Positions 1 to 64,000 of a stretch of DNA of 64,000 bases are shown here, one piece after another; the stretch's first letter is position 1; each line of letters begins with the position of its first letter. The stretch is from Brachycybe producta (taxonomy: Eukaryota; Arthropoda; Diplopoda; Playtdesmida; Andrognathidae): positions 5,132,233-5,196,232 of the forward strand of contig JAUPFP010000009.1 in the NCBI GenBank assembly GCA_036925085.1. Direction: 5' to 3'. The notes under the pieces are model-generated. The model did not search any database. It was not told the origin of the DNA and saw only the letters and a list, made by a program, of their open reading frames with translations. Made by a program: the position numbers and the translations under genes.

Positions 1-49
1 ATGGGCCAAATATTATATAAAGTTAGTTTTCACACATTAAGGGTTGAAA

Positions 50-265
50 CACGCAGGCGACTTTTGAAAGACTTTTTGGAGACAAAATGAAGTCGATGAT
101 CGTTGGACTGTCGTCGCTATCTATTTTCTATGGATCGACGACAACCTGGGCACACAAGTTAAAAGTCGCATGTGTGCCAAGGTTGCCGTCTTCCCATAGA
201 AAATACATTGCGACTACAGTGCAGCGATCATCGACTTTTTGTCGTGAAAAAGTCGCCTGTGTACG
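50..265. repeat. Foldback repeat upstream of the GBA exons
   Basis: The ends are inverted copies: ACACGCAGGCGACTTTT near 52 and AAAAAGTCGCCTGTGT near 250. A related CGACTTTTAGTGG inverted pair occurs at 42,850-43,070. It is probably a MITE-like element in an intron of the GBA gene. The short open frame across it is not a gene. Confidence 0.5.
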
Positions 266-426
266 AAGGGCCTTAGGTTTAGGGTGGTATTTGTACATTT
301 TGTAGTAAAGAGAACAAAGACAACAAGAAACAAAATTGCTACCAGTTGATTCAAGTTGCTAGATATTTCTATACGTTCTGCTAATATTTACTTTATCTAT
401 AAAAAAAATATGATCTTTATATGCAG

Positions 427-2370
427 ATTCTTCGAAGAATACGAAAAAAATGAAGTTTTATTTTGGGCAGTGACAAACGGAAACGAACCAGCAATATGTT
501 TTATCCCCACATTGAATATCGACTGCCTTGGATTTACACCCGATGAACTAAAAGTTTTTGTTAATCAAAATCTGGCACCAGCATTAAGAGCATCTAAATA
601 CAAAGGGATTAAACTATTGATCCATGATTTTGAAAGATCAACTTTAATTCCATATGTTACAGAGGTATTTGATTTTAATGAACATTACATGGCTATATTT
701 GTTACTTTGTCATCTATGCAAACTGTCAGACATTTTATTTTATCTTAGATTATGAATGACACACATGCTGAGGAATATGTGGATGGCATAGCATTGCATT
801 GGTATAACGACAGTCTCGTATCTCCCGATGTCCAAGATATTGTCCACAGTCTTTATGAAGATAAATTCTTACTTACAACTGAAGCATGTATCATACCTCA
901 GATCTACTTGGGACCAGCCGTTTTACTTGGCTCGTGGTCAAGAGCTGATTCCTATGCTTTTTACATCCTACAGGTTAACATTAATTTTAATCCCAATTTG
1001 TGACACTGCACATAATTTGTCATTGATAATATCAGAAACCTACCAGTTTTTGTTAATATCCATAAATATTAATTGGATTGTTTTTTTTTTTAGAATTTGC
1101 AACACTGGGACTCTGGTTGGATAGACTGGAATCTAGTTTTAGACCTTCAAGGAGGTCCTAACTGGGCTAACAACTTCGTAGATGCTCCTGTTATTGTCAA
1201 TGAAACAAGCGATGAATTCTATAAACAACCAATGTACTATGTTATGGGTCACTTCAGGTACAGAAAACATTTCTAAATGTTACTTAACAGTCACTCTTAA
1301 GTGACACTAAGTTGTTTCACACTCACACAACATGTCTTAGGCTTGGTTTATACTCCATAGCTAAGCAGCAAAGCAGCCTGCGAAGCTTCAAAAATGACGT
1401 CAGAACTTCAGGTTTTTGCTTTCGCCAGAGCATTGAAGCTAGCTTTGAAATTGTTCAACTTTTCAAAACTTAGCAATTCAAAGCACCAATCAGAAAATGG
1501 ATACGAAAATGGGGTGAACAAGTCACACCTTTATTCTTCCAGAAGGGGTTGGGGTTCTATTGTTTTAGATAACTTGTTTTATAAAATCCGGTTATAAAAC
1601 ACCATAAACCTTGCAAAGACCACATGTTTCTATGAACAAGCTAAGCTTTGGGGACTGTGCTTCAAAGCTCGGAGCTTCAAAGTTTGAAGTATAAAAATAC
1701 CCATAAACGACGACTTATTTTTGTCGACGAAAAAGTCTTTCACATTTTTTATCCTATCATCAAATAGGTTTTACAAGCGTTTTGCCATTAAGAAGCTTGA
1801 TCATAATTGACATAAAATATCATTTTTTTAAATGTTTTAGTAAATTTGTGCCTCCTGCGTCAATTGTGATCAACTCAGGACACAACTCCAACTTGCTAAG
1901 TTTGAATGTGTCCTCAGTGGCCTTTCTAACACCGGACTCTACGATGGTGCTCGTCATTCTAAACAGGTAAATATATCAGGCTCATATCAGGTGCAAGTTC
2001 AGTAAATGTTGATTCACTTTGTTGTGTATGCAATGTTTATGTATACTTTGGACGTCAAATAAGAGTTTTTCATGATGTCCATCAACCAAGTGAATACATT
2101 CTTAAGTCCACTTTCAAGTAAGCATTAGCACTGCACACATACCGGGTACACAAAAGTGATGATCGCTTTGTGTGTGCAATGCTAATGTGTACTTTTGGCG
2201 GTATAAGATGTCAAATATTGAGCCCTTTCGTTGATATTCATCAAACTGTTAAATATATTTGCAGTAATGAATCTGATGTTCGAGTCAACATCAATGACGG
2301 AGATGATCTTACTTTGCAAACAACAATTCCTGGTAGTTCTCTACAAACTTACGTTTGGAAGAAGAAATGA
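427..2370 (+). CDS. GBA: Lysosomal glucosylceramidase (glucocerebrosidase), 3' part, five exons
   Basis: This enzyme hydrolyses glucosylceramide to glucose and ceramide in the lysosome (glycoside hydrolase family 30). I place coding exons at 427-664, 749-973, 1094-1257, 1841-1966 and 2265-2370; all have GT/AG ends and phases that join without a break. They encode about 285 residues, roughly the C-terminal half of the usual ~500-residue protein; the 5' exons lie before the window. Both catalytic glutamates are visible: the acid/base Glu in [10 protein letters not shown] (exon 427-664) and the nucleophile Glu in LLTTEAC (exon 749-973). Other family landmarks are [25 protein letters not shown] and [16 protein letters not shown], and the end is TYVWKKK. 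The stop is TGA at 2368-2370, with a polyadenylation signal AATAAA at 2464. The gene looks intact where visible. The 583-bp intron after exon 3 carries repeats. Confidence 0.93.
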
Positions 2371-2463
2371 ATATATTTAACTTAACTATAGATATTCTTG
2401 TTTGAGGGTATCGTGCATTTTCTGTTTGAGGGTATCGTGCATTTTCTGTTTGTTGTTCGTACA

Positions 2464-2469
2464 AATAAA
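2464..2469 (+). terminator. Polyadenylation signal of the GBA gene
   Basis: AATAAA lies 94 bases after the stop codon, following two direct copies of a GAGGGTATCGTGCATTTTCT segment at about 2404-2450. Confidence 0.6.
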
Positions 2470-2470
2470 T

Positions 2471-3346
2471 GTTTAGTTTGAAAAACAAACAAACACAGCC
2501 AATAAAAAGAATAATTTGTTTCTTTATTGGTCAGTAATATGTGGAGGTCTGTCATTAACATTTTAAGATATTAGTCGAGTATCAGAGGTGTAATAGTGAA
2601 AACCGTTTAATACGAAAACGAGTATAACACAAAAAAAAATTGAATTACACGAAATTTATGATCGGACAGGTTCATTAGAATCAGGGCCGACCAGTTTATT
2701 AGGCAGAAATTTTAAGCTGCACCTAGGATGCATGAAATCCTAGAACCCGGTTCCTGATTAGAATAGCATAGAAATTATTATTTTTATTAATCATGGAATT
2801 TTATGTGAAAAAAGTATTCTTTTCCCTTCCATTTCGTGTTATTGTCCACTGTGTATTGTAAACAAAATACAATATTTACGAATGTTTTCGTTTATGGATC
2901 ATTCTTTTTGTTGCAAGATACCCGTTGCTTGGTACCTATTGCTAGTTACCAACCAACAAAAAAAAAATGATTCAAAAACGAAAACTATATTAATATTTGC
3001 ATTGAATTTAATGTTCAATTTTTATACATATTAGATAAATGCATGGCAACGTGGCAAATTAATATTTGTCTCACTTGCTTTGAAACATTCGTTAAAACAG
3101 CATCGTTGGCATAACACTGCTGCGTATCATTTAAAAAAAATAATGAAAACTAAAAACAGAGTGACACAGAAAGACAGGCAATTAGAAATCGGGACAAACA
3201 GAAGTTGGCTCCGCCCCTTTTATGAAAATGTTAAACTTTGTACCAATGTTTGAAATTTAAATGTATATTCAGGGAAGAATTGGATTGCAATTGATTTATA
3301 GAGCACCATTGCGTTATACAGTATGTCTCCAGAATGTCAATTACAC
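2471..3346. other. Intergenic spacer with repeat debris
   Basis: I see no gene here. It holds an imperfect foldback at about 2,885-2,990 (ACGAATGTTTTCG against AAAACGAAAAC) and, near 3,175-3,235, one arm of the ACAGGCAATTAGAAA repeat family found complete further on. Confidence 0.4.
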
Positions 3347-3566
3347 ACAGGCAATTAGAAAACGGGATAAACAGACGTTTGCTCCGCCCGCCCGCCCGCC
3401 CTTTTTATGACGAACGGCAACTTCTACTTGGTTTGGTTGTATGGTTCGACATTTGAAAAGGGCGGAGCATGTGACGTCAGACTACATAACCAACAAGTTA
3501 GAAGTTGCGTTCGTCATAAAAAAAAGCGGAGCCAACGTCTGATTATCCCGTTTTCTAATTGCCTGT
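3347..3566. repeat. ACAGGC-family miniature inverted-repeat element, copy 1
   Basis: Terminal inverted repeats of about 30 bp (ACAGGCAATTAGAAAACGGG... and ...CCCGTTTTCTAATTGCCTGT) enclose a second nested palindrome (AACTTCTA...TAGAAGTT). It has no coding capacity. The flanks show no clear target duplication, so this copy is probably old. Confidence 0.75.
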
Positions 3567-3662
3567 AACTGATTTTTATTATAAAATGAAATTTTAATTA
3601 TATTCAAGAAAATCTCGCATTACCTTTTGGAAAAAGGCCAAACAAATATACTTGCAACCTTC

Positions 3663-3858
3663 ACAGGCATCTCTGCCCAGCAGTAAAAATTTTATTGGCC
3701 CCGCTCTTTTATGAGCGTCAGACTAATTATCAACCAATTAGAAATTGAAAAGGGCGGGGTATGTGCCATCTGACCAAGTAACAAGCCAATTAGAAATTGG
3801 TGACACTCATAAAAGGGCGGGACCAACAAAATTTTTACTGCTGGGCAGAGATGCCTGT
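3663..3858. repeat. ACAGGC-family miniature element, subfamily 2
   Basis: It begins ACAGGCATCTCTGCCCAGCA and ends in the reverse complement of that. The flanks are GCAACCTTC (3654-3662) and GTAACCTTC (3859-3867), a 9-bp target duplication with one mismatch. Confidence 0.75.
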
Positions 3859-4062
3859 GTAACCTTCAGTTTCCATGAACTTATGATGAATATATTTAGG
3901 TTTAAATTTCAAAGTCTTCTACGAATTTTAACCATTAGCATCAACACTGAAATTAATTCTAGATCAGCTCATATTTAAAAAAAAAAACTGCTGTAGTTTG
4001 CCTTCCTAAAGGACAACAACGAATTCAACAAACTAAAAGTAGTCGACTTGGCTTCCTCGAGA

Positions 4063-6540
4063 ATGTTGTTTGAACCATGGGAAAAATGGGAACCGAGATC
4101 TGAAGAGTTTCTCAGATTTTCAGAACAGCTCGAAGTATTACCAAAGTATACGACAAACGGAACACAATCATCTATCACTCGTTACAGATGCCGCAATGAC
4201 GGTTACGTAATTACCGAGCAACTGCTCAGATGTATCTACGATTTGGAGTACAATTTTGTGGCAAAATCATCTGACGTTTTCGTTAGTTCATTTCCTAAAA
4301 CAGGTTACTTGTTCCTTTATATGACATATTTATAAAAAATTTTAAAAAATGAAAAAGCAAATTTCTAAATTTGTGACAAAAATGTTAAAACTTAAAATTT
4401 TTGACAAATTAAAAAGTTCACAATTTTGATAAAACTACAAAGTTTTCAAAATTGACTTATCACGTTGTCATATTTTTCTGTTCTTATAAAAAAAAATGGT
4501 GAAAATTTCCATTTAATTTTCTCAAACTTATTTATTTTATTTTCACAACTTTTGTTAATTCTTTTTCGCAGTTTTTTTTTTTACAAAATAATTTATGAAA
4601 TATTAATTTAAAAACTGTGAAATAAAATTAAAATTGTTTATCAGGCCTACTGATAAAAAGTTGTTGTGAACATAATGAAGTTGATCTTATTTCAGGTACC
4701 ACATGGGTACAAGAAATTGCTTATGCCATTTTAAGCGGTTTGAACTTTGAAGAAGCTAAACGTTTGCCTTTGACACAAAGATCTGCCAAACTTGGAGTGA
4801 CCTCATATTTGCCAGAATTGACGAAAGGAAATTCCGAAATTTGCAGACTGATTGCAAACCATTTACCCTTCGGCAGATTACCGAAGAGTATCATTGACAA
4901 CAAATGCAAAGTATGTGTAAAGTATGTAATACACCTTCTCACTCTTAACTCACTTTGCCCCTAGGTGCCACAGGCATTTAGAAATCGGGGAGAACTTCAG
5001 TTGACTCTGCCCTTGTTATGACGACCGGCAACTTCTAATTGGTTTGTTGTGTGCTTCAAAGTTGAAAAGGGCGAAGCATGTGACATTAGACTACATAACC
5101 AACTAATTAGAAGTTGCGTTCGTCATAACAAGGGCTGAGCCAACTGAAGTTCTCTCCGATTTCTAAATGCCTGTCTCGGTGGCTGCTTTTTGGCCACTTA
5201 TTTGACTGTCTTCACGCTTTACAAATACACACAAGATCCCAAACAATTAAAAATTTCAATTGTTTGTGAAGTTATAACATTGAAATTTGAAATTTGTAAC
5301 TTTTAAGAAATACACTTTTTAGAATACAACTGGGGTGCACATTTTAAGATGCAGGAGCGCATATTTTAAGCTTCGCCTAAAATTCGCCTAATGGCGAATG
5401 AACCCCTTGAGTCGGCCCTGTTCCTACTGTACCATATTTCATATTTTTTTATTCTAGATACTCTACATTGCAAGAAATCCAAAAGATACTTTGGTTTCAT
5501 TTTACCACTTCTACCAAAACATGTCAATTTTCGCATTCGGTGGAGATTTTAAAGAATTTTACGAAATGTTCACACGAGACCAAGGTACAGTATAATCACA
5601 TAAAATTATAACCAAACAGATTGTTTAATTTTAGTTTTCATTATTACGATATTTTACTGAAGTGCCTAGTTCTCCATTTGATAAACATGTTCTCGATTAC
5701 TGGCAACGTCGTAAGAACGGACACATCTTTTTTATTAAATATGAATTATTACAAAAGGTAAAGTTCGCTTCCTAAAAAAATTTAAATGTTTTAGAAACTA
5801 GAAGAGTAACTGAATGCTATAAAACTATTTTCATGTTGATATCTTTAAAAATAAACTTTTAATGGGCAAGAAATTAAATAAATAACTTTTCAAACGGCCA
5901 TAAAAAGTTCATTTTGTAACATATTAATATGAAAATACCCATAAGCAATTTAATTATTCTTCTAGAAGGTTGTTCTCTCATATTGTTTTGAATGTTGCAA
6001 TAATCGGAGTTCATGAGACGTATTCCCTTTAAACTGTACCGAAGCCAGGATCGGATTAACGCATAAGCCAACTAAGCTCAGCCTTAAGGCATCAGCCAAC
6101 AGGGCCTAATTTCGGCCCTTATTAAAACCTGTTTTCAGTTTTATCTTACAACTGACTGTTTTCTTGCATTTGATCTTCAGGACACATTGAACTCGATCAA
6201 AAGAATCGCAGATTTCTTAGAGAAACCTTTAACCAATGAGCAAGCGGAACAAATAGCTGAACATTGCAGTTTTGACCACATGTCCAAAACACCAACAATG
6301 AACTACGAAGAGTATCAAAATGCTGGTAGAATGTCCAAAAATTCAAAGTTTCTTCGAAAAGGCAACTGACAAGTCACAAGACAGCCTCAATAAACACACA
6401 CATTAATTTTGCATATTGTCATCGTTTTAGGAAAAGTTGGCGACTGGAAAAACTATTTTGATGATGAAACAAACCAACGAATGGACCAATGGATACAAGA
6501 AAGATTTGGCGAAACTGATTTAACATTTGAATACGATTGA
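4063..6540 (+). CDS. Cytosolic sulfotransferase (SULT1-like), six exons
   Basis: This enzyme transfers sulfonate from PAPS to hydroxyl or amine acceptors in the cytosol. I place exons at 4063-4303, 4696-4910, 5458-5584, 5663-5757, 6181-6325 and 6431-6540; phases agree and give 310 aa, the usual SULT length. The ATG at 4063 was chosen because upstream sequence has no family similarity. The 5'-phosphosulfate-binding loop reads SFPKTGTTW across the exon 1/2 junction. The 3'-phosphate site is seen in ILYIARNPKD, and the C-terminal GKVGDWKNYF is the family's PAPS-binding and dimer-proximal segment. YFDDETNQRMDQW follows as expected. The catalytic His is probably the one in SFYHFY (exon 3). Substrate cannot be told from sequence. 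The gene looks functional. Intron 2 carries an ACAGGC-family element, and intron 4 a foldback fragment. Confidence 0.92.
4970..5174. repeat. ACAGGC-family miniature element in a sulfotransferase intron
   Basis: Inverted ends ACAGGCATTTAGAAATCGGG and the reverse complement; the inner arms include AACTTCTAATTGG. The flanks CTAGGTGCC and CTCGGTGGC match at 7 of 9 positions, a decayed 9-bp target duplication. Confidence 0.75.
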
Positions 6541-6658
6541 AAAACTCACAAATACTGTAGGTTAACAAACTGAACTGTATTATTATTGTTGTTAGCAATT
6601 TCACATCTCTACAAAACATTAAATACACACAAAAATTAGTACAGAATTATTATATATA

Positions 6659-7285
6659 TATTAAGCCAGGTCTGTGTGTGTGTGTGTTTATATAAATATA
6701 ATATATATATAAATATATAAAATAAATATATATAAAATATAAAATATATAATATATAAATATAATGTTTATATAATTTATATAAATTTAAATGAATAAAT
6801 GAACCGCATTTTTTCTCAAGGTCAACTATGCTGTATGTTGCACTCTCCCAATCCAAGAACCCCATTGATATTAAATTGGAGAGGGGGAAAAGGTTGGAAA
6901 GTGTAGAAGGGGGGAGATAGAGAGAGAGAGAGAAACGTGGAGGGGGAAAAAGTGGGAGGGGTGACTGAAATTGAAATGAAAGGAGTAAAAAAGGAACAAA
7001 CGACGCGCATGCGCACACCAGAGAAAATGATAAACTCATTTTCTCTTTCAAATATAAAAAAGGGGAGGGGATAATAGTAGCAAAATTAAAGTACAGTTTA
7101 TCACAGGCAATTGTGCCCAGCATTAGAATTTCTTTTGCGCAGCCCTTTTATGAACGTCATCAATTTCTAATTAGTTTGTTACTTGGACTGACGTCATAAA
7201 AGGACGGAGGAAAAGAAATTCTAATGCTGGGCACAATTGCCTGTGAATTTTGCTCCCGTCATTTATGACGGGTTACCCCACTAGT
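6659..7285. repeat. Foldback element B, single-arm copy
   Basis: It runs from TATTAAGCCAGGTCTGTG, through a (TG)n and AT-rich stretch, a region with a CGCGCATGCGC core, to ATGACGGGTTACCCCACTAGT. The same segment occurs inverted at 19,500-20,091 and, shortened, at 39,704-39,955 on either side of the LTR element. An ACAGGC-type element (7103-7244) is inserted in it. The purine/pyrimidine-skewed open frames here are not genes. Confidence 0.7.
7103..7244. repeat. ACAGGC-family element inside foldback element B
   Basis: Ends are ACAGGCAATTGTGCCCAGCA and its reverse complement. The same insertion lies at the same place in the second B copy (19,542-19,683), so it entered the ancestor of both copies. 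Confidence 0.7.
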
Positions 7286-7746
7286 GTATTGATATTTTTC
7301 TTTAAAATACGCTGTTCAACCGCATGCAATATTGAATCGTATTCATGTGATCAACATTAGCAGAACATAACATACAAGACAAAAAAAAGACAATAATAAT
7401 GCTGAATGTATTTTTTTTTTGTAAACATCAATTAGAAACAAACATTCTTCCAATAAAATAATTTTAATGTTGAAAACTAATCAAGATTAATAGCATGGCA
7501 TAATATAATGCCCTAACCACAAAAGCAACAATTGATGTGACGTCAGAGGAGTTGACAACAATTTAAAATTGTTATTTAGTCAAATATGAAACATATGAAC
7601 ATTTTCAATTTAAAAATTGTGTTCGCATGTATTCAAAGATATTTCAAATTATACTAATATATAAATTTTATAATTGTTTTTCCTAAACTGAATATTTAAT
7701 GACATAAGATGTCCGTCTTTTTGTATTCAACAATGCAAACGTATCT

Positions 7747-7968
7747 ACTAGCGTTAGCCCGTTAGTATTAGCAGAGCGCATGCGTATTGCCATCTTATCG
7801 TTTATATAGGATTTTATATAGGTTTCCTATAGTGAACGTCTCATCGGCAGTTTGTATTGGTGATCAATAGATGGCGCTGCTAACGCAAATCTGCAATCAC
7901 TTTCCTATATAAACCGATAAGATGGTAATACGCATGCGCTCTACTAATACTAATGGGCTAACGCTAGT
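7747..7968. repeat. ACTAGCG miniature element, copy 1 (hAT-like)
   Basis: Terminal inverted repeats of about 60 bp begin ACTAGCGTTAGCCC. They include GCGCATGCG and ATCTTATCG and enclose about 100 bp. A second copy, with the middle inverted, is at 48,001-48,223 and has a perfect 8-bp target duplication. Confidence 0.8.
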
Positions 7969-8261
7969 GACATCTTGAGATAGACGCGAGAAGAGGGTTT
8001 ATGTGTAATTTTTGGTGTAATTTAATTTTGGCGGGAATTATCGATGCTGATCGATTGGTGTGCAAATATCGATAGTATTGATCCTTAAAAAGCTAGTTAT
8101 CACTTTTATACCTGTATTTATTACATCAATTTGGCTATACTTGAGACGACCATTTTGTGTCTAATACATAGCTAAGGATTATAGGAATGATGGAGTTTAC
8201 TAAATTAACACAAAATGGTGACGTAAAAAATGATCCCAATTATGTAGTAGGTGTGGTTAAG

Positions 8262-8394
8262 GGAAGCAGTTGAGCGCAGCCAGAAAGGTTCGTTCTGGTT
8301 GGTTATTTGGGTTTGTTACGTGTTTCTTATTGGTCTGATTCTCATAAAAAAGGAGGAGCTAACAGAATTTTTCTGGCTGCGCCCAAATGCCTAT
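8262..8394. repeat. Diverged ACAGGC-type miniature element
   Basis: Flanked by exact 9-bp repeats GTGGTTAAG (8253-8261 and 8395-8403). The arms GCGCAGCCAGAAA and TTTCTGGCTGCGC are inverted, but the outermost bases have diverged. Confidence 0.7.
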
Positions 8395-9036
8395 GTGGTT
8401 AAGTTTTTACTTTTTAGTTGACCTTTTGAGAGAGTTCGGTGTTAGTTATGTTTTTGTCACGGGTATAAATTTCAAGTTTATTGTGAAATTCGCGTCTATT
8501 GTGTTAAAATCATGTTAAAAGTCGGTGCTTTTAAGAAGAACGGTTCGGAAACATTGACAAAAGTTGTTTAATCTGCGCTTTCATCGCAGAAACATAGCAG
8601 AGCTATTTCTATGTTCAACGCTTCGAAAGAGGAAGTGACATCACGTTGATCAATTTTTCGGGAACAGTATTTCAGTCAAAGCTACCGAGGGTATCGAATA
8701 TATCGGAAACTGTAAGTAGGCCTAACTCATAAATAAGTAATATTATTCAAATATGGCGGCGGCTATTCTCCTTAATATGTTTCAATGGGAAGGAATGGGG
8801 ACGACATGAGGGAGTGAATCTCGTATGGTAGTTTATAGCGACTAAGTACCATCCACATACCCCACCTGCGTCATCTAGAAGTGAATGACGCCGTTGTTAT
8901 TTATGAAAACAGATGAGCGATTGAGTATGGCTCCCATTCCTCCCGATTTTCAGAGACTCAATCTCGGTGTCCTGACAAATTTAAGTTTGGGACACTTAAA
9001 TGTACGGAATTTACTTGGCTGCTGGAAGCCTGGCAT

Positions 9037-9251
9037 ACAGGCAGTTAGAAATCGGTCAGAACTTCAGTTGGCTGCTCCGTTGTTATGACGACCGGCAACT
9101 TCTAATTGGCCTGGTTATGTAGTCTGACGTCACATGCTCCGCCCTTTTCAACGTCAGAGACTCAGACTACATAACCAGCCAATTAGAAGTTGCTGGTCGT
9201 CATGACAAGGGCGGAGCCAACTAAAGTTCTGACCGTTTTCTAACTGCCTGT
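9037..9251. repeat. ACAGGC-family element with exact 9-bp target duplication
   Basis: The element starts ACAGGCAGTTAGAAATCGG and ends in the near reverse complement. It is bounded by perfect direct repeats GCCTGGCAT (9028-9036, 9252-9260). There is an internal palindrome around TGACGTCACATGCTCC. An open frame that crosses it is spurious. Confidence 0.85.
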
Positions 9252-9257
9252 GCCTGG

Positions 9258-9776
9258 CATAGCCTCCGATAATACCTGTATTATAGGAGGCTATGATTTA
9301 ACCAGCGCTATAACTAGGCAGGTGCCATATTGAGACGTTTGGGCCCGCCGCTTATTTCCGCTCTTTAGCGTTTGCGTTTTTTTTAGGTTTAACGTCACCC
9401 TGTACTTTATTTAGCTTCTGGGCCACTCGGTACTTTTGGTACCGAGTGACCCAGATATCATATGTGATGAGATAATCATCTGACCTTTTCGTTCCCCCCT
9501 CATGATATTCGTTTAAAGTTTGATTTTGTTTTGATTTCTTCTGTTGTCACCTATGTGTGACAACAGGAGATGAATCATGGTTTTGGACAAGTGGATCAAT
9601 CCTTTGATTGGTCCATTTGGTCCAAAATATTGTTTTAACCAATGATCGAATTGTGCCCTGAGAATCCGACTTATGGATTCTCAGGGTATATAAGGAGTTA
9701 CATTTGTAATGTCAAAAAAAACGCTTTTTAAACTTCTGATTTATATACCGAACCTATGGCCGATTTTGGCCCGGTT
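9258..9776. other. Hairpin-rich segment with TATA box
   Basis: Five long inverted repeats lie in about 520 bases: 9258-9295 (CATAGCCTCC arms), 9418-9454 (16-bp arms, one mismatch), 9541-9566 (CTGTTGTCAC arms), 9656-9686 (CCCTGAGAATCC arms) and 9750-9776. TATATAAG at 9687-9694 directly follows the fourth, and AATAAA occurs at about 9854. This could be the regulatory end of a transposable element. An ATAGCCTCC copy also appears at about 10,256, possibly its far boundary. Confidence 0.4.
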
Positions 9777-9977
9777 CTTTTCTTTTTAATATTTTTCTAA
9801 GTGCTATTTTTATGTGTGTGCAAAACCAGTTCGCCAACTTTGTTTATCTTAGAAATAAACAGATTTTTATATTTAAACACAATCTGTGGTGTTAATTATT
9901 CAATATTTGAATCCGCGATTGTGAATTCATCATTTTGCAGGTCTTCACCTATTTTGGATACATCAAGAAGGTCCCAA

Positions 9978-10232
9978 CAGGTGCAAACCTGCAACGCATA
10001 AGTGAGTATATTTTTACACGATTCTTAGGGCAGATTTACGGACGAAAGTCCGAGAGATACAGAGATTAAAGATCCTCAAGACTGTGAAGTCTTTTGCCAG
10101 AAACTAGTGAGGACATAAAATAGACGTTATATTGGTCTAGTCCTCCCGGGCCAGTAGAATTAGTGGCCTAGCCAACCACTATCAATACGAGTGTAAACTC
10201 GCTCGTATTAACCAAAAAGAGCAGATTCTACT
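9978..10232 (+). ncRNA. Candidate structured RNA of unknown class
   Basis: Three short hairpins carry GNRA-type tetraloops: CAGGT-GCAA-ACCTG (9978-9991), CGGAC-GAAA-GTCCG (10039-10052) and AAGACT-GTGA-AGTCTT (10078-10093). GAGGAC (10108-10113) can pair with GTCCTC (10139-10144). AGTAGAAT (10153-10160) pairs with ATTCTACT (10225-10232) and encloses two more stems (TAGTGG/CCACTA and AATACGAG/CTCGTATT), a three-way junction. I found no hammerhead core and no convincing group I P7 elements. The structure is inferred from base pairing alone. The strand is assigned because GNRA loops appear in this sense and a TATA box lies upstream. Confidence 0.35.
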
Positions 10233-11145
10233 AGCGGAAAAAGGTCCGTCACAATATAGCCTCCTATATTATGGTATCTATGGAAGGCTCTGCAGGCAGT
10301 GCCGTCCTGTGGAGGTGGCGAGGTCGTGCACCGAGCATGTTGGAGTGCCTCTCTTAAAATTCTTTTATATTATGTTTATTGGGTCGAAACATTTTTACCT
10401 TGCGAACAGAACAACTCTACCTTTGTTCAGGTCTACAATGTCACAAAATAGACTTTCCACTTTAGGAACTCTTATTCATTGAAAATAAAATCGCAGAAAA
10501 AATCTCGACTTTTCTGCTCTAATTAAAGATTTCGCCGATAAAAAGGCCAGAACGGCCAACTTTTAATCTTTAGATATTAATTAAAACTTAGTTTAGAAAT
10601 TTTCTTTGTGATCTTTGCCACTGGTTTGTCATTTTTTAATCTAAAAATAATATAGTTTTATCTTGGATATAATGGATTTGTTTTTTTTTACTAATAAGGA
10701 CGCAAATATTTTCATTTTCTCATATTGAATGGGGCGCCCTGAAAAACATCTGCCCCAGGGCGCCAATGGAGGCTAAGGCCGGCACTGTATGCAGGTACTG
10801 CAAAGGCACAAGGCCCGGGACGAAGAGGGCCCTGAAATGGAACTGACGAAAGGTTTCATAAAATTTATAATTATTTTATTGAGAAATAATCATCGAAACG
10901 AAACAACAACACAGCAATTTACAAGCATACTGGGAGTAGAAACACAAAAATAACTGTACATTACGCTCATTTTCAATTGTTTAACATAATTAAAACTGAC
11001 ATTTTTGTTCAAATTGAGAACCGTATACGTACTTTCCATACATAGAGATAGTTATATGAGGTATTACGCTCTGAATAAGTGACACAATATGTTGGCTTTT
11101 TTTTAATATTTCCTATGATTTCTTGAAATTTGCTGTATAGCCGCC
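10233..11145. other. Intergenic, no gene seen
   Basis: AT-rich sequence with GC-rich remnants near 10,280-10,350 and 10,730-10,850 (GGGGCGCCCTG...CAGGGCGCC). These resemble transposon debris. No coding signal was found. Confidence 0.35.
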
Positions 11146-11807
11146 CAGTGGCGTAGCTATGACTTGGTTGCGCCCCCCCCCCCCCCCGCCACTTAAACTT
11201 TGCGCCCCCTTCCCAAACTCTCCACATAGCCCCCATTTTAGGTCCCCAGGGGTACTATTTTGATGAACCGCGGAACAGGTCTGAACAACAGTAGGAACAG
11301 GACTTCGTAAGGTTAGGAAATTAAGCTTGTTGCAAGGGGGTCTGCGGTTTTTATAGAATTATTAAAACAAATGTGTTCATTGTTCCGACCGTTCTTCCCG
11401 TTAATCAAATTAGGGAACAGTCGAACAATGGACTAATTTGATTTAATAAGAATAATTCTTTAAAAACTGGAAGCTGCGCCCCCCAACCACCCTGCAACAA
11501 GGTTAATTTAACTAAACCTAACCTTCCAACTATTCCTACAACTTTTTCGAATATTCCTACCGTGCCTATTGATCTCTATGAAGATTTACTGGTGCAAGTA
11601 TGTAGTTTTTAAAAGTAAATATTAAATGGAAGTCGATTTATTTTTGAAATTAACTGATTTAATTAAGCGAGCGATTCGGAATCACTCGCTTAATTTATTC
11701 AATGATTTTTTGAAAATACATAACTTTCATTTCGTTTTTTGCGCCGCCCCCCCCCCCCCACACTTGCGGGTCTTGCGGGGGGGGGGGGGTGCCTAGCTAC
11801 GCCACTG
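11146..11807. mobile_element. Non-autonomous DNA transposon with CAGTGGCGTAGCTA ends
   Basis: The left end CAGTGGCGTAGCTA and right end TAGCTACGCCACTG are inverted. The perfect direct repeat TATAGCCGCC flanks both sides (11136-11145 and 11808-11817). Long C and G runs follow each end. No transposase frame is present; a central inverted repeat is visible. The 10-bp duplication is longer than the 8 bp normal for hAT elements, so I leave the superfamily open. Confidence 0.75.
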
Positions 11808-11928
11808 TATAGCCGCCAATATGTCGGCGGTTGTTAATGCCCCATGTTCGACCATCAGACTGTAGATCTCGGCTGCTTTTTTATGTTTCAGTAACTTTCA
11901 TTCGGTTATGTAAATTGGCGCAATGGGT

Positions 11929-14900
11929 TCATGCTTGACGGTGTTCTAGTGGCAGCTTCAATCTGAAACGACTCTTATCTAAATTGTTGTCATGGACATT
12001 GGTAAGATCTCGTGGTTTGTTGTTGCTCCAAGTTTTCGCAACTGAAATTGAAGTGCAATGAATTGCTCTTTCAAACGCTTTGCGATATTTTTTTGACATA
12101 ACCGTGTAAAATATAGGATTCGTTGTGCAGTTTATGTAATAACAGCAACCTGAAATAAAGAAAGAGGAAAAGAAAAGTCACAAAATTTAAACTATATTTT
12201 GAAATAAAAAAAAGTAAAAATTGTGAAAAGAAAATTAGGAACAACTTCAACAAGGAAACGTGACACTTAAACTTAATTAAACTTCAACTCTCTGAAACAG
12301 GGTTCCAACTTAGAAGATCCTATTTTATTCTCGAAGTGCTTTTACTTCTCTATATGTTGGAACCGAGTTTTAAATCATGATTTTACATTAAAAGTAGGGA
12401 TGGGCCATTCGAATTCTCGAATTCCGCGAATCTTGAAAAATATTCAAGATTCGAAAACTCGAATCTTGGCCCTTTTTTCGTCTTTCGAATCTTTCGAATC
12501 CTAACCTTAAAAAAACTATTAAAAATGTTGGTAAAATTAGTTTTAACTCCATTGACGTCCAATAGAAGCGTTCACTAACAAAATACCGGCGATTGTTGCA
12601 ATTTCGGTGGGCGACCCGGATCACCAATATCATCACCTTGTGGCGACCCTTGAGTGCCACACAATGTGTTTTTTTTTGTTATTAAGAATTTAATATTTAA
12701 TATTATTTCGTTTATTTGTAGCTTCTTAATGAATTATAGAGGATTCTTATATGAAGGATTCGAGAGATTCGAGAACCTTTTAAGATTCGGATTCGAGAAA
12801 ATTTAGGAGTCGTGCCACCTCTTAATTAAAAGCTTGCAGTTTAAATATAAAATTTTGCGTGCAATATTGAAACAATTCAAGTTTGAACAAACATGATGTT
12901 TTTGTTTTATTTTTATTGAAGTAATTTTCAAATTTACCTTTAAGTTTTGATTACTGAAGTAAGTTGAAAATATTCTCTCAATTTATACTAAATAAAATAT
13001 TAAATAATTAACTCGCAATTTTCTTCAACTTTCTTTAAAACAATCTTAATTATTTATTTATTTATTTATTTTGAAAAAAAAAATCATTTGATTAAAATTG
13101 ATTAAAATCAATTCACACTGGTTGTGAAACCTTGCAAAAAGAGTCTTTTCAAGTTAAACTTTTTAAGTGCCAAGTTTTCTTCTTGAATTTGGGCCTTAAT
13201 GAAGAGGAACCTGCAATGTAATAAAGGGTCTCGTTAATAGTCCGCAAGGAGGCGTTCCATGCATTGTTGTTTACGTAAACGACAAGTAACCGTTGAGCGT
13301 GAAAAGGGGCCCAACATACAAAGAACGTGACAACAACAGCAACTGTAAAAAATAAATACTTTGTTAGTAAAGAATGACATAGTTCAGAGCCAAGACACTC
13401 CAGTGTTCACGTGCTGTTTTGACGCCACAGACGCGGCGTTAAATTTGACATTTCCAAAAAAAAAAACATGGTCTCGATTCTAACTACAAAATCTCTATTC
13501 AAACTTTTTTTTTGTAAAATAACTCAAGTTGCAATCGCTTCTTGAATGTTGTCACCAGGTTTTAAAAGTCTTTTGGTTGCAATATTCAAAGGTGTTTTTA
13601 TTTTTTTTTTTCTTTAGCTTTTTTTGAATTAGGCTAATTTGCTCGACTCATGTTACACGCCATTAACCTCAAAAAGATTCATTTTTGCTGACTACGTTTT
13701 CATTCTTCTGGAACATCTTCGAATTTCAAGAAATAATTGTGTGTATTCCTTAATATGTTCTTCGAGTATTGAGGTATATATATCCATCATGTTTCAAATT
13801 GCCGTTTGGTTGCTAGAGCGGTCATTTAAGCAACTTTGGAAATGCCAAGTAGATCATGTTCCATGTTGTGTGCAACTCTGGATTGTCTAGGCTCCTAAAT
13901 AATGAACATGTTTGAAACTTAATTTCAAGAGAGAAATTTGGCACTTGAACTTAAACTTGAACACTCTCAGCAGGGTTCCGTCATAGAAAACCTCTGTTTT
14001 AACCTATGCAATTAAACAGGATTTTTTTTTTGCTATTTTGGAACCCGGTTCAGAGAGTTCAAGTATAAGCTAACGTGATGAAGAAGCTTCCATTATGACT
14101 TAAAAAGAAGAAGCCTTAGCAGTAAAAAAAAAGTATTTGAATTTAAAATAAGAGACCTGATGAGACTTCTAAATCTGATCTAATATGTTTGAAGCACGAC
14201 TTTTGAGTCTGGAGAATTCATAGAAAAATCCGGATGTCCGATAGAATATATCCCTAGCGAACATAAATATAAAATTTACATATTTATAGAATATGGAATC
14301 TCTTACCAAGGATATTTAGTACAACTCGTCGTGATGGTAGGTCTTGTTCAGAAAGCGACGAATCAGATATTTGACGGCACATCTTGGCCCTTCGTAATTT
14401 GAGACCTATCTTTATGTAGAGGGTGCTGATAGCAATGAGGGGCACGATGAAAAAAGCCAGAGTGGAAAATAAGAAAAGTGGAACGTAACGTCCGTAGTCT
14501 TCCATAGCCACAGAACAGAATGCCGATTGAGTGCTGTAGTTTTTAGAACCAGCCGGAAAGTCCACATGGTGAACTGTCGTGAAGATCGCAAACGGAGCCG
14601 CACTCACACATGCCACAATCCAGAGAAATATTATCGTCTTGATGGCACGTGACAAACTTGGTAGTTTCTGAGATTGGAACGGATGGCAGATGGCCACATA
14701 GCGTTCGGTTGTGAAGGCCACTATGGTCAGCACAGAAGCATTACTTGTCATTTCTGATACCATGGCTCGAATTTTGCAAACGGCCACACCAAAAATATAG
14801 GGATATTGTTGCCAGTACACAGAAAGGTCATTCGGCAATCCTGCAAAACAATTAACACAAAATGTTAGAAACAGTAGTTTCTGGGGTTGCAAATTATTAT

Positions 14901-17900
14901 TATGTGTGCATTTGATAATGTAATACAGTGTACAAATGCGATACAGTAAACGCAGCCTTCGTTACGTGCATCGCCATCCTCGTCAATGCAATGTTCTAAT
15001 CAATAGTGCTGTCGAATTCGCTTGCTTTAGTTCCGCTTTTCCCAGCTCTATTTTGTGGCGTTATAAAGCAGACAGCTGCAAAAAAATGGACGCCATTCTG
15101 GTGTCACAGTTTATCCATGCAATTGCGCTATGTCAAATGCACGCAATCAAGGGCTGCTCTCGTCCAAACAAACTCTTTTTTCTACTTTTAACAACAGAGC
15201 AAGCCATTCAGACAGCACTAGTACAAAAAAACCAATGCATTTTCGAATGTACGGTTGAAATAAGTAGGTACAATGTAAATTAAATACTGTAAGTGCTATC
15301 AAATTAACTGCTAAATCAAAGTGTCAAGTGGTTTTTTTTGTAACAGTGTAATGTGATGCGGCTGGCCCTCTAGCACCGCCTGGTTGGGGTGGTGCGGGCT
15401 GTGGACCAGCCACCGATTTCACTGGTCACGACATTTTGAACTTAGTCATTTCGCGATCAGTCAAAAACTTGAAAAAGCCTACAAAAAAGACTGCTCTTAG
15501 GGATCTTTTGTACAGTACATAACCACTCCAATGTCCTCTAGACTTCTTTGGCCTCGTTGAAGGCGCCGAGCAGAGGGACTTGGAAAGTTTCCAAGTGCCT
15601 ATGCCGGTGATGAGACTTGGTGGCCAAAGCTCCTCGATTCCTTAGTCCCTGTAGAGGGAATTAAACTCACAAAACACATACACACAATCCTGAGGTAGAT
15701 AAAAACTCTTTACTCTTTGTTTACATTATCTCTCTTATCAATTGTGCATATACAAAATATTATTTCTTTGATTATTACTCTCAAACTGAACTCTAGTTAA
15801 AAAACTACTTTCTCTATGTCCTCACACATAAGTGGCCCGGCACTTTCGTTCGGTCTCTAGGGAGGGGCGACTGTCACCTCAGGGCTCAATGATTGATCAA
15901 CTGGGCCAATCATTGTCTTCGGCTGAGAATAACTACTTTATAAGGAAAGGTATTTTGGGACTCTTTTCCCAATTTCTCACAGTTCTACTTGGTTCCTCGA
16001 ATTCACTAAGAATTCGGGCCACCCAAGTCTGGACATCTGTGCACCAAGGGGTGGCATGCTGACAGGAAGGAATTTCTGCGGGGTGTTCCACCATTCTGCA
16101 AATACAGGGTCTCACAGTAAGCTAGCCAAATATGAACCAGCAACAACAACAATCATGCTAAGCAACAATAAAAATTGTTATTTTTAGGAATGATAAAATA
16201 TTAAATAGATAAATTGTTTGTTTGTTTAGTTAATTTTCCAATCTATCTCTCTTTCTCTTTTCACAATTCTTTCCATTTATTTTCTTGGTATTCTACAGAC
16301 ATTTTTATTACAGCAGAACGTCGATTATCGGAACTAATGTTGGACATGACTAGTTCTGATAATCGAATGTTCATATAATCAAACTCCCATTAAAAAGCAG
16401 AGAAACGTAAGAAAAAACTGATTGCAAAGAATTTTTTTTATTTCCATTAAAGGCCCTTTCTAGAGCTCGATAAAAAGATCTCTGAAAAAAACAAACATCC
16501 GAAAGCATAAATTCCACTTAATAAATTGAATAATTATAATAGGCTGCCAATGGTATGATGGAAAACTGAATCAAGGTCAAAGTATTATCTAAAAAACTGT
16601 CATTTTAGAGTTTAAAATACGAAAACTCTGAAATAATATTGCAAACATTATTTCAGAAAACTCAGAAAAATTGAAATAGAACTCTTAAAAATACATAACG
16701 GAAAACAAGAGAAAAGTCACAATTTGTAGCTAGATGGCGCTGAATTACATAAGAGTAATAGTAATTTTCAGAAGTTTTTTTTAGAGTTCTGTTCATTGAG
16801 CTCTAGCAAGGCCTTAAGTACTATTTCCATAAGAATATGGAAAGAAATTGGTTCCCATAATTAATCGACAGTCTACTGTGTATACTTAAAGATATTTGTT
16901 GTTCATAATAACATTAAAAAAAAACCAAATTCAGTATGAAAACTAATAGGGAGCTATTTGAACCTGCTTTATTTAGTCCTTTTATATTTTTTTGAATATC
17001 AATGTCCAAAAATAATATGGGCCAATTTGGTCACCTCTGATCGCTGTGCAAAGTTGGGCTTGTTTTATTGCATTTTCCATCACTGCCTTCAACATTTCGG
17101 CCGATAGATTCTTGATTTCTTGGCTAATGTTGTTATTGAGCTGTTCCCAGTGTCCGTGGGTTGTTAGCGTACACTTTGCCTTTCAAATGACCCCACATAA
17201 AAAAGTCTGGGGCTGTTAAATCGAGTGACCCTTGATAGCCAGTGCGATGAAGGCCAAAACGTGAGATCAAATTAAATGTTTTGAATAAAAATAGTTCCAA
17301 TTTCCGCACGTTCAAGTGGTGTGTATTTGTTCCTAACTTTTTTTTGTAGAAGTAACTTTTAGAAGAATTGTAAAGATTATTCGAGAGGCAAATTGATCTT
17401 CTCGAAGGCGATTCCTTTATGTAATCTTCTTTAATTTGTTTGATTATCTTTCTCGCATGTTCACACTTTTCTTTAAGTATCTTTTTGTTTTTCTTTTTGT
17501 TTTCCAGATATCTTTGAAATTCCTGCAAAAAAAGGATCCATACAAGCTGCAATGAAATTATTCGGCAGTGAATCTTCGCCAGCTTTCGGTTTCCATTGAA
17601 AATAATCTGTAACGACGTCAAACATTTGTGTTCACTCCTTCAGATTGTCAACCCGTTCTTCTTTATGGTTTTTACTTGCTCGGCCGAAGAACTTCTCCAT
17701 TTTGTCTTTGAAACGGTTGGAGGTGTTCTTCTTCCGAAGCTTCGATCACTTTATTCGAACGTCGTTAACAATCCAAATATTTTTTGTGTAAGTTCTTGAA
17801 AACAGTTTGAACGTCGTCAAATTACGCTGGCGGCTTTTTCGAGATCACTCGGTTCCGGAAGAGAAAACTTAGCTTTTTCCGTTCCCGCCTTGTCATCAAA

Positions 17901-20900
17901 TTTACGAACATAAACGCGAACAATGGTAATGCAAAAGTGTCAGTGAGTTATCTTTGCTTTTGACATTTTTCAGTTTGTCCAGAATTTCAAACTGAAAACC
18001 ATCGGCTTGGCCACGAGTTCGATTACCTCCATTCATGTAATTTCCGAGTGCCAAGACCAAACCCAGTACTTTCGAGACGTCTTCGAACTTTTACAACAAC
18101 TTGCAAATCATTTTCACATTATTCAATTTGTTCTCAAGGATTGAAATGTTTTCTTGGAATGTCGATTGGAATGGAAAACAAGTGATTCGGTCGGCAAAAT
18201 GTGGAATCTGAGATAGTTCGATTAGAAACTGTTCAGGTCTGTCAACAGGAATGTTGGGATTGGCTGCCATATGGGCCTTTATCGTGTTTAATTCCTCATC
18301 GTCACCTCTCACTTCGTAAATGGCTTGCAAATTGTCCAGGTTCAGCATGGTCGTTTCGAACAGCGTTCTCGACTTCGACAATCTCCAAGTGTGAAGACTG
18401 GCGACGAAGATGCCAACCATCTGCGCCCCTTTACTATCCAATATCTGATCAGCCTGCTGTTTTGTCGGATTCTGAGTTTTGCTTCAAGATGCCAGTTTCT
18501 TTTCGATCACTTGTCTCGAGAACAGATCTATGAACTCATCCAAGTTCTCATCCAGATTGACCTCTTTTAATTTCTCCCAGAAGTTATTTACTTCTGGACT
18601 AGATGACCTTTCTACAGGTTTCGGTATAGATTTGGTTGGAGGCAATTTGGATTCTCGTTCAATACAATCGTTTTATGAGTGCTGTAGGATTGATCGGCAA
18701 CTTCCTCGTCACTGGTTTATTAGATCCGTACCATCCTCCAGGTGGCGGTGGAGGTAAAGGTGTTGGACCAATTGCCCTGGGTTCTAGTGGTGGAAGTCTA
18801 GAACCAAGAGGGCTTTTCCAGGCGGAGGTTCTATTCCTGGCATATGTGGCGGAGGTGGACGTTCCAATCCTGGCATAGGAGGCAGTGGAAGAGGACCCAT
18901 TCCCGGCATCGGAGGTGGCGCAGTTCCATCAGTTGGTGAGAAATCCTCATTTATTCTATTCGTAAGGTATACTGTGTATGCCAATGTTTTGTAATGACGT
19001 CACTCCCGTCTTTTTTTGACAGGCAGTTAGAAATCGAGGAGAACTTCAGTTGGCTCCGCCTCTGTTATGACGACCGGGAACTTCTAATTGGTTTGTTGTG
19101 TGGTTCGACGTTGAAAAGGACGAAGCATGCGACGTCAGACTACATAACCAACCAATTAGAAGTTGCGTTCGTCATAATAATGGCGGAGCCAACTGAAGTT
19201 CTCCCCGATTTCTAACTGCCTGTCTTTTTTTGTTGGCCAAACCTTCGAATTGGTTGAAAAGTTTAAGAGCAAAATTCTTACTCTTATCAACCTCACATTG
19301 CCTGACGTTTTTGATAGATATAAGCGAGCCATTAATCATTCAAGGTCAAACATTATCTTTAAGGTGAACTATTTGACCTTTTGAGTGAAATTGCAATGAT
19401 GTCAGTGACATTTCGAAATTTCTAATGTACAGTAGCTTTAATTTAGAATATGCTATATCATTGTTGTAGCTAGTCTAGTAGTTGACCATTATGATGATCA
19501 CTAGTGGGGTAACCCAGTCATAAATGACGGGAGCCAAATTCACAGGCAATTGCGTCCAGCATTAGAATTTCTTTTCCTCCGCCCTTTTATGACGTCAGAC
19601 CAAGTAACAAACCAATTAGAAATTGATGACGTTCATAAAAGGGCGGAGGAAAAGAAATTCTAATGCTGGGCACAGTTGCCTGTGATAAATTCTAGTTTAA
19701 TTTTGCTACTATTATCCCCTCCCCTTTTTATATTTGAAAGAGAAAATAAGTTTTTCATTTTTTTTTTTGGTGTGCGCATGCGCGTCGTTTGTTTCTTTTT
19801 TACTCTTTTCATTTCAATTTCAGTCACCCCCTCCCATTTTTCCCCCTCCACGTTTCTCTCCCTCCTCTCCCTTTCTACACTTTCCAACCTTTTCCCCTCT
19901 CCAATTTAATATCATGGGGTTCTTGGATGGGGGAGTGTGCAACATATAGTTGACCTTGAGAAAAAAAAGCGGTTCATTTATTCGTTTAAATTTTTATAAA
20001 TTCCGACGTGCTTCAAGGTTTTTGTCCTTGTTTGTACAGCGTTAATCACACACACACACAGACTTGGCTTAATATTATATATATATATATTTGTTAGGTG
20101 TTGAAAAAATAAGTAAAGCAACACCTAACAATAATTTGAAAGAGGGGCAGAAATTAGTAAAAGAGAAAATTAAAATAAAGTAAAAAGAGAAAGAGGCGGA
20201 GCTAGAAAGAGAAACAATGAAAGAGAAGTAAAAAAGAGAAGAAAAAATGAGGAAATAAAAAATGGCGGGAAAGTAGTAGTAAAAGAGGGGGTGGATAAAG
20301 TATGAATGAATCACACCCACACACACACACTCATAGTAAACAGAGGCAAAAAAGGGAGAGGCTGAAAAAAGTAAAAGAAACCCACCCACCCATAAGAGAA
20401 TGACGAAGCAAGAAGAAAGTCAAAGAAAGGGGGGAAACAAAAAAGAAACCCACCCACACAAGTAAAAAGTAATAAAAAGTTTTTAAAGAAAACAAGAGAG
20501 GGGGGAAATAGAAAGACTAAACCCACCCACACACACTTTAGAAGGGTGAGCCCAAATAAGTGTACCATGTTAAATAAAAACTTTTTTACAAAATTAAATG
20601 TAATTAAAGAATGAAAAGAGTGGAAAACATACTATAAAGTGTAATAGATAGATAGATGAAGTGGTTAATTAACCTGATATAATCTGATTACCTAGTGGAG
20701 TGTAAAATAAGAGAAAAGTAAAGTTGAACAATGAAAAAGTTTAAATGTGACACTTAAAGAAGAAAAACATATGGTTTATACTTCATACTCACACGGTAGA
20801 AGACCACCTGTTTTACAAATAATTATGACGTCATTATAGAAAAAAAAAAATAAAAAGAAAGAAGGGATGGAAAAAGTGTAACAAGATACTTTTTACCATA

Positions 20901-23900
20901 CACTCTCTTCAATATGCAAAACAGCAAAGTAATAAAAAGTTTAAAAGAAAAAGTAAAGCACATAACAGGTTCTCAACACATTAAGAAAAGGGCCGTTAAT
21001 AATATATAGAGTATATTGAAGACTATAGAGAGGAAACTTATGAATGAGTATAATGAAATGAATGGAACAATATGTGAAGTCAAACATAACCCAAAAGAGG
21101 TACCGACAAGTAGCGAAAGAGTTGTATGATGTTAGGGTTCTCAACAGAGTAGGGGTAAAAGGGCCAAAATCGTATTTAAATAGAAATACATTTCGGAGGG
21201 CCTAGAAAACCAAATAAAGGAACATTGGGAATGTTAGTCATTCAAATGAAATGTTATGAGTTGCCGAAAACTAAAACTTTCGATGAAAAGTTAAAAGGTT
21301 AACTATACTAATTCATAGAAAATGACGGTTAGTGGAAATAACAGTATGTATCGACGATCGTAAAAAATTTATAAAAAATCCAAATTGTAATTTTACGACC
21401 GGATGCATATTAGGCAGATGTTCGTAGAAGAAGATCAAAAGCCAGTTGACCGATTGGTTATTTTAATTTTAGAAAATTAATTCTAACCAATCAGAATACT
21501 TAAAATTCATTTCTGACTAAACAAGATGCGATGAACATCGTATTCTAGAGAGAGTCCTACATTGGAGTTCTAGAAGAGAGGACATATGTTATAGATTTAG
21601 TAAAAAGAAAGAAGAAAGACCTTAGAAGAAATTTAGAGGATGAGACTTAGAAGAAATTTAAAGAATAGGACTTAGAATTATTTTGAATTGAGTTTGTGAA
21701 GTCATTTGGACTTAGAATTATTTTGAATTGAGTTTGTGAAGTCATTTAGACTTAGAATTATTTTGAATTGAGTTTGTGAAGTCATTTGGATTTAGAATTA
21801 TTTTGAATTGAGTTTGTGAAGTCATTTGGACTTAGAATTATTTTGAATTGAGTTTGTGAAGTCATTTGGATTTAGAATTATTTTGAATTGAGTTTGTGAA
21901 GTCATTTAGACTTAGAATTATTTTGAATTGAGTTTGTGAAGTCATTTGGACTTAGAATTATTTTGAATTCAGTTTGTGAAGTCATTTAGACTTAGAATTA
22001 TTTTGAATTGAGTTTGTGAAGTCATTTGGACTTAGAATTATTTTGAATTGAGTTTGTGAAGTCATTTAGACTTAGAATTATTTTGAATTGAGTTTGTGAA
22101 GTCATTTGGACTTAGAGTTGTTTTGAGTTGAGTTTGTGAAGTGTTTTGAGAAATAAACCTAGGAGTTGGTTTTTCATGTAATTTGGATTTTGAGTCTGAG
22201 ACCAGGAAAGTGTTTTCACGAAGCTATAATTCTCCGAAGACAACAAGAAGCCATCTAAGGTAAGGTTAACAACTCTTGTTATCTTTATTAGGCCCAGTCC
22301 AAGAAAATTAAAAAATTACTACCACTCACTGATAAACTACAAAACCCATTCCCTACATAAGCCTTCATTGGCTGGGAGGGTCGAACCCTAAACCCAATAG
22401 GTACTATTTGGCTGAAAGGGGAATCACAGAACACCACTGTGATAGCCGTGAAAACGGAAACTTACAAAAAGTGGCGCAGTCGACAGGATTAGTTAAAAAA
22501 TCGGTTGGGTGGTTGAATTGTTTTATTAGAAAGTTTTGTGGCAAAGCAATTGGAACATTAGTTGGGGTTTTGGGATGGCAATTTGATTTTTAGAGTGTAT
22601 TTTATTGAAGTGTATTGTCTTTTTCCTATTATTTGGTTGGGCTAAATTTGGATAAATAAAATTAGTTTAAGTTCAATTGGGTTGGATTGATTTTTTTTTT
22701 TTATTTGTTTGGTGTTTAAATAATTCATTAGTTGCTTTGGTTAACAGTTGGGTTATTTTAAAGAAGTTCAGTTGAGACAATTGAGTTGTTTTGAAGCTTA
22801 TATGGTCAAAGTTAATTGAAGTTATTAGATTATGTTGATTGGGATCTAAAAAGTGAATACATGAAAAAATTTTTTTTTGGATTACAGAATAAATTGTGCA
22901 TGCTTACCTTGTTTTAAAATTGATGAACAAAGAGGTTAAAGAAATGAGTATTGAGTGATAGACAGAGTTGGATTAATTTATGAAGTAAAACTGAGAATAA
23001 TTTGCATGTTCTAGGGAGAATTGATTTTTAGAAAGCTGATTGAGATATTTTATGAATTTTAATTGTAATTTTTTAGGGGTGAATTGGAATTGCGATTAAC
23101 ATGAGAAAATTAATTGAATTTTGAGAAAAGTTAATTGATTTGCTTCATTAAGTGTGGAATATCTTATTTGTTAATGTGTGAATTGGCTAATTCAGAAAAA
23201 CTAAAAAATTTTTGGGTTTGGATTAATTAGGGTTATTTGAGGAATTCAACTGATTGCTTATTTTGGAATTAATTATATCAAATAACATTTGTGGCTAAAA
23301 GATACTAGAAGATCTTTCACAACTTAAATGGGATTATTTTCAAAATTTTGAAAATTATTTGTATCTTAATGAGTTTTGAATTTTTGTGTTTAGTATTTAA
23401 TCTTTATTAAAATTGTAGAACCCTGCAAAATATTATTTTTTTGGGTTACTATAGGAGAATTATTGTTTGCAACTAAAACCTTTTTATTTTATGTATCTAA
23501 GACTGTTTTGTTTCATTTTTACCAAAATTGTCGAGGTTTGTCTAGTACAAGAATTGGACTGGACAAACATAGAAATAGCAATCGAAGAGATTGCTTATTT
23601 CTTTATTGCTTTATGGGCAATTAAAGCATTCTGGGGTTAAATAAAAATACTTACTGGTGAACAAAGAAATGAGCTGGAAATTGTTAGTGTATTGTTGCAT
23701 AAAGTTAACTGACTTGTTCTGGTTTAGAGGATTTGATTGGGAGGAGGTAGATATTACTGCTAGAGACCTCATTTATCTTTGTGTTCATCTTATCATGGTT
23801 AAAATACTTTGGGGTTAGAAGATAATGAAATTTGCAAGTCAATTAATGGTTTAATGAAAAAAAAAAAAAAAATTTCTGGAAGATTCTTAGGTTTACCCAT

Positions 23901-26900
23901 ATTGTTGTTGTGAGTGGATATGTTGAGTACATTATTATTGATTTTGATCAAGATTTTTGGGGGTCCTAAAAGATATTAAGTGGCCTATTAAGTGCATGAT
24001 TAAATTAAGTCATATTGCCTGAGTTGTTTTGTTTCAATTGTTTTGCAAATTGTTTTTGTATTGTACTTGTTTTTAAGATTTGCTCCCAACACACATACGC
24101 ACGCTCCCATACAAAATTGCATACGTAATTGCGCATAAAGTAATTAATTGATTAATTAGGTAATCAATTAATGGGCCTTATTAGAGTGTTTGGGGGGATG
24201 AAAGAATCGTAATAATGCTCTTTTCCAGGTTATGGCCGAAGCACCAGAAGACCGTGAACTGAACAATTTTAAACCAGTGTGCAGAGTTTCCCCTAGAATT
24301 ATAACAGAAGAAGAGTACCGAGAGCGACGAGAAAGATTCATCGACGAGGCGGAATTAGCGTATCACTTACTCTTGGCTAACCTAAGACCGTTGGCGGGTT
24401 GCCAGTCGGTACGATTTAGCTTGCCGTCTCCGGTGAGCCCAACACCGAGTTCAATACCAAGTCCGATACCAAGTCCGGTACATTTTTTGGAGAGTGGAGT
24501 GGCACAATTTTATCTTCACGGAACTCCAATCTTTAACGTGAGATCGGATCTTGCTGGTTTCATCGCACCTCCTTCGTCTCCCGTGGAAAGAGAACCACCG
24601 GAGCCACAAGACGAACAATTGGCAGACGACGGATTGCCATATCACGTTTAAAAGGTGATTATATATGTAAGGTTAAGAAAATTTGTTTATGGATGAGTGC
24701 ATGTTGCAGGACATTTGCATATTACCCTGGTGCCCATTAAGACCAGAGTGTAATATCATTGACTTGAGTGACATTGATGTTATTTTTGTATGTACTACAC
24801 ATTTGAGAACATTTGAGGGTGCCGAATATAATATTTGGATGAATGCTAGAGAATTAATTGTTTCCGTCCACGATTTATGGCAGATATTAGATGGATATTC
24901 CACTGATTTTGTAGGATTTGAAATATGAGTTTTGTAAATGAATACGAGGTATCCTCAACCAATGATTTTGTATGCCCTTATAGTAATATTTGCTTCAGAG
25001 CTCCAGATTTTTCAGACAATTCATATATGTGGAAGTGTATGAGCCACAATTACCTGTTTGATATTAGAGATTACCCATTTGTTGCACTAGGAAGACCTGG
25101 ATCAAACAATGTAGAAGCAAGTATAGAATATAGTGAATTTTGTGAATATATTGGACAATTTATCATACATCCAAATCTGGTTGAAATCAAAAACTTTTTC
25201 AATAGCAGGAATTGAGAAGAAGTAAAGATTATGTGTAGAAAAAAAAAAATCTTTAGTAAGTATAACTTGTCCATTTAGTTTAAATTGTGTTTTTATTATA
25301 AAGAAAAGAGATAATTTGGTGAAGTGTGTTTGTCATCTTAATCATTTTCAAACTGAATACATTCAAAGTAATCGTGACTTGAAAGATAAGTTGGAAATTT
25401 TATCAGTAAAAAAGCATGAACTTAGAAGACACTAGTAGGAACATACCACAGTGCCCAATAGGTCCTTATTGCATTGTAAGATTTTTTCGAGAAAGTGGTC
25501 GAGTTAAGTGTTTTGTACATGATACCTGGTATCAGACAGAAAAAATCCCAGAGAAAATTATAATTAAAGAGACAAGTAATTTGAAGTTGAAGGTAATAAA
25601 GGAAGAGGAAAAGAAAGAAAGTTAAGATATTTAGTATGAGTGAGGATTATCAAACGAATAGGTTACAGTGCCCCATAGGACCAGATTGTATTACTAAGTT
25701 TCATCGATCTATAGGACGGATTGAATGCCTCACCCATAAATTCTGGTATTTACCTGCAGATTACGTATACAGGTGTGCTAATCAAGGTTATTTCCCGATA
25801 CAAGCTGTTGTTGATTGTACTGATCAAGACACTGAGGAAGACATTCGAAGAATAATTATAAGTAGATGGGAATCGTGTCCTTATGCTAGGAATTGTGCCT
25901 TTGTAGCCATCACACAAAACGAAGCTCCAAGGGAATTCCAGTGCATTATACACGGAACAGTAATTAATACTCTTTTTAACGTAATCCATATGTAAAGAGG
26001 GTATGGACTTAAATGTATTACCATGGTGTCCTATAAGACTTAATTGTGTAATAATTGATAGAAGAAACATAGATAACACATATGCTTGCCTTACACACCA
26101 AAGAATTTTTCAGATAGAAGAATACGAAAATTGGCTTCAAGTTAGAACATTATTGACAACACTAGGTGAACTATTGCAAGATATATATAGCTTTTTCATA
26201 AGAATAGAAGAAGAAGAAAGTGTATAAAGAATTCCAGTTATAGACAGAAAATATTATGGTTTATTAATGAGTGATATTTAAAGGGTATGGATTTAAGCAT
26301 ACAAAGGAAAAGGGAACGAGATGCCAATAGATGTCCTTTTGGGAAAAGTTGTAGTATAGTACACGAAGATTTTCAAGAATTTGTAACATGCGAAGTCCAC
26401 AACGTAAATTTTGCATTTCCTGAGTATCTATACATGTGTGGTATAAATCCTAATGTAAACAGAGTAATTTTTGAGACTAAGTGTAAAAGTCCCTTAGAAG
26501 AACTTCAGTTATTAACAGATAGAATTGGTAATCATTGTCCATTGCATGACGAATGCTTTTTTGTCCTAGTTTCACCAAAAACTTGGCCTAAACAGTATCA
26601 ATGTGCAGTTCATCAAAAGATATTTAATGAACATTTGGGAGTATAAAAAATAAAGGAAAAAAGCGTGTTTGTTTGAATTCTTAATAAAATGAGTGTTGAT
26701 TTAGAATTATTACCATGGTGTCCCTTAAGGTTTAGTTGTGATATTATTGATTTAACAGAAATAGAGAACATTTATGTGTGTCTCACACATCATAGAGCTT
26801 TTCAAGTAGAAGAATATGAACTTTGGCTTCGTGTTAAACAGTTGTTAACCTCATTAAATGAATTATTGCATGAATTAGATGAATATTCCATAGAGTCAGA

Positions 26901-29900
26901 AATAGATATTGACCGATTTAGATAAAAGTTTTATTGTCAGAAAATAATTTAGAATAATGAGCGAGAATTTTAGTGATCAAGATAAGGTTTATAGGTGTCC
27001 TGAACTAAAAAATTGTTTCAAAACACAGTGTCACCATCATAGACAAGATTATAGGTGGAAGTGTGTTACACATTATAGGCATTTTGATAAAAGAAATTAC
27101 CCAGAGATAGCATTTGGGAGAGTTGCATGTTCATATGAAAAAGCAGTTAGAGAATTGATAGATTTTAATGAGTATTTGTCCCGCTTAGGTCACCCCGCAA
27201 AAACACAGGAAAGAATAGATTTTTTCGTACAAAGAGACTTAGAAGGGGAAGATTAAAGATTAAAATTAAAAGTTGTTTGGAAATTAGATGGAAGAAGACA
27301 AAATGGCTTCCAATGATGGAGAAGTCGGTAACTCCAATGGTGGTGCAGAAGGTAACGCAAATACGAATCTTAACATGCATCACACAGGGTTAATACCATA
27401 TTTTTCTGGGGATGAAAAAGGACCATCCGCCAAAGAGTTTTTTGAGCAAATAGAAGGTGTAGCTAATTTAGCAAGATGGACAGAAGAGTTCCAGATCATT
27501 CTGATAAAATCCAAGTGCAGAGGTCCTGCTGCGGAATTTTTCAGAGATCATCCAAGCATTAGACAGATAAACTCAATTGAAGAGTTAAAAGCGTTGATGA
27601 TACAAAGATTCGAGCCAATCGAACCTAAGTTGGTATCAATGCAGAAGTTTTTAGAAGAAAAACAGAGCAACACGGAAAGCGCTATTGAGTATATTTCCAG
27701 AGTAAAGACCAGAGGAAGAGCCTTCACCGAGGAAAATCCCAGTGCCGACCAGATAGCAGTCAGAGATGGGATGATACAAAATCAAATCATCAAAGGATTG
27801 CATCCAAGAATAAAAAGATTTGTACTTTCACGGAATCCTGCTGATTTGAACGAAACAATCAGAATCATTCTAGCGGAAGAAGAAAATGAGAAGTTGGTTC
27901 ATGCGAAATATGGAATAAATGTGCTAGAGACGATTACTGAAGAAAAGGAGATGCTGAAGAAATTTGAAGAGAAATTAAAGCAATTGGATGCTCAGAGAAC
28001 AAAAGACATTGCAGTATTGGACCAGAAGTTTCAAGAAAAAATAAAGGCTCAAGAGAATGCCAAGAAAGAGGAAGGAAGTAATCAAAGGATGGATAAACGA
28101 AATGTTGAATGTTTCAGATGTCACAAGAGAGGACATTATGCTAATGAGTGTTGGTCAAAACCAACAATTCCACAGCAATGGAGAAATCCGAGTTACCCAC
28201 AACCAAATTGGAATCAGCCACAAGCTTTTCAGCCTAATGGTAGAGCTCCTAATTTTGGAAATACACAGAGAAATGTGCAGATTGAAAGGCAGAGAGGCCA
28301 AGGATGTTATAATTGTGGGAAGATGGGTCATTATGCAAAGGATTGTAGAATGAAACAAGTCCAAAGACAAAGTGAACCCATAGTATGTTTTAAATGTGGA
28401 AAGCAAGGTCATTTTGCAAATGTTTGTAGATTAGGAGCAAGACAGAACCCAGGGAATCAGGTTCGAAGAAATCAAGCAAATGGTAGGACGGAAAACTAGA
28501 AACTCCTTCAAAGAATAGAACGCGTCAATGGGGGAGAATGTATGAAAACCGCGTCACATTAAACATTCTGAATGACACAACATGTCCTATCTTTTTAGCT
28601 CAGTCGAAAAACAATCTGATAAAGATTCTATATGACACAGGAGCAGGAATATCGATAATTTCCAAATCCTTATTTGAAAAGATAAAAGGACGGAAATCAC
28701 GAGATATAAAGCCTATCACTGATCAAGCTAAGGTTATAATTACCACAGCGAATGGTACACCGTTTCGTACAAAGGGATTATATGAAATACCCGTACGTAT
28801 TACAGCAGAGAAAGTGGAAAAGGTTCCTTTATACGTGAGTGCAGAAGATTTGCCAAAGAAATATCAGATGATTTTCGGCATAGATGTGATAAAGCAGTTA
28901 GGATTAACATATGAACCCTTGCTTGATGTAATTGGTTATAATGGGATGAAAATTAAGACAAGAAGTTTAGAGAAAAATGAAATGATTAATATGTTGCAGA
29001 AAAAGGGAGATAAAGAATGGATATTAGAAGTAGTAAGTAAAACGGAGACAGAGAATCAGAATCAATTAAGAAAATTTTTGGAGAAAAATGATGATATATT
29101 TGCATGTTCACTTAAAGAACTGAAACCGACACCTGTTGTTGAACAAGAAATCCACATGGTGGATCAAGTTCCAGTTTTTATACGACCATACAAGTTGCCA
29201 CAGAAATCAGAAGTAGTTATGAAAGAGAAAATTGATGAGTTATTAGATGCAGGAATAATTAGACCATCGTTAAGTCCTTACTCAGCACCGTGCATGCTTA
29301 TAGGAAAACCAGATGGGAGTCAAAGATTAGTTGTTGATTATCGAGCATTGAATTTAAAGGTTGTTAGTGATAAATATCCATTACCAGAGCTTTTAGGAGT
29401 AAGTAATCAATTAGGAGAAGCTGTTTATTTTTCTACTTTAGACATGGCAAGTGGTTTTTACCAGATTCCCATAACAGAAGAAGATAAAGCAAAAACAGGT
29501 TTTAGTACACCTTTTGGACACTATGAATTCAACAGATGTCCAATGGGACTAAAAACATCTCCAAGTGTATATCAGAGACTTATGGATAATGTATTAGGTG
29601 ATTTGAAAGGGAAAATTTGTTTTGTTTACATGGATGATATTATTGTATACAGTAAAACTATAGAGGAACATTATGAAAGGTTAAATTTAGTGTTTGAGCG
29701 ACTTAGAAATGCAAACTTAAAAGCAAAACCAACAAAATGTTTGTTCCTACAGAAGGAAATAAACTATCTAGGACATACATTTACACAAGGGAAATTCCAA
29801 CCAGGTGGAAAGAAAGTAGAAGCAGTAGAAAATTTTCCGAGACCAACAAGTGTCAAGAAAATACAAAGTTTTGTGGGATTAGTAAACTTTTATAGAAAAT

Positions 29901-32900
29901 TTATTCCAAATTGTGCAAGTTTAGCAGGTCCATTAACAAAGTTGTTAAGTAAAGATACTCCATTTCTTTGGACAAAAGACTGTGAAGAATCTTTTCAGAA
30001 ATTAAAAGGATGTTTGATTACATATCCAGTTTTGATAATGCCAAATTTTGAAAGACCATTTTATTTGACTACTGATGCAAGTAATGAAGCAATCGGGGCA
30101 ATCCTCGAACAAAAGATTGACGGTCAATTACACCCAATATCTTATGCGAGTAGGAAGCTCACCAAATCAGAACAAAATTATTCTACGACATGGAAAGAGG
30201 CATTAGCATGTGTTTATGGTGTAAATTATTTTCGATATTACTTGATGGGAAGAAAGTTTACTCTTATCACAGATCATCAACCATTAAAATACTTGATGAC
30301 TATGAAAAAAGATAAAGCTATGTTAACTAGATGGGCATTACAGTTACAACAATATGATTTTGAGGTTTTATATAGAAAAGGTAAAGAGAATACTAATGCA
30401 GATGCTTTGAGTCGAAATCCTGTAGAAAGCAAAGAATTAAATGTGTTAAATGAACAAGAAACTTGGGAAGAACATGAGGTTGCTAAAGATCAAGAAAATT
30501 GCGAAGAATTGAAATCTTTCATGGAATGTTTATATGGTTGTCCAGTAGATAAAAAGGTAAAAGAAAAAGTTGATAAGTTGGGTTTAGAATTAAATACAAA
30601 AGGTTGGTTAGTAAAAAGATCCGAAAATAAATTAAGAACTGTAGTCCCTTTGAGTAAAAGAAATTATGTGTTGAAAATGTGTCATGATAATATTACAGCA
30701 GGTCATTTTGGTATTGAAAAAACAACAAGCAAAGTTGCAGACAGATTTTATTGGGAAACTTTAAAGAAAGATGTGAAACAATATTGTGAAGCTTGTGTAT
30801 CGTGTAATCAGAAAAAGATTCCACATGGGAAAAGTCCATTATGTAAGTTCCCAGCACCATCCAAACCATTTGAAAGAATTGGAATGGATATACTAGGTCC
30901 TTTACCTACTACACAGAATGGAAATAAATACATTGTAGTTATTTGTGATTATCTAACAAGATACCCAGAAGCATTTGCTATTCCAGATCAGAAAGCTGAA
31001 ACCATTGCAAATTTGTTAGTAAGAGAAATTATTTCACGGTATGGTAGTCCCCAGACTCTAATAACAGACAGAGGTGCAAACTTTATGTCTGAACTTATGA
31101 AAAGTCTGTGTGAGACATTCGGAATTAAAAAGATTTTTACGTCAGCATATCACCCGCAAACAGATGGTTTAGTTGAGAGATTCAACAGGACACTAACAAC
31201 AATGTTATCACATTATGTTGATAGTTCACAAAGAAATTGGGATGAGGAACTTCCATTAGTATTGATGGCATATCGTAGTGCGATGCATTCAAGCACTAAG
31301 GAGACACCTTATTTTTTATTGTTTGGACAGGATATGAATTTACCATTTGATTTAATAGGAGATGAACCTCAGCCAGTGTACAACACTGAAGACTATGGAA
31401 AGGTAGTGGCAAATAGGATGCAGAAGATACATGATATAGCAAAAGAGAGTTTAGAAAAATCAGCAGAAAATCAAATTAGATATCAAGGAAAGAAAAGAAA
31501 AAATAAAGGAATACAAGTAGGTGAAAAAGTATATTTGAATGTACCACAAGTAGCACAAGGTAAAACGAAAAAATTAGCGAAGTTGAACAAAGGTCCTTAT
31601 CGAGTCATTAGACAAACGTCACCTGTTAATTTTGAGATAAAGCACATGTATAGACACAAAGATGTACAAATAGTTCATGAAGAGAGATTAAGAGTAGTAA
31701 AAGGAAAAAATCCATGGGAAAAGATTGAGGACTGTACAGAAAAGGTGAAAGAACCTAAAGAACAAAGCAGAAAAGGCAAAAGGCCTAGTGAATCGAGTAA
31801 TTCAAGTTCAGATGAAGATGATGAAGACAATGCAGATAAAATTGATTATTGTTGTGAAAAGGTACCTACAGTAAATACTAAGACACCTAAGGGAATTATT
31901 CGGAACACAGAAGCCGTACCCAGTACTAGTGGTTATAATTTACGAAGTAAAGGTTCCATACAGTTTGCTACGCCATTACCAGTAAGAACAAGAAGAATTA
32001 CACCTAGGACAGAAGTATTACCTAGACTACCAGATCCACCTAGAGTTGAACCAGGCGAATCTGAAGATGAAGGAGATTTGAGTTTAGCAAGGTTACGTAA
32101 AAAGTTGCAAGAGATATTGAATAAAGGAAATTCTAGGGATACCCAAGAGGAAGATAGACATCCTCCAAGTATTTCGGAATCCCAAGAAATTAGTGCATCA
32201 GAAGAAGAAATTCAGAGTGAACAGGATTCTATAGTTGAAGAAGATACTAGAAAAACTGGTCAAGAAGAGCCAGAAGATAATGTAGCAGGACAATTGTTAG
32301 ACAAGATGTTTAAATTAGTAAGTGTGATAGAAAGAATGAGTAAGAAATAATTCGGTTAAGGTAGTCATTGAAAGGAAAATGATGAAAAAGTTATGATAAA
32401 TAATAGAGATTTTGAGAAAAAATGTTTGAGTTTAGATTAGCGGACAAAGTATTGATATTGTTAATGAATTGTTAGACAACATGACATTGAGTTAGCTTAT
32501 CTATATTTAACGACTAATGAGTAAAAATGAATGGTTTATTGAATTAATGAAGATAAAAAGATGACAGAGAAATAAGAATAATTAAAGCATTAATGTTAGA
32601 CGACGGACTGTCTGGAATAATGAAAGAAGAAAATTAGGAATTATTAAAGCATTAATGTTGGACAATGGACTGTCCGGAATTAAGAGAAATAGAAATAAGA
32701 GTGATTAAAGCATTAGTGTTGGACGACGGACTGTCCGGAAATAAGTAAAAGAAAATAAGAATAATTAAAACATTAATGTTGGACGACGGACTGTCCGGAA
32801 TTATGAAAAGGAAAATTAAGAATGATTGAAACAGTAATGATAAAAAAATAGTGAGTGTTGAGAAAATAAGTATATTTTGAAAAGAGAGTATAGAAATAAA

Positions 32901-35900
32901 ATTGAATCAAAGAAGTTCTCATTAAAGATCTAAGCTAGGAAAATAATTGTTGTAAAGCAACAAAGGCTAGTAAAGATTGACAGATTATGCTAAAGAAGAA
33001 TTTAATAGAAATAGTAGAAGCTTAGGGGGCAGGAGACCCACTACTAATGAATATAGGAAGAAGAGATTAATGAAATTGAAATATTGTTTGTAGGAATTGA
33101 GATTTTGTTTTAAAGAGTTTGAAATTGTTGTTTAAAGATGTTGAGGAAATTGATTAACTATTTGTTATAAGTGTATAATGATTTGGTTTTAGGAGATGAG
33201 AAGTTTGTTTATTTCAGATAAAAGGAAGAAATGGCGTTCGATAAGATGATTGGAATTTTGCTGTTGTGGACGATAGCAGTCACGGGACAGGAATATTACG
33301 ACATCGAAATTTGTAATTGGAAGAAAGGTGAAAAGGTTTGCAAAGAAGCGGTTATAAACAGTCCGGAACCGTATTCGGATAAAATGTGCCCGCAAAATGG
33401 TTGCAGAGAATGTATGGTTAAATGGGTTACAAAATTAATAAGTAAAGAGGGAAAAAGCGAATCAGCTGTAGAATTTCAAGTTAAGCAAACAGAAGAAACA
33501 AATGGTAACAGTGAAATGTATAAGTGCCAAAATAGAGGAATGCCATGTAGTTGTGCTAAAAATGATACTTGTTCAGGAACAGAACAATATTGCAAAAGCA
33601 CAAGAAAATGCGCAAGTAAGAAGACAGAATGTCATTGCGAAATAGTTCGAGCAAATACAAGATTAATACATGTGAACAAAAAGGGTATTGAATCAGAAGG
33701 ATTTGAAATAATATCTTATAGAGAATGTTACTTCAACACATCTGAGTTAAAATATGGAAGGAAAAGAAAACGTATTGGGCGAAATTTATTGGGAATGGAT
33801 ACGTTCAAAATTGAGGAAGGGGTAAACTTCATCAAATTTAATGATCCCGTCATAACAGTAAGTGCAGAAGGCACAGTTATAATTAGAAAAGACGGAGTAG
33901 AAAGAAGTTTACATGTGGGAAAAAAGAAACAGGTTATTATAAATCCTGAATTTGGTATGGAATCTGGTACCCTTCATATCATCTTCATTTCCACAGAAGG
34001 TCATATGATGGAAGGAAAGTTCCATATTGAAGGTAAAGATATATGTCACAGATTAAAATGTGTTTTATGTTATGAGTTTGTCTATAATATTCAATGTATG
34101 CCAACATATCTAACATATGCTATAATCATATTATTGATGTTAATGACTAGTATTGTTGTTTTATATATCAAAGCAGTGTTGAAATCATTATGGAATTTAT
34201 TATCTTGGTTTATTATGTGTTCATTGTTTATATATCGTATTGGTAAAAAGTGTTTAAAGGTATCTATGGTTATTGGTGTCGCTAGTGGTCGATCCGTAAA
34301 AAATAAAGTCAAAAAGGTTAAAGATAAGTATGATGATTTGGAAACAGGTACTTTATCAAGAAATAGTATCCTGAGTCCAACAGTCATTACTATAATAATT
34401 TTGATAGGATTTTTATTAAGTTTGGTTTCAAGTGCACAAGCGAAATGCACAGAACATAAAATGATAAAATCACAAATTACTGAATGTCAAGAAACGAATC
34501 AGGGACAAAAATGTTCCCTAGCCACATCAATACAGGTAACTTTAACCAATTTAGAGTATACTGCATGTTTATGGCTAACTGATCATCAAGAAAACTATGT
34601 TGCAAGTGTTGAAATAAGATTTGAAAGTGTAAATTGTGAATGGCGAACGGAAAGATTATACTATACATTTCCAACCGAGCTATTCACTTTAAATCAAATT
34701 GCATGTCCTCAAAATAAGTATTGTGGATGGGGAGATCATTGTCACCCAGATTACAAATTTGAATTGTTAACTAAAGAAGCTTTAGATTGGCCAGGAGTAA
34801 CAGATTGTTTTCCAGGTGATTCTGGAACTTCATGTTTTATTGCCAGTAGACAACCATGTCATCATTTCCGATGGTATTTGAAACCTGATTATAAAAATGT
34901 ATTTGAAGTAAGAAAAATTTCTAGTATGAAGTGTCACCCTAAAATAATATTGACTATTAAGAATAATGATACTGAGACAAAATATGCAATCCGGTCGGCA
35001 AAAGAAGTGCCCGATCAAATATATGTTGAAGTAGTTGGAGTTTTTGATCAAGCAACTGATATTATTTCCAAGCATTTGATAATCAAACATGGGAATGGGT
35101 CAGAAGCTTATTTAGATACAGCTGCAGAATTCTCAAGACCCTATAGAGGCCAAATTGGGGATGTACAAGCTGGTGAAGCAATATCAAAGGATTTTTATTT
35201 GATAAAAGAATGGTAGAATGTAGTTTCTTTGAGTCACGAATGACTTGTACGAAACAACAGTCATATCTAGAATTAATGATACAAAGTAAAAGGAATCTAA
35301 TACCTATGGCATTAACGAATCATAAAGTGTTTGTTGACAAAGAAGGCCGATTGAAATCTTCTTTAATTGTATCTAGCCCAGCAGTAGTACATTTAATAGT
35401 AGAAAACTATCAGGTCATATTAAGTACAGTTCGAGTGTGTCCCCGTATATTAAGAATAGTAGCTCATCAGGGGTGTTATTCTTGTTCAATATTAGCAGTA
35501 TTGCAAATTGAAGCAATTAGTACATGTTTTCCAGGAACAGTAACAATTACCTTTGAAGACATACCTATGAGTACCAGAGCTCTCACTCTCACTACTAGTG
35601 CCAAAATATATGATATACAGATACAGATTAGTAAAAAATGTATTTCCGATAAAGTGTGTTTACAATCGCGAGTTGGAGTGTCGTGCGAGAAATTTGAAGG
35701 ATGCTTCGAAGAACCACAGTTGAATCTTCAAAGAACTTTCGATGCTCGTGTTACATCTGTTGGAGGATATTCTCCAGGCGACGAATTTACGTTCTCATCA
35801 ATCTTTCCAAACTTTTTGGGAAGCTTGGGATCTATGTTCTACGCTCCGTTCATGATCGGACTAAGTATATTAGGATCATGTTTTGTGTTTTCATGTGTGC

Positions 35901-38900
35901 TCAGCATGATGCGAATGAGATAACTGTACTCATCTTTCACTATGAAACAACAGTGAAAGGGAGAAGACTATTTTCTCAATATTGCATCTATAATATACAT
36001 CGAGAAGAATTATCTACAACAACGATACTGTAGAAGTTGTGACATTTTACCAGGTGATAAAATCTGTGAAAATGTACCAAAAAAGACTTCTAAAACAGTT
36101 TAAAGAAAGACATCAAAGAAAAGATCAGCACATGACATCACACAAAAAGATGAACATGGATGATTTCTAAACATCATAAAGGTTGGAAAGAAGGAAAAAA
36201 TTCAAGACATCAGAGATGAAAAGAATCAAGACATCAATGAAGAGAGAATTCAAGACTTCTGAGAATAATTAAGAGAAGACAGCAGATGGACAGCGTGGAA
36301 GACCACAGGAATCCATATGATTAAAGGCATCACGAAGATATGAAGATGACCAAGTGTGATGGCACGAAAGACTGAATTTCTGAACTTATTTGTGAGTAGA
36401 GACTTAATGGAAATAGTGTGTTTTTAGATGTGAAATTTAAGGTGTTATTAGGTTAGATTTGATGGTTAGGATGTAACATTTTTGAGAGTGAAGAGTGAAG
36501 GGAAAACATAGAATAATTTGAAAATAGAATTGGTACAGTAGAAAAATGAAGAAATTAATGTCCAATGAAGAGTGAAGGGAAAACATAGAATAATTTGAAA
36601 ATAGAATTGGTACAGTAGAAAAATGAAGAAATTAATGTCCAATGAAGAGTGAAGAGAAAACATAGAATAATTTGAAAATAGAATTGGTACAGTAAAGAAA
36701 CAAAGATGAAATTGATGTCGAAGGAAACAAGAAAATATGTGAACTTTATATATAGAACATAGAATGATGTTGCTTATAAACTAGTATTATATTAGTAGTA
36801 TCCTGATTATCTAACAAAAACAGGGCTTATTTTAATATTACTTATATATTATTGGAGATATCCTGTCGACTATATAATTGTATCGACTGTGTATCCGGTC
36901 GACCATATAACCAAGCAGAAATTATGCTAATACCTATGTAACGGTTGGCTAATGAAGTAGTATCCTGTTGACAAAGCAAAAGTAAAGTGAAGAGAAAATA
37001 GGAAACATGATGTAAAAGGGTATATCCTGTCGACAAAATAATGGAAGATAATCCTGTCGGCTAAAGGAATACTAAACAAAAAACAGCAATGATGACAGAA
37101 TCATATTGGTGAGACGTAAAGTCTTAATGATCCAATGAAAATTGATTCGGAAGAAATTCCCTTGCATAAAATATCACAAAGATGATAGCAAGAAAATCTG
37201 AGCTGACTTAGAAATCATACAAGATATGATTATACACACTTAATAAACATAAAGTTAATTAAAGGGATTGAAAGGGATTTTGTATTGACATTGATAAAGA
37301 GAAGTAACATTTTAGGGGGTAGGGATGTTAGGTGTTGAAAAAATAAGTAAAGCAACACCTAACAATAATTTGAAAGAGGGGCAGAAATTAGTAAAAGAGA
37401 AAATTAAAATAAAGTAAAAAGAGAAAGAGGCGGAGCTAGAAAGAGAAACAATGAAAGAGAAGTAAAAAAGAGAAGAAAAAATGAGGAAATAAAAAATGGC
37501 GGGAAAGTAGTAGTAAAAGAGGGGGTGGATAAAGTATGAATGAATCACACCCACACACACACACTCATAGTAAACAGAGGCAAAAAAGGGAGAGGCTGAA
37601 AAAAGTAAAAGAAACCCACCCACCCATAAGAGAATGACGAAGCAAGAAGAAAGTCAAAGAAAGGGGGGAAACAAAAAAGAAACCCACCCACACAAGTAAA
37701 AAGTAATAAAAAGTTTTTAAAGAAAACAAGAGAGGGGGGAAATAGAAAGACTAAACCCACCCACACACACTTTAGAAGGGTGAGCCCAAATAAGTGTACC
37801 ATGTTAAATAAAAACTTTTTTACAAAATTAAATGTAATTAAAGAATGAAAAGAGTGGAAAACATACTATAAAGTGTAATAGATAGATAGATGAAGTGGTT
37901 AATTAACCTGATATAATCTGATTACCTAGTGGAGTGTAAAATAAGAGAAAAGTAAAGTTGAACAATGAAAAAGTTTAAATGTGACACTTAAAGAAGAAAA
38001 ACATATGGTTTATACTTCATACTCACACGGTAGAAGACCACCTGTTTTACAAATAATTATGACGTCATTATAGAAAAAAAAAAATAAAAAGAAAGAAGGG
38101 ATGGAAAAAGTGTAACAAGATACTTTTTACCATACACTCTCTTCAATATGCAAAACAGCAAAGTAATAAAAAGTTTAAAAGAAAAAGTAAAGCACATAAC
38201 AGGTTCTCAACACATTAAGAAAAGGGCCGTTAATAATATATAGAGTATATTGAAGACTATAGAGAGGAAACTTATGAATGAGTATAATGAAATGAATGGA
38301 ACAATATGTGAAGTCAAACATAACCCAAAAGAGGTACCGACAAGTAGCGAAAGAGTTGTATGATGTTAGGGTTCTCAACAGAGTAGGGGTAAAAGGGCCA
38401 AAATCGTATTTAAATAGAAATACATTTCGGAGGGCCTAGAAAACCAAATAAAGGAACATTGGGAATGTTAGTCATTCAAATGAAATGTTATGAGTTGCCG
38501 AAAACTAAAACTTTCGATGAAAAGTTAAAAGGTTAACTATACTAATTCATAGAAAATGACGGTTAGTGGAAATAACAGTATGTATCGACGACGATCGTAA
38601 AAAATTTATAAAAAATCCAAATTGTAATTTTACGACCGGATGCATATTAGGCAGATGTTCGTAGAAGAAGATCAAAAGCCAGTTGACCGATTGGTTATTT
38701 TAATTTTAGAAAATTAATTCTAACCAATCAGAATACTTAAAATTCATTTCTGACTAAACAAGATGCGATGAACATCGTATTCTAGAGAGAGTCCTACATT
38801 GGAGTTCTAGAAGAGAGGACATATGTTATAGATTTAGTAAAAAGAAAGAAGAAAGACCTTAGAAGAAATTTAGAGGATGAGACTTAGAAGAAATTTAAAG

Positions 38901-41900
38901 AATAGGACTTAGAATTATTTTGAATTGAGTTTGTGAAGTCATTTGGACTTAGAATTATTTTGAATTGAGTTTGTGAAGTCATTTAGACTTAGAATTATTT
39001 TGAATTGAGTTTGTGAAGTCATTTGGATTTAGAATTATTTTGAATTGAGTTTGTGAAGTCATTTGGACTTAGAATTATTTTGAATTGAGTTTGTGAAGTC
39101 ATTTGGATTTAGAATTATTTTGAATTGAGTTTGTGAAGTCATTTAGACTTAGAATTATTTTGAATTGAGTTTGTGAAGTCATTTGGACTTAGAATTATTT
39201 TGAATTCAGTTTGTGAAGTCATTTAGACTTAGAATTATTTTGAATTGAGTTTGTGAAGTCATTTGGACTTAGAATTATTTTGAATTGAGTTTGTGAAGTC
39301 ATTTAGACTTAGAATTATTTTGAATTGAGTTTGTGAAGTCATTTGGACTTAGAGTTGTTTTGAGTTGAGTTTGTGAAGTGTTTTGAGAAATAAACCTAGG
39401 AGTTGGTTTTTCATGTAATTTGGATTTTGAGTCTGAGACCAGGAAAGTGTTTTCACGAAGCTATAATTCTCCGAAGACAACAAGAAGCCATCTAAGGTAA
39501 GGTTAACAACTCTTGTTATCTTTATTAGGCCCAGTCCAAGAAAATTAAAAAATTACTACCACTCACTGATAAACTACAAAACCCATTCCCTACATAAGCC
39601 TTCATTGGCTGGGAGGGTCGAACCCTAAACCCAATAGGTACTATTTGGCTGAAAGGGGAATCACAGAACACCACTGTGATAGCCGTGAAAACGGAAACTT
39701 ACATATTAAGCCAGATCTGTGGGTGTGTGTGTGTGTGTGTGTGTAACAAAATTTATATAAACGGAATTTATATAAATTTAAATAAATGAACAGCTTTTTT
39801 TCTCAAGGTCAACTATATGTTGCACCCTTTTCATCCAAGAACCCCATGATGTTAAATTGAAATGAAATCCTGAGTGTAAAAGGAACAAACGACGCGCATG
39901 CGCACAATTGCCTGTGAATTTTGCCCCGTCATTTATGACGGGTTACCCCACTAGTATATATATAATTGTTGTAGCTAGTCTAGTAGTTGACTGTTATCAA
40001 GATCATCGCATTTTTTTTTGACTGGTGTTGTGTACTATTTCTATGACTTACGACTTTCATTTCTTCAGTAATTTGGCATTTTGGTTGATTTCAAAGGAAG
40101 TAAATGAGATTGCATGGGTTTGTATCTTTGTGCGAGCGTACTGTACCAGGTATTTTACAGGATTGTTTGTTGAATCTTGACATTTCTATTGATTTTTTTC
40201 CCCCTCTCATCCACAAGCATTTGCTCTTTTTTTTAGACTTTTATACTATGAAGTAGTTTTTTTTTGGGGTGTAAAAACATCAATTGAGTAGGCTACTAAT
40301 CAGTAGCAATTGAAAAGCACACGTTATTGAACTGACATAAAGAATGGTATAAAAATGACGTCATTTATAGTTCAGCTAGATGATTTCTGAGGCTTATTGT
40401 GATCTTAGGACCTATTCTAACAACAAAATAGAAGGTTTCAATTTTGTTACAGATTTAAGTTTGTTATTAAAGTTGAGAATGTATATATATAAGAAAAAGT
40501 GATAAGAGAACCGTAAATTAATTATTTTTAATCTTGATTTAATTCATAATTTAATTAAAGTTCATTTTTTATTTATAATTTGAAGGACTTCATGCAAATG
40601 CATTCTGAAACTTAAAGAAAACTCACAAAAGCAGTCATTTTAATATAATGTGCATGTTATTGACAGAATTTTTTTTTTGACGTTTTTCAATATCCTTGTC
40701 TTAAGTACTTGATATCTTTGCCGGGTTCGTTCATATTTACAACACGTTTTGAGGATTTTTTTTTTTTGGATTAGTTTATTTGAAAAGAACTTGGCTTTTT
40801 TTTTGTTAATAGTCTTTTGTACGAATTTAGGACTATGAAATTTGGCGTAATAGAAAATGGAACAAAACCTATTATCTGTAAAGAAAACAGAAATTTAGTG
40901 TCGGAAACAAGTTGATAAAGTTTCTGTAAAAAAAAAAACTTGTCTGGTAACCATGCTAGCTCCACTTACTCTTCTCTGGACCTGCTTTTTAAGTGATTAT
41001 TTGTGCCTTTTAGGCGTTGTTTCCACTGGGGCAAAAATTTTAACTTTTTTAAAATTTCAACTGGTGATAAATAGAATAAACGTAGTCCTCGCCTATGGAG
41101 GGAGGAGGGCCACGTTTGTTCTATTCTTCAGCAGTTGAAATTTTCAAAAAATTTAAATTTTCACCTCAGTGGAAACAACGAGCAGTTGGACAATATAATA
41201 TCACTAGTAGGAGAAAAGGAATCCAATACGACGACAAATAACAGAACAAACAGGGTCTCCACCTGTTTACTATCGTCGTTTGGTTCCTTATGTTAGGCCA
41301 ATTGAAGTGAGAAAACCACACTAGCTCTACCACTTTAGCTAGATGTTAAATTGCCGGTTCTCATTGATATTTACATCGAAACGGCGTTATTTTTCTGTAA
41401 AAACTCTAGTTAAATATATCCTAAATATAATAAAAAAAATGCATTCATTTATCTGAAATGGTGAATAATTTAAGAAAAATCAATGTGAAAACACCAAAAC
41501 GCAGAAGAAGAAAAAAAGACGGCGACCACAACGAAATAAGTGGTTTAAATTTCAAACGAAATCCAACTGGTTGAAAAGTTGAATAATTTTGTTTTCTTGA
41601 GGACGTTCTGGCCGCCATCTTTCTTATTTTTTTCGTTTTCGTGTTTTTTTTCACCGATTTTTCTTAAATTTTTTTAATAATGCATTTTAATTATATGGAG
41701 AATGTATTTAACTACAGTTTTACGCAAAAATAACATCGTTTGAATGCAAATATTGATGAAAAATGGCTATTTGTCTAGCTAAAGTGGTAGAGCTAGTGTG
41801 GTTTTCGCACTTCATTTGGCCTAACAATGAACCAAACCATAATAGTTAATAAGCGGCGGCCACGTTTGGTCTTAGTCGCCATATGGAATTTCTTTTCTCC

Positions 41901-44005
41901 TAATAATAGAAAATGCATTATCACATCTCTCTAGAGCAAACACTGTTATTTTTCAATAGTTGAAATCTACACAGAGTGCAAATTTTCGGCACAGTGGGAA
42001 ACCAGGCCTTAAACTTACAAATTGGAATAGGACTATATTTTTTTTGGGAAGGGGGGGGGGGCGTAATATTCTAATGCCTAATACAGTACAAGAAGGAATG
42101 TTCTGCTCATGAGTATGCAATGTTTGCCTATGCTAAGGGGCAGAATTTTCATTTTTGCATACATACATATTTTTTTGTTGGTTTCAAAGAGCATTAACTT
42201 CCAATCCCCCCTTTAATCATGATCTAAATCAGGATATAAATCAAACTTGATTTAAACCACTATCCAACGCTGCTCTGCCCCCTAAGGGGATTTTTTTATT
42301 TTTAACCCCGTGATAAGCTTAACTTAAAGGGGGAATATGAACTTTTTAAAGAAACACAAAGAAAAAAGGTGTTTTACTTTGAAAAACAAGATTTTCTTCT
42401 CACACTCACTTTGTTTAAAGTTAACATTAATTCAAGGAGGCGTTTTTTTGTTAACGAAAAGTGGAAATCTGTTTGAAGAAAGTTATTTTCAGCAAATTTT
42501 CTTTTATGAAAAGAAATTGAATTTATTCAACAAAGCAGAGAGAAAAATTTTTTTTCTCTTATTTTGTGAAACTCAAATCGAATTTCTTATACCTGTAATG
42601 TATTTTTTTTTTTCTCTCGTAGTGATGGTTTTTATGTATAAATTGGTCAATTTTCTTGTATTCCTTCCTTTAGGCGCTCTATACTTTGTTATAACTACCC
42701 TATCTATGTGAGCCGATCACGAAATCTTTACTAAGCAGGTCTCCCTTTATTTTTAAAGCTAGCTTAAATGTAATTTTTATGTTTGTATAAAGTGGACACA
42801 AACGTGAGGGTCGTATTCTTAATGGCTGCTTAGGGCGTTAACAGACGAGCGACTTTTAGTGGGCTTGAAAGACTACAAAATGTGGACTGCGTTTGGCCAA
42901 AACCGACCACTCGAGTCGACTCTTATTATCTCTGTACGACCACATTTTGCAGTTTATGTAACGGGCACTAGGATCACTTCTTAATCGCTGGCAGTCGACT
43001 CTAGTGGTCGGTTTCAGCCACACGAAGACTTTTTTTGCAATTTAGCTCTAAACCACTAAAAGTCGCTCATCTATGAACGATTTTTAAATGAAAGGTATAG
43101 AGCTAAACTTATCAACTTTTACTAAATAAACTTAGCACTTGAACTTTAATTTCGAATCCTCTAAACAGGGTTCAAAGTTTAAACAATTAAATGCTCCGTT
43201 TTATTTTAAGTAACGTTTTAGTAAGCTTTAAACTTTGCTTAAAATAAAGTTGAGCTTATAAAATGAGGCAAGACAAAACTGTATATACTGAGGTCTATGA
43301 GCAAGCTTTAAACGTTGCTTAAAATAAAGCTAAGCTTATAAAATGAGGCGAGATAAACGTATCCACTCAGTCAATTACGTGTTTTTATTAGTTATCTTTG
43401 TTTAAATTTAATTTTAACTTTAGTAACATTTTGGAATAGGACTGTGAGAACATTTTAAAGTGTGTTAGACACTAGAATAGTAGTTGAAATGTGTTGAAAG
43501 AATTTTCATGGTTGATAACTTTAAAAATTAATTTTTTTACGTTAATTTTCAAAAATATCTTCATGAAAATAATAAGTTCAGCATATTCTACCACCATTCT
43601 CTAGCATCTCACAAAAAGTTACTTCATAAAGTTACTTTTAGAAAATGTTTAATTCCATTTTGCCTGAATCGTTGGCCATCTAAAAAAAAATCAAAGATGG
43701 CCACCAAATCATGTGTGCATCTTACCCAATAGCAATGTTAAAACATCAGCTAGCGCCAAATTAAAAAGATAATAATTAGTGGACGTGTGCATATGATTGT
43801 TGCGCGTAATCACCAGACACGTGCAAACATTTCCAATGATTCCAGTTAGAAATATGATTCCATATATGACTGTGATTGGTACAACAATGCTTAGATCCAG
43901 TCTTTGAGGTCCTAATCTGTGGTGCAGATATTCCTCGAGTGACATATTTTTTGACATTGTTTTCCATAATTCCGTGCTGATATTTGACGAGAGATTGTCG
44001 GCCAT
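11929..44005 (-). CDS. Capa/pyrokinin-type (neuromedin-U-like) peptide GPCR, four exons
   Basis: A rhodopsin-class plasma-membrane receptor for a PRXamide-type neuropeptide. Coding exons, in order on the minus strand, are 44005-43726, 14840-14307, 13342-13211 and 12149-11929. Splice sites and phases fit and give 388 aa. The N-terminus has glycosylation sites NIS and NMS, then LGPQR just before TM1, typical of capa/pyrokinin receptors. TM1 has GNV and TM2 LALAD. Exon 2 opens [15 protein letters not shown] and carries the TM3 disulfide Cys, the ERY variant of DRY, and TM4-TM5 with the ECL2 Cys. TM6 has CWAPFHAQR and TM7 NPILY. The tail is short. The sister subtypes cannot be separated from sequence alone. 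Intron 1 is 28.9 kb and holds the antisense LTR retroelement. The 3' end faces the sulfotransferase gene. Confidence 0.9.
12262..12375. repeat. GCACTTGAACTT foldback repeat, diverged copy
   Basis: The arms CAGGGTTCCAAC and GTTGGAACC are inverted. Related copies lie at 13,941-14,070, 52,466-52,652, 56,936-57,081, 57,693-57,842 and 60,846-60,973. It sits in receptor intron 3. Confidence 0.5.
12395..12822. repeat. Foldback repeat rich in GATTCGA
   Basis: Left part GATGGGCCATTCGAATTC and right part GAATCTT/GATTCGAG repeats are inverted relative to each other. Start and end are approximate. It resembles hAT-type miniature elements; no target duplication was seen. Confidence 0.4.
13383..13893. repeat. 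GAGCCTAGAC-type repeat, copy 1
   Basis: It shares several blocks with 49,089-49,561, such as GGTCTCGATTCTA, CTTCTTGAATGTTGT and GTGTATTCCTTAATATGTTC. The two ends are loosely inverted. A short open frame inside it is not conserved in the second copy and is not called as a gene. Confidence 0.5.
13941..14070. repeat. GCACTTGAACTT foldback repeat
   Basis: GCACTTGAACTTAAACTTGA at the left and GGAACCCGGTTCAGAGAG followed by TTCAAGT at the right form an imperfect foldback. This is the commonest small repeat in the window (at least six copies plus half copies). Confidence 0.6.
14893..17004. other. Receptor intron 1, proximal part, no gene
   Basis: It contains a GC-richer stretch at about 15,341-16,112 that starts TGTAACAGTG and ends GGGTCTCACA, possibly a solo LTR or other element end, though no target duplication supports this. 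A repeat at 16,450-16,815 has inverted ends CTAGAGCTC and GAGCTCTAG, with a second copy at 57,092-57,430. The open frames here show no recognisable protein. Confidence 0.35.
17005..17262 (-). pseudogene. Tc1/mariner transposase remnant (C-terminal end)
   Basis: On the minus strand the fragment reads [20 protein letters not shown]. After a one-base frame change near ACTGGGAACAG (about 17,150) it continues [20 protein letters not shown]. This matches the last catalytic-Asp/DFFLWG region and helical tail of Tc1/mariner-type DDE transposases. The rest of the gene and any inverted repeats are missing. It directly abuts the formin retrocopy. Confidence 0.7.
17400..18985 (-). pseudogene. Processed pseudogene of a formin (FMN/Cappuccino-type FH1-FH2)
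   Basis: Read on the minus strand, a proline-rich FH1-like segment ([17 protein letters not shown]) is followed by the start of FH2 ([18 protein letters not shown]). The core follows: [37 protein letters not shown], and then [20 protein letters not shown] with [19 protein letters not shown] basic tail comes last (about 17,420-17,520). These are diagnostic of the actin-nucleating FH2 domain of FMN/Cappuccino formins. Several in-frame stops and frame changes break it, and no introns interrupt about 1.5 kb, so I infer a dead retrocopy. Its 5' end is lost near an ACAGGC-family insertion. The only possible poly-A trace is an A8 run near 17,340. Confidence 0.8.
19019..19223. repeat. ACAGGC-family element with exact 9-bp target duplication
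   Basis: Ends are ACAGGCAGTTAGAAATCG and its near reverse complement, flanked by perfect repeats CTTTTTTTG (19010-19018 and 19224-19232). About 95% of the length can fold into one hairpin. Confidence 0.85.
19500..20091. repeat. Foldback element B, left arm beside the LTR element
   Basis: It starts ACTAGTGGGGTAACCC and ends in the TTGGCTTAATATT AT-rich tail where the retroelement is inserted. It is an inverted copy of 6659-7285 and pairs with the shorter right arm 39,704-39,955. It carries the same ACAGGC-type insertion (19,542-19,683). Open frames here come from strand-skewed composition. Confidence 0.7.
21671..22140 (+). repeat. 40-bp tandem repeat array in the 5' LTR
   Basis: About 12 units with a G/A or C/T variant at two positions. 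The order of variants, including one AATTCAG unit, is the same in the 3' LTR (38,908-39,377), which shows that the array was copied with the LTR. Confidence 0.9.
22260..22265 (+). promoter_or_regulatory. Candidate splice donor in U5
   Basis: AAG/GTAAGG at 22257-22265 fits the animal 5' splice-site consensus. It lies in the leader of the genomic RNA and can pair with acceptors before the 139-aa ORF (AG at 24227-24228) and env (AG at 33216-33217). Further acceptor-like sites precede mini-ORFs B, C and H (AG at 24913, 25405, 26939). Confidence 0.5.
22472..22490 (+). promoter_or_regulatory. Primer-binding site, tRNA-Ser type
   Basis: TGGCGCAGTCGACAGGATT starts five bases after the LTR end. It is complementary to the CCA-terminated acceptor and T-arm of a tRNA-Ser with a ...CGACTGCG 3' end, the primer class of several insect gypsy-group elements. 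Confidence 0.8.
22491..24231 (+). other. Untranslated leader of the retroelement
   Basis: About 1.7 kb, T- and A-rich, with many stops in all frames. No ORF or zinc-finger module was found. It probably holds the packaging signal and the first intron of spliced RNAs. Confidence 0.5.
24232..24651 (+). CDS. Retroelement accessory ORF, 139 aa, Pro/Ser-rich
   Basis: I do not recognise this protein. It starts at an ATG three bases after a good splice acceptor (TTTTCCAG/GTT), so it may be the first product of a spliced RNA. The N-terminal half is charged and probably helical (residues 25-50, with [11 protein letters not shown]). Residues 64-83 are a low-complexity S/P run with [10 protein letters not shown]. 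The C-terminus is acidic and Pro-rich (PPEPQDEQ). It has no signal peptide, membrane segment or Cys-x5-Cys module, unlike the ORFs that follow. Higher GC than its neighbours suggests separate selection or origin. It could be a regulatory or assembly protein; no function is supported. Confidence 0.65.
   Translation: MAEAPEDRELNNFKPVCRVSPRIITEEEYRERRERFIDEAELAYHLLLANLRPLAGCQSVRFSLPSPVSPTPSSIPSPIPSPVHFLESGVAQFYLHGTPIFNVRSDLAGFIAPPSSPVEREPPEPQDEQLADDGLPYHV
24689..24928 (+). CDS. Mini-ORF A, Cys/His module protein, family 1
   Basis: 79 aa from the ATG at 24689. One module: [10 protein letters not shown], then IID, then VCTTH, that is C-P-x4-C-x13-C-x2-H. It is followed by an [16 protein letters not shown] helix. 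It is paralogous to mini-ORFs E (26003) and G (26689), which share LPWCP-R-C-IID and the EEYE-W-L-LL helix. Its TGA overlaps the ATG of mini-ORF B in the string ATGA. Function unknown; the residues suggest zinc binding. Confidence 0.7.
   Translation: MDECMLQDICILPWCPLRPECNIIDLSDIDVIFVCTTHLRTFEGAEYNIWMNARELIVSVHDLWQILDGYSTDFVGFEI
24925..25215 (+). CDS. Mini-ORF B, Cys/His module protein, family 2
   Basis: 96 aa. Module: [10 protein letters not shown]...[13 protein letters not shown], then R-x-YP-x-x-AxGR. It is paralogous to mini-ORF H (26957), which has [31 protein letters not shown] and a final FF. The start overlaps the stop of mini-ORF A by four bases, so coupled termination and reinitiation, or a separate spliced RNA (TTTTGTAG at 24907-24914), would be needed. 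Confidence 0.7.
   Translation: MSFVNEYEVSSTNDFVCPYSNICFRAPDFSDNSYMWKCMSHNYLFDIRDYPFVALGRPGSNNVEASIEYSEFCEYIGQFIIHPNLVEIKNFFNSRN
25226..25435 (+). pseudogene. Broken mini-ORF with Cys/His module
   Basis: In the frame of 25226 there is an open stretch encoding ITCPFSLNC followed by [14 protein letters not shown]. It matches the C-P-x4-C...C-x2-H module of its neighbours but has no in-frame ATG. An ATG at 25231 lies in the +1-shifted frame and runs into an 11-base A run (25239-25249). Losing one A would bring it into frame. It ends at TAG 25433-25435, inside the start of mini-ORF C. I infer a recently broken ninth member, or slippage on the A run. Confidence 0.55.
25416..25625 (+). CDS. Mini-ORF C, Cys/His module protein, family 3 (short)
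   Basis: 69 aa with one module (PQCPIGPYC...[12 protein letters not shown]) and a Lys/Glu-rich tail in place of the second module seen in its paralogues D and F. An acceptor-like TTTTATCAG ends at 25406, ten bases before the ATG. It may be a truncated duplicate of D, since the 5' halves are alike (CPIGP-C, GR-C, H-WY). Confidence 0.65.
   Translation: MNLEDTSRNIPQCPIGPYCIVRFFRESGRVKCFVHDTWYQTEKIPEKIIIKETSNLKLKVIKEEEKKES
25636..25995 (+). CDS. Mini-ORF D, double Cys/His module protein, family 3
   Basis: 119 aa with two modules: LQCPIGPDC...[12 protein letters not shown] (residues 10-30) and ESCPYARNC...REFQCIIH (about 80-106). It is paralogous and equal in length to mini-ORF F. It starts ten bases after mini-ORF C and ends seven bases before E. 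Probably a small zinc-binding protein of unknown role. Confidence 0.7.
   Translation: MSEDYQTNRLQCPIGPDCITKFHRSIGRIECLTHKFWYLPADYVYRCANQGYFPIQAVVDCTDQDTEEDIRRIIISRWESCPYARNCAFVAITQNEAPREFQCIIHGTVINTLFNVIHM
26003..26227 (+). CDS. Mini-ORF E, Cys/His module protein, family 1
   Basis: 74 aa. [24 protein letters not shown], then an [13 protein letters not shown] helix and an acidic end. Closest to mini-ORF G. Seven bases separate it from D. Confidence 0.7.
   Translation: MDLNVLPWCPIRLNCVIIDRRNIDNTYACLTHQRIFQIEEYENWLQVRTLLTTLGELLQDIYSFFIRIEEEESV
26287..26646 (+). CDS. Mini-ORF F, double Cys/His module protein, family 3
   Basis: 119 aa. Modules NRCPFGKSC...[10 protein letters not shown] and NHCPLHDEC...[10 protein letters not shown]. 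The linker between them differs strongly from D, while Cys/His spacing is kept, so the modules are under constraint. Confidence 0.7.
   Translation: MDLSIQRKRERDANRCPFGKSCSIVHEDFQEFVTCEVHNVNFAFPEYLYMCGINPNVNRVIFETKCKSPLEELQLLTDRIGNHCPLHDECFFVLVSPKTWPKQYQCAVHQKIFNEHLGV
26689..26925 (+). CDS. Mini-ORF G, Cys/His module protein, family 1
   Basis: 78 aa. [25 protein letters not shown], an [13 protein letters not shown] helix, and an acidic tail. Paralogue of A and E. Confidence 0.7.
   Translation: MSVDLELLPWCPLRFSCDIIDLTEIENIYVCLTHHRAFQVEEYELWLRVKQLLTSLNELLHELDEYSIESEIDIDRFR
26957..27256 (+). CDS. Mini-ORF H, Cys/His module protein, family 2
   Basis: 99 aa. [10 protein letters not shown], an extra [17 protein letters not shown], and [10 protein letters not shown]. 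It is the partner of B. TTATTGTCAG at 26931-26940 is a fair splice acceptor 16 bases before the ATG. It ends 31 bases before gag. Confidence 0.7.
   Translation: MSENFSDQDKVYRCPELKNCFKTQCHHHRQDYRWKCVTHYRHFDKRNYPEIAFGRVACSYEKAVRELIDFNEYLSRLGHPAKTQERIDFFVQRDLEGED
27288..28499 (+). CDS. gag: Retroelement Gag (capsid and nucleocapsid), three zinc knuckles
   Basis: 403 aa structural polyprotein that packages the genomic RNA. Residues about 35-200 fit the Ty3/gypsy retrotransposon Gag capsid fold (for example AAEFFRDHP and [11 protein letters not shown]). A Glu/Lys-rich coiled-coil-like stretch covers about 210-265. Three CCHC knuckles follow at about 275-288 ([14 protein letters not shown]), 340-353 ([14 protein letters not shown]) and 367-380 ([14 protein letters not shown]). 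There is no protease in this frame; pol is in the -1 frame. The heptamer GGAAAAC directly before the TAG stop is a likely frameshift site. The frame is intact. Confidence 0.93.
   Translation: MEEDKMASNDGEVGNSNGGAEGNANTNLNMHHTGLIPYFSGDEKGPSAKEFFEQIEGVANLARWTEEFQIILIKSKCRGPAAEFFRDHPSIRQINSIEELKALMIQRFEPIEPKLVSMQKFLEEKQSNTESAIEYISRVKTRGRAFTEENPSADQIAVRDGMIQNQIIKGLHPRIKRFVLSRNPADLNETIRIILAEEENEKLVHAKYGINVLETITEEKEMLKKFEEKLKQLDAQRTKDIAVLDQKFQEKIKAQENAKKEEGSNQRMDKRNVECFRCHKRGHYANECWSKPTIPQQWRNPSYPQPNWNQPQAFQPNGRAPNFGNTQRNVQIERQRGQGCYNCGKMGHYAKDCRMKQVQRQSEPIVCFKCGKQGHFANVCRLGARQNPGNQVRRNQANGRTEN
28490..28496 (+). promoter_or_regulatory. Candidate -1 ribosomal frameshift site for Gag-Pol
   Basis: G-GAA-AAC in the gag frame, followed at once by the gag stop TAG. 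The pol frame (-1) is open from 28487, so slipping here fuses Gag to Pol. The type resembles retroviral GGAxxxN sites. No strong downstream stem or pseudoknot is obvious by eye. Confidence 0.55.
28538..32350 (+). CDS. pol: Retroelement Pol: protease, reverse transcriptase, RNase H, integrase
   Basis: 1,270 aa from the first ATG; as a Gag-Pol fusion the open frame begins at 28487. Order of domains: aspartic protease with DTGA at residues 33-36; RT with [20 protein letters not shown] and catalytic YMDD at 364-367; RNase H with TDAS (Asp 513) and TDHQPL; integrase HHCC zinc domain from His 716; catalytic Asp 784, Asp 844 and Glu 880 (D,D35E). A GPY/F module (KGPYRVIRQ) follows near 1,030. There is no chromodomain; instead the last ~190 residues are acidic, Ser-rich and probably disordered. 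The PR-RT-RH-IN order places it in Ty3/gypsy (Metaviridae). All catalytic residues are present, so the enzyme should be functional. Confidence 0.96.
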   Translation: MYENRVTLNILNDTTCPIFLAQSKNNLIKILYDTGAGISIISKSLFEKIKGRKSRDIKPITDQAKVIITTANGTPFRTKGLYEIPVRITAEKVEKVPLYVSAEDLPKKYQMIFGIDVIKQLGLTYEPLLDVIGYNGMKIKTRSLEKNEMINMLQKKGDKEWILEVVSKTETENQNQLRKFLEKNDDIFACSLKELKPTPVVEQEIHMVDQVPVFIRPYKLPQKSEVVMKEKIDELLDAGIIRPSLSPYSAPCMLIGKPDGSQRLVVDYRALNLKVVSDKYPLPELLGVSNQLGEAVYFSTLDMASGFYQIPITEEDKAKTGFSTPFGHYEFNRCPMGLKTSPSVYQRLMDNVLGDLKGKICFVYMDDIIVYSKTIEEHYERLNLVFERLRNANLKAKPTKCLFLQKEINYLGHTFTQGKFQPGGKKVEAVENFPRPTSVKKIQSFVGLVNFYRKFIPNCASLAGPLTKLLSKDTPFLWTKDCEESFQKLKGCLITYPVLIMPNFERPFYLTTDASNEAIGAILEQKIDGQLHPISYASRKLTKSEQNYSTTWKEALACVYGVNYFRYYLMGRKFTLITDHQPLKYLMTMKKDKAMLTRWALQLQQYDFEVLYRKGKENTNADALSRNPVESKELNVLNEQETWEEHEVAKDQENCEELKSFMECLYGCPVDKKVKEKVDKLGLELNTKGWLVKRSENKLRTVVPLSKRNYVLKMCHDNITAGHFGIEKTTSKVADRFYWETLKKDVKQYCEACVSCNQKKIPHGKSPLCKFPAPSKPFERIGMDILGPLPTTQNGNKYIVVICDYLTRYPEAFAIPDQKAETIANLLVREIISRYGSPQTLITDRGANFMSELMKSLCETFGIKKIFTSAYHPQTDGLVERFNRTLTTMLSHYVDSSQRNWDEELPLVLMAYRSAMHSSTKETPYFLLFGQDMNLPFDLIGDEPQPVYNTEDYGKVVANRMQKIHDIAKESLEKSAENQIRYQGKKRKNKGIQVGEKVYLNVPQVAQGKTKKLAKLNKGPYRVIRQTSPVNFEIKHMYRHKDVQIVHEERLRVVKGKNPWEKIEDCTEKVKEPKEQSRKGKRPSESSNSSSDEDDEDNADKIDYCCEKVPTVNTKTPKGIIRNTEAVPSTSGYNLRSKGSIQFATPLPVRTRRITPRTEVLPRLPDPPRVEPGESEDEGDLSLARLRKKLQEILNKGNSRDTQEEDRHPPSISESQEISASEEEIQSEQDSIVEEDTRKTGQEEPEDNVAGQLLDKMFKLVSVIERMSKK
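32351..33230 (+). other. Pol-env spacer with tandem repeats and env splice acceptor
   Basis: Non-coding. Four units of about 63 bp at 32,577-32,815 each carry a form of GGACGACGGACTGTCCGG, in which GGAC and GTCC can pair. The acceptor TTTATTTCAG ends at 33217, 13 bases before the env ATG. Confidence 0.7.
33231..35216 (+). CDS. env: Envelope glycoprotein, part 1: Gn-like region and first part of Gc-like fusion protein
   Basis: 661 aa. It begins with a signal peptide ([12 protein letters not shown]). A Cys-rich ectodomain runs to about 290, then one or two membrane segments (about 294-335) and a short basic internal stretch. A second hydrophobic segment (385-400) follows, ending AQA/K, a good signal-peptidase site. 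The next part starts at Cys 406, is Cys-rich, and contains CGWGDHC (498-504) and, near its end, GQIGDVQ. This double-signal layout and the Gc-like motifs match the Gn/Gc glycoproteins of phlebovirus-like bunyaviruses (class II fusion), a kinship also known for some nematode LTR-element envelopes. The frame stops at TAG 35214-35216, while the rest continues in the -1 frame from 35210. Expression is probably from a spliced RNA. Confidence 0.8.
   Translation: MAFDKMIGILLLWTIAVTGQEYYDIEICNWKKGEKVCKEAVINSPEPYSDKMCPQNGCRECMVKWVTKLISKEGKSESAVEFQVKQTEETNGNSEMYKCQNRGMPCSCAKNDTCSGTEQYCKSTRKCASKKTECHCEIVRANTRLIHVNKKGIESEGFEIISYRECYFNTSELKYGRKRKRIGRNLLGMDTFKIEEGVNFIKFNDPVITVSAEGTVIIRKDGVERSLHVGKKKQVIINPEFGMESGTLHIIFISTEGHMMEGKFHIEGKDICHRLKCVLCYEFVYNIQCMPTYLTYAIIILLMLMTSIVVLYIKAVLKSLWNLLSWFIMCSLFIYRIGKKCLKVSMVIGVASGRSVKNKVKKVKDKYDDLETGTLSRNSILSPTVITIIILIGFLLSLVSSAQAKCTEHKMIKSQITECQETNQGQKCSLATSIQVTLTNLEYTACLWLTDHQENYVASVEIRFESVNCEWRTERLYYTFPTELFTLNQIACPQNKYCGWGDHCHPDYKFELLTKEALDWPGVTDCFPGDSGTSCFIASRQPCHHFRWYLKPDYKNVFEVRKISSMKCHPKIILTIKNNDTETKYAIRSAKEVPDQIYVEVVGVFDQATDIISKHLIIKHGNGSEAYLDTAAEFSRPYRGQIGDVQAGEAISKDFYLIKEW
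35210..35923 (+). CDS. env: Envelope glycoprotein, part 2: C-terminal Gc-like region in the -1 frame
   Basis: 237 aa, overlapping part 1 by seven bases. It carries GCYSC (88-92), a conserved Gc domain motif of phlebovirus-like glycoproteins, and further paired cysteines. A C-terminal membrane segment (about 213-233) ends in a very short basic tail. It has no signal peptide of its own, so it would only work as a continuation of part 1. The one-step shift is either a mutation in this copy, an assembly error or, less likely, a programmed frameshift; I see no canonical slippery heptamer at the overlap. Confidence 0.75.
   Translation: MVECSFFESRMTCTKQQSYLELMIQSKRNLIPMALTNHKVFVDKEGRLKSSLIVSSPAVVHLIVENYQVILSTVRVCPRILRIVAHQGCYSCSILAVLQIEAISTCFPGTVTITFEDIPMSTRALTLTTSAKIYDIQIQISKKCISDKVCLQSRVGVSCEKFEGCFEEPQLNLQRTFDARVTSVGGYSPGDEFTFSSIFPNFLGSLGSMFYAPFMIGLSILGSCFVFSCVLSMMRMR
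35924..37310 (+). other. Env-3' LTR spacer with two repeat types
   Basis: Non-coding, purine-rich. About three 77-bp tandem units (GAAGAGTGAAGGGAAAACAT...) lie at 36,487-36,724. Five copies of a TATCCTGTCGAC-like motif occur at about 36,858, 36,892, 36,961, 37,021 and 37,050. Confidence 0.7.
37311..37325 (+). promoter_or_regulatory. Polypurine tract
   Basis: AGGGGGTAGGGA directly abuts the TG that starts the 3' LTR. It is the expected primer for plus-strand DNA synthesis. Confidence 0.85.
37326..39703 (+). repeat. 3' LTR (2,378 bp)
   Basis: Near-identical to the 5' LTR. The difference seen is an extra ACG in TCGACGACGATCG (about 38,587). AATAAA at 39389-39394 should end the transcript. The same 40-bp array is at 38,908-39,377. 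Open frames on its minus strand merely mirror those of the other LTR. Confidence 0.95.
39704..39955. repeat. Foldback element B, shortened right arm
   Basis: It runs from TATTAAGCCAGATCTGTG to GGGTTACCCCACTAGT, inverted with respect to 19,500-20,091. The middle is deleted, including most of the nested ACAGGC element. A 27-bp segment starting ATTGTTGTAGCTAGTC lies just outside both arms in the same orientation (19,460-19,486 and 39,965-39,991). Confidence 0.7.
41002..42012. repeat. Large palindromic element of about 1 kb
   Basis: Outer arms GTTTCCACTGGGGCAAAAAT and AGTGGGAAACCAGGCC are inverted. Inner arms of about 50 bp (GTTAGGCC...CACACTAGCTCTACCAC and the reverse complement) lie at 41,292 and 41,825. 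No transposase was found. Outer limits are approximate. Confidence 0.6.
42830..43090. repeat. Foldback repeat with GAGCGACTTTTAGTGG ends
   Basis: GACGAGCGACTTTTAGTGG near 42,845 and CCACTAAAAGTCGCTCATC near 43,050 are inverted, about 200 bp apart. It lies in receptor intron 1. Confidence 0.5.
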
Positions 44006-46118
44006 ATTTAACAAATTGACATTTTTCTCAACACTTGTCTATTAGATGTACATTCCAAGAAAGAAAGAAAAAATGGTCTTAAAACGTTTGAGGTGTTAAA
44101 ATGTGGTTGTCACATCTTTGAGAGAGTGAGAAAAAGATTTAAGAAGCTGTCACTACCTTTGTTGTTATTTTTTTCTAGGTTCTATAAATGTGTTGACATG
44201 TCTCATTGGCTTGCAATGTGGCGGTCACGTGTGCACGTTTTGCGCATGCCCACTAGAAAGCAATTTTTGTTTACAATTTAATGTTGATTAGGTATTAGGT
44301 ATGTCACCCAGGAATGAATTCTCAAAAGCTTTTAATTCATCTCTTTGGCATAATAATACATTAAAAGATTTAACTGATGATCAACTTTAAGATTGATGGT
44401 GAGCCATCATTAGAGTTTATCTTAAGCATTGTTACTTATTTTGGGAAGCAACTTGTGTGGCTCTTCAGCCGCAAGATGGGACACTTGCACACAATTGAGT
44501 TTTCTAGTTTTCAAATGGAATTTATCTGAGGCACTTGTCACATTGATGTGAACCATCAAACACAATGTATCCTATTTGGCCCGCGAATAGGCATTTAATG
44601 CTAGCCATTTTTCATGATATTTGCAAATTTCGAGTCTGATATGTAAATGAATTCATTTTTCATTTGAAATGCAAATTTCAGTTCAGAATAGTTTTTCTTT
44701 TAATTCCATATTGAACACAAATTTCTTTATTTTCTAAGATAAAAGATTTCAATAGATTTTAATTATTTTTTATGTTGGTATTGTACTGCATTAGTAATTC
44801 AATGATGATTACAACAAAACCGATAACTAATGCTGGCTCGACCGTCGCCCAAATTAACAAAAGGGTCATCGTGCAGAGATGGCCGGGCAAACATGGATGA
44901 GAGCCGCAGAAGACAGGCAACTTTGAAAAATCATTGTAGAGACCTTTCATCCAACAAGAGGATTTTGATATAGGTTGAGAAAGAAAGTTATACAGTTCAG
45001 TGACATCCAATCATTTTGATGCAATGAACCGCAGTAAAAAAATATAACAAGTACCTTTAAACAATGTGGGCCATAGTTTTAATACCTCTTCAGTAAAATA
45101 ATTTTTTTTTAAAATTCATGATTTTTTCTATTGATGAATAAGTACTCTTTATATCATATTGCAGCCTAGGATTTTGTTGTCATGGGTACAGTAACAAAAT
45201 AGCATCCTTGATGCAAGTTTCTGTTTTTCAAAAAAAAAATTTATGGTTTTAATTAAAGAACTTTGACAAGAACATTTGCTGTCATAGTTATTTTCTTTTT
45301 GACAATTTACATAAAGAATAAGCCCTCGACCGACAAAGTACTATAATTTTGCTGATGCCGACTATTTTGTCGTTTGATCAAGAAACACAATCAGTCGATG
45401 CCGATATAATGCGAATACTTTTATTATTTTTTTTATTCAAAAATAATTATTTAATAAGTTTATCAAGTTTTAAAGTGCGTTGCAACACTTTTGCCGTAAA
45501 TAAAATGAAATTGTCTTCCAGTTGATAGTTAGGACAATTTCAACTTAACAATGATGTCTTGTTTTAGCTGAATGACAATCATTTGTGATCGCGAGCAATC
45601 CCCTAATCCTGCCGCATGGCTTTTAAGCTGATTGAAGGTGTACTGAATTGAATTGAATAGATCGCTTTTATTATTGATTTAAACAAACAAAAATCTAAAA
45701 AAATTTAAAACAATAGTAGAAAATGATTAAAAAAAATGTCATAAGACTTATGTCACATGACTTATTTTTGTGTGCATTTGGACACAAATTGTGCACTTGC
45801 AATTTCGAAGTGTGCACCTGGACAATGAAAAGTTTGCACTCAGAAAAATTAAATAGTTATTAATAAGATTTTATACTAATTTTGAAATGTTTCTTGTAGT
45901 AATGTTGGGTTTTAAGTTAGTCACATCCAGGAGTCAAATGGGATTAACTTCAAACAGGATGTGAGAAATCCATACTTTTATTTCTTCTTTCAAATAAGTA
46001 AAAAAAAGTGAGATAATTGAATTATTAATTAGCAATTATAATCTATTAATCATAAATTAAAATTGGAAAAAAAAATCTTACAATAAACCCTGCTAATCGG
46101 TTTAGTTTGTAATACCTT
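44006..46118. other. Upstream region of the minus-strand receptor, no further gene supported
   Basis: AT-rich. A block at 45,510-45,650 is shared with 51,093-51,240 in the same orientation (CAATCATTTGTGATC, CATGGCTTTTAAGCTGATT), a dispersed repeat. No clear promoter motif was recognised. A minus-strand open frame at 45,010-44,759 has no recognisable domain. Confidence 0.35.
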
Positions 46119-46412
46119 GTACACACACATGAGCTAAATGAATTCAAATTAAATGTGTTTAGGTGAATTATACGGAATCCAGTTAAGGACATGAACCCAA
46201 ATAAAAATTGACTTTATTATTAATATTTTAATTAAAATACTAAATCAATATTTTGTCAATAGTTTATATAATATATATTATATTTAAGTATTAACTCAAT
46301 ATTTTGAGATTATTAACTGAATAAATTGAATGCGACATATTGTCCGTTTGCCCTTCACAGGGCTCTGTAGAACGTGTTTAACATTTAAATGCATTTAACT
46401 GTGAATGTGTGT
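46119..46412. repeat. CACACATGAG repeat, copy 1
   Basis: About 300 bp with loosely inverted ends (ACACACATGAGCTAAATG and ATGCATTTAACTGTG). It contains TTCACAGGGCTCTGTAGAAC. Other copies are at 52,736-53,025 (inverted) and 62,298-62,590. Confidence 0.7.
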
Positions 46413-47300
46413 CGACGGTATAAGTCTTGAGCCAAATTCCACATATACTTGACCAGAGCATTAAATGTGTTTACATAAGGGGGACAAACTTGGGTTTCAA
46501 TCAACATTATCTTGGTCTTCTTCTAGGTTAAGATCAAAAGCAGTGATGGATGGATAGTGTGGGATGTAAGAAATTTATTAGAAAGAGGAAGTCTTAGAAA
46601 GAGAGAGAAAGAGAGAGAGCGAGAGAAAAATGAGGTTGGCAGTGATATAAATCACATGTTTTTTTAAAAAAAACTAGTGATATTATTTTTCTTGTTGTTT
46701 ATTTTTACAATTTATTTGTACAAATTTGTCAATTAAAATTTCAAATAAATTCTTGACAGTTTAGCTGTCACGTATTCTTGTTTCGTTTTTTTTTTGCACA
46801 GCTTTTAAATGCAAAAAAAAAAAAGTGGATAATTTGAAATTGCCATAATAAAAGCTTCAAAATATCTTTAAATGATTATTTACTCTTCTAGTTTCTAAAA
46901 CACTATAAATTTTGCTATAAAAATTGCTGCTGAAATGTAGAATAACCAGAGATCTAAAGATCTATTCCATTGTTATCTTTTATTTGCATATTTTGCAATG
47001 GCTAATCTTCAAAACGTTAAGATGGATAGGATATTCATCAAAAGAGCGTGCACGAGCAAACATGTGCTTGTGTTCTTTTGAAATGCTCACTTTGCGTCCA
47101 TGCCAGAGCAAATATGTTCTATTTCGCAGTTGATCCATCGTTTACAGTGAGCATTTTTTTAATACGAGCAAGCGAATGTTTGCTCGCTCGCTAACCGGTA
47201 CTCACCAGACGCTTTTGTTCGCTCTTGCTCTTTTGGTGAATACCCAGCTTTAGTATCAATGAATTGACAAGAAAAAATATATTTAAGTGGAAATGCACTA

Positions 47301-47678
47301 CAGACTAATCATAGGTCACTAGGTGACCTACACCTGGCTTGCCACCTGTGGAGGACAGTCCTTCATTCGGAAGAACTGTCCTCCGACCAGAACCATCCTC
47401 CACGAACGTATTTTAAGTTTTTATACAATTGATTGTGTGGAGGACATGTTTGCCTTCGTGGAGGATCGTCCTGGTCGGAGGACGTTTCCTTCGAATGGAG
47501 GACTGTCCTCCACAAAGGAGGAAAGGTGGCAAGCCTACCTACACCTCAGATAGCTATTTGGAGAAGAACTGTAGGTCACATACAAGTCAGTGACCTACAT
47601 TTTTAGTTATGAACTGTGGGTCACTCAGTGACCTACAGTTATGAAGTGTTGATTACCTAGTGACCTGTGATTAGTCTG
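47301..47678. repeat. Nested pair of miniature elements
   Basis: The outer element has inverted ends CAGACTAATCATAGGTCACT and AGTGACCTGTGATTAGTCTG. Inside it, 47,336-47,537 (GGCTTGCCACCTGTGGAGGA ends) is flanked by exact 9-bp repeats CCTACACCT (47327-47335, 47538-47546). The open frame across it is spurious. Confidence 0.75.
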
Positions 47679-48000
47679 TTCCATTAAAATAGGCTGAGCT
47701 TATTAATGCCAAGGTTTTAAATTCCAGAATCACTTGAACGAGTTCTCTAGTCTTTATCTAGGTGCAAGGGGTATTTATTATGATAGTATTTTTTTAAAAT
47801 ATACTTTTTTATGGGATTTTTTGAAAGGCGGTCACCATTTTGTAATCCTGAATAAATGTAAATTTTCATCAATTTCATAGTTTTTGATAATTATTCTGAA
47901 ATTTCTCTTTTCGCCTTTTACTCGAGTTTCTAACTAATCTTGAAATTGAAAGGGTGTTTTTGAGTTTTTATGTGCTTATGATAATCAGGGTCGTCGCTGA

Positions 48001-48223
48001 ACTAGCGTTAGCCCATTAGTATTAGCAGAGCGCATGCGTATTGCCATCTTATCGTTTTATATAGAGAAGTGATTGCAGATTTGCGTTAGCAGCGCCATCT
48101 ATTGATCACCAATAGAAACTACCGATGAGACGTTCACTATAGGAAACCTATATAAAATCCTATATAAAACGATAAGATGGCAATACGCATGCGCTCTGCT
48201 ATTACTAATGGGCTAACGCTAGT
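48001..48223. repeat. ACTAGCG miniature element, copy 2 (hAT-like)
   Basis: Same 60-bp inverted ends as 7747-7968, with the central part reversed. Exact 8-bp target duplication GTCGCTGA (47993-48000, 48224-48231). Confidence 0.85.
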
Positions 48224-48231
48224 GTCGCTGA

Positions 48232-51200
48232 AGACAACCAACCCCCGCGGCACTGGGAGGGCGCAAAGAAGGTTTGGGGAGCGCAACCAAACCTAGCTAC
48301 GTCACTGATGATGATGCAAATTTAAAAATTTATTTTCCCCGGAACTTCTTGTGTGCAGTTGTTCCCAGGTATTTTTTTATGCAAAAAAAATAGCAATGCG
48401 TTTATTTTCGATAACCAGTGATTGATTCGAAAGTTATGTTAATTCATATTGCTTCTGCTTGAGGTTTTATCAGTAGGTGCTTTTTTTTAACAATGCAACT
48501 TCAGAAGTGATATTAAAATTTTAATTTAAAAATTACCATTATAAAATTACTTTTAATTACTTTTTTAATTTTAAAACACGTTTTTCGTCCTGAAAAACAC
48601 TTCCATTATGTTTATTTATCTCAAAATCTTATCTTTATTATTTTTTATATTATTATCTTTATATTTTTATCTTATTTATCGCGTATCTTATATTTTTCTT
48701 CTTCAAATAAATAATAAAAAGTCAGCCACTTTGTAGAAAACACAACATTATTCCATCTGCATAAAAATGGACACACACGCACACGTCACTTGGAATTACA
48801 ATGAAGAGAATGTTTCTTGTCATCTCAGTAAATTATACAATAGTTTTCTATTTATTGCTGTTATTACATGTTTAAAAAAGTACAGGTTTATTTTTTCTTC
48901 AAAAACATCATGTTTATTTTTAGAGAGGTGCATTTGAGAACGCACCACGGTCGATTGATTGCATTACGAGTTTGTGCAAGAAAGGGGCTTTCAAAAAGAA
49001 GACACCAGTCATTCCTTGAAGTAGGAGTAACAAGGGTTTCTTCCAATCTGATACTCTGGAAATTTCAGGAAATGTGAAAATTCATTAAGAGCCTAGACAA
49101 CTCAAGTTTGCACGTGGTGCTTTGCACGACTCCATAGATGCAATTTTAAGTGAAATTTAATGTTTCCAAAAACGTGGTCTCGATTCTATAGCCAGTTTAA
49201 GTGCCTTTAAGTTGAGTTTTTAACGGTAATTAACGTTGTAATATCTTCTTGAATGTTGTGGCCCAGTATTAGCATTGGTTTATTGAAGTATTTAAAAAGG
49301 TTTTTATTTTAAACAATTTTGAATTATGATAATTTGCCCCTAATTTGAAAAAGGTATATTTTGCTAGCTAATTTTTTTTTTAATAATCTTTCAGCTTTAA
49401 GAAAAATGGAGTGTATTCCTTAATATGTTCTACAGGTATTAAGGTAAATTCATGGCGTTTCGAGTTGCCGTTTAGTTATTACAGCCAGTTAGGTAACTTA
49501 GGAACTTCAAAATGGACCAGGTTTCATGGCACGTGAAAGTCTGGAATGTCTATGCTCTTAAGCCTAGTACACTTTAATACAAAGTCGCGTGACAATGTAT
49601 CGAGACTGTCTACTAGTGTCAAGCAAAAGTGTTTTCGAATCTACCCGTAGGCACACACTGAAATTGGTAATCAGATCATGTGCACATGGTCTTTTTTTTT
49701 TTTTGGTAGGCTTCCCACCCTCATCGCCTAAGTCTGTTCTTGTCAATTAAACGTGTTTCTTTTCTCATGTCAATTGTCATTCTTGTCCAGCTCCAATTTT
49801 GTGGTCAAATCAATTTGATTACGATCCAAAAATATATTCTTTTGATCTTCATTTTTTTTTGCAATTTTAAAATGGTTGTCAAAATTTCTTTTTCTCTCAC
49901 TATTTCTCTATCTCTTTTTCTCTCATTTTGTCTCTTTCTCGCTGTCTCTCGTATTTTCTGTTTTAGGTTAGTTGTGAATTGAGAACTGAACTTATTTACA
50001 TTTTTATGATTGGTTTAGAAACTCAGTAAAGTGAAAAGTAGAACAAAACTTTTTTATTATCTCGTGAGTTGTATCTGTTTTTAGAAATTCAAAGTTAATA
50101 CTTTTAAGTAGGTTTTTGTTTTTCTTTGTGAGAATTGCCAAGTTTTGTCTTTGAAGTAAGAATGTACAAAACACGGAATTAAAATTCTTTATTCTTTTGT
50201 GGTTTGTCAACAAAAAAAATGACATAAAAACAGTTTGTCAAAATATGGATCATATTTTTGAAGTCTTTTAAGTTTTTCTTATTTTTCTTTTTGTTTTTCC
50301 TTTTTTATTGTAATTTAGGTCTTATTTATTTAAGCATTTTTTAAAAAAAAAATAAGCTTTTTTAGTAAACAAACTTTAAACTGAGTAATAGTTTATCTTT
50401 ACAAGAGTTTGAATTTGAAGAATTACTCTGCAAGCAGCCGAGAAGGCCTGTGGCAGAGAGATAAAAGTCTAATAGAAGCCTGCAAGATGCACTGTCAAAC
50501 CCAATATACATGTACATGTATAATCCCATTAATAGTTGTAATGTGTTTTGGTGCATCTAAAATTTCCTCTGCAAGAGTTTGATTGTCTTAAGTTGCCATC
50601 ACCCTGGCTATTTTTTCTCGCAAAATTCCGTGCAAGAAACAAGTCAAATGTTGCAGTGAATATTGCACAGTTTCCTGCAAGAAAAACGTAAACGAAGGTT
50701 AGCGTTTTCTATAAAACGGTGTGCAAGAAATCACTGTTAAGTCTTGCAAGAATATCATCACATTGGTAATTGCAATTAATTCAAGGACACATTGCGAGTG
50801 AATCTTGCTGGTCAAAAGCTAAGCTGTAGAAGAGGTAAACTGTTTAAAACAAATGAGCTCATTAAAGGTAAAGTGTCGTAAGTCGTTTATATCCAGTTTT
50901 GAAATGACCAAAACCTTGCCTTTTTCGGACGTTTACGGGCAGAATGATATTATTACCCTATTTAATGACTTACTGAATATACATCCTCGTAAGCGAAGAC
51001 ACGGGCATTCAAAGCCTTTAAAAGAATTAGTGGCTAGAACTGATGGATGGATATTTTTGGTCTTTTGCCAATTGTTATTAGACTACGGAATTCTCTTCCT
51101 GTTGATAGTTCTTTGTTAGGACGATTTCAATTTAACAATAATGTCTTGTTTTACCTGAATAAACAATCATTTGTGATCTGGAGCAATTCTCCCTCCTACC

Positions 51201-52154
51201 ACATGGCTTTTAAGCTGATTGCAGGTGTACTGAGACGAATTAAATTGGAAATAATGAACGGCTTTGTAATAACCTAATACCAGTTTGCTAAAGAATTATC
51301 TGCAAATATTCGTGCTTCCCTAGCTGAAGCAATGGAGTTAGTCTTATGACGGTCTTATGCATGCTTTTATTAAATGCATGATTTTCCTGCACTGTTTAGC
51401 ATTATTCACTTTTGGACACTAAAAAATTACTTACACCACTTTGTTTTAATGGGCTTTTAATGGACAATAATTAAACTTAAAAATACGAAGCTGCACAAAA
51501 TAAACTAACAGCAAATGAGCTAAACTTTAAGCGAGACAAGCACTAAACTCTGTAATAAGCTGTTAGGTTGATAAGAGTTAAGATGAGCTAAACAGGACAA
51601 GAGCTAAAACAAAACAAGAACACATAGATCTTCATTTTAGATCTATTTCACATAAGCTTCTTTTTTCAGTTTTTTTTTAGCTGTTATCCAACTTCACACT
51701 TAATATTAAGTGACTTATTTTATGGCTTCATTTCATATGTTCCAGCTGTTTAGGTAGCTTGTTAGCTCTCGTTCTAATTTAGCGCTCAGGAGTAGTATCC
51801 ATCTCGAATCCATTCCTGAATGGTTAAGTTTAAATTTTAAAACCAATCACAGAAAGGACATAAATATGACGTCACATGTGTCTTTATTGTGGCTAGAGGT
51901 TGCAAAAAGAAGAGAGAGAGAGAGAGAGAAAAAAATCGAAAGTGAGTTAAGAGATAGAAAAGAGAAAAGAGCAAAATGCAAAAGATCATCAGAATGAATT
52001 TAGGTATTGAATGGATATGTAGTAGTAGTAGTAGTAGTAGTAGTACTAGTAAGTTGTATTTGATAATATTGAAAAGTTAAAAGTTTTTTGCTCTCTTTGA
52101 GTTTCTTTATTGAATTTTGACAGTGGGTCAAGTGGTCAAACAAACAAACAAAAA
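48232..52154. other. Intergenic region upstream of the second receptor
   Basis: No gene is supported. It holds repeat copies at 49,089-49,561 (GAGCCTAGAC type) and 51,093-51,240, (AG)n at about 51,913-51,930 and (TAG)n at 52,018-52,045, just before the receptor exon. Confidence 0.4.
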
Positions 52155-52431
52155 ATGAATTCTACTTTGATAGACTCTAACATTGATGAATGGGTTGAGA
52201 CCTCTTCTAATTTTTCTGTGGATGATTATTTGGAACAACATCTTGGTCCTAAACATTTACCTCAGTCAATTGTTATTCCATTGACTGTTGTTTATGTTTT
52301 GATTTTTCTAAGTGGTTTAGTTGGCAATTTTTGTGTTTGTCTTGTTATCATAAAGAAAACTTCAATGCAAACATCAACAAATTATTATCTTTTTAGTTTA
52401 GCTCTTTCTGATCTTCTTCTTCTTATCTTTG
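52155..52431 (+). CDS. First coding exon of a paralogous capa/pyrokinin-type receptor
   Basis: The exon encodes 92 residues and ends in phase 1 at TTTG/GTAAGT, the same junction phase as exon 1 of the minus-strand receptor. The ATG at 52155 was chosen because it follows an A-rich stretch and gives an N-terminus like that of the paralogue. Shared landmarks: DDYLEQHLGPKHLPQSIVIP before TM1, then [28 protein letters not shown] in TM1-TM2, and an N-glycosylation site NFS. Exon 2, expected to begin GLPN..., is not seen in the remaining 11.5 kb, so intron 1 is very long here too. The two receptors point away from each other, 8.1 kb apart, which suggests an inverted local duplication. Confidence 0.85.
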
Positions 52432-52465
52432 GTAAGTTTTTTTGTTTTGTTAAGATATTTTTAAG

Positions 52466-52652
52466 GCTCAAATTCAAGAAAAAACTTTGTACTTTGACTT
52501 TGACTTTAAACTTATTGAACTCTCTGAACAGGGTTAAAAATCGATTTAATGATATTTAATGAAATAGATTTTTATTTTGGAACCCTGTTGAGAGGATTCA
52601 AGTTGAACCTCAAAGTGCTAAATCTCCTTCTTGAATTTGAGCCTAAAGTTGC
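52466..52652. repeat. GCACTTGAACTT foldback repeat in receptor 2 intron 1
   Basis: GAACTCTCTGAACAGGGTT and AACCCTGTTGAGAGG form a foldback 35 bases after the exon. Confidence 0.6.
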
Positions 52653-52735
52653 TTGGGGACATGCCCAGATTCTTGAGGGTAGAAAAAGATTTATTGTATT
52701 TTAACAACTGGTTGGGTTGGTTTTAGTAAACAGCA

Positions 52736-53025
52736 CATGCACGTGCACATGCATTTAAATAATAAACGTGTTCTACAGAGCCCTGTGAAGGACAAACAAA
52801 CAATATGTTGAATTCAATTTATTCAGTTAATAATCTCAAAATATTGAGTTAATATACTTAAATATAATATATAAACTATTGACAAAATATTGATTTGGTA
52901 TTTCAATTTAAAATATTAATAATAAAAGTCAATTTTTATTTGGTGTTCATGTCCTTAACTGGATTCCGTATAATTCACCTAAACATATTTAATTTGAATT
53001 CATTTAACTCATGTGTGAGTACAAG
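52736..53025. repeat. CACACATGAG repeat, copy 2 (inverted)
   Basis: Reverse-orientation copy of 46,119-46,412, with TTCTACAGAGCCCTGTGAAG in the opposite sense. Confidence 0.7.
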
Positions 53026-56000
53026 GTATAAGGGAAGTATTACACACGCATAATAAAATCTCACGGAATTTCATTTTTGTAAGAAATTTAACAGAAGCGC
53101 CATATATCTTTTCAGATTTAAAGACCATAGATATATTCTGATTTTTTTATTTCCATTTTTAATTTCTGCTAGATTTTTTCAGCATGTGTGATTCTTCCTT
53201 TACTTGACTTGAGTCAGAAGGGATTCTCACGTTGACATATTTCAAAATAAGCCATTTATGGATAAAAATTTTACAAAAAAAAATTGTCTTCTAAACGCTG
53301 CTTTAAATGGGTCATTTTCAATGTTTGATTTAATGGATTTACGTGAATAAGCTACTGTTCTAGTTTCTAAAATACTTCTATTTTTTTTTTTTTCGTAATG
53401 TTGATCCTTAAAGGCAGAGAGAGTAATCACTAGGGTTCGGATTTTTATGCAATATCATGAAAATGTTTATAAATCTGTGGCACAAGTGCCAATTGTGAAG
53501 TGATTGATCATCATCATCATTAGAGCAACTGCAATTATGTTTTTTTCTACTCAAAAAGGCTAGTTAGAGGCTAGATGTGTGGTTACTATAAGTTGTTGAT
53601 TAGAGTTCTGGCCTTTAGGCAGTGTTTTTGATTTAAAAAAAAAAACGTAATTATTGGTTGATCTAAATGAATTTGTTACTTCAAAATTGGTCTTTGGGCC
53701 ACAGATTGAGAAACAATTGCTTGATTTTGCATAAAAATCCGAGCCCTAGTAATCAAAAGTCAGAGGAACTTGTTTGTAACTTAAAAATTAGACTTAATTT
53801 TTTATTTTAGTTTTAATCTGTTGATGATTGGAACTCTGCTTCTTCTTCTTCTTTTTAGAACCAACAATGAATGACTTAATATTTTTTCATGTTCAGATTT
53901 TCAAAACGTAACATTTTAATCATAATTGTTTTTTAAGAAAATCCTTCTGTTAATGTTTCAAAAAGTTAAAATTTGGATCATTTTTGAAACTATCATATCA
54001 TATCAATTCAAAACTATTCGGTTATTCTTCTAGTTTTTAAAACACTTTTCAAGTTTTTTTTCTTCTAATTAAATGTTATGTTGAAAACCAATAATAAAGA
54101 GTTAAGTTCGACTAAAGTTCATTTAGCCGATGATAATGGTTTAACTTTTATATTTAAGTTTTCTTCGTGACGAGTGTACTTTTAGCAATTCTAGTATTTA
54201 ATCTTTTTTTCAGTTGCTTCTAAAAGTAAAAAAAAGATTGACTATCAACAGAGTTGAGCTTCACAGATTTAACCTACTAGCTAGCTAGGTTACATTTTTG
54301 TTAAAATATTAATATTTTATTTAAAAAAAAAAATTATAAATTAAAAATGTTGAAACTTTGATGAATTTTTAAAACACAATTCATTGAATCACTGAAAAAA
54401 AAAAGTTTCAAGAATAGTTAAAAATGGATAACAAAAACTTAGAACCCTAAAATAATAAAACTGGAATATTAGTTATTTAAAATGTTGTTTTTTTTAATAA
54501 AAAAAATTCAATTTAACAGTGAGCGAATTATATATGAATGAATATATCAATTATGCATATATTAATATTTCATTATAATTGTATATTCTTTGACTATTCT
54601 AGTTTTAAAAAATAAACGTACAACTTTTTTGTAAAAAAAAATGTTGAATTTTAAATCCGTCTAGCGACACTGTCGAGATAATACTCGCTAGGCTTTCTAG
54701 ACAGAATGTTTCCAAAGTCTTGGGACTGTTGCAAGACAAATTTAACATGTATTTTGTATCTCACCTGAAATGCAAAACATTTTACAATGTTGCACAACAG
54801 ACTTAGGGTACAGATGCAAGATATAGATACTGTTGTGGGGCCAACTAGTCTGTCTCTTATCAAGGGTTTGATGGAGCAGACAAAATTCCTGAAAGTCTGC
54901 TAGGCTGCTGCAGTAGGCAGCCTGGCGGACGCCATATTGGTGCCAGCAGCTAGACCTCTCACCACAAAAGCTCATACAAAGACTGGCAACTGTATTTTGA
55001 GAGTTCCAATACATTGTCATGGGACTTTATGTTAATATATTTTGTAGATTTTTGGGAAAATGGGAACATGGGAGGTTTTATCCCATGTTCTCATATTGCC
55101 CCGCTTTGCCGACCTAATCTTAATTTCTGCACCTATTTTCAATTAAATTTTACTCTTGTTACGTGATAGTTACTTTGCTGATTAAATTATTTCCCGTGTA
55201 ACTTAATTAGGGATTATATAGTTAATTCTTATTATAACTCTAGTTAATGGCCGATTAAACCTTTTCTTTTATCGGAGATTAACTCTAAAGGCTGATTTAA
55301 TAAAATACATTTAATGGGTTTTAATGTTTTTACGGATGAACCATTCTCGCGTATTTAATGGCCGATTAAAGTTAACTTGTAAACTATACATAAAATATTG
55401 TTAGTTTAAAGTTGATAAGTTTAAAGAAGTTTACTTCGTTTTAGTTAAAATTTTAAACATTGAATATTTTTTTCTCCCAAAGTTTTGCTTTGTTAGCAGT
55501 GATTGCCTTTCTCCAGGAGCACGCGTTATTTTATTTCTTCTTCTTGTCATTCAGTCCTTGGACTGGTTCCACAGCAATTGTATTTGCTGTATACTTGGGA
55601 AATGTATGCAGTGGGATAATATTCCTGCATCGCAGGAATACAACCCTCTAATCATTGTGATCTCACTTGTATTCATCTGGTTTGAAGCCAATCCTTCATC
55701 AGTTGAATTATGCCTTCTACTAGTACTGATTGAGCTGCTACCCTCTACCAGGGATTTGTATCGGAGTTACTTTCTCCTAGGTATCTCTCTTAGTCTAACT
55801 CCTACCTCACGAAGGCCTGCTCTGCTTGGGTGGCCCTTCTGGTAGCTATGCTACCGCCGGTATAGCTCTCGAGGTCGTCAGAGTATGCAAGCCCCCCCCC
55901 CCACCACTGCAAGGCAGAGATACCATCGAGGGGGTTATTTTATTTACAAAATGTTATTTGAGTATTTTTTTTCTCTCCTAACTTTTCAATAGGAACATAA

Positions 56001-59000
56001 TTTTGAATATGAATTTTAAACCTGAAAAGGTTTTTTTAACTATTTGTATTTATTTATTTTCTATCAGAGCGGAAGTTACTAAAACATATTAAAGTCTGCT
56101 AAGTCAACATATAACCGCCACTGTGCGCTAATATGACAGTTACTGAGTGTTGTTGCACCATAACTGGCTCACGGCTACTTGCACCAATACAGGCGCCAGT
56201 AGGCCTTTATTAATGTGGTTGGTCCTCATGTACATTGACAACATGTACATTGACAACTAATCTAGTGGTCTGTCATTAGGAAAAGTTTGAGAAACACTGG
56301 CCTTAAGTAAAAAAACAAACCCCCTGTTATTCGCGAGCCATACATTGAGAACATACTTTTGAAATTACTTATTCAGTGTGACGTTGCTATGATAACGTTT
56401 TCAGAACAAATTGTATGCAATAAATAGCTTTAAATCATTACAGGGTTTCGTTCTTTTTTATTTGCTTGTAATTTTTTACGCTTTGAGATTGTCTGAGATG
56501 AAAGTAAAATAAACAACTTTCATCTGCTTGTTGTATAGAAGGATTTTTTTTTTATAATTTAAACTCTCTTGAGGGCTAATTTTTCATTCTGAGGATTGAT
56601 GTTGGAGGGGGGAGACGAGCTTGAGGTTTTTCTTTTGTTCTGTAGAATCTTTTATTTTTTTTTAAGAATAAGAAAAGAATGAAAATGTACAAGAAAAAAG
56701 ATTACGAAGAAAGGAAACATTTTTTGCTTTAAATAATCAAAAGTTTTCTTCCAATGAATTTTAAATGCCTAAAATTCAAAATAGGAAATTTGACTTTTGA
56801 ACTTCAAGTAGGATTGTTTACATAGAAATTTCTGCTAAAAATTACTCAATAAAGCAGGATTTATTTTCTGTGTTCTTCGTATGCTTTTCAGAGCGTTCAA
56901 GTGGAAAAATTGTTGTCAAATGTAAAAATGGAAACTTAGCATTTGAAATTCAACTTCAGTATTCTGAGCAGGGTTTCAACACAGAAAAAAAAAATCATGT
57001 TTTAGATTACTCAGTAAAACAGGGTTTTATTTTGTATTGACACCCGGATCGGAGGGTTCAAATTGAAATTGTAGTGCTAAGACCCGAATGTTCTAAAAGC
57101 CTTGCTAGAGCTCAATGAAAAAAAATTCTGAAAAAATATTCCAAAATAAACCATAAATTCAACAAAATGGAATTCAGGAAATAATTTGCAGCCTATAGCA
57201 TAACGAACACTCTGAAAATAAAAGTAATTGTGTAAATTCCTATGCTGCTGTCTGCATATTGTCACCAGGACCATTTCAGTGTTGCATTTCCATAGATTCC
57301 ATATTGTATTTCAGAGCTTTTGATTTCAGAGTACTCAAATTTTTCACTCGGAAACGGCAGTTTTTGTGGGGAAAAAACTTCCAAAAATTATCATTTCTGA
57401 GTGTTTCATTGAGCTCTAGCAAAACCTTAAGTGACGAGGTTTACAACATGAAAAGTCCTATTCAAGATTATTCAATAAAAGTTTTTATTCAGTGTTCGAA
57501 CCCTGTTCTGAGAGCTCAAGTTTAAGTTTAAAGGTCGTATTCTTGGTGATTGCTAAATCAAAGCTCATGCTAAACTGATCAACTTTTACATGATAATGTT
57601 CTATCAAACGTTCAAGCGTTTAGCACTAGCTTTGATTTAGCAATCACCAAGAATACAACCCCTAAGTGCTAATGCCAAAATGTCAAAAGTAAACGTAGCA
57701 CTTGAACTTCAACTTGAGTCTTCTAAAAAAGGTTTCCAACCTAGGAAAGTTTTGTTAAAGATTACTCAATAAAACAGTTTTTTTCCCTCCGTATTGGAAC
57801 TCTGTTCAGAGGGTACAAGTTGAAGTTGAAGTGCTAAATTTCTTTCTTGAATTTATGTCTGAAGAAGACAGTGATTAAGATTTTGAGTTCTCGTTTATCT
57901 TGACATCAAAAAGCTTAATCTAAATATTTAGATAAAGCTCGAAATTAATTAGTAAAGAAAATAAATGTATGGTAATTTTTTTTTTTCAGTTTGCTTTGAC
58001 AAACTTTGGAATGTTATGTTGAAGAATTAGTTAATCTTGTTCTTCTATTTTATAAATCTTATCTGATGTAATGAAGATAAATTTTACTTAGCAATTTATT
58101 TATTTCCGTGTGGCTCTGAGAGCATTAAAAATTGGCACTGAAGTGGCTCGCGAGCCAAATTTTGAAAGTAATATTTTAAATATTTAAATACGTTTTAATA
58201 ATAAAATAAATGTGAAAAAATTGCTTGTTTAAAAGTTTGTTTTAGTAAATATTTGATAAGAATTTTAATGTTTGTTTGGAAATATAAAAAAAATATATAG
58301 AATGATTTAGTGATTTTTTAGTGACTTTGTTTGAAAGTTTGACAAAAATTATGCTTAAAAATTGATGTTTTGCCTCTTTTGGCCGGTTTCATTTTTTTTA
58401 TTAAATTGCTTATTTTAAAATTTGTAATAAATATGAAAATGCTAATTCACTTCCTATACCAGTCTCTAAAAAAATTGAATGTCTTCTTGAAATTGCTTAC
58501 AAAAGGCGCAATTGCTAAATTTTGAAAGTGTATCGCATACAGCATTTCGTGGTCCAGGTTTTATTAAACAATCTGTAAAAAAAATTTGAAAATCAGTTAC
58601 AAATTAGAAGAGTTAAGGTGGTTTGAAAGTGTAAACGCCTCGAACTGTAATTATTCTGTATTTTAGGTTGAAAATGAAGACAAAACTTGAATTATGTTTT
58701 AGAAACTAGAAGGATATTTCAAGCACTTAATGGTATTTTTATGTTGATATCTTTTAAAATTAACTTTTTTATGCCAGCTTGAAAAGGACCCAATTTTAAG
58801 CAGACGTTATTTTTTTTTTAATATTTGGCTATGAAAATTTTTATTTTGAAAGTTATCAACATGAAAATATCCTTCATTAATTGAGCTACCCTTCTAGTTT
58901 CTACAACACTTTCTAGTATCTTTTATGTTTAATTATGGAAGGCAGAAAATTCAAGAGCTCGAAAATGAACTGTTCAGTAACCATCTTAAAAAGAGGATTA

Positions 59001-59285
59001 AGTATATTTTCATGTTCGTGTTTACCAAAATAAACATTTTAAGAAGAAAAACAAAACCAATAGTGTTTTTTATTGTTTTGAAAGTGAAAAATAACAATTG
59101 ACATTTTAAAACTTCTAAAGAAAAGTTTTGCTTTTGTCAAAGATATTGACTTGAAAATGCTTTTAGCTCATTTATTTCCTCTTCTAGTTTATAACACTTT
59201 AAAATCCTTTATATTAGGGAAAGGTTATTTTTCAAAGTTTAAATTTAACACACTTTTAATTTGTCCTTTGAGAAAGTTTATTTTA
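53026..59285. other. Intron of receptor 2, repeats only
   Basis: No exon was recognised. It contains fragments of a CTCTTCTAGTTTCTAA-bearing foldback (for example 58,690-58,925), GCACTTGAACTT copies at 56,936-57,081 and 57,693-57,842, and a CTAGAGCTC repeat at 57,092-57,430. A GC-richer stretch at 55,470-55,930 (GCTACCGCCGGTATAGCTCT, then a C9 run) looks like the end of an unidentified transposable element. Confidence 0.4.
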
Positions 59286-60320
59286 AGGGTGCGTTCAGAC
59301 GACTCGTGCTCGGGCTCTGTGAGGTGGCTCGTCGACAAGCCAGAGTAATGTGGACGTACTCGCGAGCATCGATACAAGAAGCACGAGTAAAGCAAGCCAA
59401 GGGCGCGCCTGGCTCCGCTTTGTGTCGGTACATCAAAGAGGTGCTCGTCATGACTTGCAAGTCATTGGATGGAGATGAGCACAGTTTAATTGACTCGCTG
59501 TGCTCGTCGGCGTTTCTCTCAACAATGAGTGCATTATAATAAAACTTTCACTGGTAATCAAAACTTCGTCATCGCTCATCCGATCCACACGAGTAAAAGC
59601 CCCTCTCGAGTAACTGAACTCTCAACCTACAGTTGACAAAAGCATGAGCCCGAGACGAGTGGCGTAGCTAGTGTTTGTGCTGCCCGGGGCGGTCCTTGAG
59701 TTTTCCGCCTCTTCCTTACGAAAAACACAACACAATACACATCTGTGACACAACCAGGATTCTGGTCTGGGATGGGGCCAAACGATACTATCGATATCCA
59801 GTGATTGAAATGGTTTATATAATTTTATATTAATTATGAAATTATTAAATTAGTACCCCGACTTAAAAACATAATTCTGGATTGCGGAATACATTCCGCG
59901 AGCGCATCGAGCGACAAAATTTTTTATAATTGCTTCTTGGGCCATCTTAAAATAGTTTTATAAAGCTCCTTCAACCATCCCTACAAGAAAAAAACTTTTC
60001 TTCTGTTGGTGCCGCCCGGGGCGGACCGCCCCCCCCCTTTACCTTTAACAAGAATACAAGCCCGAGTACGAGCATGAGTAGTCTGAACTAGAGACCTACA
60101 TTGTGCAAAAAATTGAAGCCCAGCCCATGAGACTTTATACCAGGCCCAGCCCACGAAGCCCTCCAGGCCCACAAAGCCCACCAAGCCCATCAGGCCCACG
60201 AAGCCCACCAGACCCATGGGCCTTTAACATAAAAATGCCAGCTTTGACATAAAAATGCCGCTTTTGCAAATTCCCACCGGCCCATGGGCTTTGTGTAAGT
60301 CTCTAGTCTGAACGCACCCT
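59286..60320. mobile_element. DNA element with AGGGTGCGTTCAGAC ends and a nested insertion
   Basis: Terminal inverted repeat AGGGTGCGTTCAGAC at 59286-59300 and its exact reverse complement at 60306-60320; similarity continues inwards past the nested element (CTCGTGCTCG against CGAGCATGAG). No transposase was found. Confidence 0.65.
60089..60305. mobile_element. hAT-like miniature element nested in the preceding element
   Basis: Ends TAGAGAC and GTCTCTA, with an exact 8-bp target duplication GTCTGAAC (60081-60088, 60306-60313). It contains short tandem GGCCCA/AAGCCCACC units and CCCATGGGCC. The collagen-like open frame on its minus strand is an artefact of these units. Confidence 0.75.
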
Positions 60321-60845
60321 AAAAATTTTCATTGACAATATTTTTGCGCATTTATGGTAGGCCTACTCTTCTAGTTTCTAAATAAAAAAAAGTTGAGATA
60401 ACAATAAGTTGAGAAACGAAAAAAAAAATTATCATTTTTGTTCGTTTTTTTTTGTTGCTTTTATTCGAATTATTACTTGTTCAAATTAAATTATTGGCAA
60501 ATTTGTTCTCTTTTATGTATCAAAATTGCAATTGTTATACATTCTGAATTGAGTCTCCTTTTTTGTCATCTTTTTTTTATGATTATATATATTTTTTTCT
60601 TCATGATTACTTCTTGCACAATAATTTTCATACGAAAAAAAAAATTATCAAAATGTCTGCTATATATAGAGAGATTTAAGCTGTTCAAACACACAATCGA
60701 AATTCATTGTATTTTTATTAGACTCTAATGGAAATGAGATCTTGGAAATTGGAGGAGAGAGACTTAAGAGTCCCAATTGGATCCAAAGAATAATGTTTCT
60801 TAAAACTTCAATGATGTTTTTTGGCCCAAATACAAGAAGGGAACG

Positions 60846-60973
60846 TAGCACTTGAACTTTGTCTGAAACTCTCTGAACAGGGTTCGAACATAGAATAATT
60901 TTGATAGGATTTTTTTGTGTGTCAGTGTTGGCACTTCTGCTCAGAGGGTTCAAGTTGATGTTCAAACGCTAAA
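60846..60973. repeat. GCACTTGAACTT foldback repeat
   Basis: GTAGCACTTGAACTTTGTC at the left and CAGAGGGTTCAAGTTGATG at the right, inverted. Confidence 0.55.
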
Positions 60974-61202
60974 TTTTTTAATTTTTTTTTAAATTTTGGG
61001 CCTTTAAAAATAACTACTTGAATAATTGTATAATTGTTTAAAAAGAGTCTTTTCTAAAAGGTACCTCCCTAATTGCTTATGTTTGGCATTTTCTGTTTTG
61101 CGCAGCTGCGATATTTTTAATATCCTTTGGTCTCTTATAATTGTTAATTATGTTTGAAAGTCAATTATGGTAATCATTTTTTTTGGTGGTTTATGTGTTT
61201 TG

Positions 61203-61244
<42 letters not shown>

Positions 61245-64000
61245 AGATGGAGATATAAGGTTGAGGTAGATTTAAAGGAACAACAGAAAGTTTTAAAAGT
61301 CATTCAAAGGTTATTTATGAAGCATATTTTATCATATAAATTGCTTTTTGGGGAGGTTTACAAAAATGTAGAAGACATGTAAAGTACAACTGAATTAAAA
61401 ATTATTTATTCAACTTTTTTTGAAGAAATGGCAACTTTAAGGACACAAGACCCTCAAAATACAGAGAGAAAAAAATCAACCGAAAATGGGATTGAAATTG
61501 AATTTGTCTAAATTTAATAAATCTATTTTATTTGTCAGAAAGTATATAAAAAAATGCCGAAATTGTTTCAGCTTTTGTTCCAGTGTTGTTGGGAAATAAT
61601 TTGACAATAGTAATGAACATGGCTGGCAAAAACTGTGATAATTTTCAGGAAATTTAGATGTGAAAATTGTGATAGAAATAAGCAAAAATTGTGATAAAAA
61701 TAGGCAAAAATGGTGATTTTTTTTCTTCTTCAAATTTGAAAAAAGTACAGATAAGGAATGTTAGGAGAGATCAGATCTAATTAAAATTCTGAGAAAAAAC
61801 CTGCCAATTTTACTTTTTTTATATATTGAATGGATTTTAGAGAATTTTTTTTTTTTGAAAATTGTGAGTCTGAAAAAAAAATCTTTAAAATTTGTGAAAA
61901 ATGTGGAAATGAATCGTTTATTAGAATCTTAATGAATTGATTGATGCTTGAATGTTAATTATAGATTGCTAGCATTGTTAACAACAACAAAAGTTATGAT
62001 CACAATAAGTTACCAACCCTGGTAATGAATTATTGTAATTAAATTGCTGTTTCCAATAATTAGAAATTCACCACTGTCTCTGCAAGACAACAGTCTCTTC
62101 CTTTCCTATGTGCAATGGCCAATTCAACTTTGGCAATTTTCAGACATTGCTAAAAATTTAATTTCTTAACATAATAAATATTTCATCTTTAAATATATTT
62201 TTTTAAACTCCATTCATTTTAGCAGCTTTTTATTAGTCTACGGTAATAATCATAAAAGCAACTTTTAAGAAAGATATTTAAAGTTTGTTGTTATGCCTTG
62301 TACACACATGAGTTAAATGAATTCAAATTAAATGTGTTTAGGTGAATTATACGGAATCCAGTTAAGGACATGAACACCAAATAAAAATTGACTTTATTAT
62401 TAATATTTTAAATTGAAATACTAAATCAATATTTTGTCAATAGTTTATATACTGTATTATATTTAAGTTAATTAACTCTATATTTTCAGATTAATTAACT
62501 GAATAAATTGAATTCGACATAGTGTTTGTCCTTCACAGGGCTCTGTAGAACACGTTTATTATTTAAATGCATTTAAATTATCACGTGTGTATTAGGTGTT
62601 AGAAACTAAAATGGTAAAATGTGTTAACTAGTTAACGTTAATTTTATGATTATACGCTCGTAATCATTAAAAATAAACCTTTTACGGTCCTACAATTAAT
62701 TGGTTTCAAGCATCAATTTTAGTTTATCACTTGAAAATTTGCGATTTAGTTTATTTTGAACTTTTTGTAAATCTTTTCTTTTGAAATCATATTTTTTTGT
62801 GAAAATGTCTTTTGAGCTACACATTACAGTTTCTCTTATATTATAAACTTAATTTAATTATGAAGTTGGTCTAGAAACACATTTAGAAACAATTTTAAGG
62901 AGAAATTGAAAGTATGTTAGAAGCTAAAATAGTAAAAGAAATTGACAAAAAAAAAAGTATTTTCATCTTCTAAAATAAACGTTTTATACAAGTGAAAATA
63001 AAATGTTATATTTTAAAACCTCGTGTAAGTTTAATTTTTAAATTATATCTTTTAGTTACTCTTCTAGTTTCTAACACTTGTCAAGTTTTAAAGCTTTTCT
63101 TGTTGTGTTAAGACAAAAATAACGTTAAACAAAGCTATGCTTTGAAATTCTTCATACAAAATATACAAGCGCTTTAGAACACTTTTTGTCAAGATGATAT
63201 TTTAAGCTTAGTTTTATTTTAAGTATGGTTTTAGAATACTATGGGTTAAAATCACTAAAAAAAAACTTTGAAAAAATAATTTTATCTAATTTAAAAAATT
63301 CTATTCTGTTTTATTTGGCTGAAAATATGCACACAAAAAAATAAATGAAATTGTTTCTATTATGACAAACGGAATTGTTTGTTATCAGCCAATGGGAACG
63401 CGTCTTTCAGACAGATCATTTTTTATTGCTCCTCTTGATAATCTTTCTTCACTCTTCCAGTAAATTCAAGTGTTTTTGAAGTGTTTTCTGTTGTAATGTG
63501 CAAGAACCCTTGAACGCAAAGGAAAGCAGAAATTCGATTAAACTTTAGTCTTGATTTTTTCGTTTTCTATTTTGTGCTTGATTTATGTCTGTGTGATCCA
63601 GGTTTCAGAGTGTAGGCTTAATCTCAGGTGAGACAAAATTAGGTAAAGATCATAGTGTATAAAGGTATAGGCTGAGTCTCAAGTTGATCTGCGAATTAAA
63701 GTTGATAGAATCGATCTGAAGTGACCTTTTTTTGTCATGGAAATAACTTTTAAATGTCTAAAAAATCGATTCTCTTGTATAAAAAGTCAATTTTACATGT
63801 AAATGATAAGGTTTTTATGTTTTGTGACATGTGGGTGACTTTTTTTTTTTGGTGAAAAGATTTACATTACTAGAGCAATTCCAAACCGCGTAACCTACAG
63901 AATGCCAGACAATCATCTAAATCGGATATTTAGCTTTAAACCTCAAGAGACAAATTTTGACCACAATGGTTTGCGTGTTTTATGGTAGTTCTATAGGCGC
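60974..64000. other. Distal intron of receptor 2, no gene seen
   Basis: AT-rich. (GA)n at 61,206-61,238, and CACACATGAG repeat copy 3 at 62,298-62,590. No exon with receptor TM3-TM7 motifs was found before the window ends. Confidence 0.4.

Follow-up and report, generated by a model that had tools for sequence, protein, structure and literature searches.

The question raised by this locus is why an LTR retroelement would carry a run of small, related Cys/His ORFs between its leader and its gag gene, i.e., whether these ORFs are genes at all and, if so, what their products might do. The window (the whole 64,000-nucleotide stretch of Brachycybe producta DNA analysed) contains at 20092-39703 a young, 19.6-kb Ty3/gypsy-type LTR element whose two LTRs are almost identical and whose envelope is phlebovirus-like. 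The 5' LTR (20092..22466, + strand) runs from TG to CA and includes a 40-bp tandem array that is present in each LTR; a purine-rich tract (37314-37325) lies just 5' of the 3' LTR (37326..39703, + strand), and the element is flanked by a TATT target-site duplication (20088-20091 and 39704-39707), within the 4-6 bp norm for Ty3/gypsy elements. A candidate primer-binding site, TGGCGCAGTCGACAGGAT, is found at 22472..22489 (+ strand). Also on the + strand are a 139 aa leader ORF without known Pfam domain (24232..24651), a 403 aa gag with three zinc knuckles (27288..28499), and a 1270 aa pol (28538..32350) encoding, per Pfam, protease, RT, RNase H and integrase, which is the Ty3/gypsy gene order. 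RT, RNase H and integrase scored above the Pfam cut-off, while the protease (27.6 bits, cut-off 28.2) and Retrotrans_gag (20.4 bits, cut-off 24.1) matches fell under it. The envelope ORF (33231..35216, + strand) matches phlebovirus G2 at 86.2 bits (cut-off 22.9, E 2.7e-24) and phlebovirus G1 at 23.3 bits, below the cut-off of 25 (E 2.6e-5), and a 237 aa ORF overlapping its end (35210..35923, + strand) yielded no domain above cut-off in a Pfam scan. An earlier note, made from the sequence alone, had brought up Ty3/gypsy and errantivirus-like elements for comparison; we rejected an errantivirus or insect endogenous retrovirus identity because the envelope scan (Pfam, E<=0.1) returned phlebovirus G2 and G1 only and no baculovirus F-type envelope.

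The array itself spans 24689-27256. Reading of the ORFs, delimited from ATG, confirmed eight intact mini-ORFs of 69-119 aa (A-H) and one broken, out-of-frame remnant, as first described, and the description of a retroelement with paralogous mini-genes is borne out. All lie on the + strand. The A/E/G type comprises ORF A (24689..24928, 79 aa, acidic, with one module), ORF E (26003..26227, 74 aa) and ORF G (26689..26925, 78 aa); the B/H type comprises ORF B (24925..25215, 96 aa, one module) and ORF H (26957..27256, 99 aa); and the C/D/F type comprises ORF C (25416..25625, 69 aa, one module), ORF D (25636..25995) and ORF F (26287..26646), the last two being 119 aa long with two modules each. A and B overlap by 4 bases (ATGA), an overlap also found in the related element L038, and B and C are 200 bases apart, with the broken c-type module (25268..25336, no in-frame ATG in the window copy) lying between them. 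Of 12 copies read, the filter found the c-type ORF in nine, and five of these have an in-frame ATG upstream of the module. The later gaps from C to H measure 10, 7, 59, 42 and 31 bases, and H is separated from gag by 31. The module reads C-P-x4-C-x(12-15)-C-x2-H, i.e., the formula originally proposed stands except that its second-to-third Cys spacer is 12-15 and not 12-16. When the whole window was scanned in all six frames for C-x5-C-x(10-18)-C-x2-H, the same 11 modules as counted before came up and no other, ten within ORFs A-H and the one broken, and no CP-form module occurred in 60 second-order Markov simulations of the window.

The three types are visible in alignments, in line with the earlier note, but the module tree leaves the A/E/G rows without a supported grouping, and the broken module's type, c, is a separate subfamily which is intact in other elements. 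The B/H, F, c and C/D+F+c groups are supported (c 98/89, F 97/95, C/D+F+c 99/99), and these groups cut across elements. Four further element families in the same genome have an array directly upstream of gag with 2-7 module ORFs each, giving a range of 2 to 8 per element over the five families when the window's is included; the array is not a peculiarity of the window element and is probably an accessory gene region of a Ty3/gypsy lineage. B/H-type modules were found in all five families read, the F type in four, and the c type in four in addition to the broken one in the window. Because these types are spread over element families, the duplication history predates the window element; repeated duplication had been suggested, and the mini-genes are indeed paralogous, but their history is older than the element that carries them. 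Between families, array proteins are about 26-56% identical, as against 54-63% for gag and 75-84% for pol, a fast divergence which fits a host-directed role but may also reflect weak constraint.

Within the genome, the array region is present in 15 other full-length copies and one partial copy, all 98-100% identical. In comparisons of the window with 11 other copies, pN/pS was 0.13-0.68, below 1 in every one and thus not near 1, the value named beforehand as telling against selection. In several young copies the changes of either kind number just 3-8, and for L047 by itself the excess is not significant (Fisher p 0.42); the two most diverged copies yield Fisher p values of 3e-7 and 7e-6. Between families, dN/dS was 0.16-0.87, the value of 0.87 occurring in one pair. 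The ligands of the first module are invariant in alignments A5 (9 rows), A6 (6 rows) and A7 (7 rows), and the probability that the invariant columns would include all four by chance is 7e-7, 2e-4 and 2e-4, respectively, in a calculation that treats columns as exchangeable. The array mini-genes are under purifying selection, and the earlier observation that Cys, His and Pro are kept while linkers diverge holds good.

No Pfam family reached cut-off for any of ORFs A-H, known zinc-finger and DNA-binding families included. Nor did a match turn up to any accessory family already described, the other outcome named beforehand as refuting, although the protein collection gave nothing for the gag control either and could not have revealed one. 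Each mini-gene would encode a small protein with one or two probable zinc-binding modules and a type-specific tail, and in the predicted module fold a short beta hairpin is held by one C-P-x4-C knuckle and one C-x2-H knuckle. ORF G is modelled, at a mean pLDDT of 83.5, as three strands plus a single long helix at the C-terminus, and the model of ORF D is poor (pLDDT 53.6). A weak profile match to the APLF-type PBZ zinc finger (PDB 2kqb and 2kuo, E 0.04-0.17) was retrieved near the first two Cys; this identity was rejected since PBZ fingers are spaced C-x5-C-x6-H-x5-H, whereas all 11 modules end in C-x2-H after x12-15. The zinc knuckles of Gag, spaced C-x2-C-x4-H-x4-C, likewise differ from the array modules.

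Two alternatives would deprive the array of separate products. Were the ORFs decaying tandem passengers, i.e., a functionless host or viral gene fragment duplicated in the element, one would expect broken members, and there are some: 4 of 11 copies have a broken or partial B, and 4 of 12 each a broken or partial E or H; L050-L052 and L054 are relics, and in the degenerate copy L040 the F-type ORF is missing two module prolines and a ligand His. Nevertheless, all eight ORFs are open in the window and mostly so in young copies, and the low pN/pS, conserved ligands and presence of the array in five families leave this explanation largely refuted and deserving of hardly any credence. The ORFs might otherwise be exons of one or a few spliced proteins, the real product being a multi-module zinc protein. 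The related element L037 does have a 200 aa A+B fusion ORF, D and F contain two modules each, a donor-like site lies within ORF D at 25773, and L037, L038 and L039 have acceptor-like sites within ORFs of their arrays. Against this, each ORF has its own ATG and its own stop in four families, and the window's array contains no scored splice acceptor and no donor/acceptor pair, making the exon explanation very improbable. Splicing is predicted upstream of the array, where a candidate donor in the LTR (AAG/GTAAGG, 22260..22261, + strand) scored 10.7 with an approximate matrix, and a strong candidate acceptor would let the next exon open with 24229..24231 (+ strand), three bases ahead of the ATG of the leader. 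A leader acceptor was scored in L039, seen by eye below threshold in L037, and not scored in L038; ATG depletion in the leaders is only suggestive evidence. The LTR exon would thus be spliced to the leader ORF and the mini-proteins translated serially from one RNA, and the layout of the ORFs makes polycistronic translation of the array probable.

On balance we favor, with modest confidence, the reading that the array encodes accessory, probably zinc-binding, host-directed proteins from a polycistronic RNA, with a biochemical role that we infer. They would act on host proteins, overcoming cellular defence or controlling cell state, rather than build particles, much like the accessory proteins of complex retroviruses. 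The strongly acidic A/E/G-type proteins (pI 4.1-4.7 in all elements read) argue for protein partners; none of the array proteins has any known relative, so the case for a host-directed role is drawn from their setting. The basic c-type proteins (pI 8.3-9.8), and the D and F types of L037 and L039 (pI 8.5-9.6), count against it in fitting nucleic-acid binding, so that the RNA-binding role raised in the earlier note suits these types and is not favored for the acidic ones. The mini-proteins could indeed be the element's own RNA-binding factors for export, translation of many ORFs, or packaging of a very long RNA. Their modules resemble zinc knuckles, albeit with a spacing unlike that in Gag, and an element 19.6 kb long that has a candidate intron would have to export unspliced RNA; C. 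elegans Cer1 is described as encoding an RNA export protein (PMC10309623, in the text available). With A/E/G acidic everywhere read and the window's own D and F at pI 5.7 and 6.3, we find this unlikely. It seems more doubtful still that the mini-proteins regulate transcription or chromatin at the LTR, where the 40-bp repeats could be binding sites: the likewise pre-gag sORF1 of MDG1 is described as a small protein that localises to a compartment within the nucleus (PMC11952523, in the text available), but A-H have no DNA-binding domain above the Pfam cut-off and the A/E/G types are acidic.

Under the host-directed reading, new functions would arise through mini-gene copying and divergence and also through capture. 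One element family has an added Bcl-2-like ORF inside its array (L038:4540-5013, outside the window). Against the Pfam Bcl-2 cut-off of 31.4 bits, L038 (25.6) and L043 (21.3) fall under and L044 (42.6) passes, and L045:815-1288 has no Pfam Bcl-2 match; a profile of six Bcl-2-like sequences matched BOK best (E 1e-4), and the best 60 of its 81 matches are all Bcl-2-family proteins. The element around the other Bcl-2-like genes (L045/L055) encodes an integrase (PF00665, 5.8e-16) with a chromodomain and a PF04665 match (8.4e-9), i.e., the retroviral-type integrase and A32/FtsK-like packaging ATPase looked for in Polinton/adintovirus-like elements. As regards PolB and a double-jelly-roll capsid, the two L055 ORFs scanned had no Pfam match, and a YTDTDS stretch was noticed by eye only. 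The array's Bcl-2-like gene was apparently taken from Polinton-like DNA elements.

A bolder reading, tentative though not far-fetched, is that an invertebrate Ty3/gypsy lineage has turned complex retrovirus, with a phlebovirus-like env, an expandable polycistronic arsenal from a new zinc mini-protein superfamily of several subfamilies, a Bcl-2-like gene captured into it from Polinton-like DNA viruses in the same host, and a birth-and-death arms-race locus whose proteins would each block a different host defence. Invertebrate LTR elements are usually pictured as gag-pol with env optional. If the accessory biology is real, some of them have independently arrived at the kind of layered gene set for host interaction that is regarded as typical of complex retroviruses in vertebrates, with a protein family absent in Pfam. 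The locus would offer a natural experiment in accessory-gene birth by duplication, in how many ORFs one animal-cell RNA can have translated, and in gene passage between DNA viruses and retroelements within one genome, and host-defence research would gain small candidate antagonists, testable singly.

Complex retroviruses add several small, fast-evolving proteins, some zinc-binding, to gag-pol-env; we found no homology to these, and the window array stands before gag, not around env, and was expanded by duplication. The LTR elements of bdelloid rotifers capture foreign ORFs common to element types, but those described in the portion of PMC5408684 available are single and encode enzymes (GDSL, DEDDy) or a paramyxovirus-like env. 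Insect endogenous retroviruses/errantiviruses are Ty3/gypsy elements with a baculovirus F-type env, some subclades of which splice a short pre-gag exon to env, and the accessible part of PMC12992720 describes no pre-gag Cys/His array. Closest in layout are the MDG1-group Ty3/gypsy elements (412, Mdg1 and Stalker), for which the available text of PMC11952523 reports two translated pre-gag sORFs with detected peptides, low non-synonymous rates, and a full-length RNA without evidence of splicing. The likeness lies in small same-strand ORFs directly upstream of gag and under purifying selection. One MDG1 sORF, sORF1, is described there as helix-turn-helix; the ORF G model shows strands and a single long helix, and the ORF D model is poor. 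The other, sORF2, is described as FAST-like and resembling a membrane fusogen, and it starts with an N-myristoylation motif, MGxxxS/T, that Stalker1/2 are reported to lack. None of A-H begins with MG. MDG1 elements have two such ORFs and no Env, whereas the window element has eight paralogous Cys/His ORFs and an Env. The earlier note knew of no pre-gag accessory arrays of this kind in Ty3/gypsy or errantivirus-like elements; going by that text, the pre-gag location is already known from MDG1, and it is the array of Cys/His mini-genes that is new.

The mini-gene array lies within an LTR retroelement that occupies positions 20092-39703 of the window (19,612 bp), with the gene order leader ORF (24232-24651), mini-gene array (24689-27256), gag, pol and envelope ORF. 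The earlier note's description of the array as eight mini-gene ORFs (A to H) and a broken ninth was borne out when ORFs and modules were read: the ORFs run head to tail, with a four-base overlap between A and B, and the array holds 11 copies of the module C-P-x4-C-x(12-15)-C-x2-H, with none elsewhere in six frames of all 64 kb and none in 60 simulated windows. The gag encodes three zinc knuckles, pol encodes a protease (score slightly below cut-off), RT, RNase H and integrase, and the envelope ORF a phlebovirus G2 fusion domain (E 2.7e-24). This phlebovirus-type envelope within a Ty3/gypsy element (33231-35216) overlaps a downstream ORF of 237 aa that has a hydrophobic end, and the pol-env interval contains direct repeats with a period of about 60 bases (32561-32839). 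The LTRs begin with TG, end with CA and are flanked on both sides by a TATT repeat; each contains a 40-bp tandem repeat array (21508-22287 and 38745-39524). Since they are 99.87% identical over 2,378 aligned columns and differ at three gap positions only, the insertion is, by its sequence, young. A candidate primer-binding site lies downstream of the 5' LTR, and the 3' LTR is preceded by a purine-rich tract. The ORFs adjoining the element, judged by eye, resemble neuropeptide receptors and a glucosylceramidase, which would make an arthropod host likely.

A search of the 295 Mb genome with the array sequence returned 38 rows, fragments and diverged copies among them, with 16 full-length matches at 98-100% identity (the window's own counted) and one more covering most of the array. 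Twelve loci of this element were read, the window's own copy included, and the ORFs were intact at the following fractions of matching loci: A 10/10, B 7/11, C 10/11, D 11/11, E 8/12, F 11/12, G 12/12 and H 8/12. The c-type module, that of the broken ninth gene, was detected in 9 of the 12 under a strict filter, with an in-frame ATG upstream in five of the nine. For the window's eight ORFs pooled, pN/pS was calculated against 11 other copies; it was 0.25, 0.19, 0.32, 0.15, 0.32, 0.13 and 0.29 for L002 to L008 in order. For the four diverged copies it was 0.39 (L046, Fisher p 0.006), 0.68 (L047, 0.42), 0.31 (L048, 3e-7) and 0.35 (L049, 7e-6), the last two with partial coverage only. Since the copies have a common history, none of these values is independent of the others, and those for young copies rest on few changes.

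Protein searches of the same genome gave 103 matches for G, 91 for H and 96 for D, many at 30-50% identity. The surroundings were read for part of these, and four further element families were found (L037, L038, L039 and L053), with 54-58% identity to the window's gag and 75-84% to its pol by tblastn. All four carry a module array directly 5' of gag. In L037 the order is leader, F-like, B/H type, an A+B fusion, c, D, an extra ORF, F and gag; in L038, an upstream B/H-type ORF, leader, A, B, c, C, a Bcl-2-like ORF, E, an extra ORF, F and gag; in L039, leader, B/H type, A, c, D, an extra ORF, F and gag; and in L053, B/H type, c and gag. L037 (3722-4171) and L038 (5260-5541) have a further array ORF in common, whose C-terminus is basic and which contains the stretch ERDWDLQ. 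The leader ORFs at L037:1257-1949, L038:2627-3463 and L039:956-1306 begin with a different Cys/His pattern, KCPWx3C...H-x3-C, and two of the three end alike in GLNGPFYMxDGFCFYLP; the window's leader ORF has neither. The first module of F in L038 has a first loop of four residues rather than five. Four loci (L040, L041, L042 and L054) are degenerate relatives, and the F-type ORF of L040 has lost one of the ligand His residues together with two prolines of the module, as expected of a dead copy. At three places on contig 1 (L050 to L052, 8.77-9.74 Mb), G/H fragments lie within a larger repeated unit that is about 88-92% alike across them.

A tree was built on 43 columns from 36 modules of the five families, with a program warning of few columns and long branches; in it, modules group across elements by type: c (98/89), F (97/95), second modules (94/90) and B/H (93/76). 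This grouping indicates that several mini-gene types are older than the split of the five families. The C/D, F and c first modules form one group (99/99), the A/E/G rows form no resolved group, and profile comparisons between types gave modest similarity. All four ligands of the module (or first module) are invariant in cross-family alignments of 9, 6 and 7 sequences, where mean column identity is 40-51%; the chance of all four landing on invariant columns, with columns taken as exchangeable, is 7e-7, 2e-4 and 2e-4. For pairs with identity above 33% and a computable dS, dN/dS was 0.22-0.74 for A/E/G, 0.16-0.52 for B/H, 0.30-0.66 for c and 0.16-0.87 for C/D/F, and 0.11-0.14 for gag (three of six pairs, the others being saturated); these between-family values are rough because dS is mostly above 1.

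The predicted structure of G, from an alignment of the window's own paralogues only, has a mean pLDDT of 83.5, with strands at residues 19-22, 28-31 and 36-39 and a helix at 40-77. Two ligands precede the hairpin (11 and 17), one is at its end (31) and one follows it (34), a placement that would fit a single putative zinc site clasping the hairpin; the model of D was poor. Splice sites were scored with an approximate matrix. A strong candidate acceptor lies just 5' of the leader ATG in the window (12.1) and likewise in L039 (9.7), a similar one that is sub-threshold is seen by eye in L037, and none was scored before the leader in L038. With a candidate donor inside the LTR, the putative LTR-to-leader intron would excise the primer-binding site and so yield mRNA, not genome. 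No acceptor was scored inside the window's array; isolated acceptor-like sites occur within ORFs of L037, L038 and L039, and one donor-like site in the window's D. Because the ORFs are packed and overlapping, polycistronic translation of the array would be the simplest reading.

The Bcl-2-like ORF inside the L038 array (L038:4540-5013) matches Pfam Bcl-2 at 1.9e-5, under the curated cut-off; a six-sequence profile matches Bcl-2-family structures (best E 1e-4), and 150 related rows were found genome-wide. In a tree of 21 such sequences, the L038 clade of five rows forms a single group (100/100); two of these rows, L038 and L040, lie in elements that were read, and the remaining three adjoin array-type matches of the G, H and D searches. 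Outside this clade, context was read for three loci: the L044 copy is above the Pfam cut-off, the L043 copy is below it, the first L045 ORF has no Bcl-2 match, and all three adjoin ORFs that by eye seem common to them. L045 and L055 carry Polinton-like ORFs, among them those of an A32-like ATPase and of an rve integrase with a chromodomain. A single retroelement clade among other Bcl-2-like sequences suggests one capture from DNA elements, a direction that we infer from the greater diversity on the non-retroelement side of a tree rooted at its midpoint only. L045:815-1291 and 1298-1792 are diverged tandem ORFs in one Polinton-like element, both related to the L038 ORF by tblastn, and at L043:2264-2533, on the minus strand, a RING-finger ORF (PF13920, 45.9 bits) adjoins the Bcl-2-like ORF.

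Gag, pol and env are already enough to complete an infectious cycle. The genes of the array diverge faster, differ in number and include acidic types (A/E/G); in one family they have a captured neighbour resembling a cell-death regulator. Host-directed accessory genes show such a pattern, and on these grounds we lean slightly towards reading the array genes as belonging to that kind. The main rival, to which the basic array members lend themselves, is that those members act by RNA binding.

The earlier note knew of no pre-gag accessory arrays of this kind in Ty3/gypsy or errantivirus-like elements, yet small accessory ORFs at this location do have a precedent. MDG1 elements, a Ty3/gypsy group, have two small ORFs before gag, with peptides detected and RNAs without evidence of splicing (PMC11952523). 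The literature searched, available in part, contained no paralogous Cys/His mini-gene array, no such spread over families and no mixing with a Bcl-2-like gene. Accessory ORFs before gag are already known; new, judged by that literature, are the paralogous Cys/His mini-gene array, its presence in at least five element families, and the Bcl-2-like gene mixed into it.
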